Assembly: GCF_000007925.1 (NCBI RefSeq)
Contig: NC_005042.1
Location: forward strand, 1,674,001 to 1,738,000
Direction of reading: 5' to 3'
Source: Prochlorococcus marinus subsp. marinus str. CCMP1375
GTDB taxonomy: Bacteria; Cyanobacteriota; Cyanobacteriia; PCC-6307; Cyanobiaceae
DNA: 64,000 bases
Part shown: positions 1 through 64,000 of the stretch, in pieces
Layout: every line of letters starts with the position of its first letter
How positions within the stretch are numbered: the first letter of the stretch is position 1
The notes under the pieces: model-generated
What the model was told of the DNA's origin: nothing
Database searches by the model: none
The model's input: only the letters and a program-made list of their open reading frames with translations
Translations under genes and position numbers: made by a program

Positions 1-36
1 GATCCTTTTCTTAATCCTGGTATCCTTCGGAAATCG

Positions 37-1389
37 ATGGCAAAATTTGAAGCCCATCTTAAATGCTCTTTTTGTGGCAAATCTCAAGAGCAAGTTCGCA
101 AATTAATTGCAGGACCAGGTGTTTATATATGCGATGAATGCATAGACTTGTGTAATGAAATTTTAGATGAAGAGCTATTAGAAAATCCCTCGAAAGTCAA
201 AGATGGGAATGATTCTAAAATCCCAACCTCTGCATCAACTGTCAGCAAACCTGCTCCAACACTTTCTTCCATCCCAAAGCCAATTGAGATCAAAAGCTTT
301 TTAGACAACCAAGTAGTAGGACAAGAAGATGCGAAAAAAATTCTTTCTGTTGCGGTTTACAATCACTACAAACGACTAGCTTGGCAAGGAAGTGAAACTA
401 ACGAAATAGATTTACACACTACAAAACTTCATAAGTCAAACATACTTCTTATAGGTCCTACTGGAAGTGGAAAAACACTACTTGCTCAAACACTTGCTGA
501 ACTGCTGGACGTACCATTTGCAGTTGCTGATGCAACAACCCTTACTGAAGCTGGCTATGTCGGTGAAGATGTAGAAAATATACTGCTCAGACTTTTACAG
601 AAATCTGATATGGATGTAGAGCTAGCTCAAAGAGGAATTATTTATATTGATGAAATCGATAAAATTGCTCGTAAAAGTGAAAATCCTTCTATCACTAGAG
701 ATGTCTCGGGCGAAGGAGTCCAGCAAGCATTATTAAAAATGCTTGAAGGGACAATCGCAAATGTTCCTCCCCAAGGTGGAAGAAAGCATCCTTATCAAGA
801 CAGTATTCAAATTGATACCAGCCAAATATTGTTTATCTGTGGAGGAGCATTTGTTGGTTTAGAAGATATTGTGCAAAAAAGACTTGGTCGAAATTCTATT
901 GGTTTTATGACAAATGATAATCGTGGTAAAAGTAGAAAGAGCAATGACCTTCCAAAAAATCAAGTCTTGAACAATTTAGAACCAGATGATTTAGTTAGAT
1001 ATGGTCTAATACCAGAATTTATAGGGCGGATGCCAGTTAGCGCAGTCTTAGAACCATTGGATGTAGATGCATTAGAAGCAATCCTTCAGGAACCAAGAGA
1101 TGCCGTCATCAAACAATTTATAACATTAATGAGTATGGATAATGTCAAACTAACTTTTGAAGAAAACGCGATAAAATCAATTGCAAAAGAAGCATTTAGA
1201 AGAAAAACTGGAGCAAGAGCTTTGAGAGGTATTGTTGAAGAATTAATGCTCGAATTGATGTATAAACTTCCTTCTCAGGACGAAATCAAAAATTGTTCTG
1301 TAACCCAAGCCATGGTAGAAGCTATTACAGGTGGAAAAATAGTTCCTCTGCCACCATCAGACAAAAGAGCAACAAAAGAATCTGCTTAA
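37..1389 (+). CDS. clpX: ATP-dependent Clp protease ATPase subunit ClpX
   Basis: ClpX is the AAA+ unfoldase that recognises tagged or damaged proteins and threads them into the ClpP peptidase in the cytoplasm. The 450-residue length is normal for a cyanobacterial ClpX. The N-terminal zinc-binding domain is intact (C10, C13, C32, C35). Walker A (GPTGSGKT) lies at residues 140-147, Walker B (IDEID) near 203-207, the GYVG pore loop at 173-176, an RKH pore loop near 250, the IGF loop that docks on ClpP at 288-290, and sensor 2 (TGARALR) at 391-397. About 60 residues between zinc finger and AAA+ core are low-complexity Ser/Pro. The ATG opens the conserved zinc domain. Only 36 bases lie upstream in the window; in picocyanobacteria clpP usually precedes clpX, but no clpP sequence can be identified here. 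Confidence 0.98.
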
Positions 1390-1532
1390 TTTGAATTAAT
1401 TCATACTTTTTCTATCAAAAAATCTCATCTGAGTAACAACTACAAAGATTTGCACATAACCAAGGCAAATTCAGTGAGCTTCTTCTTAGAGTATTGACCT
1501 TGAGTATTCTTTAACTTTGTCCAAAGCGGCGT

Positions 1533-3212
1533 ATGAGCAAAACTTATCAACCGCTGCATCAAAAATATCGCCCTAAGCGCTTCGACGATCTTGTAGGACA
1601 AGACTCCATCGTAGCGACACTCAAGCAAGCTCTTATTAGCAATAGAATTGCTCCAGCATATTTGTTTTGTGGTCCAAGAGGAACTGGAAAAACTTCAAGT
1701 GCCAGAATTTTGGCACGATCATTAAATTGTCAACAAAGTGAAAAGCCTACGATTGCTCCATGCTGCCAATGCAACTTATGTAAAGAAATTGGGAAAGGTA
1801 CTGCACTAGATATCATTGAAATAGACGCTGCCTCAAATACAGGAGTAGACAATATTAGGGAATTAATAGAAAGATCTCAATTTGCACCTGTTCAAGCTCG
1901 TTGGAAAGTTTATGTAATTGATGAATGCCACATGCTTTCAACAGCTGCATTTAATGCTCTTTTAAAAACTCTAGAAGAACCTCCATCTCAAACAGTCTTT
2001 GTATTAGCTACGACTGATCCCCAAAGACTGCTACAAACCATTCTAAGCCGATGCCAAAGATTTGACTTTCGTAGAATTCCTATTACTTCATTAACGAGTC
2101 ACCTAACAACAATTGCCAGTAAAGAAAAAATTGAAATAGATCAAGAATCTATAAATTTAATCGCACAACGTTCAGAAGGTGGACTCAGAGATGCAGAAAG
2201 TTTACTTGATCAACTAAGTCTACTAAAGCCCCCAATTAATTTACAATCTATATGGGAATTATTAGGAGAAGTCCCTGAGAATGATCTCATTATTCTTACA
2301 TCATCTTTAATATCACAAGACCCTATTTCCTTACTAAAAACATGCCGAAAATTATTTGATAATGGTAAAGAACCAATATCAATTTTACAAGGACTAACAG
2401 CAACTTTAAGGGACTTGGTTCTTATTAAATCACTTCCTGATCAACCTAGTTTATGTAGTTTATCCAAGCAATCTCAGGAAACGCTAACCAAAATTTCATC
2501 AGAATTAGAATTAGATAGAATCTTATATTGGCAAAAATATCTGAAAGGTTCAGAATCACAAATTAGGTTTAGTCTTCAGCCGCGTTTATGGCTTGAGGTT
2601 CTGTTACTTGGTCTTTTAAGTAATCCAAACATAAGTGAAAAGAAAGCTAGTAAAAATATACAAGAGGTAAAAGTGAATGCAAACAATACATTAAATAATG
2701 ACCATGTTATAGAAAAACAAATCTTAAATACTGATGAAAGTGTAAGGCAAGAAGTGACTGCTGATAATGAGCAATCCAAGTCAGGTTTATTAAGTCAATG
2801 GGAGCAGATTCTGTCCCAAATAGAATTACCGTCAACAAGAATGCTTTTATCTCAACAAGCAAGATTAACTAACTTAACAAAAAATCAAGCAGAGATTTCT
2901 ATCTCTGAAAATTGGTTAGGGATGATTCAAAGTCGGAAAAATATTATTCAAAAAGCAATTAGAAAGTGCCTTGGAGAAAATATAGAGCTAAGCCTGATAC
3001 AGCAAAGTAAACTAAATACACCCTCAATTGAAGTTGATGATAAGAATTTATTAACTGAGAAAAATATTAAAGATAGAAACCTGAAATTAGATAGTAATAA
3101 ATTAAATAATAACAATACTTCTTCAAAATTGAATGATGTAATCTCAGAGGAAACGGAGAATTTTGCAAATTTTTTTAATGGGAAGATTATTGATTTAGAA
3201 GGTAATGAATAA
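1533..3212 (+). CDS. dnaX: DNA polymerase III subunit gamma/tau
   Basis: This is the clamp-loader ATPase of the replicative polymerase. Walker A (GPRGTGKT) is at residues 47-54, followed by the four-Cys zinc module characteristic of DnaX, the DECHML Walker B box and the SRC/sensor motif (SRCQRFDF). Residues from about 375 on are not AAA+; they hold a low-complexity, Asn/Lys/Ser-rich linker, a short conserved block around residues 430-490, and another Asn-rich stretch to the C-terminus. At 559 residues it is shorter than Escherichia coli tau (643). It contains no intein, unlike the split intein-bearing dnaX of some other cyanobacteria. I found no clear slippery site for gamma/tau frameshifting. 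It follows clpX after 143 bases and converges tail to tail with the next gene, 10 bases away. Confidence 0.96.
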   Translation: MSKTYQPLHQKYRPKRFDDLVGQDSIVATLKQALISNRIAPAYLFCGPRGTGKTSSARILARSLNCQQSEKPTIAPCCQCNLCKEIGKGTALDIIEIDAASNTGVDNIRELIERSQFAPVQARWKVYVIDECHMLSTAAFNALLKTLEEPPSQTVFVLATTDPQRLLQTILSRCQRFDFRRIPITSLTSHLTTIASKEKIEIDQESINLIAQRSEGGLRDAESLLDQLSLLKPPINLQSIWELLGEVPENDLIILTSSLISQDPISLLKTCRKLFDNGKEPISILQGLTATLRDLVLIKSLPDQPSLCSLSKQSQETLTKISSELELDRILYWQKYLKGSESQIRFSLQPRLWLEVLLLGLLSNPNISEKKASKNIQEVKVNANNTLNNDHVIEKQILNTDESVRQEVTADNEQSKSGLLSQWEQILSQIELPSTRMLLSQQARLTNLTKNQAEISISENWLGMIQSRKNIIQKAIRKCLGENIELSLIQQSKLNTPSIEVDDKNLLTEKNIKDRNLKLDSNKLNNNNTSSKLNDVISEETENFANFFNGKIIDLEGNE

Positions 3213-3222
3213 TGCAATACAT

Positions 3223-4554
3223 TTAATTTCCTTTGTGCATTGTTTTAACCCATACTAATTTTTTAGGAATGAATGCCATTTTAATTGTTATAAGAGGGAT
3301 TACAAAGAACCAATGCGATAAATATATTATTGAGATAATTAAATGAAATGGTGTTGGATTTGGTATTTTAGGTCCAAAAGAACTTCTTCTACAACCACTG
3401 AAAAATGCCAAGCCTGAGATGCTAAAAGCAACTATAGAAAGAGGCCAATAAACAGGGATCGTTTTTGTAATCAGAAAAGTTATTACATCAAAAAAAGATA
3501 TAACTGGAAGAACATATTGCAAAAGAAAAAAAGCAGTTAAATCAAGGTGTTGAGCACTATTTAATCTTCGAGATATCAATAAAGGCCAATAATCAAAAAA
3601 GCGTTGCAACCCTCCTTCAGCCCATCTTTTCCGCTGACGCATTAAAGGTCCAAGTGTTTCTACTCCTTCTTCATAGACTGGAGGATCCCAAAGAATACCT
3701 ATTAAGCCTCCGGAGAGTAAAAAGCGAAAGCTTAAATCAAGATCATCAGTAACAGTTCCCTCATTAAAACCACCACATTTATCCAAAGCTTGTCTATTCA
3801 AAAGTGCGCCATTTCCTCTTAATTCAACAACTCCACCTATCGATTGACGGCCTTGTTGAATAACAGTATCCATAGCCATTTCCATTGCCTGACAACAAGT
3901 TAGAAGATTCTGCTGAGAATTCACCACTGCTTTTCTTAATTGCACTGCAGCCCATCTACCCTCTTTAGCAAAAGGAACTAATTTCAACAAAATCTCATCA
4001 TTAAAGTCAGCATCGGCATCCAAGATGAATACCCATTCTCCATGCACCTTTTTTAAAGCTTGATTTAGAGCCCCTGACTTCCCTCCGCCAGATTTTCTTG
4101 AACGACTTATAACTTTCAGATTAGAAAATTGTTTATTTAATTCTTGCAAGATCAATGAGGTCTTGTCCTGACTACCATCATCAATAATACAAATTTGGAT
4201 TTTTTCTTTTGGATATTGCATAGCAGCAAGTCTTTGGACCAATTTTCCGACTACTGCTTCTTCATCTCTAGCTGAAACAATGACATCAACAAAAGGTAAG
4301 TCATCATCTATCTCTAAAATATCGTTTGAGACAGTCAACAAATTTTTAAAATTTGAACGCCCTCGCAAAACAACTCGGAAGGCATATATGCCTAATAAAA
4401 ATGCAAGAGTCAACGCTGGAAAAAAGCTTTGAGGTTGCTTCATGCAATGAGGAAGAGATCCTGCCAATGCACAGCAAATAAGAAACAAAAATGCTTTGCT
4501 ACGTCGGTGCCCTCCATTAACACTTGGTATTGCCATGGAAATCCCGAGGTTCAA
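3223..4554 (-). CDS. mgdA: Family 2 glycosyltransferase, probable beta-monoglucosyldiacylglycerol synthase
   Basis: This is a membrane-bound processive-type GT2 enzyme. Visible motifs are IIDDGS, DADAD, TDDLDL and the RQRKRW version of the Q/RxxRW box, in the order expected for a nucleotide-sugar inverting transferase. Two hydrophobic segments precede the catalytic domain (residues about 20-60) and two to three follow it (about 335-430). The pattern SGGKSGALNQ, ELRGNG and RWAEGG recalls the cyanobacterial MGlcDG synthase of Synechocystis (sll1377 type), which glucosylates diacylglycerol as the first step to galactolipids. That assignment is from remembered family resemblance; a polysaccharide-synthesising GT2 is the alternative. 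The neighbouring SpoIID-like gene lies 28 bases upstream on the same strand (measured to its stop), so the two are probably co-transcribed. Confidence 0.72.
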   Translation of the reverse strand: MNLGISMAIPSVNGGHRRSKAFLFLICCALAGSLPHCMKQPQSFFPALTLAFLLGIYAFRVVLRGRSNFKNLLTVSNDILEIDDDLPFVDVIVSARDEEAVVGKLVQRLAAMQYPKEKIQICIIDDGSQDKTSLILQELNKQFSNLKVISRSRKSGGGKSGALNQALKKVHGEWVFILDADADFNDEILLKLVPFAKEGRWAAVQLRKAVVNSQQNLLTCCQAMEMAMDTVIQQGRQSIGGVVELRGNGALLNRQALDKCGGFNEGTVTDDLDLSFRFLLSGGLIGILWDPPVYEEGVETLGPLMRQRKRWAEGGLQRFFDYWPLLISRRLNSAQHLDLTAFFLLQYVLPVISFFDVITFLITKTIPVYWPLSIVAFSISGLAFFSGCRRSSFGPKIPNPTPFHLIISIIYLSHWFFVIPLITIKMAFIPKKLVWVKTMHKGN

Positions 4555-4582
4555 GGAGTGACTCTAAGTGGTCTTCTCAAAA

Positions 4583-6121
4583 CTATTTAAAAGATTCATA
4601 TGTTGTTCCTGGGTAGTAATACTTAAGAATCTTAGTAGTATTCCAACCTCTTAAAGCCAAATCAATTGCCCCAGCTTGAGATAAACCAGCTCCATGTCCA
4701 AAACCTCCTCCAATAAATTCCCACACTCCTTCTTCCAATTCCTCAATTATAAAAAGTGTGCTTGGCAAATTTCTTAACGTTCGTCGTATCGCATCTAAGC
4801 GAAGAATAATTTGAGAATCATCTGTATCACCTTTAATTTCAAGGGCTACAACCCTGCCACTCGGTCCTCGCTCCAGAACACGAATTGTTTGAGGAAATTC
4901 CTTTTTAGAATTTGATAAATTCAGGGCTTTTCTAAAATCTTCTTTCTTCAAAATTCTTTTCCATCTAAATCGACGATGGTTATTACCAAAAGCCCCATCT
5001 CGCTTAGAAAGCAATCTTTTTACTTGAGTATCTTCATCAATTGGCAACAAAAACTGTCTTTTCCATCTTATAGATCCATCTAGCATTGTTCTTAAATAAG
5101 GTAAATCTGCTATCGCCCAAGCCTCATAGCCAGCCGCACTGACTCCTCCATTAGTAGCGTGATAAACAGCATTAATAGGTTTACCATTCCAATTCAGAAC
5201 TCTTCCATGAGTTTGTTTAATTGCATGAATCACTGCATCATTTGCTTTTGCAGGATCTTTATATATCTGACACTGCGTATCACTACATAAATGATAACCA
5301 TCTATTGAAAAACGATGACTATTAGCAATAGCCCATGTCCTAGCAAGGACTGCTTGGGCGGCTAATGCATTTGAAGGAGATGCACTACCAATCTCATGAG
5401 GTAATACGCCTCGTAAATATTTCTCAATAGGAAGCTTCTCGATAAAAGTCCAAGTTCCATAAGCATCTGGTTTCAAAAGAAATTCTCCTGAATACAAGCC
5501 ACCCTTCCAAAGCAATCCATCTGGAGCCTGAATTGAAACATCACCTGACAGCAAATAGTTGCCTGAACCAGTTTCTAAAACAGGTTTAACTTCCTGCAAA
5601 ACCTTTTGATTGACTTCATTAAATTGAAGTCCATTAGGTAATTTGGCATCCTTTGAAACCCAAATCTCCCATTCAGATGGATGCGCTATAAAATTTTCGA
5701 CTCCATCTTCTTCTAATAAAAGAGAAATTCTTTGGGCAGATTCAAAACTTGCAAATGGTCCTATAACTTTACGAATAAAAAAACGTGGGGTTTTGAGTTG
5801 AACATTACGCCAACCAATATTAATTTCTGACGCCTTATGGACTAAACCATTCGAATCTTTTAAAAGCAAAGGTCTATCAGCACTAACCAATTTTAAAAGA
5901 GGCGCTTTGGAACTAGCAAAAGCCTCTCTGCCCAAATATGGCTCTAAGCTTACTAATAAACTCTTAGTTTCTTTAAGAGCTAATGGCTTTGAAACCTCCC
6001 AATGAGTAGAAAAAGAAGAATCTGAAGAAATCACATTGTTGGCTTTCGATTCATAATCCAACCCAGTCAGCAGAAAAACACAGCCGTAAAAAAATAATCG
6101 TTGTAGAACTGCTTTATACAT
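4583..6121 (-). CDS. SpoIID/LytB domain protein, exported
   Basis: The protein starts with a basic-hydrophobic segment (MYKAVLQRLFFYGCVFLL) that looks like a signal peptide or signal anchor, so it should act outside the cytoplasmic membrane. The C-terminal half is a SpoIID/LytB domain: YLRGVLPHEIG, then AAQAVLARTWA, then a short Cys pair (CSDTQC), ATNGGVS, and a final GGGFGHGAGLSQAGA with a YYPGT motif. In sporulating Firmicutes SpoIID is a lytic transglycosylase that cleaves denuded glycan strands; cyanobacteria do not sporulate, so here a general peptidoglycan-remodelling role is inferred. The first half (residues about 30-200) is unrecognised. A GTG codon at 6136 would add five residues; I prefer the ATG because it opens the signal-like segment, but neither has a visible Shine-Dalgarno site. 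Confidence 0.85.
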   Translation of the reverse strand: MYKAVLQRLFFYGCVFLLTGLDYESKANNVISSDSSFSTHWEVSKPLALKETKSLLVSLEPYLGREAFASSKAPLLKLVSADRPLLLKDSNGLVHKASEINIGWRNVQLKTPRFFIRKVIGPFASFESAQRISLLLEEDGVENFIAHPSEWEIWVSKDAKLPNGLQFNEVNQKVLQEVKPVLETGSGNYLLSGDVSIQAPDGLLWKGGLYSGEFLLKPDAYGTWTFIEKLPIEKYLRGVLPHEIGSASPSNALAAQAVLARTWAIANSHRFSIDGYHLCSDTQCQIYKDPAKANDAVIHAIKQTHGRVLNWNGKPINAVYHATNGGVSAAGYEAWAIADLPYLRTMLDGSIRWKRQFLLPIDEDTQVKRLLSKRDGAFGNNHRRFRWKRILKKEDFRKALNLSNSKKEFPQTIRVLERGPSGRVVALEIKGDTDDSQIILRLDAIRRTLRNLPSTLFIIEELEEGVWEFIGGGFGHGAGLSQAGAIDLALRGWNTTKILKYYYPGTTYESFK

Positions 6122-6230
6122 CAAAAATAAGAACACGAAACAACCAAAAACCAGCTAATCAATAAGCCAATTTTGCTTAAGGGAGTATTAGGAAGTAGAG
6201 TAATAGATTGTATTTGTGTTTTTGCCAAAA

Positions 6231-6428
6231 ATGCCTAAACTCAAAACTCGCAAAGCTGCCGCAAAACGATTTAAAGTTACAGGCACTGGCAAGTTCATGA
6301 GGCGCAGAGCTTTCCGCAATCACTTGTTAGATCATAAGAGCTCCAAGCTCAAACGCCATCTTGGAACAAAAGCAGTTGTTGATGAGCGGGATTCAGAAAA
6401 CGTTAGCCTGATGCTCCCCTACAGCTAA
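6231..6428 (+). CDS. rpmI: Large ribosomal subunit protein bL35
   Basis: L35 is a small rRNA-binding protein of the 50S subunit. The 65 residues begin [14 protein letters not shown], the near-universal L35 start, followed by the basic [15 protein letters not shown] core. The reading frame is open five codons further up to a GTG at 6216, but the ATG at 6231 matches the family and is taken as the start. rplT follows after 64 bases, as in most bacteria; infC is not between or immediately upstream, so the common infC-rpmI-rplT trio is broken here. The neighbour upstream is divergent, leaving about 100 bases for a promoter. Confidence 0.97.
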
Positions 6429-6463
6429 TTGTTTTTTATTGAAATTCAAAAAACAACTTTTTT
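6429..6463 (+). terminator. Hairpin plus T-tract between rpmI and rplT (attenuator candidate)
   Basis: Directly after the rpmI stop, TTGTTTTTT (6429-6437) pairs perfectly with AAAAAACAA (6448-6456) around a 10-base loop, and a run of six T follows (6458-6463), then TTTTT at 6466-6470. This is the layout of an intrinsic terminator, though the stem is nearly all A-U and so weak. Because rplT lies 30 bases further on, a partial terminator or attenuator that sets the L35/L20 ratio is a possibility. On the minus strand the A-rich arm would also give a T-tract. Confidence 0.45.
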
Positions 6464-6492
6464 AATTTTTCACCCTTTGATTCTCTTCAATT

Positions 6493-6840
6493 ATGTCTCG
6501 CGTTAAAAGAGGAAATGTTGCTAGAAAGCGCAGAAACAAAATACTCCGATTAGCCAAAGGCTTTCAAGGAAGTAACGGTTCATTGTTTCGCACTGCGAAC
6601 CAGCGGGTAATGAAAGCCCTATGCAATGCATATAGAGATAGAAAACGTCGTAAGCGGGATTTCAGACGGCTATGGATAGCTCGAATTAATGCAGCAGCAA
6701 GAATGAATGGAATGAGCTATAGCAAGCTAATCGGCAATCTAAAAAAAGCAGATATTAGAATTAATAGAAAAATGTTGGCCCAAATAGCTATTCTTGATCC
6801 AACAAACTTTCAAAAAGTTGTAGCAGATGTTAAAAAATAA
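6493..6840 (+). CDS. rplT: Large ribosomal subunit protein bL20
   Basis: L20 binds 23S rRNA early in 50S assembly and in several bacteria represses its own operon by binding leader mRNA. The 115-residue length is typical. The basic N-terminal extension ([20 protein letters not shown]) and the globular part with [20 protein letters not shown] and GMSYSKLI are all present. The start ATG opens the invariant N-terminus. It follows rpmI by 64 bases containing a terminator-like hairpin. Confidence 0.98.
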
Positions 6841-6872
6841 ATTGATTAATTTAGCTTAAACAAGAAAAGTAT

Positions 6873-6899
6873 ACTTTAATAATTATATTAAAGTCTTTT
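6873..6899 (+). terminator. Inverted repeat downstream of rplT
   Basis: ACTTTAATA (6873-6881) and TATTAAAGT (6886-6894) form a perfect 9-bp stem with a 4-base loop, followed by CTTTT. It lies 33 bases after the rplT stop and 49 bases before ycf37, which fits an intrinsic terminator of the L35/L20 unit. The stem has a single G-C pair at each arm and the T-run is short, so the call is tentative. Confidence 0.4.
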
Positions 6900-6947
6900 G
6901 ATTATAATTAAAGTTATCACGAATCCTCAGAGAATTTAGCTTTATCA

Positions 6948-7505
6948 ATGCCATCATCTTTGCCCCAAACCTACTTAGTTATACTTACAAGCATATTATT
7001 AATTCTAGCAATTGTAGTTGGTCGTCAAGTGTTAAAGGTAAGAAGAAATGAAATTAATCTGGCCAAGTTAGAGAAGAGTGGCGCAATTGATTCAAGTAAA
7101 TCTGAGAACTTATATGAATTAGGCTCTGCTCAATTAAAAAAGCGATTATATCCACAAGCTACAATTAGTCTAAAAAAGGCGCTAAAACAAATTACTGATG
7201 AGCCAAGTGAAGCAAAAGCAATTATTGAGAATGCCTTAGGTTTTTCATTGGCTGCACAAGATAAATTTAACGAAGCAATAAAACATTATAAAAATGCTAT
7301 CAGAGAAAAAAATGATTACCCTGTAGCAATGAATAATTTAGCATTTGCTAAGCAAAAACTATTACAAGAAGACGAGGCATATGATCTATATAAAGAGGTT
7401 CTAGAAATAGATCCAAATAATAAAACAGCAATTAAACAACTAGGTAAATTGAATAAAAGGAAAAAAAGTAGTTCGGAAAATATTATTTATAAAAAAGGTT
7501 TTTAA
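6948..7505 (+). CDS. ycf37: Photosystem I assembly protein Ycf37-like TPR protein
   Basis: The protein has one N-terminal membrane helix (residues about 7-25, ending VVGRQVLKVRR) followed by a polar linker and about three tetratricopeptide repeats (residues 50-165), e.g. ENALGFSLAAQDKFNEAIKH, YPVAMNNLAFAKQKL and LEIDPNNKTAIKQLGKL. This architecture and the sequence pattern match Ycf37, a thylakoid protein needed for assembly or stability of photosystem I in Synechocystis. The match is by remembered family pattern, so a generic membrane-anchored TPR protein remains possible. The length of 185 residues suits Ycf37. It sits between rplT and thiG, and thiG follows after 15 bases, so the two may be co-transcribed. 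Confidence 0.72.
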   Translation: MPSSLPQTYLVILTSILLILAIVVGRQVLKVRRNEINLAKLEKSGAIDSSKSENLYELGSAQLKKRLYPQATISLKKALKQITDEPSEAKAIIENALGFSLAAQDKFNEAIKHYKNAIREKNDYPVAMNNLAFAKQKLLQEDEAYDLYKEVLEIDPNNKTAIKQLGKLNKRKKSSSENIIYKKGF

Positions 7506-7520
7506 TTCTATTTAGATTCA

Positions 7521-8336
7521 ATGAACAATAATTCATCTTCCTTATCTATAGGAAACAAATTATTTAAAAGTAGGCTTTTAATTGGTACCGGAAAGTATCA
7601 AACTCTCAATCAAATGCAAGAAAGCATTATTAACTCAGAATGTGAAATTGTTACCGTTGCTGTCAGAAGAGTTCAATCGTCAGAATCTTCACATAAAGGC
7701 TTAATGGAAGCAATTGATTGGAAAAAATTGTGGATGCTTCCTAATACTGCAGGTTGCACTAATTCGGAAGAAGCAATACGTATTGCAAAAATGGGTCGAG
7801 AACTTGCCAAGTTGTCCGGTCAAGAAGACAACAATTTTGTCAAGCTAGAAGTCATTCCAGATAATAGATATCTTCTTCCAGACCCATTTGGCACCCTAGA
7901 AGCTGCTGAAGCACTTATTAAAGAAGGATTTGTTGTAATGCCATATATCAATGCTGATCCTCTATTAGCAAAAAGACTTGAAAATATTGGTTGTTCATGC
8001 GTAATGCCGTTAGGTTCTGCTATTGGATCAGCCCAAGGAATTCGCAATGAAAGCAATATTCGAATAATTATTGAAAATTCAAATGTTCCTGTAATTGTAG
8101 ATGCTGGTATTGGAGTACCTAGTCATGCCGCTGAGGCAATGGAAATGGGTGCAGACGCAGTTCTAATCAATAGCGCAATTGCTTTAGCAAAGGATCCCAA
8201 ATCGATGGCGGAAGGAATGTGTAAAGGCGTTCACGCTGGCCGAAAAGCCTTCTTGGCAGGACGCTTAGTTGAACAGCCTTTAGCCAATCCAAGCTCACCT
8301 TGTACAGAAATATCTAAATCTTCTTACGTTCAATAG
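7521..8336 (+). CDS. thiG: Thiazole synthase ThiG
   Basis: ThiG forms the thiazole phosphate ring of thiamine from deoxyxylulose phosphate, dehydroglycine and the ThiS thiocarboxylate. The 271-residue single-domain TIM barrel shows the family blocks [30 protein letters not shown] (with the Schiff-base lysine region), [26 protein letters not shown] and [31 protein letters not shown]. It stands alone rather than fused to ThiO as in some cyanobacteria. A ThiO-like oxidase occurs separately at 58706-59788. thiS is not adjacent. The gene begins with ATG 15 bases after ycf37. Confidence 0.96.
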
Positions 8337-8408
8337 CGTAACGGTAAGTAACAGAAGTACTAAGAACTAAGAGGAAATTCATATTCTCCCTCGAGGAATA
8401 TTAGTGAA

Positions 8409-8573
8409 ATGACAATTACCAACGAGTCTGGCGGTAGACAAAATGCATTTGCAAATGAGCCAAGAATCGAAGTAATTAATTCAAGACCTAGTAGTTATAA
8501 GCGGTTTCAGCTATTAGCCCTACTTGGTGCAATAGCATTAATTAGTATTATTGGTATTTATTTAGTTATTTAG
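8409..8573 (+). CDS. Small single-helix membrane protein, possibly Psb34/ssl1498-like
   Basis: A 54-residue reading frame fills the gap between thiG and sqdB. A GAGG Shine-Dalgarno element (8393-8396) lies 12 bases before the ATG. The N-terminal pattern ESGGRQNAFANEPRIEV resembles the start of the ssl1498/Psb34 family, small light-harvesting-like proteins bound to photosystem II assembly intermediates. Residues about 35-53 (LLALLGAIALISIIGIYLV) form one strongly hydrophobic helix. The usual ExxNGRxAMxGF helix core is absent: a nominal ExxNxR string (EVINSR) occurs, but it is followed by PSS and lies before the helix. So membership is a guess, and the protein may have lost chlorophyll binding. 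That it is a real gene is well supported by the ribosome site and the membrane segment. Confidence 0.6.
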   Translation: MTITNESGGRQNAFANEPRIEVINSRPSSYKRFQLLALLGAIALISIIGIYLVI

Positions 8574-8636
8574 TCAAAGCTTATAGTAGCTTTTCTAGTA
8601 CTTTGGGTCCTCGGATCTTCACTCCTGGAGTTTTGG

Positions 8637-9833
8637 GTGAAAGTTTTTGTTCTTGGTGGTGACGGCTTCTGTGGTTGGCCTTGTTCAGTGAACTTGGCTG
8701 AACACGGGCACGATGTCTTAATCGTTGATAATCTCAGCCGTCGAAAAATAGATATCGATTTGGAAGTGGAATCTCTTACGCCCATTGCCAATATTCGAGA
8801 GCGTTTGGAAGCTTGGCAAGAAATAGGGGGGAATCCTATCCGCTTCAGTCAGATGGATATTGCTAGTGAATACCAGCGTTTATTAGATTTGATTATTGAA
8901 GAACAACCTGATGCAATAGTTCATTTTGCTGAACAGCGTGCTGCTCCTTACTCAATGAAAAGCAGTGCAACCAAAAGATATACTGTGGACAATAATGTCA
9001 ATGGTACGCACAACCTCTTAGCCGCAATTGTTGAATCAGGGTTAGACGTACATGTAGTTCATTTAGGCACAATGGGGGTATATGGATATGGATCCCATCG
9101 AGGTGCAACTATTCCTGAAGGATATTTAAAAGTCGAAGTTCCTCAACCTGATGGAAGCCGTTTTGAAGAAGAAATTCTTCACCCAGCCAGTCCAGGAAGT
9201 GTTTACCATATGACTAAGACACTTGATCAGTTACTTTTCCTTTATTACAACAAAAACGATAACGTTAAAATTACTGACTTACATCAAGGAATAGTTTGGG
9301 GTACTAATACTGAAGCGACTGGAAAAGATCCCCGGTTAACTAATAGATTTGACTACGATGGTGATTATGGGACAGTCTTAAATAGATTCCTAATGCAAGC
9401 TGCGATCAACTATCCACTCACAGTACATGGAACTGGCGGACAAACTCGGGCCTTTATTCACATTAGAGACTCAGTAAAATGTGTTCAACTTGCTCTAGAA
9501 AACCCTCCTGAAAGTGGAGAAAGAGTAAAAATATTCAACCAAATGACCGAGAGTCATCAAGTTGGAGAATTAGCAAAAAAAGTAGCGAAATTAACAGGAG
9601 CTGAAGTGAATTACTTGCCAAATCCACGAAATGAAGCTGTAGAGAATGATCTGATAGTAGATAATCGTTGCTTCATTGAACTCGGTCTAAAGCCCACAAC
9701 ATTGGATGATGGTCTTCTCACAGAGGTTGTAGAAGTAGCTCGCCGTTGGTCTGATAGATGTGATAAAAAACGTATACCATGTATATCTGCATGGACCGCA
9801 AACCAAGCAAAAGCAATAAAACAGTCAAAGTAA
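8637..9833 (+). CDS. sqdB: UDP-sulfoquinovose synthase SqdB
   Basis: SqdB converts UDP-glucose and sulfite to UDP-sulfoquinovose, the head-group donor for the thylakoid sulfolipid SQDG. The 398-residue protein opens with the NAD-binding GGDGFCGWP loop of the extended SDR family; the catalytic Thr lies in HLGTMGVYGYG and the YxxxK pair in YHMTK (about residues 182-186). PGSVYHMTK and RAFIHIRDS are diagnostic of SqdB. The start is GTG, preceded by GGAG six bases upstream (8627-8630). sqdX follows after nine bases, so the two form an operon. SQDG replaces phospholipid in phosphate-poor ocean water, which fits the lifestyle. Confidence 0.97.
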   Translation: MKVFVLGGDGFCGWPCSVNLAEHGHDVLIVDNLSRRKIDIDLEVESLTPIANIRERLEAWQEIGGNPIRFSQMDIASEYQRLLDLIIEEQPDAIVHFAEQRAAPYSMKSSATKRYTVDNNVNGTHNLLAAIVESGLDVHVVHLGTMGVYGYGSHRGATIPEGYLKVEVPQPDGSRFEEEILHPASPGSVYHMTKTLDQLLFLYYNKNDNVKITDLHQGIVWGTNTEATGKDPRLTNRFDYDGDYGTVLNRFLMQAAINYPLTVHGTGGQTRAFIHIRDSVKCVQLALENPPESGERVKIFNQMTESHQVGELAKKVAKLTGAEVNYLPNPRNEAVENDLIVDNRCFIELGLKPTTLDDGLLTEVVEVARRWSDRCDKKRIPCISAWTANQAKAIKQSK

Positions 9834-9842
9834 TTCAATCAA

Positions 9843-10997
9843 GTGAAGATAGCTTTTTTTACCGAAACTTTTCTGCCCAAAGTAGATGGAATTGTTACTA
9901 GGCTAACAAAAACCATTGAAAGTCTTACGGATGCAGGAGATGAAGTAATTATCTTTTGCCCAGAAGGTTGCCCAGAAGAATATATGGGTGCAAAGGTTGT
10001 TGGTGTACCAGCCATGCCCTTACCTCTTTATCCAGAGCTAAAGCTTGGTCTTCCAGGAGCATCTGTATCGGATGCACTAGAAACTTTTAAACCAGATCTT
10101 ATACATGTTGTGAACCCTGCCGTGCTAGGTCTTGGCGGGATTTGGCTAGCAAAAACTAATGGAATTCCACTTGTAGCGAGTTATCACACACATCTGCCCA
10201 AATACCTGGAACATTATGGAATGGGAATGCTTGAGCCATTGCTTTGGGAGCTTTTAAAAGCTGCTCATAATCAAGCAATGCTAAATCTTTGTACCTCAAC
10301 TGCAATGGTCAAAGAATTAAGTGAGAAAGGTATTCAAAATACAGCTTTATGGCAGCGCGGAGTAGATACACAGAATTTTCGTCCAGAACTCAGGAACAAC
10401 AATATGCGAAAAAAACTATTAGGCAAATTTAGTGATGAAGGAGCTCTACTTATCTATGTAGGAAGGTTATCTGCAGAAAAACAAATTGAACGAATTAAAC
10501 CTGTTCTTGAAGCCTTACCAAATGCAAGACTTGCTCTTGTAGGAGATGGCCCTTTTAGAAATCAACTAGAACAAATCTTTGAAAATACTCCTACCACTTT
10601 CATTGGTTATCTTGCAGGTGAAGAACTTGCTAGTGCATATGCTTCAGGAGATGCTTTTTTATTCCCATCCAGTACCGAAACATTAGGCTTGGTTCTATTA
10701 GAGGCTATGGCAGCTGGATGCCCAGTAATAGGAGCTAATAAAGGAGGAATTCCAGATATAATTACCGACGGAATAAATGGATGTCTTTATGATCCTGACG
10801 GCGAGAACAATGGTACTGAAAGTCTTATCAAAGCGACTGAAAAGTTATTGGGAGATAATAAAAACGAGCGTCAATCCATGAGAGAAGCAGCAAGACTAGA
10901 AGCAGAACGTTGGGGCTGGCCAAGTGCAACTGAACAACTCAAAAGCTTTTACACTCAAATCTTGGAAAAAAATACTACCAATAATATTGCTGCATAA
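9843..10997 (+). CDS. sqdX: SQDG synthase, glycosyltransferase SqdX
   Basis: SqdX transfers sulfoquinovose from UDP-sulfoquinovose to diacylglycerol. This is a 384-residue GT4 (GT-B fold) enzyme: N-terminal Rossmann domain starting FFTETFLPKVDGIVTR, the acceptor-side HVVNPAVLG and SYHTHLPKYL, and a C-terminal nucleotide-sugar domain with LIYVGRLSAEKQIE and the EX7E region PSSTETLGLVLLEAMAAG. It starts with GTG nine bases after sqdB. The gene order and the T/HxHP-type N-terminus distinguish it from other GT4 enzymes. Confidence 0.95.
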   Translation: MKIAFFTETFLPKVDGIVTRLTKTIESLTDAGDEVIIFCPEGCPEEYMGAKVVGVPAMPLPLYPELKLGLPGASVSDALETFKPDLIHVVNPAVLGLGGIWLAKTNGIPLVASYHTHLPKYLEHYGMGMLEPLLWELLKAAHNQAMLNLCTSTAMVKELSEKGIQNTALWQRGVDTQNFRPELRNNNMRKKLLGKFSDEGALLIYVGRLSAEKQIERIKPVLEALPNARLALVGDGPFRNQLEQIFENTPTTFIGYLAGEELASAYASGDAFLFPSSTETLGLVLLEAMAAGCPVIGANKGGIPDIITDGINGCLYDPDGENNGTESLIKATEKLLGDNKNERQSMREAARLEAERWGWPSATEQLKSFYTQILEKNTTNNIAA

Positions 10998-11011
10998 TCA
11001 CTCAAATCAAA

Positions 11012-11314
11012 CTAAGCGGCATGTGGAGGAGGAGTAGGAGATCCAATACGCTGAAAAGGTAAAATCAAAGTAGCGAGCCTTTCAGGAATCTGAGGTCTTT
11101 TTCTTCTGGGATGCCGAACACCAAAAGGAACTCTCACTACATTAGTACCATCAACATTTAATATTTGACCTTTGCTTAACGTGGACTCATCAATGCCTGA
11201 TAATAACGGCAAAGTCAATTCATCCTTCGCTAAGCCTTTGTCCAGTTGATTACAAGAAATGTCTTTAAACAAGTTGCCCCCATGCAACGTGATAACTGCT
11301 AAAGAGAAATCCAA
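11012..11314 (-). CDS. Conserved-looking unknown protein, 100 residues
   Basis: I do not recognise this protein. It is encoded opposite to sqdX and converges with it 14 bases away. The C-terminal half is basic and proline-rich (VPFGVRHPRRKRPQIPERL, then PFQRIGSPTPPPHAA), while the first 50 residues are mixed polar/hydrophobic without a signal peptide or membrane helix. The mixture of a dense Arg/Lys/Pro block and a clean reading frame between two well-known genes suggests a genuine small protein, perhaps RNA- or protein-binding, but no function is claimed. An ATG start is used; upstream of it no in-frame extension looks coding. Confidence 0.6.
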   Translation of the reverse strand: MDFSLAVITLHGGNLFKDISCNQLDKGLAKDELTLPLLSGIDESTLSKGQILNVDGTNVVRVPFGVRHPRRKRPQIPERLATLILPFQRIGSPTPPPHAA

Positions 11315-11402
11315 CTCTTAGATGCAGCATTAAAAGCCAATATTTTGGTTTTCGCTCAAAATTTAACTATTAAATAAGAAATAAGCTAGTGCTGTTAGAA
11401 AA

Positions 11403-14297
11403 TTAGGTTTCTGAAAGTTCTTCTAAAGTGCTACAAGAACAAACTAAATTCCTATCACCAAAAGCATTATCTATTCTTGAAACAGCTGGCCAAAACTTGT
11501 TCATAAACTGATCTTTTAATGGAAAAGCAGCCTGTTGGCGAGTATATGGTCTATCCCAAATTTCAGCAGTGACTGTTTCCATTGTGTGAGGGGCCAAACG
11601 CAAAGGGTTATTACTTAAATCAGTAATTCCAGACTCAATCGCATCAATTTCTGACCTTATAGAAATCATCGCCTCACAAAAACGATTGATTTCCTCAAAA
11701 CTTTCACTTTCTGTTGGTTCAATCATCAAAGTACCAGCCACTGGCCAGCTAATAGTTGGAGCATGGAATCCATAATCCATTAATCTCTTAGCGACATCAT
11801 CCACTTCGATTCCAGTAATACGTTTAATTGATCTCAAGTCCAAAATGCATTCATGTGCAACTTTCCCATTAGGTGCTTTAAATAAAACTTGAAAATAAGG
11901 ATCTAATTTATTAGCAATATAATTTGCTGAAAGAATTGCTAAAGAGCTTGCTTGACGTAGGCCATCTGCGCCCATCATTCGTATATACATCCAACTAATA
12001 GGCAAAATACTTGCGCTTCCTAAAGGTGAAGCAGATATAGCTCCTATTGCAGCATTATTATCAGAAGCATGAAAATTCTTTGATGGTAAAAAAGCAACTA
12101 GATGCTTTGCCACAGCAATTGGACCAATACCTGGGCCTCCACCTCCATGGGGAATGCAAAACGTCTTATGTAAGTTTAAATGGCATACATCAGCCCCAAA
12201 CGCACCTGGCCGACAAAGTCCAACTTGTGCATTTAAATTAGCTCCATCTAAATACACTTGACCACCATGTAGATGAACTTGATCGCAAATCTGCCGAATA
12301 TTGGGCTCAAATACACCATGTGTAGATGGATAAGTAATCATTAAAGCCCCTAATTCAGAAGAATATGTTTCTACTTTCAAAACAAGATCTTCAAAATCAA
12401 TATTTCCATATTCATCACACTCTACGGCTACAACTTTAAACCCTGCCATCACTGCACTTGCGGGATTTGTTCCATGAGCACTTTTAGGAATCAAACAAAT
12501 ATTCCTATCGGCCTGATTAATAGCTTTATGCCAAGCACGTATTACCAGCAAGCCTGCAAACTCTCCTTGGGATCCGGCATTTGGTTGAAGCGAAACACCA
12601 TCAAAACCTGTAAGAGCACACAACCAACCTTCTAATTGTTCTGACAAGTATCCATAACCTTTTGCTTGATCAGATGGAACAAAAGGATGAATTGAAGAAA
12701 ATTCTTTCCACGTAATTGGTAACAATTCAGCTGTGGCATTTAATTTCATTGTGCAACTGCCCAAAGGAATCATTCCATTGACTAATGAAAAATCTCGACT
12801 GGCTAATTTTTGGATATACCGCATTAACTCAGTTTCAGTTCTATAGTTATTAAAAACTTGCTGCTTTAACCAAGGAGTAGTTCTTAAAGGTAAAGATGTT
12901 AAAGACTCCTTAAAATTAAAATTAGTATTTTCTCTAGGCTCGAAATTCTTATCTTTGACATCTGCAAAAATTTTGCATAATTTATATAATTCTTTTGTAG
13001 TGCTTAACTCATCAAAAGATACTGCAAAACCTTTAGATTTTTCTATAGAAGCACCTAAAGGAAGAATTCTTAAATTAAAACCACTTAATATTGATAATCT
13101 ATGAATTTCTGGTGCTTCTAAGCAATGAATTTCTAATGTGTCAAAACGACAGTCAGGAGCAAAAGTATATCCAAATTCTTTTAAATATAATTCTAATTGT
13201 GATCGCAGGTAAATAATATTTTTAGCTATCTCTTCTAAACCATGCGGTCCATGATAAACAGCATAAAAAGAAGCAATGGTCGCTAATAGAGCTTGTGCAG
13301 TGCAAATATTACTTGTAGCTTTATCTCTGCGAATATGCTGTTCTCTAGTTTGTAAAGCCAATCGCAACGCAGAATGACCTTTGGAATCTATAGATTGACC
13401 GACTAATCTGCCTGGAACTAGTCGCTTATATTCCTCTTTAATAGCAAAGAACGCAGCATGAGGGCCGCCAAAGCCTATAGGCACTCCAAAACGCTGAGAA
13501 CTGCCTATAGCAATATCAACGCCAAGTTGACCCATAGGAGCAATTAAAACCTGTGCCAAAGGATCTATAGCTACAGTTACTAAAGCATTAAATTCATGAG
13601 CTTGAGCGATTAGCGAAGAAGGATCCCAAAGTTGTCCACTTTTCCCTGGCAATTGAATGAGTAGACCAAAAACAGTTTCATTAATAACTAAATCTGTAAG
13701 ATTAACTACCTCTATATCTAACTCCAAAGGCTCTGCTCGTGTTTTAAGAACTGCAAGTGTCTGAGGAAGTACCTGATCATCAACAATAAATTTACGAGCT
13801 TTAGTTTGCTTATTTACTGCAAAACTAAGGCTCATTGCCTCAGCTGCAGCAGTACCTTCATCTAAAAGTGAAGCATTAGCAATAGGTAAACCTGTTAATT
13901 CAGTAATTAAAGTCTGAAAATTAAAGAGAGCTTCTAATCTGCCCTGTGCAATTTCAGCTTGATAAGGAGTATATGAGGTATACCAAGCGGGGTTTTCAAA
14001 AACATGTCGCTGAATCACTGCAGGTGTGTATGTCCCGTAATATCCAAGACCAATCAAAGAGCGTTTAATTTGGTTCTTCTTAGCAATTGATCGCAATTCT
14101 TCTAACGCCTCGATTTCATTCAATGCCTTTGGCAACAATTCATCTGGAGGTTGAGCATCAAGAATTTCCTCAGGAACAACAGAAGAAATAAAATCATTTA
14201 TATCGGCATGTCCTAAAGCATTCAAAATCTCTACTTGAGCCTCTTCTATGAGACCAAGATGACGATCTGAAAATTTTGAAGCTTTAGTGTTTCTCAC
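11403..14297 (-). CDS. gcvP: Glycine dehydrogenase (decarboxylating), glycine cleavage P protein
   Basis: GcvP is the PLP enzyme that decarboxylates glycine and loads the aminomethyl group on the lipoyl arm of GcvH, the core of photorespiratory glycine recovery. The 964-residue single chain has the two duplicated aminotransferase-like halves found in cyanobacteria. The PLP lysine lies in HLNLHKTF (about residue 710), with the glycine-rich GGGGPGIGP loop just after it. The N-terminus FSDRHLG is the classical start of the family. It follows gcvH by 33 bases and is last in a four-gene leftward run. Confidence 0.98.
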
Positions 14298-14330
14298 AAT
14301 TAATTTGTTCCAAATTTACAAGAAATACAC

Positions 14331-14720
14331 TTATTTCGAAGACACTTTTTCAGAATATATTTCTGATGACATCAATTTGTCTAATTGACTTGCATCAGAA
14401 GGCTTAACAAGTAATAGCCACCCTTCTCCATGTGGATCATTTTGCAACTCTTCAGGACTATTTAGAACAGATTCATTTATTTGTAATACCTCCCCTCCAA
14501 TCGGAGCATTCATGTCCTCTACAGCCTTAACGGACTCGACAGAGCCAAAACTGATTCCTTGTTCTAACAAAGTGCCAATTCCAGGAAGATCAACAAAAAC
14601 TATGTCCCCTAATTGATCTACAGCAAAAGCACTAATGCCTATTCGAACTAAATCTCCTTCGGGACAGGCATATTCATGACTATCAGCAAAGCGAAACTTT
14701 TTTGGAAAATCAAAAATCAT
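14331..14720 (-). CDS. gcvH: Glycine cleavage system H protein
   Basis: GcvH is the lipoylated carrier that shuttles the aminomethyl intermediate between P, T and L proteins. The 129-residue protein carries the lipoyl lysine in ESVKAVEDMNAP (K65) inside the lipoyl-domain sandwich, with RIGISAFAVDQLGDIVFVDLPG before it and GEGWLLLVKPS after it. It lies 33 bases upstream of gcvP and 35 bases downstream of the methionine gamma-lyase-like gene, so these are probably one transcript. The T protein gene is about 20 kb away at 34285. Confidence 0.98.
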   Translation of the reverse strand: MIFDFPKKFRFADSHEYACPEGDLVRIGISAFAVDQLGDIVFVDLPGIGTLLEQGISFGSVESVKAVEDMNAPIGGEVLQINESVLNSPEELQNDPHGEGWLLLVKPSDASQLDKLMSSEIYSEKVSSK

Positions 14721-14755
14721 TAGCCATTAAGAGCAAAGGTAAACAATCATTAAAT

Positions 14756-16048
14756 CTAAGGCAAATCTACAATTCCTGATTGAACTAATGCAATGACTGC
14801 TTGGGTAATTGCAATTTTAATATGCGCTCTATGTGTGCCGCCTTGAACATATAGATTATAAGGAGGACGTAATGGTGCATCTGCCGAAAATTCACTTGTA
14901 CTACCATCAACAAAAGTGCCTCCAGCCATAATCAAATCTGATTCATAGCCAGGCATAGAAGAAGGAATTGGATTTACATAAGAACTGACAGGAGAACAAA
15001 GTTGAAAAGACCTGCAAACTATTTCAAGAGTTTCAACATTACCTAGGCAAACAGATTGGATCAAATCACTACGAAATTGTCCAGGCAAAGGATTGACTTT
15101 AAAGCCAAGCTTCTGAAACACACCTGAAATAATATCAGCCCCAATTAAAGATTCCGCGACCATTTGCGGAGATAAGAATAGGCCCTGCAAAACAAGTCTA
15201 TTTAGATTAAAACTAGTCCCCACATCACTTCCAATTCCAGGCGCTGTTAATCTGTTACAAGCCTTATCTACTAAAACAGATTTACCAGCTATATATCCAC
15301 CGGCAGGAGCAATCGTCCCTCCCAAATTTTTAAGCAATGATCCTGCAATTAAGTCTGCTCCAACATGGTTAGGCTCCTGCAATTCAACAAACTCTCCATA
15401 ACAATTATCCACAAAACAAACACAATTAGGTTGTTTTATATGACAAATATCACAGATTTTTTTTATATCAGCAATAGACAAAGATTGCCTCCATGAATAT
15501 CCACAACTTCTTTGTATAAATATCATTTCCCTTGAAACCTCTAAAGCCTTTTCTAAAGATTTTAAATCAATCTCTCCATCATTAAAAACAGATATTTCAT
15601 CATAATTTATACCAAAATCCAATAAAGATCCCTGTCCTTTTCCTCGTAAACCTATCACTTCCTCAAGGGTATCATACGGTTTTCCAGTAATAGATAGTAA
15701 ATTATCTCCTGGTCTTAAAATACCAAATAATATAGAAGATATTGCATGGGTACCACTAACAAATTGCATTCGAACTAAAGCTTTTTCTGCTCCTAAAACA
15801 TTTGCAAAAACTTTATCTATCAAGTCACGACCCAAATCACCATGACCAATTCCACTAACAGATTGAAAATGCTGAGGTCCTAATCCTTCAGTAGAAAATG
15901 CCTGTAATATCTTTGACAAACTTATTGCAACATCTTGAGTTCTTTGATCAGCTACTTCTTTTAAATCTGCTTCTACCTTTGAAACAAGATTGCTAACCCT
16001 CGGATAACAATATTCATTACTCAAAAATTGCTTATCTTTTATATTCAC
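14756..16048 (-). CDS. PLP-dependent methionine gamma-lyase family protein (aluminium resistance type)
   Basis: This belongs to the PF06838-type family, often labelled aluminium resistance protein, with the fold-type I PLP architecture of cystathionine/methionine gamma-lyases. Visible blocks are GIGHGDLGRD, VRMQFVSGTHAIS, LLSITGKPYDTLEEVIGLRG, FVDNCYGEF (the PLP-binding Asp region) and GSLLKNLGGTIAPAGGYIAG, whose lysine should form the Schiff base. Substrate is unproven in cyanobacteria. Its start codon overlaps the stop of the upstream gene by four bases (ATGA), and gcvH follows after 35 bases. This placement suggests a link to glycine or one-carbon metabolism, or merely shared expression. 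Confidence 0.85.
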   Translation of the reverse strand: MNIKDKQFLSNEYCYPRVSNLVSKVEADLKEVADQRTQDVAISLSKILQAFSTEGLGPQHFQSVSGIGHGDLGRDLIDKVFANVLGAEKALVRMQFVSGTHAISSILFGILRPGDNLLSITGKPYDTLEEVIGLRGKGQGSLLDFGINYDEISVFNDGEIDLKSLEKALEVSREMIFIQRSCGYSWRQSLSIADIKKICDICHIKQPNCVCFVDNCYGEFVELQEPNHVGADLIAGSLLKNLGGTIAPAGGYIAGKSVLVDKACNRLTAPGIGSDVGTSFNLNRLVLQGLFLSPQMVAESLIGADIISGVFQKLGFKVNPLPGQFRSDLIQSVCLGNVETLEIVCRSFQLCSPVSSYVNPIPSSMPGYESDLIMAGGTFVDGSTSEFSADAPLRPPYNLYVQGGTHRAHIKIAITQAVIALVQSGIVDLP

Positions 16049-16779
16049 AATGAATTCTTTTTTTGAATCTGTGCAGAATCATCTGGTACTAGAACTCTTG
16101 CTCTGAGACTTTCTAGAAACAAATCTACAGTTTGAATATTAGATGGAAAAATTTTTTGATAAGTTGCGAACAAATCTAATAATTCACCATCTAATTCTTC
16201 AGCGGTATAGTCCTTTAAACCTGACATAACGGCAGCAAATCTTTCTCGACGATCAGATTTATTAACAGGATAGGCTGCCATAACTTCTTCACGACATTGT
16301 CTCCAAGGTCTTTTGTTGCATAAATGATCTGATAAAGCTCCACTAAGGTTCCCTGCTTCTTCTTCCTCAATAAACCAATCAAAAATAGATGGCAAAGGAG
16401 ACAATCCAATGAAAATTTCAAACAAATCACCTGCAGTCAATGGTTTCTTATCGTCATCTAATAAAGGAATAGCTGAATCGGCAAGAATTTGAAGCAACTC
16501 CGGATGATCCTCCTTAAGACGATCCCTTATCCCATCAATTCCTTGATAAAGAACATGATTAACTTGTGACAATGCAAGAAAAACTTCTGGCCCAGGTGAT
16601 GAAAGTTTTCCATTACGAAGATTGGAAATTTGAGAATTATGAACTCTTCCTAAATCCAGGCAATCAGCTAGGGCAGGCAAAACTTTATGAGACCAACTAT
16701 TGCGCTCATGCCAAATATGAATGAGGTGGGCCATTGATCGCCTACCTTTCAATAATCGATCGCGAAAACCAAGACTCAT
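16045..16779 (-). CDS. Unknown protein with possible N-terminal helix-turn-helix
   Basis: I do not recognise a named family. The first 70 residues (LIHIWHERNSWSHKVLPALADCLDLGRVHNSQISNLRNGKLSSPGPEVFLALSQVN) have the spacing of a Xre/lambda-like helix-turn-helix, where HNSQISNLRNG would be the recognition helix. The remaining 170 residues are acidic and helical, with no membrane segment. The frame extends five codons further to a TTG at 16794; the ATG is preferred. It is translationally coupled (ATGA) to the methionine gamma-lyase-like gene and heads the run that ends in gcvH-gcvP, so a role in regulating that operon is a testable guess. It is divergent from the desaturase gene. Confidence 0.7.
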   Translation of the reverse strand: MSLGFRDRLLKGRRSMAHLIHIWHERNSWSHKVLPALADCLDLGRVHNSQISNLRNGKLSSPGPEVFLALSQVNHVLYQGIDGIRDRLKEDHPELLQILADSAIPLLDDDKKPLTAGDLFEIFIGLSPLPSIFDWFIEEEEAGNLSGALSDHLCNKRPWRQCREEVMAAYPVNKSDRRERFAAVMSGLKDYTAEELDGELLDLFATYQKIFPSNIQTVDLFLESLRARVLVPDDSAQIQKKNSL

Positions 16780-16835
16780 AACTAAATCATACAAAAGATC
16801 AAGCCAGAGCCCTGATACTGATCCTTATCAAGTAC

Positions 16836-16841
16836 TATAAT
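16836..16841 (+). promoter_or_regulatory. Candidate -10 box for the desaturase gene
   Basis: A perfect TATAAT lies 23 bases before the GTG start of the desaturase gene, in the short divergent gap (16780-16864). No good -35 box is present at the usual spacing, which is common in Prochlorococcus promoters. In an AT-rich genome such a hexamer can arise by chance. Confidence 0.35.
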
Positions 16842-16864
16842 AGGCTATTGTTAATAAGGTCAAT

Positions 16865-17797
16865 GTGGTGTCCAGCGTGATTGAAGCAACGGCTCCGTTA
16901 AGAAGGCCAGTATCCGCAGATAAAGCACTGGCTGCATCAGAGAAGCTTCAAGTAAAAACTAAAAAAGAATTGAGGTATCCACGCAAATTTAAACGGCGCT
17001 GGGGAACTGTAGGTTTCATGGGAGCTATCCATGCCTTAACAATTTTTGCTCTACTTCCAAGGTTCTGGAGTCTTCAGAATATAGCTGCATTATTAATTCT
17101 TTATTGGGTTACAGCCTGTTTAGGAGTCACGTTGGGTTATCACAGACTGCTTTCGCATAGAGCTTTCAAAGTTCCTCACTGGCTAGAGAGGTTTTTTGCA
17201 ACCTGCGGGGCTTTAAGTTGCCAACATGGACCTATTGACTGGGTAGGACTTCACAGACATCATCACACATTTTCAGATACAGATGCTGATCACCACAACA
17301 GTAAAAAAGGATTTTGGTGGAGTCATATGGGATGGATGTTTGAACCAATTCCAGCACTGCAAACAGTTCCTAATTTCAGTGGAGATCTTATTCAAGACCC
17401 CTATTACAGATTTTTAAACAAAAACTTTTTGCTACTTCAAATTCCATTAGGAGCATTGCTTTACTGGATTGGCCATGGCTCTGAATCAGGAGGCTGGTCC
17501 ATGGTTCTATGGGGCATTCCATTCCGTTTGGTTGTCGTTTATCACGTGACATGGCTTGTTAATTCAGCTACTCATTGCTGGGGCAATGTTGCATTTGATA
17601 GTGGAGATGGATCTAAAAACAATTGGTGGGTAGCAGCTCTTACCTTCGGAGAAGGCTGGCATAACAATCACCATGCTTATCCAAGCTCAGCTCGTCAAGG
17701 ATTATTTAAAGGTCAAATTGATCTAACTTGGCAACATATTCGTTTACTCCATGCTTTAGGCCTTGCTAAAAAGATACGATTACCCATGAAGCCTTAA
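16865..17797 (+). CDS. desC: Acyl-lipid/acyl-CoA delta-9-type fatty acid desaturase
   Basis: This is an integral membrane di-iron desaturase that introduces the first cis double bond in membrane-lipid acyl chains. All three histidine boxes are present: HRLLSH (residues 93-98), HRHHH (about 130-134) and HNNHH (about 264-268). Four hydrophobic stretches flank them. The WGxxGF and GPIDWVGLHRHHH patterns are typical of the DesC class. At 310 residues it is of normal length. The start is uncertain: GTG codons occur at 16865, 16868 and 16877, all before the first conserved region; an ATG at 16863 is out of frame. Confidence 0.92.
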   Translation: MVSSVIEATAPLRRPVSADKALAASEKLQVKTKKELRYPRKFKRRWGTVGFMGAIHALTIFALLPRFWSLQNIAALLILYWVTACLGVTLGYHRLLSHRAFKVPHWLERFFATCGALSCQHGPIDWVGLHRHHHTFSDTDADHHNSKKGFWWSHMGWMFEPIPALQTVPNFSGDLIQDPYYRFLNKNFLLLQIPLGALLYWIGHGSESGGWSMVLWGIPFRLVVVYHVTWLVNSATHCWGNVAFDSGDGSKNNWWVAALTFGEGWHNNHHAYPSSARQGLFKGQIDLTWQHIRLLHALGLAKKIRLPMKP

Positions 17798-17865
17798 GAT
17801 TAACTCTTAAAATAATTAACTGAAATTCAACTTCGTTGAATCTGATCCAATTCCTTTAAACAACG

Positions 17866-18324
17866 ATGGCGAAAAGAGTAAAAGTAGTTCTCAAAGAAGA
17901 TATTCTCAGCCTTGGCAAGGATGGGGATGTTGTTGAGGTAGCACCAGGGTATGCACGCAATTTCCTCCTTTCTCAACAGAAAGCTTTAGCGGTCACTCCT
18001 TCAGTTCTAAAACAAGTTGAATATCGTTTAGCAAAAAAAGCTGAGCTTGAGGCTGCCAAAAAGCAAGAAGCTATTGATTTTGAAACTGCGCTTAAAACTA
18101 TTGGCAGATTTAGCATTAAAAAGCAAACAGGGGAAGATGGCGTTCTTTTTGGCACAGTCACAAATGGTGACGTCTCAGAAGCGATTCAATTAGCTACACA
18201 AAAAGAAATAGATCGAAGAAATATCATTGTTCCTGAGATTCATGAAACGGGAAAGTATAAAGTACAAGTAAAGCTTCATAGCGAAGTCACCGCTGAGATT
18301 AATCTTGAAGTAATTGGTAACTAA
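17866..18324 (+). CDS. rplI: Large ribosomal subunit protein bL9
   Basis: L9 binds domain V of 23S rRNA and bridges neighbouring ribosomes through its long helix. The 152 residues show the N-terminal rRNA-binding domain with [23 protein letters not shown], the connecting helix (residues about 45-80, Ala/Lys-rich) and the C-terminal domain with [19 protein letters not shown]. dnaB follows after 60 bases, the same pairing as in many bacteria. Confidence 0.98.
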
Positions 18325-18384
18325 GATTTAGTTGCAAGCTTGATCTTTCAAGCCAAAGTAGGTATCTCTGCTAATTAATATGAA

Positions 18385-19800
18385 ATGGTTAATGTTCCTT
18401 TCCCTAAAAACGAAAAACCAAGCAACTATCAAGGGATAAATAGTAAGCATTATGAAAATTCTCAATCTAGAGGATTTGAAGGGCAACAAGATCTAGTTCC
18501 ACCGCAAAATCTTGAAGCCGAGGAGGCAGTTATTGGAGGCATTCTATTAGATCCCGATGCCATTAATCGCATTGCAGATTTAGTTCAAGCAGAAGCTTTT
18601 TACCTCAGTGCACACCGAAAAATCTTTAGAACTGCTTTGATGCTGAATAGTCAAGGTAAGCCAACTGATTTGACATCAATGAGTGCTTGGTTAGCAGATA
18701 CAGGAGAACTAGAAAGCATTGGAGGTAATAATCGATTGGTTGAATTAGTAGAAAAAATATCTTCCACAGCTTCTATAGAACAAGTTGCAAAATTGATTAC
18801 CGACAAGTTCCTTCGACGCCAACTGATACGGTCTGGTAACGAAGTTATAAAACTTAGTTTTGATCAAAGTATGCCCATGGAGGAATTACTTGATAAAGCA
18901 GAACAAAAAATATTTTCCATTAGCCAAGAAAAACCTTCTAAAGGACTGATTCCAACTGCAGAGATTCTCACAAGCACATTTAATGAAATCGAGAGTCGTT
19001 CACTTGGAACAGCTATGGCTGGTATTCCGGTAAATTTCTACGATCTTGACGCAATGACTCAAGGTCTACAACGAAGTGACTTAATTATTGTTGCAGGAAG
19101 GCCAGCAATGGGGAAAACATCCATTGTTCTCAATTTGGCAAAAAACGTTGCCCAGATTCATGATTTACCTATTTGTGTGTTCAGCTTGGAAATGAGTAAA
19201 GAGCAACTCACTTATCGCCTGCTATCTATGGAGGTTGGCATTGAAAGTGGAAGACTTAGAACTGGGAGATTAAATCAGGAAGAATGGCCCCTTCTAGGAC
19301 AAGGAATTAATACACTTGGTCAACTGCCAATTTTCATAGATGACAAGCCTAATTTAGGAGTGTTAGAAATGCGCTCTCTTTGCAGACGTTTAATTGCTGA
19401 ACAAGGCAAAGACCTTGGGCTGATTGTTATCGACTACCTGCAACTAATGGAAGGATCAACACCTGATAACAGAGTTCAAGAACTCTCAAGGATCACAAGA
19501 GGTTTGAAAGCAATGGCACGTGAACTAAAAGTACCAGTAATAGCCCTTTCCCAATTAAGTAGAGGTGTTGAATCAAGAACCAACAAAAGACCAATGCTTA
19601 GTGATCTTCGTGAATCAGGATCTATCGAACAAGATGCAGATCTCGTTCTAATGATCTATAGAGATGAGTATTACAATCCTGAAACTCCTGATAGAGGAAT
19701 TACCGAAGTGATCGTTACAAAACATCGAAATGGTCCTATAGGAACAGTTAAGTTACTTTTCGAGCCTCAATTTACAAGATTCAGAAATCTTGCAAACTAA
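18385..19800 (+). CDS. dnaB: Replicative DNA helicase DnaB
   Basis: DnaB is the hexameric 5'-3' helicase of the replication fork. The 471 residues comprise the N-terminal DnaG-interacting domain (residues about 37-140, opening PPQNLEAEEAVIGGILLD) and the RecA-like C-terminal domain with Walker A GRPAMGKTS, Walker B LIVIDYLQLM and the SDLRESGSIEQDADLV block. No intein interrupts it, whereas dnaB of several cyanobacteria carries one. The ATG at 18385 is used; the ATG five bases upstream is out of frame. It follows rplI and precedes mnmG by nine to 39 bases. Confidence 0.97.
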   Translation: MVNVPFPKNEKPSNYQGINSKHYENSQSRGFEGQQDLVPPQNLEAEEAVIGGILLDPDAINRIADLVQAEAFYLSAHRKIFRTALMLNSQGKPTDLTSMSAWLADTGELESIGGNNRLVELVEKISSTASIEQVAKLITDKFLRRQLIRSGNEVIKLSFDQSMPMEELLDKAEQKIFSISQEKPSKGLIPTAEILTSTFNEIESRSLGTAMAGIPVNFYDLDAMTQGLQRSDLIIVAGRPAMGKTSIVLNLAKNVAQIHDLPICVFSLEMSKEQLTYRLLSMEVGIESGRLRTGRLNQEEWPLLGQGINTLGQLPIFIDDKPNLGVLEMRSLCRRLIAEQGKDLGLIVIDYLQLMEGSTPDNRVQELSRITRGLKAMARELKVPVIALSQLSRGVESRTNKRPMLSDLRESGSIEQDADLVLMIYRDEYYNPETPDRGITEVIVTKHRNGPIGTVKLLFEPQFTRFRNLAN

Positions 19801-19839
19801 GCAATAAATGTGCCAGACGTCAGTACTGAAAATTGTGAG

Positions 19840-21843
19840 ATGAGTAATTACAGCAATGCCAAAGAAAAGTTTGATGTAATTGTTGTTGGTGGTGGTCATG
19901 CAGGTTGCGAAGCTGCAATAGCTACTGCAAAATTAGGCCTTTCCACAGCCTTATTTACTCTGAATCTTGATCGGATTGCATGGCAACCATGTAATCCTGC
20001 AGTTGGAGGTCCCGCCAAAAGTCAATTAGTCCATGAAGTAGATGCTCTTGGGGGAGTTATTGGTCGTTTAGCAGATTCAACAGCTCTACAAAAAAGGATC
20101 CTAAATGCCAGCAGAGGACCAGCCGTTTGGGCTCTTAGGGCTCAAACAGATAAAAGGCAATACTCTATTGAAATGCTTCAAATGCTTCAAGAAACACCAA
20201 ATTTAAGTCTTCGAGAAGCAATGGTAACCGATTTGGAAATAAAGAGTTCTCCCAATAGAAAAAAAATAAAAGAGCAATCAGAAGAAAAAACAATAGGTCA
20301 GGTCCAAGGCATAAAAACTTATTTTGGCAGTATCTATCTAGCCAAAGCAGTAATTCTTACTACTGGTACTTTCCTTAAAGGGAAAATATGGATTGGGAAT
20401 CAATCAATGGATGCTGGTCGCGCAGGAGAACAAGCTGCAACAGGTCTCACCGAAGCACTTCAAAAGCTTGGTTTTGAAACAAGTCGCCTAAAAACTGGAA
20501 CTCCTCCAAGAGTTGATAGAAGAACAATTGATCTTGGCAGTTTAGAAGAACAAAAAAGTGATGCTGCAGATCGATTTTTTTCTTTCGATCCTGAGCGATG
20601 GAAAAGTGGGCAACAAATGAGTTGTTATATGACGCGCACTACTCAAAAAACACACCAACTTATCAAAAATAATCTTCATCTCACACCTATATATGGAGGA
20701 TTTATAAATAGCAAAGGTCCACGATATTGCCCTTCAATTGAAGATAAAATTGTTCGTTTTTCCGATAAAGAATCACACCAGATTTTTCTAGAGCCCGAAG
20801 GTAGAAATACGCCCGAAATATATATACAGGGGCTATCGACTGGATTACCTGAAGGAATGCAATTGCAACTACTTCGGACTCTACCTGGTCTAAAAAATTG
20901 TGTAATGCTTCGTCCAGCCTATGCAGTTGAGTATGACTATCTTCCAGCAACTCAACTACTAGCCTCACTAGAAACAAAGAAAATAGAAGGTCTATTTAGT
21001 GCAGGACAACTTAATGGCACAACTGGCTATGAAGAAGCCGCGGCTCAAGGTCTAGTTGCTGGATTAAATGCTGCCAGGTACGTTAATAATCAAGATGCAA
21101 TTATATTTCCTAGAGAAGAAAGTTATATCGGTACTATGATTGATGATCTTATAAAAAAAGATCTAAGAGAGCCATATAGAGTTTTAACTAGTAGAAGTGA
21201 GTATCGACTAATACTTCGAGGAGATAATGCAGACAGACGACTTACTCCACTAGGATACAAAGTAGGCCTGGTTAATGATTATCAATGGAATATTTTTCAA
21301 ATTAAGCAAAGTAATATGGAAAAAGAAAAGAAAAGGTTAGAGCAACAAAGAATAAAAGATAGTGATCCTATTGCTTTAAAAATAGAGAAAGAAAGTGGCG
21401 CATCAATTAAAGGATCTATAACCCTAGCGAATCTCTTACGCAGACCAGGAATGCATATGAATAATCTAATTCGGCATAAATTAGCTAACAACTCTCTCCC
21501 ATTAGATGTTAGAGAAGGAGTAGAAATAGATATTAAATATAGTGGGTACTTAAAACGCCAAAATTTGCAAATAGAGCAAATAAAAAAACAAAATAAGAGA
21601 GCACTGCCTTCGGAGGTTAATTACACAAATATAAAAACACTATCTCAAGAAGCTCGTGAAAAATTAAATGCAACCCAACCAAAAACATTTGGGGAAGCTA
21701 GTCAATTGCCCGGTGTAAGTAAAGCAGATCTCAGTGCATTGCTTATCTGGCTTAAAATTCAAAACCGCAAAAGTCATGCAGCAAAAATTAGAAATAATGA
21801 AGCCAAAATAAAACTTCATTCAAACTTAGGAGTTGATTTCTGA
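19840..21843 (+). CDS. mnmG: tRNA uridine-5-carboxymethylaminomethyl modification enzyme MnmG (GidA)
   Basis: MnmG, with MnmE, installs the cmnm5 group on wobble U34 of several tRNAs, using FAD and methylenetetrahydrofolate. The FAD-binding [10 protein letters not shown] motif lies at the N-terminus, followed by [38 protein letters not shown], and the C-terminal LLRRPG helical domain. A short lineage-specific insertion, rich in Lys/Glu, occurs near residues 135-160. The ATG at 19840 gives a family-like N-terminus ([19 protein letters not shown]); the frame remains open up to a GTG at 19810, which would add ten residues. Its TGA stop overlaps the proposed CTG start of the next gene. Confidence 0.95.
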
Positions 21844-22430
21844 AAAACAAATTACTGCAATCGCCGGAGCCAATCTGGGAAGCACTCACAACGTCAGTCA
21901 TATCAGGCAAAGTTCCTATAAAGTTGCCTGGGGCATGGCAATTGATGCTTTTAGGAGATGGAAGCCCTACGCGACATCTCAGTCTATTAACTGGCTATGA
22001 AGTAAAAATTGAGCTTATTGCAATGGAGTCAGATCTTAGTCCCGTTAAAAACGCACCTAAAGAAGTCAACGAACTTAAACATCCCTTATTGAGAAGGCAA
22101 GTTTGGCTGCAATGTGGTTCTCAAACACTTGCATGGGCAGAAAGCTGGTGGAATAAGAATGAAGCAGAACATCACTTAAAAAATAAAAATCAACCAATTT
22201 GGCAAAGCTTGACACAGGGACGTTCTGAATTATTTCGTGAAGTAGATGGACTAGCTTTAGTCAAAGCTGAATGGTTAGAGAATAAATTCAAAATCAAAGG
22301 ACCTTTTTGGAGCAGGCATTATCGATTTTTTAGGCATGAACGAGAACTAACAGTCATAAGAGAAGTATTCAGCCCAGAATTGGAAGAATGGCTTGGAAGC
22401 TCAGGTCGGGAACAAATCGAGTATCTTTGA
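21840..22430 (+). CDS. Chorismate lyase (DUF98/sll1797 type), probable CTG start
   Basis: The protein resembles the cyanobacterial chorismate lyase that makes 4-hydroxybenzoate, the head-group precursor of plastoquinone. Key blocks are [34 protein letters not shown] and [12 protein letters not shown]. The first TTG in frame (21924) would begin inside the conserved block. The open frame continues upstream, reading [20 protein letters not shown] before the block, but it contains no ATG, GTG or TTG. The only plausible start is CTG at 21840: AGGAG (21828-21832) lies seven bases ahead, ideal spacing, and CTGA overlaps the mnmG stop exactly like an ATGA junction. With this start the protein has 196 residues. 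Function is inferred from family resemblance; the CTG start is inferred from sequence. Confidence 0.8.
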
Positions 22431-22435
22431 TTAAC

Positions 22436-22951
22436 TTAATTTCTTCTCCGACTAGATCGAGGTAAAGGACGCCCCCCTTGAATTTTCTGCTGCTTAGTGG
22501 AATTCTCCAAACCTTTAGTTTTACGTCCATCTTGCTCTTGCAAAGAATCCCGTTCCCATCTTTCAACTCGAAAAGAAGAATCATCAGGCCATTGATCTAC
22601 AACATCAGGCGAAACATTTTCTTGATCTGCAGCTGATAGCGCCTTAGGAACTCTTAAAGATATTGCCTGTAAAGGTCTCTTCGTTATTGGAATGGTCTGT
22701 CGCACATCTGTGTCGAATTCTATAGGAGTAGACCAATCATCTTCTTCTTCAAAAAACCAATCAATTTTTTCTTCTACCCATCTGCCCATATTATTAAATC
22801 CAGAACGATTATCCTTTCTTCGTTGTCCAGGTCTATTACCAGCAACACCATCAACCAATTGCCTCCCACTTTCGACCCATTTATCCATACGCCGTTCTAT
22901 AGCATCTCTCGAACGCTGGCGACGTTGATTTGAATAACGGCTTCTATTCAT
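22436..22951 (-). CDS. Unknown Arg-rich protein, 171 residues
   Basis: I do not recognise a family. The N-terminus (RSRYSNQRRQRSRDAIERRMDKWVE) and C-terminus (GGRPLPRSSRRRN) are strongly basic, while the centre carries an acidic aromatic patch (VEEKIDWFFEEEDDW) and a PITKRPLQAISLRVPK block. No signal or membrane helix is present. Charge segregation of this kind suggests nucleic-acid or ribosome contact, but that is only inference. It converges with the chorismate lyase gene (five bases between stops) and lies 104 bases downstream of the SprT-like gene on the same strand. Confidence 0.7.
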   Translation of the reverse strand: MNRSRYSNQRRQRSRDAIERRMDKWVESGRQLVDGVAGNRPGQRRKDNRSGFNNMGRWVEEKIDWFFEEEDDWSTPIEFDTDVRQTIPITKRPLQAISLRVPKALSAADQENVSPDVVDQWPDDSSFRVERWERDSLQEQDGRKTKGLENSTKQQKIQGGRPLPRSSRRRN

Positions 22952-23055
22952 AGAAAATTTTTCTTGAAATTAGTACAATTACAAATTCAAAATGATAAAG
23001 ATTTGAAGCAATGAACAAACGAACTAAATCATGATTCGTAATAACAAGTGAATCA

Positions 23056-23604
23056 TCATTTCTGTATATTAAGAGGCTCATAAATTAGAACACAACTTGC
23101 ATGCCACTTTCCACCGTGAAAAGTTTCGCAGCAATGCCTACACGCTACTCCTTTGACAAGACGTTTATAAGGAGAACGTAAGCCACAAGAAGGACAGACT
23201 CCCCACCACTTGGGCAATTTTACAGGAACTGGGAATTGATGGCGAACATTTATTTGAAAATTTTTCTGTAAAGAATTAATGAGTTTCATTCGAGCATGAA
23301 AATTAGGCCCATGGCCCTCTGAAACTTTTAGGACAAGATCAATCCAAGCATGAATCATCTCGTGACACAAAGTGCTTTCCAAGGCACTTTGTGGGAGATT
23401 TTCTAACACTGGACTAGATAAAACAATCTCGCAAACCCTTTTACCTCCAGCCATTATCCCATTACGATAAAATCCAGCTGTATTACGTAATCTGCCATCA
23501 CTCCATCTTATCGAAACGATTGGCTTATCGTCTTTGACTAGTAAGCCATCAAAATAGTCACGATTAAAACGATGAAATATGGGCAATAGGGGAATTAGTG
23601 GCAT
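23056..23604 (-). CDS. SprT-like zinc metalloprotease family protein
   Basis: The HEMIH motif at residues 81-85, with H98 or H103 (EGHGPNFH) as a third ligand, is the HExxH signature of the SprT/Spartan family. A C-terminal zinc ribbon is visible as CPSC ... CRHC (residues about 133-155). The N-terminus FHRFNRDYFDG and IRWSDGRLRNTAGFY are typical of SprT proteins. Bacterial SprT function is poorly known; eukaryotic relatives digest DNA-protein crosslinks. Length (182) is normal. The gene is divergent from 23731-24153, with about 126 bases between. Confidence 0.88.
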   Translation of the reverse strand: MPLIPLLPIFHRFNRDYFDGLLVKDDKPIVSIRWSDGRLRNTAGFYRNGIMAGGKRVCEIVLSSPVLENLPQSALESTLCHEMIHAWIDLVLKVSEGHGPNFHARMKLINSLQKNFQINVRHQFPVPVKLPKWWGVCPSCGLRSPYKRLVKGVACRHCCETFHGGKWHASCVLIYEPLNIQK

Positions 23605-23687
23605 GAATTCTTTAAGAGAACAGCGCTACTAAAGAGAAGGCATGACATTCTGTCTAAAACATAGTGACTGTGAAATAGTCTTATCCC

Positions 23688-23710
23688 TAAAGTTAGTAAA
23701 ACTAACTTTA
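23688..23710 (+). promoter_or_regulatory. Perfect 9-bp hairpin in leader of the next gene
   Basis: TAAAGTTAG (23688-23696) and CTAACTTTA (23702-23710) form a 9-bp stem around the loop TAAAA, 20 bases before the ATG at 23731. It could be a leader hairpin, an operator for the divergent pair, or the terminator of something transcribed through the gap, since TCTTTT follows. Confidence 0.35.
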
Positions 23711-23730
23711 TCTTTTACAGCATTTAGAAA

Positions 23731-24153
23731 ATGGATGGGGCACTAGTCAAAGCAATCGGCATCAAAACACTTCTTTATGGAGGGGGTGCCTTACTACTGT
23801 TATGGACTTTTAACGCCATAAAGCTAGTAATAGGAGCTAGAGGAATTAATCCTCTGATCAAGCAGTTCTTCGATCAAATAGCGTCAGGTCGAATAGATGG
23901 TGCGTACAGGCTTACAACCAAAACCTATAAGCAACATGTCAATCGTCAAGATTTCCTCAAATTCTTAAAAGAACTGCAATTGAACAAATACAAAAACTTG
24001 AAGTCAGGCCGACCTCGTATCGAAAACAATCAAATTCTGCTGACTTTAAATCTCAAATCAGAGGACAAATCAACTCAATTACCTTTGGAATTTACTTTCA
24101 CCAAAGTCGACAAAGATTGGAGAATCAATCGAATTGCTAGGGCAAACAGTTAG
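23731..24153 (+). CDS. Unknown membrane-anchored protein with NTF2/DUF4864-like domain
   Basis: The 140-residue protein has one N-terminal hydrophobic helix (residues about 12-33, LLYGGGALLLLWTFNAIKLVIG) and a soluble part with FFDQIASGRIDGAYRLTTKTYKQHVNRQDFLKFL and a C-terminal beta-rich portion ending DWRINRIARANS. That pattern (helix with a Gly/Ala turn, then strands) resembles the DUF4864/NTF2-like fold found in many small cyanobacterial proteins. No function can be assigned. ligA follows after 24 bases and may be co-transcribed. Confidence 0.72.
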   Translation: MDGALVKAIGIKTLLYGGGALLLLWTFNAIKLVIGARGINPLIKQFFDQIASGRIDGAYRLTTKTYKQHVNRQDFLKFLKELQLNKYKNLKSGRPRIENNQILLTLNLKSEDKSTQLPLEFTFTKVDKDWRINRIARANS

Positions 24154-24177
24154 CAAAAGCTCCTACTTCAAATCTCA

Positions 24178-26235
24178 GTGGCAGAAACGAATCATTCCAA
24201 GCGGATTTCCGAGCTTCGTTCTCTTCTGAACAAAGCTAATCACGCCTATTACATACTTGATTCACCTTTGATAGAAGATGCAGTTTTTGATCGTCTTTAT
24301 AGAGAACTCATTGAACTTGAAAAACAATATCCGTCTTTAGTGACACCCGATAGTCCATCGCAACGATTAGGAAACAAGCCAGCAACAAAATTTGAAAGCA
24401 TTAAACACCGAATTCCCTTACAAAGCCTAGATAATGCTTTTAATTTTGATGAACTCAATTATTGGCATTCAAGAATGCAAAAGCATCTTAAAAGTCATTC
24501 CGCCATGGTGTGTGAATTAAAAATAGACGGCAATGCTTTAGCTCTTAGTTATGTGAATGGGGTGCTAACAAGAGGAGCTACTAGAGGCGATGGTGCTGAA
24601 GGAGAAGAAATTACAGCAAATGTCAAAACTATCGTTTCAATACCATTATCCCTACATCTGCAAAATCCACCTGCTTGGGTTGAAATTAGAGGAGAAGCAT
24701 TTATTCCAAATAAAGTTTTTATTTCTCTCAACAAAGAACGTCTAAAAGAAGAAAAACAACTTTTTGCAAACCCTAGGAATGCCTGCTCTGGAACACTTAG
24801 ACAATTAGATTCTCGAATAGTTGCATCAAGACATCTAGATTTTTTTGCCTACACAATTCATTTGCCAGACGATTGGATACCAGGTGAAACAGACCCCAAA
24901 AAACCAAAAGGGCAATGGGAAGCATTGCTATGGCTAAAAGCAGCAGGTTTTAGAGTCAATCCAAATGCCAAATTAATTTCTCAACCAGATCAAGTTGAAA
25001 AGTTCTGCATTGATTGGGAAAAACGTCGACACCAGCTTCCTTATACAACTGATGGGATAGTCATCAAAATAGATGACTTCAAACTACAAAAAACTTTAGG
25101 AATAACCCAAAAAGCACCTAGGTGGGCCATAGCCCTGAAATATCCCGCAGAGGAAGCACCCACACAATTAAATAAATTAATATTTCAAACAGGTAGAACG
25201 GGAACTGTTACACCCGTTGCTGAATTTAACCCAATTCCTCTGGGAGGGACATTAGTAAGCAAAGCAACTTTGCACAATGCAAATAGATTATCTGAACTTG
25301 ACATTCATGAAGGAGACACAATTGTTATACGTAAAGCTGGCGAAATTATTCCTGAAGTTATTCGAGTTATTAAAGAATTAAGGCCTAACAATGCAAAAAA
25401 ATTAGTTCTACCTGAAAAATGTCCAGAATGTAACTCAAAACTCTTAAAAGAAACTGGTGAGGCAGCAACTAAATGTCTAAATAATGATTGTCCTGCAATT
25501 CTTCGAGGAGTGCTCCGTCATTGGGTCAGCAAGGGTGCTATGAACATAGATGGTTTTGGAACAAAGCTTGTAGAACAATTAGTTAAGAGAAAGATCATTA
25601 AATCGATTGCAGGAATATATGAACTTAAAGAAAAAAATTTAGAAAATCTTGAAAGAATGGGTACAAAATCAGCAGAAAAGCTTTTAATTGAAATTAATAA
25701 CTCAAAAAAACAACCATGGCACAAACAACTTTATGGCTTGGGAATTTTACATATAGGCGAAGCTAATGCAAAAGCAATTGCTGAAGTGTTTCCAAGCATA
25801 TCTCTACTCGCTGATGCAGCGATTGCATCTCCTGAATCCATTTCAAATATTTATGGAATTGGAAGTGAAATCACAGAATCTCTTCATAAGTGGTTTAATT
25901 GTTCGATAAATCAAAACTTAATAAAGGAATTAAAAGACTTAGGTATTGCACTAGAAAGAGTTAACGAGGAAGGGGCAATAGATAATATATTGATGCAAGA
26001 AAAGCTTCAATTCTCTGGCAAAACTTTTGTTATTACAGGTACGATGCCATCCTTAAGCAGAGCAAATTTAGAAGAGCTAATTGAACGTGAAGGTGGCAAA
26101 GTAAATTCATCAGTTAGCTCAAAAACCAATTATCTAGTCGCAGGAGAAAAACCTGGAAATAAGTTAAAAAAAGCTAAAGAACTTGGGATAAAGGTCATTA
26201 ATGAGCAAGAATTAATGACACTTATTAGCAATTAA
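24178..26235 (+). CDS. ligA: NAD-dependent DNA ligase LigA
   Basis: LigA seals nicks at Okazaki junctions and in repair, using NAD+. The 685-residue protein has domain Ia ([15 protein letters not shown]), the adenylated lysine in the KIDG motif (K115), an OB-fold, the Cys4 zinc finger (CPEC ... CLNNDC), helix-hairpin-helix repeats ([28 protein letters not shown]) and a C-terminal BRCT domain ([30 protein letters not shown]). The start is GTG; it gives the usual short N-terminal tail. Confidence 0.98.
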
Positions 26236-26303
26236 AGAAATGAAAAGACCTATAATCTTCTCTTTAATTAAGACCACTTGTGGCAGGGAAAAGTATAATC
26301 AGC

Positions 26304-26332
26304 TTGTCCAAAAAAAAGATTTAATTGGACAA
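26304..26332. terminator. Inverted repeat between convergent ligA and TVP38 genes
   Basis: TTGTCCAA (26304-26311) and TTGGACAA (26325-26332) form an 8-bp stem with a 13-base A-rich loop in the 159-base gap between the two convergent genes. The position fits a bidirectional terminator, but the loop is long and there is no clear T-run after either arm. Confidence 0.35.
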
Positions 26333-26394
26333 ATTAGACTTATTTGGTTTATATCAATAGCAACAATTAAAGATTGGAATATAAAATCAATAGA

Positions 26395-27015
26395 TTAATT
26401 TATTTCATTTGAATCTTTTAACGATTTATTTACACCTCTTGCCAAAATAAAAACTACTATAGCAGTAGAAATCAAGCTAAGTATAGTATAGAAAAGGGAA
26501 TTCCATTCACTTTTATTAGAAAGAATCTCATTAAATCGAGATATTTCTCCAGCCAAAGATCCCAACGAGCAATATAAAAATGTACCTGGAGCAATAGCAA
26601 GTAAACCTATTAAAAAATCTCTAAATTTTACATTGCTAATACCATAAGCAAGATTTAAAAGACCAAATGGAAAGGCTGGCGAAAGTCTCATCATAATAAT
26701 TAGTTTTAAACCTTCATTAGTAATAGTATTTTCAATTGATTGTAATTTAGGCCATAAAGATAAGCGGCTTTGAATCCAACTTCTTAAAAATATCCTTACT
26801 GAATAGAAAGTTAAAACTGCCCCCAAAGTAGCACCGATAAAAACAAAAATACTTCCAAGGAATGAACCATAAATCAATCCTGCAAGCATCGAGATCCATG
26901 AACTTGGTAATAAAATGCTTACCCAAAATGCATAAAGTATTATAAAAAAAATAATCCCCAAAGAGGAGTTGAGAAAAGACGCTTGACTTTGAAATAAGTT
27001 TTGTATAACACTCAT
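26395..27015 (-). CDS. TVP38/TMEM64 (DedA-like, VTT domain) membrane protein
   Basis: Five to six hydrophobic segments span the 206 residues. The central FGATLGAVLTFYSVRIFLRSWIQ-like block (residues 60-83) and the MRLSPAFPFGLLNLAYGISNVKFRDFLIG segment with its FPFGLLN motif are the VTT-domain signature of TVP38/TMEM64 proteins, thought to act in lipid scrambling or membrane homeostasis. Substrate is unknown. The gene lies 17 bases downstream of valS and may share its transcript. Confidence 0.88.
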   Translation of the reverse strand: MSVIQNLFQSQASFLNSSLGIIFFIILYAFWVSILLPSSWISMLAGLIYGSFLGSIFVFIGATLGAVLTFYSVRIFLRSWIQSRLSLWPKLQSIENTITNEGLKLIIMMRLSPAFPFGLLNLAYGISNVKFRDFLIGLLAIAPGTFLYCSLGSLAGEISRFNEILSNKSEWNSLFYTILSLISTAIVVFILARGVNKSLKDSNEIN

Positions 27016-27032
27016 AATAGAAGCTTAGGCTT

Positions 27033-29834
27033 TCATTTCAAACCTAATAATCGTTGACGAACTAGTTCAGCTTGAGCTTCTGCATCAGAAAGCTTCAACC
27101 TACATTCCTCAATAACTTTCTCGGGAGCCTTTTGAACAAAACTAGGATTATCTAGACGTTTGGAGAGAATACTCAGTTCATTTTCAGCCTTAGACAAATC
27201 TTTCTGAAGCCTGTTCCTCAAAGCCTGCAAATCCACTAAACCTTCGATAGGCAAAAGAACTTCTAACTCCCCAGAAACACCTGCTAAAGATCTTCCGCTG
27301 GATTCTTCGAATATTTCTCTGGGATGAAGAATCTCAACTTTATTTGCTCGAGTCAGCGCTTGGATATCTTGAGTCGCCTTCTTTAACAGATTTAAGAGAT
27401 TTTGATTCTTAGTAACAAAGCGAACAGGTGCTCTTTGAGATGGCTTTAAACCTGCCTCTGCTCTTAAATTACGAACCAAACGAATCGCTCCAAACAATTC
27501 AGAAAAAGATAGTTCCAAGTCTTCATCTATTAGGTCTTTATCTAAAGCTGGCCAAGACTGAAGTGCAAGTAACTTTTTATTGGAAAAACCTGTAACTCCA
27601 TGCCAAAGTTCTTCAGTAAGGTGAGGCATCAAAGGATGCATCATTACTAAGAGTTCTCTTAAAACTTTAAACATAACTATTTGCGATTTCTTACGATTAC
27701 TCAAATCAGCTTCACTAGGAGATTCACCAAGATTCAAACGTCTCTTAATTAATTCCAAATACCAATCACAAAAATCATTCCAAGCAAATTCATATAACCC
27801 TTTAGCTGCCTCACCAAGCGCATATTTTTTATAACGTTTAGCTGTTTCGTTATTTACCTTTGAAAGCTTCGATAAAATCCATTGATCTGATAATTCCAAA
27901 CGATTGTGCTCTAATTCATCAAATGTCTCCTTAAAAGTTGTATCCCCAAGATTAATTAAAGCAAATCTAGTTGCATTCCATAATTTATTTGCAAAGTTTC
28001 TAGCAGCCTCAACTGTTGCAGAGGTATCTTTTGCCCGATCATAATCAATACGAATGTCTTGACCTGCTCCTGCTACCTCTTTCACTAAAGCAAAACGAAG
28101 GGCATCAGTTCCATATCGATCTATAAGTAAAAGTGGATCAATACCATTTCCTGCACTTTTACTCATTTTGCGATTTTGTTCATCTCTGACTAAGCCATGA
28201 ATATACACATCAGCAAAAGGCATCTTTCCTGTAAAAGCACCTGCCATCATTGTCATTCTCGCAACCCAGAAAAATATTATGTCAAAGCCAGTCACCAAAG
28301 TATTAGTGGGATACCAGCGTGATAAGTCAGCATTCGTTTTATCTGGCCAACCCAAAGTAGAAAAAGGCCACAAACCACTTGAAAACCAAGTATCGAGAAC
28401 ATCCTCATCTTGTCTAAGTACAGCATCAGTTCCATATTTTTTCTGTGCCTCCAAAAGCGCATCTTTTTCTGAAAGAGCAACTATATATGGAGTGTCATCT
28501 GTAAGTTCATTATTCGTTTCACTTACAACAAACCAAGCTGGAATACGATGTCCCCACCACAATTGTCTGCTAATGCACCAATCGCGAATACCTGTTAACC
28601 AATCCCTATAAACTTTTGCCCAACGATCGGGATAAAAGCGAGGTTCATCTTTGCCAAGATGCGAACGACAGCGCTCTGCCATAGGTTCCATGCGGACAAA
28701 CCACTGAGTTGAAAGCAAAGGTTCTATAGGAACCTTACCTCTATCAGAAAAAGGAACGCTATGCCGATATGGTTCTACCTTGGTCAATAATCCCTTTTGC
28801 TCTAATGCTTTAACAACTGCTTTACGAGCTTCAAAACGATCAAGGCCTTCGAAAGGACCTGCCTCAGCATTCATAGTGCCATCTTTATTCATCACTGTGA
28901 TCTGCCGCAAATTATGTCGCTGACCAATTGCAAAATCATTCGGATCGTGCGCAGGCGTAACTTTGACACATCCTGTACCGAAATCCATATCAACATGATC
29001 ATCAGCTATAACAGGAATTTCACGACCCAGAAATGGCAAAGTAAGTGTTTGACCAACAATGTTTGAATATCTACTGTCTGAGGGATTTACAGCAACAGCA
29101 ACATCACCCAACATAGTTTCAGGCCTAGTAGTGGCCACCTCAAGAAATCTGATTCCATTTGAATCATTAATCTTGGAGAGTGGATATTGGAAATGCCAAA
29201 GATACCCATCAACTTCTTTAGTCTCTACTTCTAAATCACTAACTGCCGAAGAAGAAGCAGGACACCAATTCACAAGATATTCTCCTCTATAAATCAATCC
29301 TTGTTGGTGTAAACGTACAAATGCCTCTGAGACAGCCTTGCTTAATCTTGTATCCATTGTGAACCTTTCTCTCTTCCAATCAACTGAATAACCCAAACGT
29401 CGTAATTGCTCAACAATTCGACCACCACTTTCTGATTTCCATGCCCATGCTCGCTCTAAAAAAGCTGATCTTCCTAATTCATCTCTAGTAAGACCCTCTT
29501 TTTTTAACTGTTTTTCTAAAATTGTTTGAACAGCAATCGATGCATGATCTGTCCCTGGTAAACAAAGTACATTTTTGCCTTGCAAACGTTGAAATCTAAC
29601 AATTGTATCTATTAATGCTGTATTAAAAGCATGGCCCATATGCAGGCTGCCAGTGACATTTGGAGGAGGAATAACCACTGAAAACGGCTCACCTTCATCA
29701 TTAGGGTCTGGATGAAAGGCACCCTCTTCCTCCCATATTTTTTGCCAACGACACTCTGTTCCTAAAGGGTCATATCTCTTAGACAATGCATCTACTGCAT
29801 GATCTAAATTTTCTGAATCAGGCTGGTCAACCAC
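27033..29834 (-). CDS. valS: Valyl-tRNA synthetase
   Basis: ValRS charges tRNA-Val; a tRNA-Val(UAC) gene lies about 1 kb upstream at 30853. The class I signatures are HMGH in [13 protein letters not shown] (residues about 60-70) and KMSKS in [17 protein letters not shown] (near 555-560). The CP1 editing domain ([30 protein letters not shown]) is intact, and a C-terminal coiled-coil arm ends the protein ([22 protein letters not shown]). Length (933) is normal for cyanobacteria. Confidence 0.98.
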
Positions 29835-29898
29835 AAGAACAAAGAAGAATTCAAATCTTATAAGAAAACACTAATGAAGTTAAATGTTTTTGTAAAAA

Positions 29899-30357
29899 TC
29901 AACAGCCACTTTCTGAAGAATTCCACGGAATAGCAATTAATTGATCATGTTCCTCCCATTGACTGCTATCTGTAATAACTCGTGCAGTTAATCCCACAAT
30001 ATTCAAAGCTTCCTTACAGCGATCATATGTTAATGAAATCTCACTGGCTACTGGCATAACAAATACCTTGGCTTCAGATGGATCTGCTATTAAATATAAT
30101 GACAAATCTTCTAAAGTTCTTTCAAAAAATATCTTCCTCATTCTTATGGTTAAAGTCGATCCCAAAGCATCAGCAAAACTTTGAAGACTCTCTTTTTCTC
30201 CAGATAAGCCACAATTTAAAGATAACCAAATTAAAAGTTTTACCCAACTATCTACAGTCCAAATTGGTTCAAAACTATTTCGTTGATTTCTTACCAATTC
30301 AAATACAGCAAAATTGAACATTTTTGCCTGAATGCTTGATTGATTTGTTTTTTTCAT
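29899..30357 (-). CDS. Conserved-type unknown cytosolic protein, 152 residues
   Basis: No named family is recognised. The sequence is soluble, Trp-rich near residues 33-48 (WTVDSWVKLLIWLSLN) and ends in QLIAIPWNSSESGC. Blocks FNFAVFELVRNQRNSF and TIRMRKIFFERTLEDLSLYLIADPSEAKVFVMP look well structured and are of the kind retained across picocyanobacteria. It reads towards valS, 64 bases upstream of that start, and is divergent from the DUF3181 gene. Confidence 0.7.
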   Translation of the reverse strand: MKKTNQSSIQAKMFNFAVFELVRNQRNSFEPIWTVDSWVKLLIWLSLNCGLSGEKESLQSFADALGSTLTIRMRKIFFERTLEDLSLYLIADPSEAKVFVMPVASEISLTYDRCKEALNIVGLTARVITDSSQWEEHDQLIAIPWNSSESGC

Positions 30358-30421
30358 AACAACAGTTTCTTTTTCTAATAAAATTAGATTTGACTGCCTT
30401 TAAACAGCATTAATACTAATC

Positions 30422-30673
30422 ATGGATCTAAATGACCCCGAACTAGAGTTTTCCGACTTAATTTACGCCTATCAAAGTTGGGTGATGGCCGTAATTAATG
30501 ATGAAAAGTTAGATAACGGTGAAAAACTCCTTACAGAAGAGATAGCAGATGATGCTATCAATGCAATGAGATTTCTATCTGGTGACGTTACCAATGCTAT
30601 AGAAACAAGCTTAGCTAGGGTCTACGATGTTGATTCTGAAGAATTAGCTTCCTTACTATTCCCTGAAGAGTAA
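30422..30673 (+). CDS. DUF3181 family protein
   Basis: An 83-residue acidic, all-helical protein (DLIYAYQSWVMAVINDEKLDNGEKLLTEEIADDAINAMRFL ...). Its size, acidity and the pattern of two helical hairpins match the cyanobacterial DUF3181 family as I remember it. No function is known. It sits alone between divergent 29899-30357 and the tRNA gene on the opposite strand. Confidence 0.75.
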   Translation: MDLNDPELEFSDLIYAYQSWVMAVINDEKLDNGEKLLTEEIADDAINAMRFLSGDVTNAIETSLARVYDVDSEELASLLFPEE

Positions 30674-30852
30674 GAAATAAGAATAGTTAATCTATTAACT
30701 AGCTAAAAATTTGTATAGCTACTTAATTAAAATTAAGTTTAAATTCTGCAAGACATCAAAAGCGTTCTCACCTTCTTGCATAAGGATAAGAACCACTGCC
30801 TTATGATCTCTGTACAATTTCAAAACCTTTAAAGATAATCTAAGATTCTCAA

Positions 30853-30924
<72 letters not shown>

Positions 30925-31225
30925 GTTAGTTAATTCTGCCTCATCAAGGCAACCCCAGTAGAAAATTAATGGAAAAAGAGAACACATCTATAAAATAAAA
31001 TTTTTAAATTCCCATCTTCCAAGCGATGCTGGAAATGAGTTAAACAAGGAAATGAGACTTGCATCATCTTTGAAAATTAAAAAAACTAGTTTTTGGGCCT
31101 TCTAAGAAAGAGTTCAAAACTCAACTTTTTAATGACATTAAACAAGAATATTTGTTGATCTAAGACAAGTTCAGGCTAAAAAGAAGAAATAATTCCCCTA
31201 AGGAATTTGAAAGCCATAACAGAAA
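30925..31225. other. Gap of about 300 bases upstream of mazG, no gene seen
   Basis: No reading frame longer than about ten codons with a plausible start is visible on either strand. A 14-base perfect palindrome, AAAAACTAGTTTTT, lies at 31081-31094. The stretch could hold the promoter of the leftward tRNA, that of mazG, or a small RNA, but nothing in the sequence decides this. Confidence 0.5.
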
Positions 31226-32077
31226 GTGTCTTCAGCAATCAAATCAATGTTAAACCTCCGCAAGTCCAATCCAAAAAGTGCCATAGAAGAGCTTATAAGA
31301 GTTGTCTCTAAACTACGCAACCCTATTAATGGATGTCCCTGGGATCTCAAACAAAACCACACATCATTAATTCCTTACGCTATTGAAGAAGCTTACGAAG
31401 TTTGCGATGCAATTCGTTATGGAAATGATTCAGATTTAATTGAAGAACTAGGTGACTTATTACTTCAAGTTGTTCTTCATGCACAGATTGCTAATGAAGA
31501 AAAAAGATTTTGCTTTGATGATATAGCTCAAACAGCTGCTGAAAAAATGATTAGGCGACATCCTCACGTTTTTCATAAGAAAAGAGAAATGAAGGAAGAA
31601 GAAATTCAACACACATGGGAAGAAATAAAGCAATTAGAAAAACCGATGCCAGATACAAATATTCCATTTAGTCAAGGCTTAATAAGAAAAGTACGGTCAC
31701 AATCTGCTCTTACGAGTGCAATCTATATATCAAAAAAAACATCTGAGAAAGGACTTGAAAGGCATTCATTGGAAGAAGCCTGGAAATCAGTTGAAGAAGA
31801 TATAAAATCATGTAAAAATGACTTGTCAGGAATAAATAATAGTGAAGGTAATATAGGTAGATTACTTCTAAATATAATCAATATTGGCATAATTAAAAAA
31901 TTAAATCCAGAAGAAGGTTTATTAAAAGCAAATAAGGAATTTCTTTGTAATCTTAGCTATATAGAAGCTAAACTTAATAATACAGTAGCTAGCAAATTAC
32001 AAATAAAAAATTTGTGGAAAGAAGCTAAGATGAATAATATGAAAGATACAGCATCAGTTAACTATTTACAAACTTAA
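31226..32077 (+). CDS. mazG: Nucleoside triphosphate pyrophosphohydrolase MazG
   Basis: MazG hydrolyses (d)NTPs to monophosphates, cleansing nucleotide pools. The conserved block [29 protein letters not shown] opens the first MazG domain, followed by the metal-binding EExxE/ExxD pattern [19 protein letters not shown] and RRHPHVF. The second, less conserved domain covers residues about 150-260. Start is GTG at 31226; an ATG at 31247 is the alternative and would remove seven residues. speE follows 28 bases later. Confidence 0.95.
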
Positions 32078-32105
32078 TCACAAAGTAAATTTAAATAATA
32101 AAAAC

Positions 32106-32969
32106 ATGTTTGAAAATGAAAATCCGAATGGTTCTTGGCTTGATGAATATCAAAATGATGTGCGCTATGGCCTCAAAGGTAAAAAGATAATTGAAGAGAT
32201 AAGTAATTTCCAAAAGATAACAATATTTGAAAGCAATCGTTATGGGAAAGCTCTTCTACTTGATAATTGTTGGATGACTGCAGAGTATCAAGAAAAACAA
32301 TATCATGAATGTATTGTTCATCCTGCTTTATGTGGTTCAAAAGAAATAAATAAAGTCTTAATTATAGGAGGAGGTGATGGAGGCTCTGCAAGAGAATGTC
32401 TTAAGTATCAAGAATTAAAAAACCTAGATCTAATTGAAATTGATAAACGAGTGGTTGAGTTGAGTCAACAATACTTATCAGTTATTGGAGGTAATTGTTG
32501 GAAAGACCAACGACTTAATCTAAAATTAACAAATGGTATTAACTGGGTAAAAGATGCAAAAGATAACTCATACGATGTCATTATTATAGATGGATCTGAT
32601 CCCAAAGGTCCTGCAAAAGGGTTGTTCAATAAAGACTTTTTTAAGGATTGTCATCGCATACTTAAACCAGATGGCGTATTAGGAGCACAAACAGAATCTC
32701 CAGAATCCTTTGAAGATATTCATATCAATACTGTAAAGATGATAAAAGAAGTTTTTAAATATGCAGACCCATTATATGGTTATGTTCCAATATATCCAAG
32801 TGGTATATGGAGTTGGACATTTGCTTCAATTAAAAAGCCGCGCCATCTCTACCCTATTATTTCTAGAGCCAATACAATATCTAAAACATGTCAAGTATGG
32901 AGTCCAAGATGGCAACGAGGGGGCTTTGATGCTATACCAGCAAACATTGAAAGAAAGTTGCAACAATGA
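32106..32969 (+). CDS. speE: Spermidine synthase (putrescine aminopropyltransferase)
   Basis: SpeE transfers an aminopropyl group from decarboxylated AdoMet to putrescine. The 287-residue protein has the N-terminal beta-domain and a Rossmann domain with [26 protein letters not shown] and the catalytic-loop [28 protein letters not shown] is typical of the family. Its stop overlaps the speB start as ATGA, so the two are translationally coupled and probably catalyse successive polyamine steps. Confidence 0.95.
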
Positions 32970-33877
32970 ATAAAAGTAACCAAAACAAAGATCCAATCTT
33001 TAATTGTGATGATGCTATTTATATGTGTGCAAAGCGAGAAGTAGATAATTGCAACCTAGGCATCTATGGTGTTAATTATGATGGAACGACGTCTTTTAGG
33101 CCAGGAGCTAGATTTGGCCCTTCTTCAATTAGACAGGTTAGTAATGGAATAGAATCTTTTTGTCCACAATTAAACCTTGATCTTGAAGATATTAATTTTA
33201 CAGATTTTGGTAACTTAGAAATAAATTTTGGAGCTCCAGAACCAGTTATTAAGAAAGTAAAAACTGCTTCGAATTTCATTTATTCTTTAGGAATGAAACC
33301 ATTGCTCATTGGTGGTGAGCATTCAATTACCATTGGATCAATTCAATCAACTATAGAATATTTCCCGAACTTAATACTTATACAATTAGATGCACATGCA
33401 GATCTCAGAGAAGAATGGCTAGGATCCAAATTTAACCATGCATGTGTTATGCGAAGATGTCTTGAAATGATAAGTAGTGAAAGAGTCTTTCAAGTTGGAA
33501 TAAGAAGCGGTACAAAAAAAGAAATGCATGAGTTAAGAAAGACAAAAAGATTGGTAAATTTCATTTCAGGACAACCTGCAAAAGAACTATATAACGCATT
33601 AAATCCACATAAAGGTAAACCTATTTACTTAACTGTTGATGTAGATTGGTTTGATCCTAGTGTTATATCAGGGACAGGAACTCCTGAACCAGGAGGTTTC
33701 ACTTGGCAAGACTTTTCTGCAATAATTAATGTTCTTCAAAACCATAAAATAATTGGTGCAGATATTGTGGAATTAGCGCCACAGTTAGATCCATCTGGAG
33801 TAAGTAGTATAGTAGGTGCAAAAATAACTAGAAGTTTAATAATGTTGCTCAGCATTTCTCAATCAACAATTAGATAA
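32966..33877 (+). CDS. speB: Agmatinase/ureohydrolase family protein
   Basis: This 303-residue ureohydrolase has the full set of dimetal motifs: GGEHS (about residue 112), DAHAD (about 141) and DVDWFDPS (about 225). [15 protein letters not shown] and the coupling to speE favour agmatinase (agmatine to putrescine plus urea), which would supply the SpeE substrate. Some cyanobacterial members of this family have been shown to hydrolyse guanidine, so substrate identity rests on context. Ni or Mn dependence cannot be read from the sequence. Confidence 0.88.
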
Positions 33878-33912
33878 TGTGACTGCAATGATCGGCAGCA
33901 AGCTTTGAAAAG

Positions 33913-34143
33913 TTAGATTTCACTAATTGCCAATTCTCGTCCGAAATCTAATTGTTTTTCTACCATTTCGATATTTTCAAGTACTGGTAAAGATGCTTCT
34001 TCTTGACTCCAATGATGGCAATAAGCATATGAAGCAATATCAGAATGGATTTTTATCTTTCGAAGCAAACACCAACCATTTGCAGATGACTGAAAAGCCT
34101 TACTGTATTTACAAGTTTTGCAACATTCTTTAAATGACATCAA
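33913..34143 (-). CDS. Small Cys-rich protein, 76 residues, unknown
   Basis: The N-terminal half carries cysteines in a regular pattern (KECCKTCKYSKAF ... GWCLLRKI ... AYCHHW), enough to bind one zinc or an iron-sulfur centre. The C-terminal 25 residues are acidic and without Cys. The second Met (34140) may be the true start. It lies on the minus strand between speB and gcvT, convergent with speB. No family is recognised, but the ordered Cys/His/Trp placement argues for a real protein. Confidence 0.65.
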   Translation of the reverse strand: MMSFKECCKTCKYSKAFQSSANGWCLLRKIKIHSDIASYAYCHHWSQEEASLPVLENIEMVEKQLDFGRELAISEI

Positions 34144-34284
34144 ACATCAAATATGTTCCAAGACTTATACATTAGTGAAAGTTTTCAAATCAGGCCACAA
34201 ACTTCTAAATATGAATTGTGCAAGATTGTATTGGGAATTGGCTCGAATGATGCGACCACTAAGAACCTTTTATAGAGAAGTCAA

Positions 34285-35406
34285 ATGAAATCAAAAAACA
34301 CTCCTCTTTATGAAACTTGCCTAAATGAGGGCGCTCGAATGGTGGAGTTCGCTGGCTGGAACATGCCAATACAATTCTCAGGACTAATTAATGAACACAA
34401 TGCAGTAAGAAAAAATTCCGGAATATTTGATATTTCTCATATGGGAGTTTTTTCTATTCAAGGAAAAAACCCTAAAGATGCTTTGCAAACATTAGTTCCT
34501 TCCGATCTACACCGAATTGGACCAGGAGAAGCATGCTATACAGTCTTGCTTAATAATGATGGCGGAATTATTGATGACCTAATCGTTTATGACCTAGGCA
34601 CTAATGATCCAAATAATGAAGAATGCATTTTAATAGTTATAAATGCAGGTTGTACGCAAGCTGATATTGATTGGATCAAGGAACATCTTTCGGATAAGAA
34701 TCTTAAGGTTTGCAATGCAAAGGGTGATGGAGTACTGCTTGCATTACAAGGACCTGACTCCACAAATCAACTACGTAATGTCTTAGGTGAATCTTTAACG
34801 AATATTCCCAAATTTGGGCATCGAGAAATACAAGTACAACTAAAAACTCATCCAGTAAGTTTCTCAATATTTATCGCACGAACAGGTTATACAGGTGAAG
34901 ACGGTTATGAAATCCTTCTCAACACAAATGCAGGAAAATCACTCTGGCGCGAATTAATAGAAAACGGAGTCACCCCTTGTGGTCTTGGTGCTAGAGACAC
35001 ATTAAGACTTGAAGCAGGAATGCCTCTTTATGGCAATGATATAAACAATACAACCACTCCTTTTGAAGCAGGTTTAGGATGGTTAGTTCACTTAGAAACC
35101 CCAGACGAATTTATTGGAAAAGCTGCACTTGTAAAACAAACTAACGAAGGTATAAACAAGAAATTAGTCGCTCTAAAGATTGAAGGGAGAGCAATAGCTC
35201 GAAAAGGTTATCAAATAATGTTTAAGAATAAATTTGTTGGAGAAATTACCAGTGGAAGCTGGTCCCCGACTTTGAATGAAGGGATTGCACTCGCATATTT
35301 ACCAATCGATTTAACAAAAATAGGAACAGCAGTAAGTGTACAAATACGCGATAAGCTACATACAGCGATCGTGGCCAAAAAGCCCTTTTATCGCAGAGTT
35401 TCCTGA
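34285..35406 (+). CDS. gcvT: Aminomethyltransferase, glycine cleavage T protein
   Basis: GcvT takes the aminomethyl group from lipoyl-GcvH, releases ammonia and makes methylenetetrahydrofolate. The 373 residues begin with the classical TPLYETCLNEGARMVEFAGWNMPIQ, followed by FDISHMG, FIARTGYTGEDGYEI and LGARDTLRLEAGMPLYGND, all family signatures including the folate-binding Asp region. It is about 20 kb from gcvP and gcvH, on the other strand. No glycine riboswitch sequence is visible in the 140 bases upstream. Confidence 0.97.
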   Translation: MKSKNTPLYETCLNEGARMVEFAGWNMPIQFSGLINEHNAVRKNSGIFDISHMGVFSIQGKNPKDALQTLVPSDLHRIGPGEACYTVLLNNDGGIIDDLIVYDLGTNDPNNEECILIVINAGCTQADIDWIKEHLSDKNLKVCNAKGDGVLLALQGPDSTNQLRNVLGESLTNIPKFGHREIQVQLKTHPVSFSIFIARTGYTGEDGYEILLNTNAGKSLWRELIENGVTPCGLGARDTLRLEAGMPLYGNDINNTTTPFEAGLGWLVHLETPDEFIGKAALVKQTNEGINKKLVALKIEGRAIARKGYQIMFKNKFVGEITSGSWSPTLNEGIALAYLPIDLTKIGTAVSVQIRDKLHTAIVAKKPFYRRVS

Positions 35407-35478
35407 CATAAATGTGCTTTTCTCAAGCCTACATACATTCGTTATGGGAAACTCATTCTCTCTATCTAGATTTTTCTC

Positions 35479-37296
35479 ATGCGCAGTAACTACTGTGGAG
35501 AACTGCGCAAAAAGCACATTAACTCCAATGTCCAATTATGTGGCTGGGTAGATCGACGAAGAGATCACGGTGGTGTGATTTTTATCGATCTAAGAGACCG
35601 CACTGGAACAATTCAAATCACAATTGACCCTGATCAAGGATCAGAACTATTTACTGTTGCAGAAAATCTTAGAAATGAGACTGTTGTGCAAATTTCAGGA
35701 ACAATTAGGGCTAGGCCTTCAGAATCATGTAATCAAAAATTAAAAACTGGCGAAATAGAAGTATTAGCAAACCATCTAGAAGTCTTAAATCAAATACAAG
35801 GGAACTTACCCTTTTCTATTTCTGTTCACGATGATGAACCAATCAAAGAAGAATTAAGACTTCGTCATCGTTATTTAGATCTAAGAAAAGATCGCATGAC
35901 AAAAAACCTTCGATTGCGTCATGAAGTTTTGAAAACAGCCAGAAATTTTCTTGAGCAAGAAAATTTTCTGGAAGTAGAGACTCCAATCCTAACTAGATCT
36001 ACCCCTGAAGGAGCGAGAGATTATTTAGTCCCTTCAAGAGTATGTGAAGGGGACTGGTTCGCTTTGCCTCAATCCCCACAACTCTTCAAGCAATTATTAA
36101 TGGTCGGAGGAATAGAGCGCTATTACCAAATAGCTAGATGTTTTCGTGATGAAGACCTGCGTTCAGATAGACAACCGGAGTTCACTCAACTGGATATCGA
36201 AATGAGTTTTATGAGCCAAGAAGAAATTTTAGGATTAACCGAAAAATTAATCTCATCAATATGGAAATCCGTCAAAGGCGTAGACCTTGTCCACCCTTTT
36301 CCTCGATTAACTTGGCAAGAATCAATGGATCGATTTGGCACTGATAGGCCAGATACCCGTTATGGGATGGAACTCAAAAATGTCAGTCAAATTCTTAAAG
36401 GAATAGGTTTTAAAGTTTTTTCAGGTGCTATTGATGCAGGTGGTTCGGTCAAATGCATTACTATCACAGGAGGTAACCAGCTAATAAGCAATGTAAGAAT
36501 TAAGCCAGGAGGAGATATTTTTAGCGAAGCGGAAAAAGCAGGTGCCAAAGGACTCGCCTTTATAAGAGTTCGTGGCAATGGTGAGATAGATACTATAGGC
36601 GCAATAAAAGACAATTTAAATATCGCGCAAAAAGAAGAACTCCTCAAACAAACCAATGCAAATGAAGGAGATCTAATTCTTTTTGCAGCTGGCGATACAA
36701 CAACGGTTAATAAAACCCTCGCTCGCTTAAGACAATTTCTTGCCAAAGATTTAGACCTGATTCCATTCAAACTGAACAATGAACAATGGAATTTTCTTTG
36801 GGTAGTTGATTTCCCTATGTTTGAATTTAACTCAGATGAAAACCGCCTGGAAGCTCTTCACCATCCGTTCTGTGCTCCCAATCAAAGCGACCTAGGTCAA
36901 AGACGATTATGGGAAACAAATCTTCCTACAGCCCGTGCCCAGGCTTACGACTTAGTATTAAATGGTCTAGAGCTTGGCGGAGGATCTTTACGCATTCATA
37001 ATCCTGATCTTCAGCTGACAGTTCTAAAAACTATCGGGCTTCCTTTACAAGAAGCAAAAAAAGAATTTGGCTTTCTGCTCGAAGCTCTAGAAATGGGAGC
37101 ACCTCCACATGGAGGCCTGGCATTTGGGTTAGACAGAATAGTCATGCTATTAGCTGGCGAAGAATCCATCAGAGACACAATTGCTTTTCCTAAAACCCAA
37201 CAAGCTAAATGCTTATTAACAGAAGCACCTGCAGAAGTATCAAAGAAACAATTAAAAGAGCTTCATATAACAAGCACCTTCATAAAAAATGAATAG
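35479..37296 (+). CDS. aspS: Aspartyl-tRNA synthetase, bacterial type
   Basis: The 605-residue class II synthetase has the N-terminal anticodon-binding OB domain ([20 protein letters not shown]), motif 1, motif 2 ([24 protein letters not shown]), the bacteria-specific GAD insertion in the middle (residues about 285-410) and motif 3 ([13 protein letters not shown]). The start ATG opens MRSNYCGEL, as in homologues. Whether it is discriminating or also charges tRNA-Asn cannot be decided here. It follows gcvT after 72 bases. Confidence 0.98.
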
Positions 37297-37390
37297 ATTC
37301 ATATTGGTTTATAAGTTCTCCACCCATCTTTCCAATATATCCAAAAAATATTGAATTTTCTTGGCCTTGCTAAAGATCGAGTTAACTTAA

Positions 37391-39738
<2,348 letters not shown>

Positions 39739-39764
39739 AAATTCAACAATTTTTACTATAGTTG

Positions 39765-39790
39765 CTTGTTATTAAAAATTAAATAACAAG
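39765..39790 (+). promoter_or_regulatory. Perfect 9-bp hairpin in the queC leader
   Basis: CTTGTTATT (39765-39773) pairs with AATAACAAG (39782-39790) around an 8-base A-rich loop, and the queC ATG is 14 bases further on. It does not resemble the preQ1-I riboswitch consensus. It may be a weak terminator after queE or a leader hairpin. Confidence 0.35.
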
Positions 39791-39804
39791 AAAGTCCAAA
39801 AGTA

Positions 39805-40488
39805 ATGTCTCTAGAAGAAAGGCCAAAAACTATTGCCCTTCTATCAGGAGGTTTAGATTCAGCCACTGCAACAGCAATTGCAATAGAGCAAGGGCACAAT
39901 GTAATAGGACTATCTTTTGATTATGGGCAACGGCATAAACGTGAATTAGAAGCAGCCAAACTATTAGCAAATCACTTAAAGCTAATAGAACATCACATAA
40001 TCGATATCAACCTATCCACTTGGGGCGGATCATCTTTAACTGATCTCAATGAATCAATTCCAAAAACCGGCGTTTTACCAGGAGTCATACCAAACACTTA
40101 TGTGCCGGGAAGAAATACAGTCTTTATTGCTATTGGACTGAGTCTTGCAGAAGCAAGAAATGCAAAACAACTAGTTTTAGGGATAAACGCAATGGATTAT
40201 TCAGGTTATCCAGATTGCAGACCTGATTACTTAGATGAATTCCAAAAACTTGCGAATTTAGCTAGTAAGGCTGGTAGAGAAGGTAATGGTATTAAATTAT
40301 TGGCACCACTAATTCATTGGAATAAAATTCAAATAGTTCAAGAAGCTCTAAGATTAGATATTCCAATTGATCTCACATGGAGTTGCTATAACGGAGACAC
40401 AGAAGAATGTGGTTTATGTGATAGCTGTCGTATACGCAATGAAGCATTACAAAGCGTAAGGTCCTTAAATAATTCTAAGACTCACTGA
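39805..40488 (+). CDS. queC: 7-cyano-7-deazaguanine synthase QueC
   Basis: QueC converts carboxydeazaguanine to preQ0 with ATP and ammonia. The PP-loop [11 protein letters not shown] is at residues 13-22. The zinc-binding cysteines lie in the C-terminal [23 protein letters not shown] region. [17 protein letters not shown] and [18 protein letters not shown] are typical. pabB follows two bases after its stop, so the Que pair and the folate genes probably share a transcript. Confidence 0.97.
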
Positions 40489-40490
40489 AG

Positions 40491-41825
40491 ATGAATAATT
40501 TGTGTAGAGAGCTATTGGATTGGGTTGATCCTCAAATTGTTGCTCAAAAACTAATTCAAATTTATGGAGAACCAGGACTAGTGTGGCTTGATAGTGATGG
40601 AAGCAAAAATGGGCGATGGATAATTTTAGGAGCAGATCCAATTGAACACATTTGTTCTCATGGTTTACCAAATGACCCATCAGCTACCAACCCTTTTGAA
40701 TTACTACGGACTATCCACTCAGGACATTGGAGTGGTTGGCTTAGCTATGAAGCTGGAGCATGGATTGAACCTAATAATCCATGGAAACAAGATTCAATGG
40801 CTACACTATGGTGTGCTAGACATGATCCTATTCTGAAATTTGATTTATATAATCAGCAACTCTGGCTTGAAGGAATCGATCGTAAAAGATTAGTAGAAAT
40901 CAGAGAATTACTCAAAGAATTAAAAGCAAGTAATTTACAAAAGAATCAATCTCTAAAAAGAACTAAAGAGTTTCAAGGTATTGCCAAAGAAAAGTGGAAA
41001 TGGCTAAATAATAAAGAGGAATACGCTAAAAAAGTAGCAACTATAAAACAATATATTGAAGAGGGAGATATTTTTCAAGCAAACCTTTCTACATGTTGTC
41101 AAACAAAAAATACTGCAAATCTTTTATCTATTGACCTTTTTAAGAGGCTGAGACAATACTGTCCTTCACCATTTTCAGGAATAGTCGTAGCAACAGGAGA
41201 AGCTCTAGGTGAAGCTGTTATATCTACCTCACCTGAACGTTTTCTAAAAGTTTTGCCAAATCAAAAAGTAGAAACAAGACCCATAAAAGGAACTAGACCT
41301 CGTCATGCTAACCCTAAAAAAGATTCTGAATTTGCGGCTGATCTAGTAAGCAGTTTAAAAGACCGAGCTGAAAATATTATGATTGTTGATTTACTAAGAA
41401 ATGATTTAGGAAAAGTCTGCATACCTGGGACAATAGACATTACACAATTGGTAGGTTTAGAAAGTTTTTCCAAGGTCCATCACTTAACATCAGTTATTAA
41501 AGGGAAGCTAAAAACAAATAAAACATGGGTTGATCTTCTTGAAGCCTGTTGGCCGGGTGGATCAATTACCGGTGCCCCTAAAATAAGGGCATGCAAACGT
41601 TTATATGAACAAGAGTCAATTGCAAGAGGACCATATTGTGGGTCCTTCATACATTTAGATTGGAATGGTCAATTTGATAGCAATATTCTGATCCGATCTT
41701 TAATGGTTCAGAAATCTAGTTTACGTATATATGCAGGTTGTGGCATTGTTGCTGATTCGGATCCTTATAGTGAATCAGAAGAGTTAACTTGGAAGATAAT
41801 GCCTATACTGGAGGCATTGCAATGA
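40491..41825 (+). CDS. pabB: Aminodeoxychorismate synthase component I
   Basis: PabB aminates chorismate to aminodeoxychorismate for p-aminobenzoate and folate. It is a 444-residue chorismate-binding enzyme of the TrpE/PabB superfamily. The lysine in PIKGTRPR (K266) marks PabB: TrpE has Ala in this place. GGSITGAPK and IVDLLRNDLG are the other signatures. No glutamine amidotransferase domain is fused, so PabA must be elsewhere. The stop overlaps the pabC start as ATGA. Confidence 0.93.
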   Translation: MNNLCRELLDWVDPQIVAQKLIQIYGEPGLVWLDSDGSKNGRWIILGADPIEHICSHGLPNDPSATNPFELLRTIHSGHWSGWLSYEAGAWIEPNNPWKQDSMATLWCARHDPILKFDLYNQQLWLEGIDRKRLVEIRELLKELKASNLQKNQSLKRTKEFQGIAKEKWKWLNNKEEYAKKVATIKQYIEEGDIFQANLSTCCQTKNTANLLSIDLFKRLRQYCPSPFSGIVVATGEALGEAVISTSPERFLKVLPNQKVETRPIKGTRPRHANPKKDSEFAADLVSSLKDRAENIMIVDLLRNDLGKVCIPGTIDITQLVGLESFSKVHHLTSVIKGKLKTNKTWVDLLEACWPGGSITGAPKIRACKRLYEQESIARGPYCGSFIHLDWNGQFDSNILIRSLMVQKSSLRIYAGCGIVADSDPYSESEELTWKIMPILEALQ

Positions 41826-42661
41826 ACAATATTTTAGATAATCAAATCAGTTGGATTAATGGTCATTGGATTAAACATAATGAGCCACAGTTGCCAATAA
41901 ATGATCGTGGTCTAACTCTTAGCGATGGAATATTTGAAACTATTCTAATTATGAATAATCAACCGATATTATTAAATGCCCACCTCGATAGATGGAACGA
42001 GAGTGCCATCCTTTTAGGAATGGCAAAACCACCAACCAAAGACCATATACTGTCATTAATTAAAGAAGCTATTAATAAGAACCCTTTAGCCCAAGGCAGT
42101 GCTGTCCTTAGACTTAATTGGAGTAGAGGCGACAACAATGGACGTGGTATTAAGCTTTCATCTGCTAATGCTAAATCATCCTCTCACAGATTTTGGTTGA
42201 CACTTCGTGCGTACAAGCCTTCTTTTAAACCTATTACAACAATGATAAGTAAACTTGAACAACGCAATGCGAATAGCAAAATCAATCAATGCAAAACATT
42301 TGCCTATACCCAATCAATCCAAGCTCGTCGTGAAGCAAATATTGCTGGCTTTGATGATGCTTTATTGTTAAGTACTAATGGTGAGATAGCTTGTGGAACA
42401 ACATCTAATTTAATTGTCAAAAGGAGAGATAAATGGTTAACTCCTCATATAAGTAGTGGTTGCCTTCCCGGTATAATGAGGCAACAAGGACTAAATTCTG
42501 GGATTTTAAAAGAAGCTAAGATTTCTCCTGAACCTGAACCTAAGGATCAATGGCTATTGATTAATAGTCTTAGTTGTCATTCTATTATCAAGGTCAACAC
42601 AAAATCATTTGAAGAGTATGAGGCAAGTAAAATACTTTGGACATCATTAACAAAGAGTTAA
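41822..42661 (+). CDS. pabC: Aminodeoxychorismate lyase, class IV aminotransferase family
   Basis: PabC releases pyruvate from aminodeoxychorismate to give p-aminobenzoate. The 279-residue protein matches fold-type IV PLP enzymes: NDRGLTLSDGIFETI near the N-terminus, the PLP lysine expected in NQCKTFAYTQSIQAR, and CGTTSNLIVKRRDKWLTPHISSGCLPGIMRQ. The ATG at 41822 overlaps the pabB TGA; the frame is open 11 codons further upstream, inside pabB, but coupling favours the overlapped ATG. A branched-chain or D-amino-acid aminotransferase is less likely given the neighbour pabB. Its TAA stop overlaps the cobA stop on the other strand. Confidence 0.88.
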   Translation: MNNILDNQISWINGHWIKHNEPQLPINDRGLTLSDGIFETILIMNNQPILLNAHLDRWNESAILLGMAKPPTKDHILSLIKEAINKNPLAQGSAVLRLNWSRGDNNGRGIKLSSANAKSSSHRFWLTLRAYKPSFKPITTMISKLEQRNANSKINQCKTFAYTQSIQARREANIAGFDDALLLSTNGEIACGTTSNLIVKRRDKWLTPHISSGCLPGIMRQQGLNSGILKEAKISPEPEPKDQWLLINSLSCHSIIKVNTKSFEEYEASKILWTSLTKS

Positions 42662-43443
42662 AAAGAAATTGGCATGGTGACTTTTGCTGGGGATGGTGCA
42701 CAAGCTTCAATCTGAAAATTTATGGTTTCTCCGATGATGATTATGGAAGGAGAAATAAATTCTTGCTCTTTTACTTCTTTCACAAGGCTATCTAATGAGG
42801 TTCTCAAGCAACGTTGTCCATTAACAGTTGCCTGCTGAATAACCGCTGATGGAATCTTTGGGGACAGGCCTGCAGCTAATAATTCCTTAACAATATAACT
42901 GAGATTATGTACACCCATATAAATAACTAAAGTATTGCTTGCTTTTGCAAGAGCTTTCCAATTCACAGAAGGTCGGCGTTTATCAATGCCTTCATGTCCT
43001 GTCACAAAGGTCACTGAACTACTTGCAATACGATGGGTCAAAGGAATACCAAAATATGCTGAAGCAGCTATACCAGATGTAATGGCAGGAACAACTTCAA
43101 CACCAATACCATTCTTATGTAAATAAGCTGCCTCTTCACCACCACGTCCAAAAACAAAAGGGTCTCCCCCTTTCAAACGCACTACACATTTGTTCTTTTT
43201 TACTAATTCCAAAAGAAGTGCATTAGTTTTCAATTGTGAAGTTGAATGATGACCTCTTAATTTCCCCACAAAAATAGATTTACAGTCTTTTTTAACTAAT
43301 TTAAGAATTTCATCCGGCACTAAAGCGTCATATACCAAGACATCACATTGACTCAGGAGCCTATGTGCCCTAACAGTTAATAAGTCAGGATCTCCAGGGC
43401 CAGCACCAACTAAATAGACAGTCCCTAGCTGCTTGTCTTTCAT
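42658..43443 (-). CDS. cobA: Uroporphyrinogen-III C-methyltransferase
   Basis: CobA methylates uroporphyrinogen III at C2 and C7 to precorrin-2, for siroheme and cobalamin. The 261-residue single-domain SUMT has VGAGPGDPDLLTVRA, the LKGGDPFVFGRGGEE block, VPAITSGIAASAYFGIPLTHR and YMGVHNL. No CysG-type dehydrogenase is fused. The gene is boxed in: its start codon overlaps the start of the divergent 43442 gene (CATG) and its stop overlaps that of pabC (TTAA). Its promoter must therefore lie within the first codons of the neighbour. Confidence 0.97.
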   Translation of the reverse strand: MKDKQLGTVYLVGAGPGDPDLLTVRAHRLLSQCDVLVYDALVPDEILKLVKKDCKSIFVGKLRGHHSTSQLKTNALLLELVKKNKCVVRLKGGDPFVFGRGGEEAAYLHKNGIGVEVVPAITSGIAASAYFGIPLTHRIASSSVTFVTGHEGIDKRRPSVNWKALAKASNTLVIYMGVHNLSYIVKELLAAGLSPKIPSAVIQQATVNGQRCLRTSLDSLVKEVKEQEFISPSIIIIGETINFQIEACAPSPAKVTMPISF

Positions 43444-44497
43444 GAAGGAAACATCTTTTAATCAAGAGCGTTTTAAGCGCTACCTACGCAAGATAGGTAG
43501 CGGAGAGCAAACTAGCCGTGGAATGACACGAGAAGAATCAGCCGATGCTTTAGAACTAATCCTCAACGGAGATCCTAGTCCTGCCCAAATAGGCGCTTTC
43601 ATGATTGCTCATCGTATTCGGCGCCCAGAGCCACAAGAACTTGCTGGGATGGTAGATACTTACTTAAAGCTAGGTCCAAAACTATATTCCGAAAATAATT
43701 TACACCCACCTATTTGTTTTGGAATGCCCTTCGATGGAAGAAAAAAAACCTCACCTATTTATCCTCTCACTACTCTTTTACTTTTAGATGCATCTCAACC
43801 AGTAATTCTTCAAGGTGCAGGACGATTGCCAGTTAAATATGGTGTAACAACAGAAGAATTATTTAAAGGACTAGGGCTATGCCTAGGAGGAATGGATATA
43901 CAAAAAGTACAAGACGGTTTTTCAGAACATGGACTAGCGCTTATTTATCAGCCAGATCATTTTCCTTTAGCAGATAGTTTAATCAACTATCGAGAAGAAA
44001 TTGGGAAAAGGCCTCCAATCGCAAGTATGGAATTAATTTGGTCAGCCCATCAAGGAGAACATATTCTAATTTCTGGTTTTGTTCATACACCAACAGAAGA
44101 TAGACATATCAAAACACTGAGATTATTAGATGAACAAAATTTCATAATGGTCAATGGTCTTGAAGGAGGGATCGACATACCAACCAGTCGAATATCAAAC
44201 TTAAAATTTATGAAAAATCAAATATTAAACGACGTGAAAATTAATCCTCGAGAATATTCAATGAATTGCAAAGACTTAGAATTTGATGATATCGCTACAT
44301 GGAGAACTAACAGTTTTAAAGCCCTTCAGGGTGAAGGCCCGTTATACAAAGCTCTTGTTTGGAATGCAGGAATTTACCTGTGGTTTGCAGGAGCAGTACA
44401 AAATATTTCTATTGGTATGAAGAAAGCTGAGAAAGCAATTCAATCTGGTTCAGCAAAAAAGAAGCTTAATCAATTAATTGCATGGAGAAACAAATAA
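43442..44497 (+). CDS. Anthranilate phosphoribosyltransferase-like protein (TrpD2/YbiB group)
   Basis: The fold is that of TrpD: the N-terminal helical domain reads YLRKIGSGEQTSRGMTREESADALELIL and AQIGAFMIAHRIRRPEPQEL. In true TrpD the PRPP loop is GTGGD with later KHGNR. Here the corresponding places read FDGRKKT and VKYGVTTEELFKGLG, so PRPP and anthranilate binding is doubtful. This matches the TrpD2/YbiB class, reported to bind DNA rather than act in tryptophan synthesis. The ATG at 43442 is chosen since homology begins just after it; a TTG at 43433 is an alternative. The start overlaps that of cobA. Confidence 0.82.
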   Translation: MKETSFNQERFKRYLRKIGSGEQTSRGMTREESADALELILNGDPSPAQIGAFMIAHRIRRPEPQELAGMVDTYLKLGPKLYSENNLHPPICFGMPFDGRKKTSPIYPLTTLLLLDASQPVILQGAGRLPVKYGVTTEELFKGLGLCLGGMDIQKVQDGFSEHGLALIYQPDHFPLADSLINYREEIGKRPPIASMELIWSAHQGEHILISGFVHTPTEDRHIKTLRLLDEQNFIMVNGLEGGIDIPTSRISNLKFMKNQILNDVKINPREYSMNCKDLEFDDIATWRTNSFKALQGEGPLYKALVWNAGIYLWFAGAVQNISIGMKKAEKAIQSGSAKKKLNQLIAWRNK

Positions 44498-44531
44498 ACC
44501 ATTTGTTAGTAAATTATTATTGAATGCGTTT

Positions 44532-45023
44532 CTAAAGTTTTTTCAACATTCGAAAACGATCAAAAGGGATACTCGCTATTTCGATTTTTTCTATAGATAT
44601 CTCAACCCAACCAGATCTCAACAACAAAGGATGGCTAAATAAACTTGCTTCAGTAAATAATGTTGTGATTCCTTCTTGAAAAGCATCTAATTCAATTTTC
44701 TGAAGAAGCTTAGTAGCATAGCCTTTTCGCATGGAACGACCTCGACAATAAAGGAGAGCTAAGCGATCAGATGGATAGCGAAGTCCAAATGCTTCAACTT
44801 GATTTTGTTTCACTGCTAACCACCCTTTTCCATCTTCTATTGGTTTATCAAGAACTCCTGGCAAAAACGCTAATCCTCTCCAAGCTTCGATTTGATCATT
44901 ACTATAAAAGACTGATCCTTGTGAAACAATTGCATCTGTATATACCTCTCTAAGTACAAGGTGATCCAAATTTTTAATTGGTCTTAAATGAACATCGAAA
45001 TTATTCTGTTCAGCCTTAGTCAA
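44532..45023 (-). CDS. GNAT family acetyltransferase
   Basis: The 163-residue protein shows the GNAT core: RPIKNLDHLVLREVYTDAIVSQG at the start, a beta-strand pair (WLAVKQNQVEAFGLRYPSDRLALLYCRG), the acetyl-CoA loop RSMRKGYATKLLQKIE (R/QxxGxG/A form) and a C-terminal TEASLFSHPLLLRSGWVEISIE. Substrate is unknown. It is convergent with 43442-44497 and divergent from the transporter gene, with about 31 bases between starts. Confidence 0.82.
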   Translation of the reverse strand: MTKAEQNNFDVHLRPIKNLDHLVLREVYTDAIVSQGSVFYSNDQIEAWRGLAFLPGVLDKPIEDGKGWLAVKQNQVEAFGLRYPSDRLALLYCRGRSMRKGYATKLLQKIELDAFQEGITTLFTEASLFSHPLLLRSGWVEISIEKIEIASIPFDRFRMLKKL

Positions 45024-45054
45024 AAACCACCCTCTATGAGATCTTTAAACTATT

Positions 45055-46314
45055 ATGCATAGTTTCTCTTTGAAAAAGCCAAAAGTACCGACTCTGCTAT
45101 GTGCCTTCATTACTTTATTAAATGACCGATTAGGTGAGACTATCGTTTTTCCTTTATTGCCTTTTCTTTTAGAACGCTTTACAAGTAGTGGAAGTACTAT
45201 TGGCCTACTTGCAGGAACCTATGCCATATCACAATTTACTGTTGCCCCATTAATAGGAGCACTCAGTGACCGTTTTGGTAGAAAACCAATAATCATAATC
45301 TGTGTATTTGGTTCAGTTATAGGTCTTAGTCTCTTTGCAATAACAGTAAGTCTAAACTGGGAAAATATCCTCCCTGTATCAGCTGCAAGTCTTCCTTTAA
45401 TCTTTTTATTTATAGCTAGAATTATCGATGGGATTAGTGGTGGAACAGCGACAACAGCAACGGCAATACTTGCAGATATATCTACACCAGAAAATCGTGC
45501 AAAAACTTTTGGTCTAATAGGTGTTGCTTTTGGACTAGGTTTTCTATTGGGTCCCGGGCTAGGGACAACACTCGCAAAATATAGCGTTACCTTGCCAGTC
45601 TGGGCAGCGACAGCTTTTGCAATGTTAAATCTAACCTTGGTAACTTGGCTATTACCAGAGACTCATCCTGTTAATGCACGCAATCAATTACCTAGAAAAA
45701 GAGAACTTAACCCAATCACACAATTAAGTCTGATTTTTACAAATCCATCATTACGCAGACTTTGTCTAGGGTTTTTCCTATTCTTTATGGCTTTCAACGG
45801 GTTTACTGCTATCTTAGTTCTCTATTTGAAACAGGCTTTTAACTGGAGTCCAGAATTAGCCAGTCTTACATTTGTAGTTGTAGGACTAGTTGCCATGGTT
45901 GTCCAAGGTGGCTTGATTGGTCCTCTAGTGAATCGTTTTGGAGAATGGAGATTAACAATGATAGGAATTGGCTTTGTAATTATTGGATGTTTACTTTTAC
46001 CAATTGCTAATCAAGGAAATGCGATACCAATAGTATTCACAGCTGTTGCGATTTTAGCCTTAGGAACTGGCTTAGTAACACCTTGTCTACGTGCTCTAGT
46101 CTCAAAAAGATTAAATGCCACTAATCAAGGAGCTATTCTTGGGAGTCTTCAAGGGTTGCAAAGTTTAGGTACTTTTATAGGAGCAGCAATCGCTGGTATT
46201 TCCTATGATTTTTTAGGCGTAAAGAGTCCATTTTTGGGAACCAGCATTGTATTAATTATCGTTATAATATTAATTTCCAACAAAAGACACATTAAGTCTC
46301 AAAGATCAATCTAG
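45055..46314 (+). CDS. Major facilitator superfamily transporter
   Basis: About twelve hydrophobic helices span 419 residues. Motif A (GALSDRFGRKP) follows helix 2, and the loop after helix 8 carries a second copy-like region. ARIIDGISGGTATTATAILADI fits helix 4 of the drug/H+ antiporter 1 family (TetA/multidrug type). The substrate cannot be told. It is a single gene with a divergent acetyltransferase neighbour. Confidence 0.9.
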   Translation: MHSFSLKKPKVPTLLCAFITLLNDRLGETIVFPLLPFLLERFTSSGSTIGLLAGTYAISQFTVAPLIGALSDRFGRKPIIIICVFGSVIGLSLFAITVSLNWENILPVSAASLPLIFLFIARIIDGISGGTATTATAILADISTPENRAKTFGLIGVAFGLGFLLGPGLGTTLAKYSVTLPVWAATAFAMLNLTLVTWLLPETHPVNARNQLPRKRELNPITQLSLIFTNPSLRRLCLGFFLFFMAFNGFTAILVLYLKQAFNWSPELASLTFVVVGLVAMVVQGGLIGPLVNRFGEWRLTMIGIGFVIIGCLLLPIANQGNAIPIVFTAVAILALGTGLVTPCLRALVSKRLNATNQGAILGSLQGLQSLGTFIGAAIAGISYDFLGVKSPFLGTSIVLIIVIILISNKRHIKSQRSI

Positions 46315-46342
46315 AAAAGAATATAAAAGAGAATGCAGAATC

Positions 46343-46356
46343 TATAATGTTATAAT
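46343..46356 (+). promoter_or_regulatory. Two tandem TATAAT boxes before ppk1
   Basis: TATAAT occurs at 46343-46348 and again at 46351-46356, 55 and 47 bases before the ppk1 ATG. Either could be a -10 element; no good -35 is seen at the usual spacing. Tandem boxes allow two start points under different sigma factors. Confidence 0.4.
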
Positions 46357-46402
46357 GATTAGCAATCTAATAACGAATTACAAAGAACATTAATATTACA
46401 CA

Positions 46403-48514
46403 ATGGCTAAAAAATTTCGACTTGCAGAGAATTATATTAATAGAGAGTTAAGCTGGATTAATTTCAATGAAAGAGTTCTTGAGAAAGCCATTGATAAAAA
46501 GACCCCTCTTCTAGATCAAGCTAAATTTAGTGCGATTTTTAGTAATAATTTAGATGAATTTTTTATGGTTAGAGTTGCTTCATTAAAATCACAAGTAGAA
46601 GCAGGAGTAACAAAAAAAAGTGAGGATAATAAAACACCCACTGAACAATTAATTCAAATTCGTGAGAAGCTTTTGCCTTCTCTTCAAAAACAGCAAACAC
46701 ACTATTTATCTAATTTAAAAGATGCTTTTAGGAAAGAGAATATTTTCTTGCTTGATTATATAGAGCTAACATCTCGTGAAAAAAATTGGGTTGATAATTA
46801 CTTTAAAACAGCCATTTTCCCAATACTTACACCACTAGCTGTTGATCCAGCTCATCCTTTTCCATTTGTTAGCAATCTTAGTCTCAATATTGCAGCATTA
46901 ATTCGTGATCCTGATTCCGGTCAGCAACAATTTTCAAGAGTCAAAGTCCCACAAAAAACAATCGCTAGATTTATAACTATTCCAAGTGATTTAAGTGATA
47001 AAAATCCAAAGCCAATCTATAGCGCCATTCCTGTTGAACAAGTAGTGGCATTTAACTTAAATTTGCTCTTCCCAGGAATGGAAATCGAAGAACACTCCTT
47101 TTTTCGAGTCACTAGAGATGCAGACCTAGAGTTGAGAGATCTTGAAGCCGATGACCTAATGATTGCCCTAGAGCAAGGTCTTCGCAAACGTCGCATGGGT
47201 GGAGAAATAGTAAGACTTGAAGTATTAAAAACAATGCCAAAGAAAATTCTTGACTTACTAATGGAAAGCATGGATGTAGAAGAAGCAGACCTTTATTGCG
47301 TTGATGGATTATTAGGCCTAGATGAACTATTTGAGCTAATCACTATCGACACTCAGCATTTATCTTCTACATCAAAGTATGGCAAAATTCATAACTCTCT
47401 AAAAAATAGTCAATATGGGTTACTGGAAGATGGTTCAATCAAGCAAGAAGAATTTAGAAGCATATTTTCGATAATTAGAGCTAAAGATTTGCTCCTTCAC
47501 CATCCATATGATCTTTTTACAAGTTCAGTAGAAGAATTTATCAATCAATCTGCTGATGATCCTTTAGTAATGGGAATCAAAATGACTCTTTATAGGGTTT
47601 CAAAAGACTCTCCAATTATTGAGGCATTAATTAGAGCCGCAGAAAATGGAAAACAAGTAATGGCACTTGTTGAATTAAAAGCTCGTTTTGATGAAGACAA
47701 CAATATTCAATGGGCAAAACAATTAGAAAAATCTGGAGTGCATGTTGTCTATGGCGTTGTAGGACTTAAAACACATACAAAAATTGCATTAGTCATCCGT
47801 AAAGAAAAAGAGCGATTACGCAGTTATTTTCATATTGGAACAGGTAACTATAATTCAAAAACATCCAATCAATATACAGACTTGGGGTTACTATCGGTTC
47901 AACCGGAATTGGGACAAGATTTAGTAGAGCTATTTAATTATCTAACCGGGTTTTCAAAGCAACCAAGCTTTAGGAAATTATTAGTTGCTCCAGTAAGCCT
48001 AAGACGTGGAATAGAAACACTAATACAGCGAGAAATTGAAAACGCAAAAAATGGCAAGCAGGCAAAAATTAAAGCCAAAATGAATGCACTTGTTGATCCA
48101 AGTATTATTAATTTACTTTATGAAGCATCACAAGCAGGAGTAAAAATAGAGCTAATTGTACGAGGAATGTGCTGCTTATACCCTAAAAAAGAAGGCCTTA
48201 GTGAAAAAATTAGAGTGGTGAGCATAATAGGAAAATATCTAGAGCATTCAAGGATTTTCTGGTTTTATAATAATAATCAGCCAGAAGTTTTTATAGGAAG
48301 TGCAGATTGGATGCGAAGAAATTTAGATCGAAGAGTTGAAGCTGTTACGCCTATTGAAGATCCCACTTTAAAAAAACAACTAAATTCTATTTTAGAAATT
48401 TATTTAAATGACAATGTAGATGCATGGGAAATGCAAAGCAATGGCAAATTTCTTAGAAAATCAGCAATAAAAAGCGAAGAAATTTCTGCTCAAAACAAAC
48501 TAATGGATTTTTAA
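46403..48514 (+). CDS. ppk1: Polyphosphate kinase PPK1
   Basis: PPK1 makes polyphosphate from ATP, a phosphate store. The 703-residue protein has the N-terminal domain (FINRELSWINFNERVLEKA), the H-domain, and the phosphotransferase domains with the phosphorylated histidine in RSYFHIGTGNYN (H477) and the second conserved histidine in YLEHSRIFWF (H615). KMTLYRVSKDSPI and LKTHTKIALVIR are typical. For a phosphate-starved ocean cell this supports luxury storage. Confidence 0.97.
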   Translation: MAKKFRLAENYINRELSWINFNERVLEKAIDKKTPLLDQAKFSAIFSNNLDEFFMVRVASLKSQVEAGVTKKSEDNKTPTEQLIQIREKLLPSLQKQQTHYLSNLKDAFRKENIFLLDYIELTSREKNWVDNYFKTAIFPILTPLAVDPAHPFPFVSNLSLNIAALIRDPDSGQQQFSRVKVPQKTIARFITIPSDLSDKNPKPIYSAIPVEQVVAFNLNLLFPGMEIEEHSFFRVTRDADLELRDLEADDLMIALEQGLRKRRMGGEIVRLEVLKTMPKKILDLLMESMDVEEADLYCVDGLLGLDELFELITIDTQHLSSTSKYGKIHNSLKNSQYGLLEDGSIKQEEFRSIFSIIRAKDLLLHHPYDLFTSSVEEFINQSADDPLVMGIKMTLYRVSKDSPIIEALIRAAENGKQVMALVELKARFDEDNNIQWAKQLEKSGVHVVYGVVGLKTHTKIALVIRKEKERLRSYFHIGTGNYNSKTSNQYTDLGLLSVQPELGQDLVELFNYLTGFSKQPSFRKLLVAPVSLRRGIETLIQREIENAKNGKQAKIKAKMNALVDPSIINLLYEASQAGVKIELIVRGMCCLYPKKEGLSEKIRVVSIIGKYLEHSRIFWFYNNNQPEVFIGSADWMRRNLDRRVEAVTPIEDPTLKKQLNSILEIYLNDNVDAWEMQSNGKFLRKSAIKSEEISAQNKLMDF

Positions 48515-48668
48515 TATTAGTCAAATCATAGAATTAGAGAATCAAAATAATTGCAATACAGCTCTAAAAACGGAGCGAAGGATCATGAACATGCTCTAAG
48601 TCTTAATACCTAATCAAGTAACTTATTGAACAATGAAGATTGCTTCAATCAAAAAGTTTTATTTAATT

Positions 48669-48691
48669 CACTGTTATTTTCTATAACAGTG
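48669..48691. promoter_or_regulatory. Perfect 9-bp inverted repeat upstream of the sigma factor gene
   Basis: CACTGTTAT (48669-48677) and ATAACAGTG (48683-48691) flank TTTCT, 39 bases before the ATG and 25 bases before the AGGAGG ribosome site. No T-run follows, so a terminator is unlikely. It may be an operator or a leader hairpin of the sigma factor mRNA. Confidence 0.45.
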
Positions 48692-48730
48692 CTAAGTTCT
48701 TTCTAAACATAATTATAGGAGGCCAGGGTG

Positions 48731-49750
48731 ATGGGGATCCCTCTGGAATCTGTTAAAGGTGATTCTTCATCACCATCAGAAAAAATTTCATTGCCAAAGA
48801 CCTCGAAAGAGGAAAGGCAAAACAAAATAACTACCTCGTCAGCAGGTCGTGGTCGTCCTGCTGGTCGAGTTGGAACTGATTCAATTGGTTTTTATTTAAG
48901 TAGCATTGGACGGGTACCTTTGCTAACTCCAGCAGAAGAGATAGAACTTGCTCATCATGTCCAAAAAATGAAAGGGCTGTTAGATATTCCTAAGGAGAAT
49001 ATCAACACTCGCCAAAGACATCAAATTCGCATGGGAAAGCGAGCGAGAGATCGCATGATGGCTGCAAATCTTAGACTTGTTGTAAGTGTTGCAAAAAAAT
49101 ATCAAAATCAAGGATTAGAGCTACTTGATCTAGTACAAGAAGGAGCAATTGGTCTAGAGCGAGCAGTTGATAAATTTGATCCTGCTATGGGATACAAGTT
49201 TTCAACATATGCATATTGGTGGATACGTCAAGGAATGACAAGAGCAATTGACAACAGTGCTCGTACTATTCGATTACCAATCCATATCAGTGAAAAGCTA
49301 TCTAAAATGAGACGCATTTCACGTGAACTGTCCCACAATTTAGGACGACAGCCAAATCGCGTTGAACTAGCAAATGAATTGGGTATGGAGCCAAAAGATC
49401 TAGAAGATCTAATGGCACAAAGTGCTCCATGTGCGTCATTAGACTCCCATGCGCGTGGTGAAGAAGACAGAAGTACATTAGGGGAACTCATACCTGATCC
49501 AAATTATGATGAACCTATGGAATGTATGGATCGCAATATGCAAAAAGAACATCTCAGTGGATGGCTATCTCAACTTAATGAGAGAGAGCAAAAAATAATG
49601 CGATTACGATTTGGTCTTGATGGAGAAGAGCCTCTAACACTCGCTGAGATTGGAAGACAAATCAATGTATCTAGAGAACGTGTTCGGCAACTTGAGGCCA
49701 AGGCTATTTTAAAACTCAGAGGAATGACTACTCATCAACAAGCTGCATAA
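48731..49750 (+). CDS. Group 2 sigma-70 family RNA polymerase sigma factor
   Basis: The 339-residue protein has region 1.2 (DSIGFYLSSIGRVPLLTPAEE), 2.1-2.4 (RDRMMAANLRLVVSVAKKYQNQGL, FSTYAYWWIRQGMTRAI), region 3 and region 4.2 (TLAEIGRQINVSRERVRQLE). It lacks the long region 1.1 and non-conserved insert of the primary sigma, so it is a group 2 (RpoD-like, non-essential type) factor. A basic GRGRPAGR stretch before region 1.2 resembles an AT-hook. The ATG at 48731 is preferred to the GTG at 48728: AGGAGG (48717-48722) sits eight bases ahead. Confidence 0.95.
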   Translation: MGIPLESVKGDSSSPSEKISLPKTSKEERQNKITTSSAGRGRPAGRVGTDSIGFYLSSIGRVPLLTPAEEIELAHHVQKMKGLLDIPKENINTRQRHQIRMGKRARDRMMAANLRLVVSVAKKYQNQGLELLDLVQEGAIGLERAVDKFDPAMGYKFSTYAYWWIRQGMTRAIDNSARTIRLPIHISEKLSKMRRISRELSHNLGRQPNRVELANELGMEPKDLEDLMAQSAPCASLDSHARGEEDRSTLGELIPDPNYDEPMECMDRNMQKEHLSGWLSQLNEREQKIMRLRFGLDGEEPLTLAEIGRQINVSRERVRQLEAKAILKLRGMTTHQQAA

Positions 49751-49758
49751 AATTCAAA

Positions 49759-50412
49759 TTGATTAACGCCTACTCTTTTATACTTATTAGTGGTTGGTTG
49801 ATTATTGTTCTATCCACTAGTTATTTTTGCAATAAATTATTTCCTGAAGAAAAAGAATTAAGTCGTAAAATTGTTCATATGGGAAGTGGTCCTATCATCC
49901 CATTAGCTTACTGGCTAAATATATCTGCCCAAATTGCAATCCCTATTGCAAGTGTAATTACACTTGCACTATTGATCAATTATCGTTTTAAGTTACTAAC
50001 CTCAATAGAAAATATAGAGCGAAAAAGTTTTGGGACAATTGCATATGGAATAAGTATCACATTATTACTTATTTTATTTTGGACTGACAACCCTTCCGCA
50101 GTCATATCAGGTGTCCTTGTAATGGCATTTGGAGATGGCTTGGCAGGCTTCATAGGTCGAAAAGTCAAATCGCCTCAATGGATTCTATTTGGTCAACGAA
50201 AATCACTAATAGGAACATTAACTATGGGTTTCGTTTCCGCACTAATTTTAACAATAGTCAATCAATCAACAGCTATGCAGTTGGGTCCTATAGCTATACT
50301 TTCGATTACATCTATTGCTGTTGCATTAGAACAAGTGAGTACTTTAGGAATAGATAATATTACGGTTCCAATTGGCGTAGCCTTAAGTTGGCAAATAATG
50401 TCATTTAGATAA
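49759..50412 (+). CDS. Polyprenol/phytol kinase-like membrane protein (SEC59/VTE5 family)
   Basis: The 217 residues form about six membrane helices. The blocks RKIVHMGSGPIIPLAYW, ERKSFGTIAYGIS, MAFGDGLAGFIGRKV and FGQRKSLIGTLTMGFVSAL are characteristic of CTP-dependent dolichol/phytol kinases (phosphatidate cytidylyltransferase-like fold). Phytol salvage to tocopherol or chlorophyll would be a reasonable role, but that is by family only. The start is TTG at 49759, eight bases after the sigma gene stop, and no in-frame ATG precedes the conserved helix. Confidence 0.75.
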   Translation: MINAYSFILISGWLIIVLSTSYFCNKLFPEEKELSRKIVHMGSGPIIPLAYWLNISAQIAIPIASVITLALLINYRFKLLTSIENIERKSFGTIAYGISITLLLILFWTDNPSAVISGVLVMAFGDGLAGFIGRKVKSPQWILFGQRKSLIGTLTMGFVSALILTIVNQSTAMQLGPIAILSITSIAVALEQVSTLGIDNITVPIGVALSWQIMSFR

Positions 50413-50417
50413 ATTGC

Positions 50418-51491
50418 TTAAAAAGTAACAGCATCAGCAAGTTGCTCAAACAAAGTTTCTGTCGTCTTCAAATCTATACAGGCATCTGTAATACTTTTTC
50501 CATAAATCAATGTTGATAAGTCCTTAGTTAATTTTTGATTACCTTCAACCAAATGGCTCTCAAGCATCACTCCCATGACATTAGACGAACCTTCTTTAAC
50601 CTGCTTAGCAACCTCTTTCAAGACAATACCTTGTTTTCGAAAATCCTTATCTGAGTTACCGTGACTACAGTCAACCATCACTTTACTTTTTGAGCCTGAT
50701 TGTAGAAGTTCTTGAGCAACTTTTTGCACTGATTCCAGATGATAATTAGTACCACTACTTCCCCCTCTCAAAACAAGATGACCATCAGGGTTGCCTGTCG
50801 TACTAATAATAGATGCATGGCCTTCATGATTAATACCTAGAAAATGATGAGGCTTTGAAGCTGCTTTCATAGCATTAATAGCAATAGCAATAGTCCCATC
50901 TGTTCCATTCTTATATCCTATTGGCATAGATAATCCGGAAGCCATTTCTCTATGAGTTTGACTCTCAGTCGTTCTTGCCCCAATTGCAGTCCAACTAATT
51001 AAATCAGCTATATATTGAGGAACAACAGGATCTAAAAGCTCAGTTGCTGTTGGAATACCTAAATTTGCTAAATCTAGAAGCAAAGATCTCGCTCTTCTTA
51101 AACCAGTATTAATGTCATAAGACCCATCAAGATGAGGATCATTAATGAGACCCTTCCAACCAGTAGTTGTCCTAGGTTTTTCAAAATAAACTCTCATTAC
51201 AATTTCGAGTTGCTTAGAAAATTTTTCTCTTAGCGGAAGCAGCTGATTTGCATAATCTTTGGCAGCAGCAATATCATGAATTGAACAAGGGCCAACAATT
51301 ACCAATAATCGTGAATCTGATCCTGCCAGAATTGCTTGTATTGTTTTTCTTGTCTTAGAAACAATGGTTGAAGAGTGATGATCTAATGGCAAATCCTTGT
51401 GAAGGGAAGCTGGAGGGACTAATGGCCTAGTCTCAACAACGTGTAGATCGGAAGTTTTATCAGATATCTGAAAATTCGTTGAAAAGGTCAT
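50418..51491 (-). CDS. aroG: 3-deoxy-7-phosphoheptulonate synthase, type I
   Basis: This is the first enzyme of the shikimate pathway, condensing phosphoenolpyruvate with erythrose 4-phosphate. The 357-residue protein has LLVIVGPCSIHD, RVYFEKPRTTTGWKGLINDPHLDGSYDI, GARTTESQTHREMASGLSMPIGYKNGTDG and MVDCSHGNS, the signatures of the AroF/G/H class. Which amino acid inhibits it cannot be read safely. It converges with the phytol kinase-like gene (five bases apart). Confidence 0.95.
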   Translation of the reverse strand: MTFSTNFQISDKTSDLHVVETRPLVPPASLHKDLPLDHHSSTIVSKTRKTIQAILAGSDSRLLVIVGPCSIHDIAAAKDYANQLLPLREKFSKQLEIVMRVYFEKPRTTTGWKGLINDPHLDGSYDINTGLRRARSLLLDLANLGIPTATELLDPVVPQYIADLISWTAIGARTTESQTHREMASGLSMPIGYKNGTDGTIAIAINAMKAASKPHHFLGINHEGHASIISTTGNPDGHLVLRGGSSGTNYHLESVQKVAQELLQSGSKSKVMVDCSHGNSDKDFRKQGIVLKEVAKQVKEGSSNVMGVMLESHLVEGNQKLTKDLSTLIYGKSITDACIDLKTTETLFEQLADAVTF

Positions 51492-51633
51492 TATCCCTTC
51501 CTCATTAGTACAGATTTCAAGAAACTAAAAATTAAATACATTACGAACTTGCAGTTCTGCATCTATCTAGAATCAAAGTTAGATTATATAAAAACACAAT
51601 AAGTTAAAAATCTAGGCTTTGAAAGAAACTGGA

Positions 51634-54234
51634 ATGAACAAAATGCTGAAAAATTATCATGAAGAAGCTTTAAAAAGGCAGCACAAATGTATTCCTCCTC
51701 TCCCTTTAGATCATGAACAAACTCATGAACTCACGAAATTACTTGAAAAACCACCATCAGAGACAGATGCAGAATTTTTATTAGACCTTCTCGAAAATCG
51801 TATTCCACCTGGTGTTGACAAAGCATCCTATATAAAAGCCTCTTGGCTTAGCTCAGTAGCTCAAAAAGCAATTATCAGCCCACTTGTAAGTCCTGCTAAG
51901 GCAACTCAGCTTTTAGGAACAATGATGGGTGGCTATAACGTTTCGGCGCTTCTAGAAATCTTGAAGAATAAAGATCAAGAACTAGCAAATATTGCTGCTG
52001 AGAGTTTAAGTAACACACTTTTAATTTATGACGCTTTAAATGACGTAATGGAGTTAGCAAAAAGCAATGCTTTTGCTAAAAAAATTATAGACAGTTGGGC
52101 AAATGCAGAATGGTTTACTCGAAGGGCAAAATTGCAAAGCAAAATCATTGTCACTGTGTTTAAAGTCTCAGGGGAAACAAATACAGACGATCTATCTCCT
52201 GCTACTCATGCAACAACACGACCTGACATTCCGCTTCATGCACTAGCAATGCTTGAAACAAGAGATCCTGAAGGTCTTAAAACAATTACTTCTCTTAAAA
52301 AGAAAGGACACTCTATTGCTTATGTAGGAGATGTTGTAGGAACAGGTAGCTCTCGAAAATCAGCCATTAACTCTGTTCTATGGCATATAGGTGAAGATAT
52401 TCCTTATGTTCCCAATAAACGCTCAGGTGGAATAATTCTTGGAGGCAAAATCGCACCTATTTTTTTCAATACTGCTGAAGATTCAGGTGCTTTACCTATT
52501 GAGTGTGACGTCAGCAAATTAAGAACTGGTGATGTAATTACAATCCATCCTTATGAAGGTAAAATTGAAAGGTATGAAAATGGAGAAAATATTGCATCAT
52601 TCGAATTAAAACCATCAACAATTTTAGATGAAATTCAAGCAGGAGGGCGTATCCCACTACTCATAGGTAGAGCTTTAACTGACAAAGTGAGAGAAAAACT
52701 CGGCTTAGAGCCAATAGATATCTTTATTCGTCCTGGAAAACAGACAGATAACTGCCATGGATTTACACAAGCTCAGAAAATTGTTGGCAAAGCTTGTGGC
52801 CTAAAGGGAATTGAGCCAGGTACAAGTTGTACTCCTGTAATTACAACAGTAGGAAGTCAAGATACAACAGGGCCAATGACAAGAGATGAGATGAAAGAGC
52901 TCGCATGTCTTGGTTTTTCAGCTGATCTAGTTATGCAGAGCTTTTGTCATACCGCAGCATATCCAAAACCAGTAGACATTCAAACCCACAAAGAATTACC
53001 TGATTTCTTTGCAGAAAGAGGAGGAGTAGCACTCAAACCTGGAGATGGAATTATTCATAGCTGGCTTAATAGAATGCTATTACCAGATACAGTAGGTACA
53101 GGAGGTGATAGTCATACTCGTTTCCCTCTAGGCATTTCTTTCCCTGGAGGATCTGGTGTAGTTGCCTTTGCCGCTGCAATTGGTGCAATGCCATTGGATA
53201 TGCCGGAATCAGTCTTAGTGAAATTTAAAGGCTCTTTACAACCAGGCATTACATTACGAGATGTCGTTAATGCAATTCCTCTCATAGCAATTCAAAAAGG
53301 ATTACTAACAGTCTCGAAAGAAAACAAAATTAATATTTTCAACGGCAAAATTATGGAAATAGAAGGGTTACCGAATCTCAAACTAGAACAAGCATTCGAA
53401 CTTACAGATGCAAGTGCAGAAAGGTCATGCGCTGGATGCACTATTCAACTATCAAAAGAGACAATATCAGAATATCTGCGTAGCAATATTTCGCTATTAA
53501 AAAACATGATGGCTCGAGGTTACAAAGATGCTCGAACACTTAATAGACGTATTAATGAGATGGAGAAATGGTTAAAAAAACCAAAATTATTAAAAGCGGA
53601 TCTCAATGCAATTTATTCTGATCAAATCGAGATCAATCTTGATGAACTATATGAACCAGTTTTAGCATGTCCAAATGATCCTGATAATGTAAAACTCCTT
53701 AGTAAAGAGGCAGGTCAAGCAATCCAAGAAGTATTTATTGGCTCATGTATGACTAATATTGGACATTATCGAGCTGCAGCAAAGATTCTAGAAAATGCAG
53801 GAGTCATTAAAGCAAGATTATGGATTTGTCCACCTACACGTATGGACGAAGAAATACTAAAAGAAGAAGGTTATTACAAAATATTTGAAAAAGCTGGTAG
53901 TCGAATGGAACTACCAGGTTGTTCTCTTTGCATGGGTAATCAAGCAAGGGTGGAAGATAACACAACAGTATTCTCAACGAGCACAAGAAATTTCAACAAT
54001 AGACTAGGTAAAGGTGCACAAGTTTATTTAGGTAGTGCAGAATTAGCGGCAGTTTGCGCCTTACTAGGTCGTATACCAACATTGAATGAATATAAAACTA
54101 TAGCGGCAGAGAAAATAAATCCACTCTCTGATGAACTATATCGTTATCTAAATTTCAATGAGATTGATAACTTTGAAGAAAAAGGAAAAATTATTAGCGA
54201 AGATGCGCTCGAAAAACTTATAAAGGCTACATAA
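51634..54234 (+). CDS. acnB: Aconitate hydratase B
   Basis: AcnB interconverts citrate and isocitrate through a [4Fe-4S] cluster. The 866-residue enzyme keeps the bacterial AcnB domain order: HEAT-like domain (NIAAESLSNTLLIYDAL), then the swivel domain (DDLSPATHA, VVGTGSSRKSAINSV) ahead of the catalytic domains. Cluster cysteines lie in FIGSCMTNIGHYRA and LPGCSLCMGNQARV. The open frame reaches a TTG at 51619; ATG codons occur at 51634 and 51643. The region MLKNYHEEALKRQ looks like the E. coli N-terminus, so the shorter forms are favoured. The next gene starts on the base after the stop. Confidence 0.95.
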   Translation: MNKMLKNYHEEALKRQHKCIPPLPLDHEQTHELTKLLEKPPSETDAEFLLDLLENRIPPGVDKASYIKASWLSSVAQKAIISPLVSPAKATQLLGTMMGGYNVSALLEILKNKDQELANIAAESLSNTLLIYDALNDVMELAKSNAFAKKIIDSWANAEWFTRRAKLQSKIIVTVFKVSGETNTDDLSPATHATTRPDIPLHALAMLETRDPEGLKTITSLKKKGHSIAYVGDVVGTGSSRKSAINSVLWHIGEDIPYVPNKRSGGIILGGKIAPIFFNTAEDSGALPIECDVSKLRTGDVITIHPYEGKIERYENGENIASFELKPSTILDEIQAGGRIPLLIGRALTDKVREKLGLEPIDIFIRPGKQTDNCHGFTQAQKIVGKACGLKGIEPGTSCTPVITTVGSQDTTGPMTRDEMKELACLGFSADLVMQSFCHTAAYPKPVDIQTHKELPDFFAERGGVALKPGDGIIHSWLNRMLLPDTVGTGGDSHTRFPLGISFPGGSGVVAFAAAIGAMPLDMPESVLVKFKGSLQPGITLRDVVNAIPLIAIQKGLLTVSKENKINIFNGKIMEIEGLPNLKLEQAFELTDASAERSCAGCTIQLSKETISEYLRSNISLLKNMMARGYKDARTLNRRINEMEKWLKKPKLLKADLNAIYSDQIEINLDELYEPVLACPNDPDNVKLLSKEAGQAIQEVFIGSCMTNIGHYRAAAKILENAGVIKARLWICPPTRMDEEILKEEGYYKIFEKAGSRMELPGCSLCMGNQARVEDNTTVFSTSTRNFNNRLGKGAQVYLGSAELAAVCALLGRIPTLNEYKTIAAEKINPLSDELYRYLNFNEIDNFEEKGKIISEDALEKLIKAT

Positions 54235-55638
54235 ATGAAGAAAGTTAATGAAATAAGTATACGACTTAAACAAAGTTACTCCAGTCATAGTATTCGTAAT
54301 TTATTACGTCAGCGATGGTTTGTAGTCGTCTTGGCATTAGGTTTAACAGGCCTAGGTGCAGCATTAACCGGTGTCCTCTTTAAAGAAGGTATTTATCTTT
54401 TAGATAATTGGCGACTAAACCTTCTTAAAATGCAGCCAGCATGGCTGATCTTGCCTGCTTTAGGAGGAATAGGCGGGCTATTATCTGGAACACTAATCTC
54501 CAAATTATCTCCTGCAGCAGGAGGTTCAGGTGTAACTCATATCATGGCTTTTTTACGTCATAGAAAAGTGCCCATGGGGTTAAGAGTTGGAATAATCAAA
54601 TTAATGGCAGGAATAATATCTATAGGAAGTGGTTTTCCACTTGGCCCTGAAGGCCCCGCAGTACAGATGGGAGGTTCTGTTGCATGGAAAATGGCGCAAT
54701 GGTTAAACGCTCCTATAGCCTTTAGACGTGTAATCGTTGCTGCAGGAGGGGGTGCAGGTATCGCAGCAATATTTAGTGCACCAATAGGCGGCTTCATTTA
54801 TACAATGGAGGAATTACTACACTCAGCACGACCTGTAATTCTTCTACTCGTTGTTATCACAACCTTTTGGGCTGATACATGGGCTGATGTCTTACAAGCA
54901 ATTGGATTAAATGGCCATACTGGTGGATTTGATCAAACTCTTGGTTTTCAAATTGAACGTGAATATACCCCTTTAATACATTTTCTCCCAATAGACCTTG
55001 GATATTTAATAGCTCTAGGAATAATAGTAGGTGTTTTAGCAGAACTCTATTGTAAATATGTCCTAATAATGCAACGTAAAGGAAATCAATGGTTTAAAAA
55101 TAAACTTATTCTAAGAATGTCAATTAGTGGGGTAATACTAGGAATTGTTTATTCCTTTTTACCAGAAGAATTTCACCATGTAGGAGAACTACAAAATTTA
55201 ATTGCTATTGGCAATGCAAATATTTATTTATCTTTAGGTACATTTGTCGTTTTATTCTTTACCACAGGACTCGCTGCTGCTTCAAAAGCACCTGGAGGGC
55301 TATTTTTCCCAATGCTCACACTTGGAGGGTGTATTGGATCAGCATGTGGAACGTGGGTCGCAACCTTAACTGGACATGTGCCAAGCACATACATCTTTGC
55401 AGGGATGGGAGCATTTGTTGCTAGTTGCTCAAGAACACCAATTACAGCAATGTTTTTAGCATTTGCGCTGACAAAAGATCTTTTAATGCTAAAACCAGTC
55501 TTAGTGGCTTGTATTACCAGCTTTTTAGTCGCTCAACTCATTAATGAAAAATCAATCTATGAAAGACAAATCGAAATGGAGTTAAATGAACCAACAGAAG
55601 TAGAAAATTCTGAATTATCTCTTCCTCCCCCTAACTAA
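54235..55638 (+). CDS. ClC-type chloride channel/H+-Cl- exchanger
   Basis: A 467-residue protein with the usual hydrophobic helices of a ClC. Selectivity motifs are AGGSGVTHI (GSGIP position), GPEGPAVQMGG with the gating glutamate, and GGLFFPMLTLGG. The proton-relay glutamate position is MEELLHSARP. Both glutamates suggest an exchanger rather than a channel. The ATG is directly adjacent to the acnB stop (TAAATG), and a radical SAM gene begins about two bases after its own stop. No CBS domains are present. Confidence 0.93.
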   Translation: MKKVNEISIRLKQSYSSHSIRNLLRQRWFVVVLALGLTGLGAALTGVLFKEGIYLLDNWRLNLLKMQPAWLILPALGGIGGLLSGTLISKLSPAAGGSGVTHIMAFLRHRKVPMGLRVGIIKLMAGIISIGSGFPLGPEGPAVQMGGSVAWKMAQWLNAPIAFRRVIVAAGGGAGIAAIFSAPIGGFIYTMEELLHSARPVILLLVVITTFWADTWADVLQAIGLNGHTGGFDQTLGFQIEREYTPLIHFLPIDLGYLIALGIIVGVLAELYCKYVLIMQRKGNQWFKNKLILRMSISGVILGIVYSFLPEEFHHVGELQNLIAIGNANIYLSLGTFVVLFFTTGLAAASKAPGGLFFPMLTLGGCIGSACGTWVATLTGHVPSTYIFAGMGAFVASCSRTPITAMFLAFALTKDLLMLKPVLVACITSFLVAQLINEKSIYERQIEMELNEPTEVENSELSLPPPN

Positions 55639-55640
55639 CA

Positions 55641-57257
55641 CTGAACAAAGAAACCCTTCTTTTTAAACCAAATGTTCCTAAGCATGATGCACTTAGGACA
55701 ACATTGGCTTTCCCAAACACATATTCTGTAGGTATTACGAGTCTTGGATTTCAAATCATCTGGGCAACTCTTGCTCAAAGAATAGATATAGATGTCAGAC
55801 GACAGTTTACTGACCAAGAAGATGCACCTCATCGGAGAAATGATTTATTTGGATTTTCTCTAAGCTGGGAATTAGACGGACCAGTACTTCTTGATCTACT
55901 AGAAAAAAATAAGATTCCTATTTGGAGCCAAAAACGTTCAGAAAATGATCCAATTGTTTTTGGTGGCGGGCAAGTTCTTACAGCAAACCCGGAACCATTC
56001 GCTCCTTTTTTAGACGTAGTTCTGCTGGGTGACGGAGAAAACTTATTGCCAGCCTTTATTAATACAATTCAAGAAAAAAAAGACTTATCTCGTACTGAAA
56101 AATTAAAAGCACTAGCTCAGGTACCAGGAATATATGTACCAATTTTTTATCAACCTCAATACAATTGCAGTGGTGAATTAATAGGCATCACACCAACTTC
56201 TCCAGATATCCCATCAAAAATTTCAAAACAAACTTGGAAAAAAAATATTTTAAGTCACTCAACTGTTATTACACCTGAAGCAGCATGGCCAAATATACAC
56301 ATGATCGAAGTGGTTCGTAGCTGTCCAGAACTTTGTCGATTCTGTTTAGCAAGTTACTTAAATCTACCATTTCGAAATTCATCGCTAGAAGCAGGTCTTA
56401 TTCCAGCTGTAGAAAAAGGATTTGCTATCACAAAACGAATAGGGTTGTTAGGTGCATCAATCAGTCAACACCCAGAATTTGAAGACTTATTAAATTGGCT
56501 CAACAAAGATCGTTTTGAAGATATGAGACTTAGTTTAAGTTCTGTTCGAGCAACAACAGTTAATTTAAAAATGACTCAGTTACTTTCTCGACGTAATAGT
56601 AAGTCAATCACAATTGCCATTGAAAGTGGAAGTGAGAAGCTCAGACAAGTAATTAACAAAAAACTTGCCGAAGAAGAAATTTTTGCTGCAGCAAGATATG
56701 CAAAAGAAGGAGGGCTAAAAAGTATGAAACTCTACGGAATGGTTGGATTACCAACAGAAAATGAAGATGATATTCAAGCAAGCGTAGATTTACTACTAAA
56801 AATCAAACAAAGAAACTCGGGTCTTCGCCTAACATTTGGAGTAAGTACATTTGTGCCTAAAGCTCATACACCCTTTCAGTGGTTTGGTCTTCGTAAAGAA
56901 AGTAAAAAAAGACTAAAAAAACTTGCTAAACAATTAAAGCCTAATGGCATAGATTTTCGACCTGAAAGCTACGGATGGAGCGTAATTCAAACACTTATAT
57001 CAAGAAGTGATAGACGATTGGCTAATGTAATTGCTTTAGTTCGAGGGTCAAACAATAGCCTAGGGGGATGGAAAAAAGCATATAAAACAATCCAAGACAC
57101 AAGCTTACCAAATATATCTAATCAACAACTTCCGCATTGGGAACAAGTCATTAACAATGAGTGGAGCATAGATCAAGCTTTACCTTGGATGCATATTGAA
57201 GGCCCACTAACATTCGAACAACTCATCAAACATCAAGAACACGCTCTGATTCCTTAG
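55641..57257 (+). CDS. Radical SAM protein with N-terminal B12-binding-like domain, probable CTG start
   Basis: The cluster motif CX3CX2C is in RSCPELCRFCLASYL. FGGGQVLTANPEPFAPFLDVVLLGDGE and the AFPNTYSVGITSLGFQIIWATLAQR start are typical of the TIGR03960-like class of radical SAM proteins of unknown reaction. The first TTG in frame (55704) falls inside the conserved start. The open frame continues back to the stop of the ClC gene, encoding NKETLLFKPNVPKHDALRTT with no ATG, GTG or TTG. CTG at 55641, two bases after that stop, is the only reasonable initiator, although no Shine-Dalgarno site is seen. With this start the protein is 538 residues. The 3' end overlaps the converging next gene by 32 bases. 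Confidence 0.82.
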   Translation: MNKETLLFKPNVPKHDALRTTLAFPNTYSVGITSLGFQIIWATLAQRIDIDVRRQFTDQEDAPHRRNDLFGFSLSWELDGPVLLDLLEKNKIPIWSQKRSENDPIVFGGGQVLTANPEPFAPFLDVVLLGDGENLLPAFINTIQEKKDLSRTEKLKALAQVPGIYVPIFYQPQYNCSGELIGITPTSPDIPSKISKQTWKKNILSHSTVITPEAAWPNIHMIEVVRSCPELCRFCLASYLNLPFRNSSLEAGLIPAVEKGFAITKRIGLLGASISQHPEFEDLLNWLNKDRFEDMRLSLSSVRATTVNLKMTQLLSRRNSKSITIAIESGSEKLRQVINKKLAEEEIFAAARYAKEGGLKSMKLYGMVGLPTENEDDIQASVDLLLKIKQRNSGLRLTFGVSTFVPKAHTPFQWFGLRKESKKRLKKLAKQLKPNGIDFRPESYGWSVIQTLISRSDRRLANVIALVRGSNNSLGGWKKAYKTIQDTSLPNISNQQLPHWEQVINNEWSIDQALPWMHIEGPLTFEQLIKHQEHALIP

Positions 57258-58521
57258 AAGCAATCAAACACCGTAATCCAGATAAAAATATCCATCCTGC
57301 CAGATTAATACGACTATCAAACATAGGAATATCTGCACCATGAATAAATATCAGAGTAAAAGTTGAAGCCCACCATGCTCGATCAAACAAATTAATTCCG
57401 AAAGTATGCTGCTTAAAAAAGCAACACCTAAAAGAAATAATTAATAATAAAAGAATCATACAAACAAGCAATATTGCTACTGGCAAACCATGAGCAACTG
57501 TTAGTTCAAGGGGCAAATTATGCGCATGCCCATGCCAAATTCCCTGTCTAAGTGGATAAAGTACAGAAAACGCTGCAGCACCATATCCAAACCATGGTTT
57601 TTGATAAAATAATGCGATAGCATCTTTCCATTGAAATATTCTTGTAGCCTCTATTGGCCTATCAGTAGCAAATTGAAGATCAGTTAAACGACTCCACAAT
57701 CCTTCAGGAACAATTTTTCTAGCAATAAACTGTATCTCCGTAGGAACAAATGGAAGTACAGATAACAATACTGGAAACAGCGATAGAGCCATTAAAGGGA
57801 GAACCCAAAACCAAGTAGCAGTTCCTAAAACAAAAGGCATAGATAAAAACATACTTGCCCAAGCATTTCTAGAATTAGTTAATACCAACGAAATAGCTAT
57901 GAATAAGAGAACAAGAAAAGCTGCGCTTCTCTTTGTCCAATTCATAGAAGGCTGCACTAAAGTAGCCAAGGCGATTGGCCAAACTAATGCCAACCAAGCC
58001 CCTGCAATATTTGCGTAATTGAAAAGACCTGATAAACGACCAGTTGGCTGACCTCCTGGTTCAATAAACCAAATAATTAAACCATTGAGAAACTGCCATG
58101 GCCCTTCCAAGCCAAACCAAAGCTGCCCTATCCCTGAAAACACAACAGGAATAGTGCCAACAAGTAACAAAAGAGCACATCGCCTTCTAGCAACAGCTGT
58201 TAAGACATAAGGCTGAAAAGCCCAAAAACACCAAAAGAATGGAAGCCAATTAGCCAATCCAACCCAAGCAAGCCAGCCAGAAAACGCTCGCACACTACCA
58301 GCCAACATTAAGAAGGAAGCAATCAATAAGGGATAATTCCATTTATCTTTCAAGCAAAGATTGAACCTTTTTCTACTGCCAAGAACAACTGCTATAACAA
58401 AAAATATTCCAGAAATAAAAGCACTTGACGCTAAAAATAAAAGTCCAATTTGAAAACATATCCATCCTGATAGATTGGTTTTCAAAGGCTTTGAATTAGC
58501 AAGCCAATGCAAAAAGTTCAT
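57226..58521 (-). CDS. O-antigen ligase family membrane protein
   Basis: The 431-residue protein has about eleven hydrophobic helices and a large periplasmic loop with YQKPWFGYGAAAFSVLYPLRQGIWHGHAHNLPLELTVAHGLP, the Wzy_C/WaaL signature (HAHN motif). Members join O-antigen to lipid A or polymerise polysaccharide; some cyanobacterial members were once described as bicarbonate transporters (IctB). The role here is unresolved. It ends 32 bases inside the preceding radical SAM gene on the opposite strand. Confidence 0.85.
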   Translation of the reverse strand: MNFLHWLANSKPLKTNLSGWICFQIGLLFLASSAFISGIFFVIAVVLGSRKRFNLCLKDKWNYPLLIASFLMLAGSVRAFSGWLAWVGLANWLPFFWCFWAFQPYVLTAVARRRCALLLLVGTIPVVFSGIGQLWFGLEGPWQFLNGLIIWFIEPGGQPTGRLSGLFNYANIAGAWLALVWPIALATLVQPSMNWTKRSAAFLVLLFIAISLVLTNSRNAWASMFLSMPFVLGTATWFWVLPLMALSLFPVLLSVLPFVPTEIQFIARKIVPEGLWSRLTDLQFATDRPIEATRIFQWKDAIALFYQKPWFGYGAAAFSVLYPLRQGIWHGHAHNLPLELTVAHGLPVAILLVCMILLLLIISFRCCFFKQHTFGINLFDRAWWASTFTLIFIHGADIPMFDSRINLAGWIFLSGLRCLIASKESERVLDV

Positions 58522-58705
58522 GCAAGAATAATAGGAAAGCGTTCAGGAAAAATCCATCCTGACAATTAACAAGTAGAGTCAGGCTGATCAGAGTAGATGA
58601 ACTACAAAGTTAAAGTTGTAAAAGCCAAATACTCAAAAATCCTTCATTATCTCTTTATAACAACTAATACCTCTTTCAACGCCAACAATTCATAGGGATT
58701 TAAAC

Positions 58706-59788
58706 ATGGCTATACAAGATATTGCGATCATTGGAGGAGGAATAGTAGGTAGTACAACAGCTTTTCATCTCGCAAAGCTAGGGCATAACGTTATGATTAT
58801 TGATCCTGAACTCAGCAAGCCAATCTCATATAAAGACTCAATCACAGGAAGCAAAGCATCATTAGGCATCCTCATGGGGTATGTATTTAGAAGATCATCA
58901 GGGCGCAGTTGGAAGCTTAGAAAACGAAGTATGGAACTATGGCCCTCATTACTGCAAACCTTATCTAAATCTGATTCCCTATTGCAAATAGAAACCCCAC
59001 TCATTCAAATAGCAAAAAATCATCAAGAGATGGAATGGATAAAAAAAATAATTAATGAAAAGAGTCACTTAGGAGTAGCTCAATTAAAAAGTACGTCAAA
59101 AGAATCGCAAGGACGTTCTTGGCCAGAAGTTATATATGGAGGGTTAATCTCAAAACAAGATGGACGTATTGATCCAATAAAGCTACTAAAATCCCTAATG
59201 ATTAGTTTAGAAAAACTACAAGTAGATAAAATCAATGCAAAAGTTATTTCTCTGCAACGAGTATCAACCAACAAGAAAGTTAAATGGAAATTAAATTTAA
59301 ATAGTCACTCTATTATCAATACAGATTGTATAATTATTTGTTCAGCTTTAGGAAGCCAATCGCTTCTGAAAACGGCAGGGCATGAGTATCCTATGGAATC
59401 AGTCCTAGGACAAGTAATACAACTTAAGCTGCATGATCATGAAGGGAATTGGGAGAATTGGCCTAGTGTTCTAAATATTAATGGTATTAATCTGATTCCC
59501 CAAAAAAATAACGAGTTACTTGTAGGTGCAACTTTAGAAAAAGGAGATCAGCCAAATAAGTTAAATTTAGAAAGCTTGAAAAACCTCAATGGAAAGGCAC
59601 CCAATTGGCTTCTAAGCTCTTCTATTGAGAATCATTGGTATGGAATAAGAGCCAAACCTGTAAACCAAGCCGCTCCTTTACTAGAAAAGATTGAACCAGG
59701 GCTAATACTTAATGCAGGCCATTATAGAAATGGAATATTATTGGCTCCCGCATGTGCGGAATGGGTAGCAAAACAAATAGAAAATTGA
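58706..59788 (+). CDS. FAD-dependent glycine/D-amino-acid oxidase family protein, candidate ThiO
   Basis: A DAO-type FAD oxidase of 360 residues. The dinucleotide fold is AIIGGGIVGSTTAFHLAKLGH at the N-terminus. Two features recall ThiO: a GRIDPIKLLKSL segment and the C-terminal GHYRNGILLAPACAEWVA, close to the GHYRNGILLAP motif of glycine oxidases that supply dehydroglycine for thiazole synthesis. Another DadA-type oxidase is possible. The stop abuts the dnaK stop on the opposite strand with no bases between. Confidence 0.72.
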   Translation: MAIQDIAIIGGGIVGSTTAFHLAKLGHNVMIIDPELSKPISYKDSITGSKASLGILMGYVFRRSSGRSWKLRKRSMELWPSLLQTLSKSDSLLQIETPLIQIAKNHQEMEWIKKIINEKSHLGVAQLKSTSKESQGRSWPEVIYGGLISKQDGRIDPIKLLKSLMISLEKLQVDKINAKVISLQRVSTNKKVKWKLNLNSHSIINTDCIIICSALGSQSLLKTAGHEYPMESVLGQVIQLKLHDHEGNWENWPSVLNINGINLIPQKNNELLVGATLEKGDQPNKLNLESLKNLNGKAPNWLLSSSIENHWYGIRAKPVNQAAPLLEKIEPGLILNAGHYRNGILLAPACAEWVAKQIEN

Positions 59789-61708
<1,920 letters not shown>

Positions 61709-61797
61709 TTAAATTCTTTAATCAAGTCATCCTCGGCAGTGAGTGTACATAGAGGCGAGGTGTGGTTCCCGAACAGCAAACTTAGTAGTCTAAAAAA

Positions 61798-62700
61798 ATG
61801 GAACAACTTATAAAAGGACCAATTAATGGAGAGACAAGCCTGGTAGGGGTTCTTGGATGCCCCGTAAAGCACTCATTATCACCAATAATTCAAAATGCTG
61901 CTCTAAAAGAACTTGGTTTGAACTGGTGCTATTTAGCAATTCCATGTAAACCCCAAAATTTTGAATTAGTCATCAAAGCTTTACGAACAATTAATTGCAA
62001 AGGATTAAATATAACGATTCCTCATAAAAATATAGCTCTTGATGTATGTGATGAACTAAGTAGTATTGCCAAACAAATTGGAGCAGTAAATACATTAATT
62101 CCAAGCAAAAGAAAAAACTGGTTTGGAACCAATACTGATATTGAAGGTTTTCGTTCTTCTTTATTAGAAAGAAAAATAAATTATGAAGGGAAAAACGCAA
62201 TAATAATAGGTACTGGAGGCAGTGCAAAAGCTGTATTACATGGTCTGGATACTTTAAAATTTGGAAAAATAACTATTGTTAGCCGCACAAAAAATTCATT
62301 AAAGAAATTTTTAATAAATAATAATAATCTTTGCACAGAGATTGATGGATTAATTCAAGAAGATTTAACCTTAGAAGAATATATTAAAGCTGCTAATTTA
62401 ATTGTAAATGCAACACCCATAGGTATGGAAAATAAAGCAAATAGTAAAAGCTCTTCGGAAATTCCACTAGGTAAAAGTATCTGGGAAAATCTTCAGCCAG
62501 GGTCAACTTTATACGACTTAATCTATACACCTAAACCTACAAAATGGTTGCAATTAAGTAGAAAATATTCCTGTCATCAAATTGATGGGCTTGAAATGCT
62601 TGTTCAACAAGGTGCATCCTCTCTTAGATTATGGAGTGGTATAGAAGAGATTCCTATTGATATAATGAGAAAAGCTGGGCAAAAAGCATTATTAAATTAA
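61798..62700 (+). CDS. aroE: Shikimate dehydrogenase
   Basis: AroE reduces dehydroshikimate with NADPH. The 300-residue protein has the shikimate-binding SLSPIIQNAAL, the catalytic LNITIPHK (Lys) and GAVNTLI, FGTNTDIEGF, and the NADP loop IGTGGSAKAVLHGL. The C-terminal DGLEMLVQQGA is typical. It pairs functionally with the DAHP synthase at 50418 and PabB. The start ATG at 61798 lies seven bases after the last T-run of the divergent gap; a second ATG is not near. Confidence 0.96.
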   Translation: MEQLIKGPINGETSLVGVLGCPVKHSLSPIIQNAALKELGLNWCYLAIPCKPQNFELVIKALRTINCKGLNITIPHKNIALDVCDELSSIAKQIGAVNTLIPSKRKNWFGTNTDIEGFRSSLLERKINYEGKNAIIIGTGGSAKAVLHGLDTLKFGKITIVSRTKNSLKKFLINNNNLCTEIDGLIQEDLTLEEYIKAANLIVNATPIGMENKANSKSSSEIPLGKSIWENLQPGSTLYDLIYTPKPTKWLQLSRKYSCHQIDGLEMLVQQGASSLRLWSGIEEIPIDIMRKAGQKALLN

Positions 62701-62704
62701 TCCT

Positions 62705-63163
62705 ATGATTACAATCTTAGACAAAATTATAAGTGTATTTTTATATATGCTTCCTTGGAGTGATGCACTTAAATACGGAAATAATATTTTCCAAAATTTC
62801 CCATTATCAAAGATTTTTATAATACCTACATTGCCAATATTTATTATTGAAAGAAGTCTCCCTATTGGAAGTTTTCTAGTATTTCTATTGCTTTTTATAG
62901 GGATAGCAAAAAATCCAAGAGTTTCATATTTCATAAGATTTAATGCTATGCAGGCACTTCTACTAAAACTAATTCTAATAATCTTTAACTATCTAGAAAT
63001 CTTATTCATTCAATTATCTGGAAGTTTTTTCAGACTTGATATTCTAGAAATAATAATATTTATAAGTAGTCTTGCGATAGTAATTTATGCAAGCACCCAA
63101 TGTATAAGAGGAATCGAACCAGATATTCCAGGAATTAGTGCTTCAGCAAAAATGCAGATTTGA
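62705..63163 (+). CDS. Tic20-like/Ycf60 family membrane protein
   Basis: This 152-residue protein has about four hydrophobic helices (residues about 35-65, 70-95, 115-135). The pattern LPWSDALKYG near the start, FIRFNAMQALLLKLI and the charged VSYFIRFNA loop match cyanobacterial Tic20/Ycf60 proteins, relatives of the chloroplast import channel. Bacterial function is unknown. It begins four bases after aroE, so the two are probably co-transcribed. Confidence 0.8.
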   Translation: MITILDKIISVFLYMLPWSDALKYGNNIFQNFPLSKIFIIPTLPIFIIERSLPIGSFLVFLLLFIGIAKNPRVSYFIRFNAMQALLLKLILIIFNYLEILFIQLSGSFFRLDILEIIIFISSLAIVIYASTQCIRGIEPDIPGISASAKMQI

Positions 63164-63244
63164 AGAAAAAACCATATAGGTATAGGATTGAAAGCCCCGT
63201 CGCTCTATTTATTGAGCCTTCAGTCCTAGACGGAAAACACTATT

Positions 63245-63877
63245 ATGTCAGATCCAACCTACTACGAAACCATGTATATCCTCCGTCCAGATATCCCGGA
63301 GGATGAAGTTGAAGGGCATCTTAAGAAATATAGCGAAGTACTTGAAAAAGCCAAAGCTAAAATTATTGATAATCAAATGCGTGGAAAGCGAAGGCTTGCT
63401 TACACAATTGGCAAACATAAAGAAGGGATTTATGTACAACTAAGTCATACAGGGAATGGAAAGCACGTAGAAACTTTAGAAAGATCTATGAGATTAAGTG
63501 AAGATGTAATTAGATATCTTACAGTTAAACAATATGGGCCTTTACCTACAAAGCGAAATACAAAATCACAAGACAAAGAAGCTTCAACAACTAATAATGA
63601 AAACGATACTAAAGAAGTGAAGGAAGCTAAAGATACTAAAGAAGTGAAGGAAGCTAAAGATACTAAAGAAGTGAAGGAAGCTAAAGATACTAAAGAAGTG
63701 AAGGAAGCTAAAGATACTAAAGAAGTGAAGGAAGCTAAAGATACTAAAGAAGTGAAGGAAGCTAAAGATACTAAAGAAGTGAAGGAAGCTAAAGATACTA
63801 AAGAAGTGAAGGAAGCTAAAGATACTAAAGAAGTGAAGGAAGCTAAAGATACTAAAGAAGTTAAAGAGGAAGGTTAA
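63245..63877 (+). CDS. rpsF: Small ribosomal subunit protein bS6 with long repeat tail
   Basis: S6 sits on the platform of the 30S subunit. Residues 1-100 are a normal S6 fold ([57 protein letters not shown]). The protein is 210 residues instead of about 100-130: after a short linker, a Lys/Glu-rich tail made of tandem nine-residue units DTKEVKEAK occupies residues about 121-210. Bacterial S6 tails can be glutamylated by RimK, but this one already ends in EEG. The tail should be intrinsically disordered. The ATG opens [15 protein letters not shown], as in homologues. Confidence 0.95.
63605..63874 (+). repeat. Coding tandem repeat, 27-bp unit, nine perfect copies plus one altered
   Basis: The unit beginning GATACTAAAGAAG and ending GCTAAA repeats every 27 bases from 63605 to 63847, nine identical copies including silent positions; a tenth unit (63848-63874) has diverged (EVKEEG end). 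Copy identity at the base level points to recent unequal slippage rather than selection on each unit. It lies in frame in the 3' part of rpsF. Confidence 0.98.
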
Positions 63878-63893
63878 TCTATATCAATCTTCT

Positions 63894-64000
63894 CTATTTG
63901 TCCCTATTAATTGAAGCCCATAGACGATTAGCAAGGCCCCAAACATAAATAAATCCCTCTGCAGATTTATGATCATATTGATCTTCTGCACTATAGGTAG
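63894..64000 (-). CDS. argG: Argininosuccinate synthase, C-terminal end only
   Basis: The reverse strand encodes the last 34 residues of a gene running off the window edge: [16 protein letters not shown], then [11 protein letters not shown] and INRDK before [17 protein letters not shown] matches the C-terminus of cyanobacterial ArgG, which condenses citrulline with aspartate. It converges with rpsF, with 16 bases between the stops. The start lies outside the window. Confidence 0.85.

Follow-up and report, generated by a model that had tools for sequence, protein, structure and literature searches.

Ribosomal protein bS6 pairs with bS18 on the platform of the 30S subunit, where a C-terminal tail would point near the mRNA exit side. 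In Escherichia coli, bS6 carries glutamates added by RimK. In-frame coding minisatellites (VNTRs), for their part, occur in low-complexity bacterial proteins. According to the accessible parts of two reports, glutamates are added by RimK to bS6 of Pseudomonas as well (PMC7343187, PMC4741518). The accessible text of a study on Mycoplasma pneumoniae reports extensions of ribosomal proteins, S6 included, calls them common throughout bacteria and mostly predicted to be disordered, and states, in its authors' view, that their disruption affects fitness or survival (PMC9534751). For the Prochlorococcus S6 repeat, no description could be recognised from the titles or the beginnings of abstracts of the open-access papers that our searches listed.

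We analysed rpsF of Prochlorococcus marinus CCMP1375, which lies at the end of a window of 64,000 bp (bases 1674001-1738000 of the genome). With the RimK-modified bS6 of Pseudomonas and E. coli it shares extra charged residues at the C-terminus; here, however, the gene itself encodes the tail, whose charges balance, and our searches revealed no RimK. The array resembles coding VNTRs in its unit length, a multiple of three, in the identity of copies at silent sites and in a diverged edge copy, but its host is a core ribosomal protein, and across relatives such arrays recur with different units. A long C-terminal extension is common to this protein and to M. pneumoniae S6, whereas the latter extension forms secondary structure, with a loop traced in the model, and is described in the accessible text without mention of a tandem DNA array (PMC9534751). 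Beyond the known ribosomal extensions, the present case adds one tail that has grown by tandem repeats again and again across relatives, with its charge balance maintained. The repeat in the window is the extreme case of this wider pattern, as many relatives built such tails from different units.

The rpsF gene and its nine-copy array

The product of rpsF was assigned to bS6 by profile search with PF01250 (E 3.8e-27, 95.1 bits against a cut-off of 27) and TIGR00166 (72.3 bits, curated cut-off 42.9, residues ~7-96). The gene is single-copy, with one match in the single-contig genome of 1,751,080 bp. A normal bS6 domain is followed by a tail of 109 residues after the GPLP motif, in the following layout:

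63245..63877, + strand: rpsF, ribosomal protein bS6, 210 aa (profile matches)
63257..63532, + strand: bS6 folded domain, residues ~5-96 (model elements E5-13 to E88-96, pLDDT blocks 85-95; TIGR00166 residues 7-96)
63530..63547, + strand: Q-x-G-P-L-P linker motif closing the conserved part (present in 131 of 150 complete S6 genes)
63548..63604, + strand: start of the tail without repeats, residues 102-120 (sequence reading)
63605..63847, + strand: nine identical copies of a 27-bp unit, each encoding DTKEVKEAK with net charge 0 (TRF and copy-by-copy comparison)
63848..63874, + strand: tenth, diverged copy encoding DTKEVKEEG, 8/27 differences (copy-by-copy comparison), with TAA next
63894..64000, - strand: 3' end of a convergent gene that leaves the window (L030 2150-3325, minus) and that we take to encode argininosuccinate synthase

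TRF reported the array at 63605-63861 with a period of 27, 9.5 copies, 100% matches and a score of 514. The nine exact copies of 27 bp lie head to tail and in frame, as in a coding minisatellite (unit 10-100 bp). The nine perfect copies described in a preceding sequence-only reading were thus confirmed by TRF and by the copy-by-copy check, while its figure of about 90 repeat residues holds only with the degenerate tenth copy included; the repeat proper spans 81 residues. Because 4096 synonymous spellings of one DTKEVKEAK unit are possible, the silent-site identity of the nine copies stems from duplication of the DNA, not from selection on the protein. Beyond these copies the unit had 0 matches at up to three mismatches in the 1.75-Mb genome, and the control, the same pattern read backwards, gave 0 matches too. 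Perfect inner copies next to a diverged edge copy are what one would expect if parts of a short, older array had been duplicated several times. The recent expansion proposed in that reading also fits the comparison with relatives: the nearest S6 genes with complete tails (~79-82% core DNA identity to rpsF) carry other units or lack a strong array, and the array looks young.

Two accompanying features were looked for and rejected. An S6:S18-type leader was not found by Rfam search of 62700-64000 at E up to 5, and the three weak matches obtained near rpsF (16.1-17.7 bits), far under their gathering scores of 56.1-77, were taken as chance. Nor does S18, the partner protein, show a compensating extension: its open frame, of 92 aa, contains nothing long.

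Tandem arrays elsewhere in the genome were surveyed by TRF in 464 kb, comprising the window and 20 evenly spaced stretches. This sample gave 54 rows with a score of at least 40 and 8 with a score of at least 100, the rpsF array being the second-highest; tandem arrays as such are therefore not rare in this genome. The other seven arrays scoring at least 100 include a 36-bp array, two Lys-rich tails, an Asp/His-rich array, a 6-bp His/Asn array and a C-terminal duplication in a glycogen-synthase-like protein. The 36-bp array (L181 6895-7896, genome 621895-622896; ~28 copies, TRF score 1577) sits in a 400-aa ORF that consists of AERKAAADKKAA repeats with a hydrophobic stretch at the end, and L181 8511-8679 holds 2.3 copies of a 75-bp repeat inside a 194-aa ORF. 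At L190 4770-4913, 6-bp repeats encode a His/Asn and then a His/Glu run within an ORF that presumably resembles a CobW-type metal chaperone; the neighbouring ORF (L190 65-1264) has Asp/His repeats. Similar small proteins at L181 14584-15120 and L187 2-454 end in Lys/Ala or Lys/Ser repeat tails, which are strongly basic, unlike the S6 tail. The C-terminal duplication, of 45 bp, was seen at L185 14144-14230 in a 501-aa ORF that we take to be glycogen-synthase-like.

Coding tandem arrays are a general trait of this genome, and it is the protein and the composition that set rpsF apart. Among 458 ORFs from a simple calling script, the charged fraction in the last 60 residues was highest in the rpsF product (0.67; 99.5th percentile 0.48), and only this ORF reached at least 0.45 charged with at most 20% hydrophobic residues in that stretch.

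S6 tails and in-frame arrays across relatives

The S6 core was present in 136/151 genomes of the family and in 94/94 of the more complete ones. Genes from the family search (with 6 of the 136 matched genomes, G084, G092, G106, G119, G125 and G126, left out), a genus search and a named collection gave 155 unique S6 genes after six duplicates had been collapsed. Removal of five open-ended genes left 150, and removal of 19 without the motif left 131. The tails of these 19, measured from another point, have 24-49 aa, and L157 and L160 among them reach p 0.01 in the codon shuffle described below. Genes with a core GC3 below 0.5 were designated AT-rich (n=67; others n=64), a split that, like the score cut-offs, was set after the table had been seen and that falls in a GC3 range (0.446-0.535) empty of motif-bearing genes.

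AT-rich tails comprise 27-109 residues (median 51) with a charged fraction of 0.52, compared with 14-30 residues (median 21) and 0.15 in the other group. The longest tail of all 131 genes is that of rpsF in the window, with 109 residues, and the next have 101, 87 and 86. Tail length drops with GC3 (rho -0.85 over 131 genes, rho -0.43 within the 67 AT-rich ones), a comparison in which GC3 and descent are confounded. In three non-picocyanobacterial genes (L027-L029) with a GC3 of 0.42-0.45 the tail is short, at 24 aa, and base composition alone is therefore insufficient for a long tail.

Tandem DNA repeats with a local score of at least 30 were detected in 20/67 AT-rich tails vs 0/64 others, and shuffling of codons identified repeats at p 0.01 in 28/67 vs 1/64. 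At a score of at least 24 all 23 repeat periods were multiples of three, in the range of 6 to 96 bp; weaker TRF rows in L046, L081 and L089 depart from this, at 20, 8 and 7 bp. TRF at a score of at least 100 placed tail arrays in 20 of the 67 AT-rich loci, 18 of them common to the local-score set, and none in the remaining 228,660 bp of these loci. The window's array scored highest among those compared. Over all 155 loci, arrays outside the tail reached this score in L009, L028 and L111, and the one in L009 (760-934) turned out to be a further S6 tail. It belongs to an inverted second rpsF copy with a Ser-Glu-Ala-Lys repeat tail on this Prochlorococcus draft contig (725-1195), which is probably an amplification chimera.

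The units differ between genes: DTKEVKEAK in the window, KKEEVTKE-type in L045, EDPAKKA-type in L077 and KAESTIED-type in L050. Within the genus of the window, 7 of the 14 genomes searched had an S6 match, and six of the tails are complete. Their arrays differ as well, with periods of 27 bp in the window, 15 bp in G010, 24 bp in G065 and 63 bp in G151, and no array at a TRF score of 100 in the tails of G135 and G153; in the seventh match, G152, the sequence ends inside the tail. Closer relatives differ too: the tail of L015 contains a 27-bp unit in 2.4 copies, whereas L016 and L018, ~96% identical to it in the core, show no TRF row in the tail and are shorter there by 21 bp, in frame. We infer a gain in L015 and not a loss in L016 and L018. 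Their differing units notwithstanding, the repeat tails may have an older shared ancestry. Five of 72 AT-rich S6 loci (L003, L009, L012, L041 and L079; GC3 0.24-0.37) are cut off within the tail by the end of a contig, which indicates that the region is hard to assemble and fits repeats defeating short-read assembly.

Charge, constraint and predicted structure of the tail

The net charge of the window's tail is -1, and AT-rich tails range from -11 to +1 with a weakly acidic median of -4. The sequence-only reading had considered RNA binding by a disordered Lys/Glu tail; with these values, such binding via net positive charge is unlikely. The variance of the standardised net charge was 0.26 in the 67 tails, against a null mean of 0.98 for independent signs; for the 20 repeat tails it was 0.32, against a null mean of 5.1 for random unit signs; 0 of 5000 simulations were as low as observed in either test, with a crude null and tails that are related to each other. 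Charges were better mixed than the median shuffle in 97% of tails and at the 0.05 level in 33%, a regularity that repeats enforce by themselves.

The tail pN/pS in four hand-picked groups was 0.55 (45 pairs), 0.37 (3), 0.29 (1) and 0.66 (3), vs 0.03, 0.08, 0.12 and 0.06 for the core in the same order; only tails of equal length were paired (45/55, 3/3, 1/3 and 3/3 of possible pairs), and the pairs are not independent. These ratios point to a tail that evolves fast, yet under some constraint. No conserved motif beyond GPLP was seen in the tails compared.

AlphaFold2 modelled the S6 domain up to residue 96 (overall pLDDT 70.6, pTM 0.48) and gave no secondary structure after it, with pLDDT blocks of 39-64 beyond residue 100. 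Since the input was an alignment of 18 sequences, low pLDDT is weak evidence of disorder here, and the structureless tail is a low-confidence prediction. A single alpha-helix (ER/K) domain was rejected: no helix is predicted in the tail, and opposite charges are depleted at lags 3 and 4 (opposite-sign fractions 0.438 and 0.425 over 67 tails, 0.416 and 0.423 over the 45 tails that lack strong repeats; expected 0.489).

Glutamylation of the tail by RimK, which had been suggested together with a check for a rimK homologue, is likewise unlikely. Searches with PF08443 and PF18030 found no S6--L-glutamate ligase of the RimK families in the genome. The three PF08443 matches of RimK fold are other enzymes, namely glutathione synthase (389.7 bits vs 272), AccC (774.4 vs 626.5) and PurT (559.3 vs 502.15), and the RimK N-terminal domain PF18030 had no match in the genome, with a profile that matched only 2/14 control genomes.

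Origin and significance of the repeat tails

The arrays recur in AT-rich S6 genes with differing units, and the tails are balanced in charge and under a relaxed, non-zero constraint. Our preferred reading, to which we give a probability of roughly 0.6, is that a tolerated, disordered bS6 tail grows through tandem duplications that recur in frame, and that selection keeps this tail soluble and near neutral. The C-terminus of bS6 in AT-rich Prochlorococcus would accordingly be a disordered, fast-evolving, charge-balanced tail, the DNA of which would be duplicated repeatedly, in tandem and in frame, via replication slippage or unequal recombination. Selection would act as a filter that retains tails which keep the reading frame, remain soluble and unstructured and have a net charge close to zero or slightly negative, and it would be nearly indifferent to sequence and length. 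Any role of the tail would at most be passive, as a bristle that aids solubility or acts sterically at the surface of the ribosome, and the array in the window would be of recent date.

The tail may instead have a selected function, for example in tuning mRNA exit, in ribosome spacing or in hibernation at the 30S platform, with an adjustable array length. We regard this as possible but considerably less probable: charge balance is kept while sequence and length vary and tail pN/pS is below 1, yet lengths of 27 to 109 residues with dissimilar sequences in AT-rich genes, 14-30 residues in the 64 other genes and the lack of a conserved motif beyond GPLP in these tails speak against it. An S6 extension is also present in M. 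pneumoniae, where extension disruption is stated, in the accessible text, to affect fitness or survival (PMC9534751).

A purely neutral by-product is a doubtful account. Mutation pressure towards AT would favour Lys and Glu codons, rich in A and G and prone to slippage, leaving the tail unselected, in line with the decrease of tail length with GC3 in both sets of genes (rho -0.85, n=131; rho -0.43, n=67) and with the arrays in other low-complexity proteins of the genome. However, the underdispersed charge, the tail pN/pS below 1 and a charged fraction that is the maximum of 458 ORFs argue against it. Composition is also not a matter of mutation bias alone, since this genome encodes further repeat tails that are strongly basic or that abound in His and Asn. 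No more credit is due to the bolder proposal that the tail is a charge-neutral polyampholyte bristle under selection, with array length as a rapidly mutating control of how ribosomes behave (crowding, spacing or hibernation) in a cell that is among the smallest photosynthetic ones. An assembly artefact, or an expansion that arose in the sequenced culture, is very improbable: for all the S6 loci that stop inside the tail at contig ends (5/72) and the inverted second rpsF copy in L009, the 257-bp array fits within one Sanger read, the method by which this genome was presumably sequenced, and arrays are also present in the single-contig genomes G010 and G039.

In practical terms, these results suggest that rpsF tails can break draft assemblies and are best removed before marker genes are aligned. 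Slow evolution is commonly gauged by ribosomal proteins, yet the end of S6 has here been rebuilt repeatedly from new tandem repeats with the charge still balanced. The S6 tails thus allow a direct test of whether selection on disordered tails of ribosomal proteins acts on their bulk physical properties rather than on their sequence.
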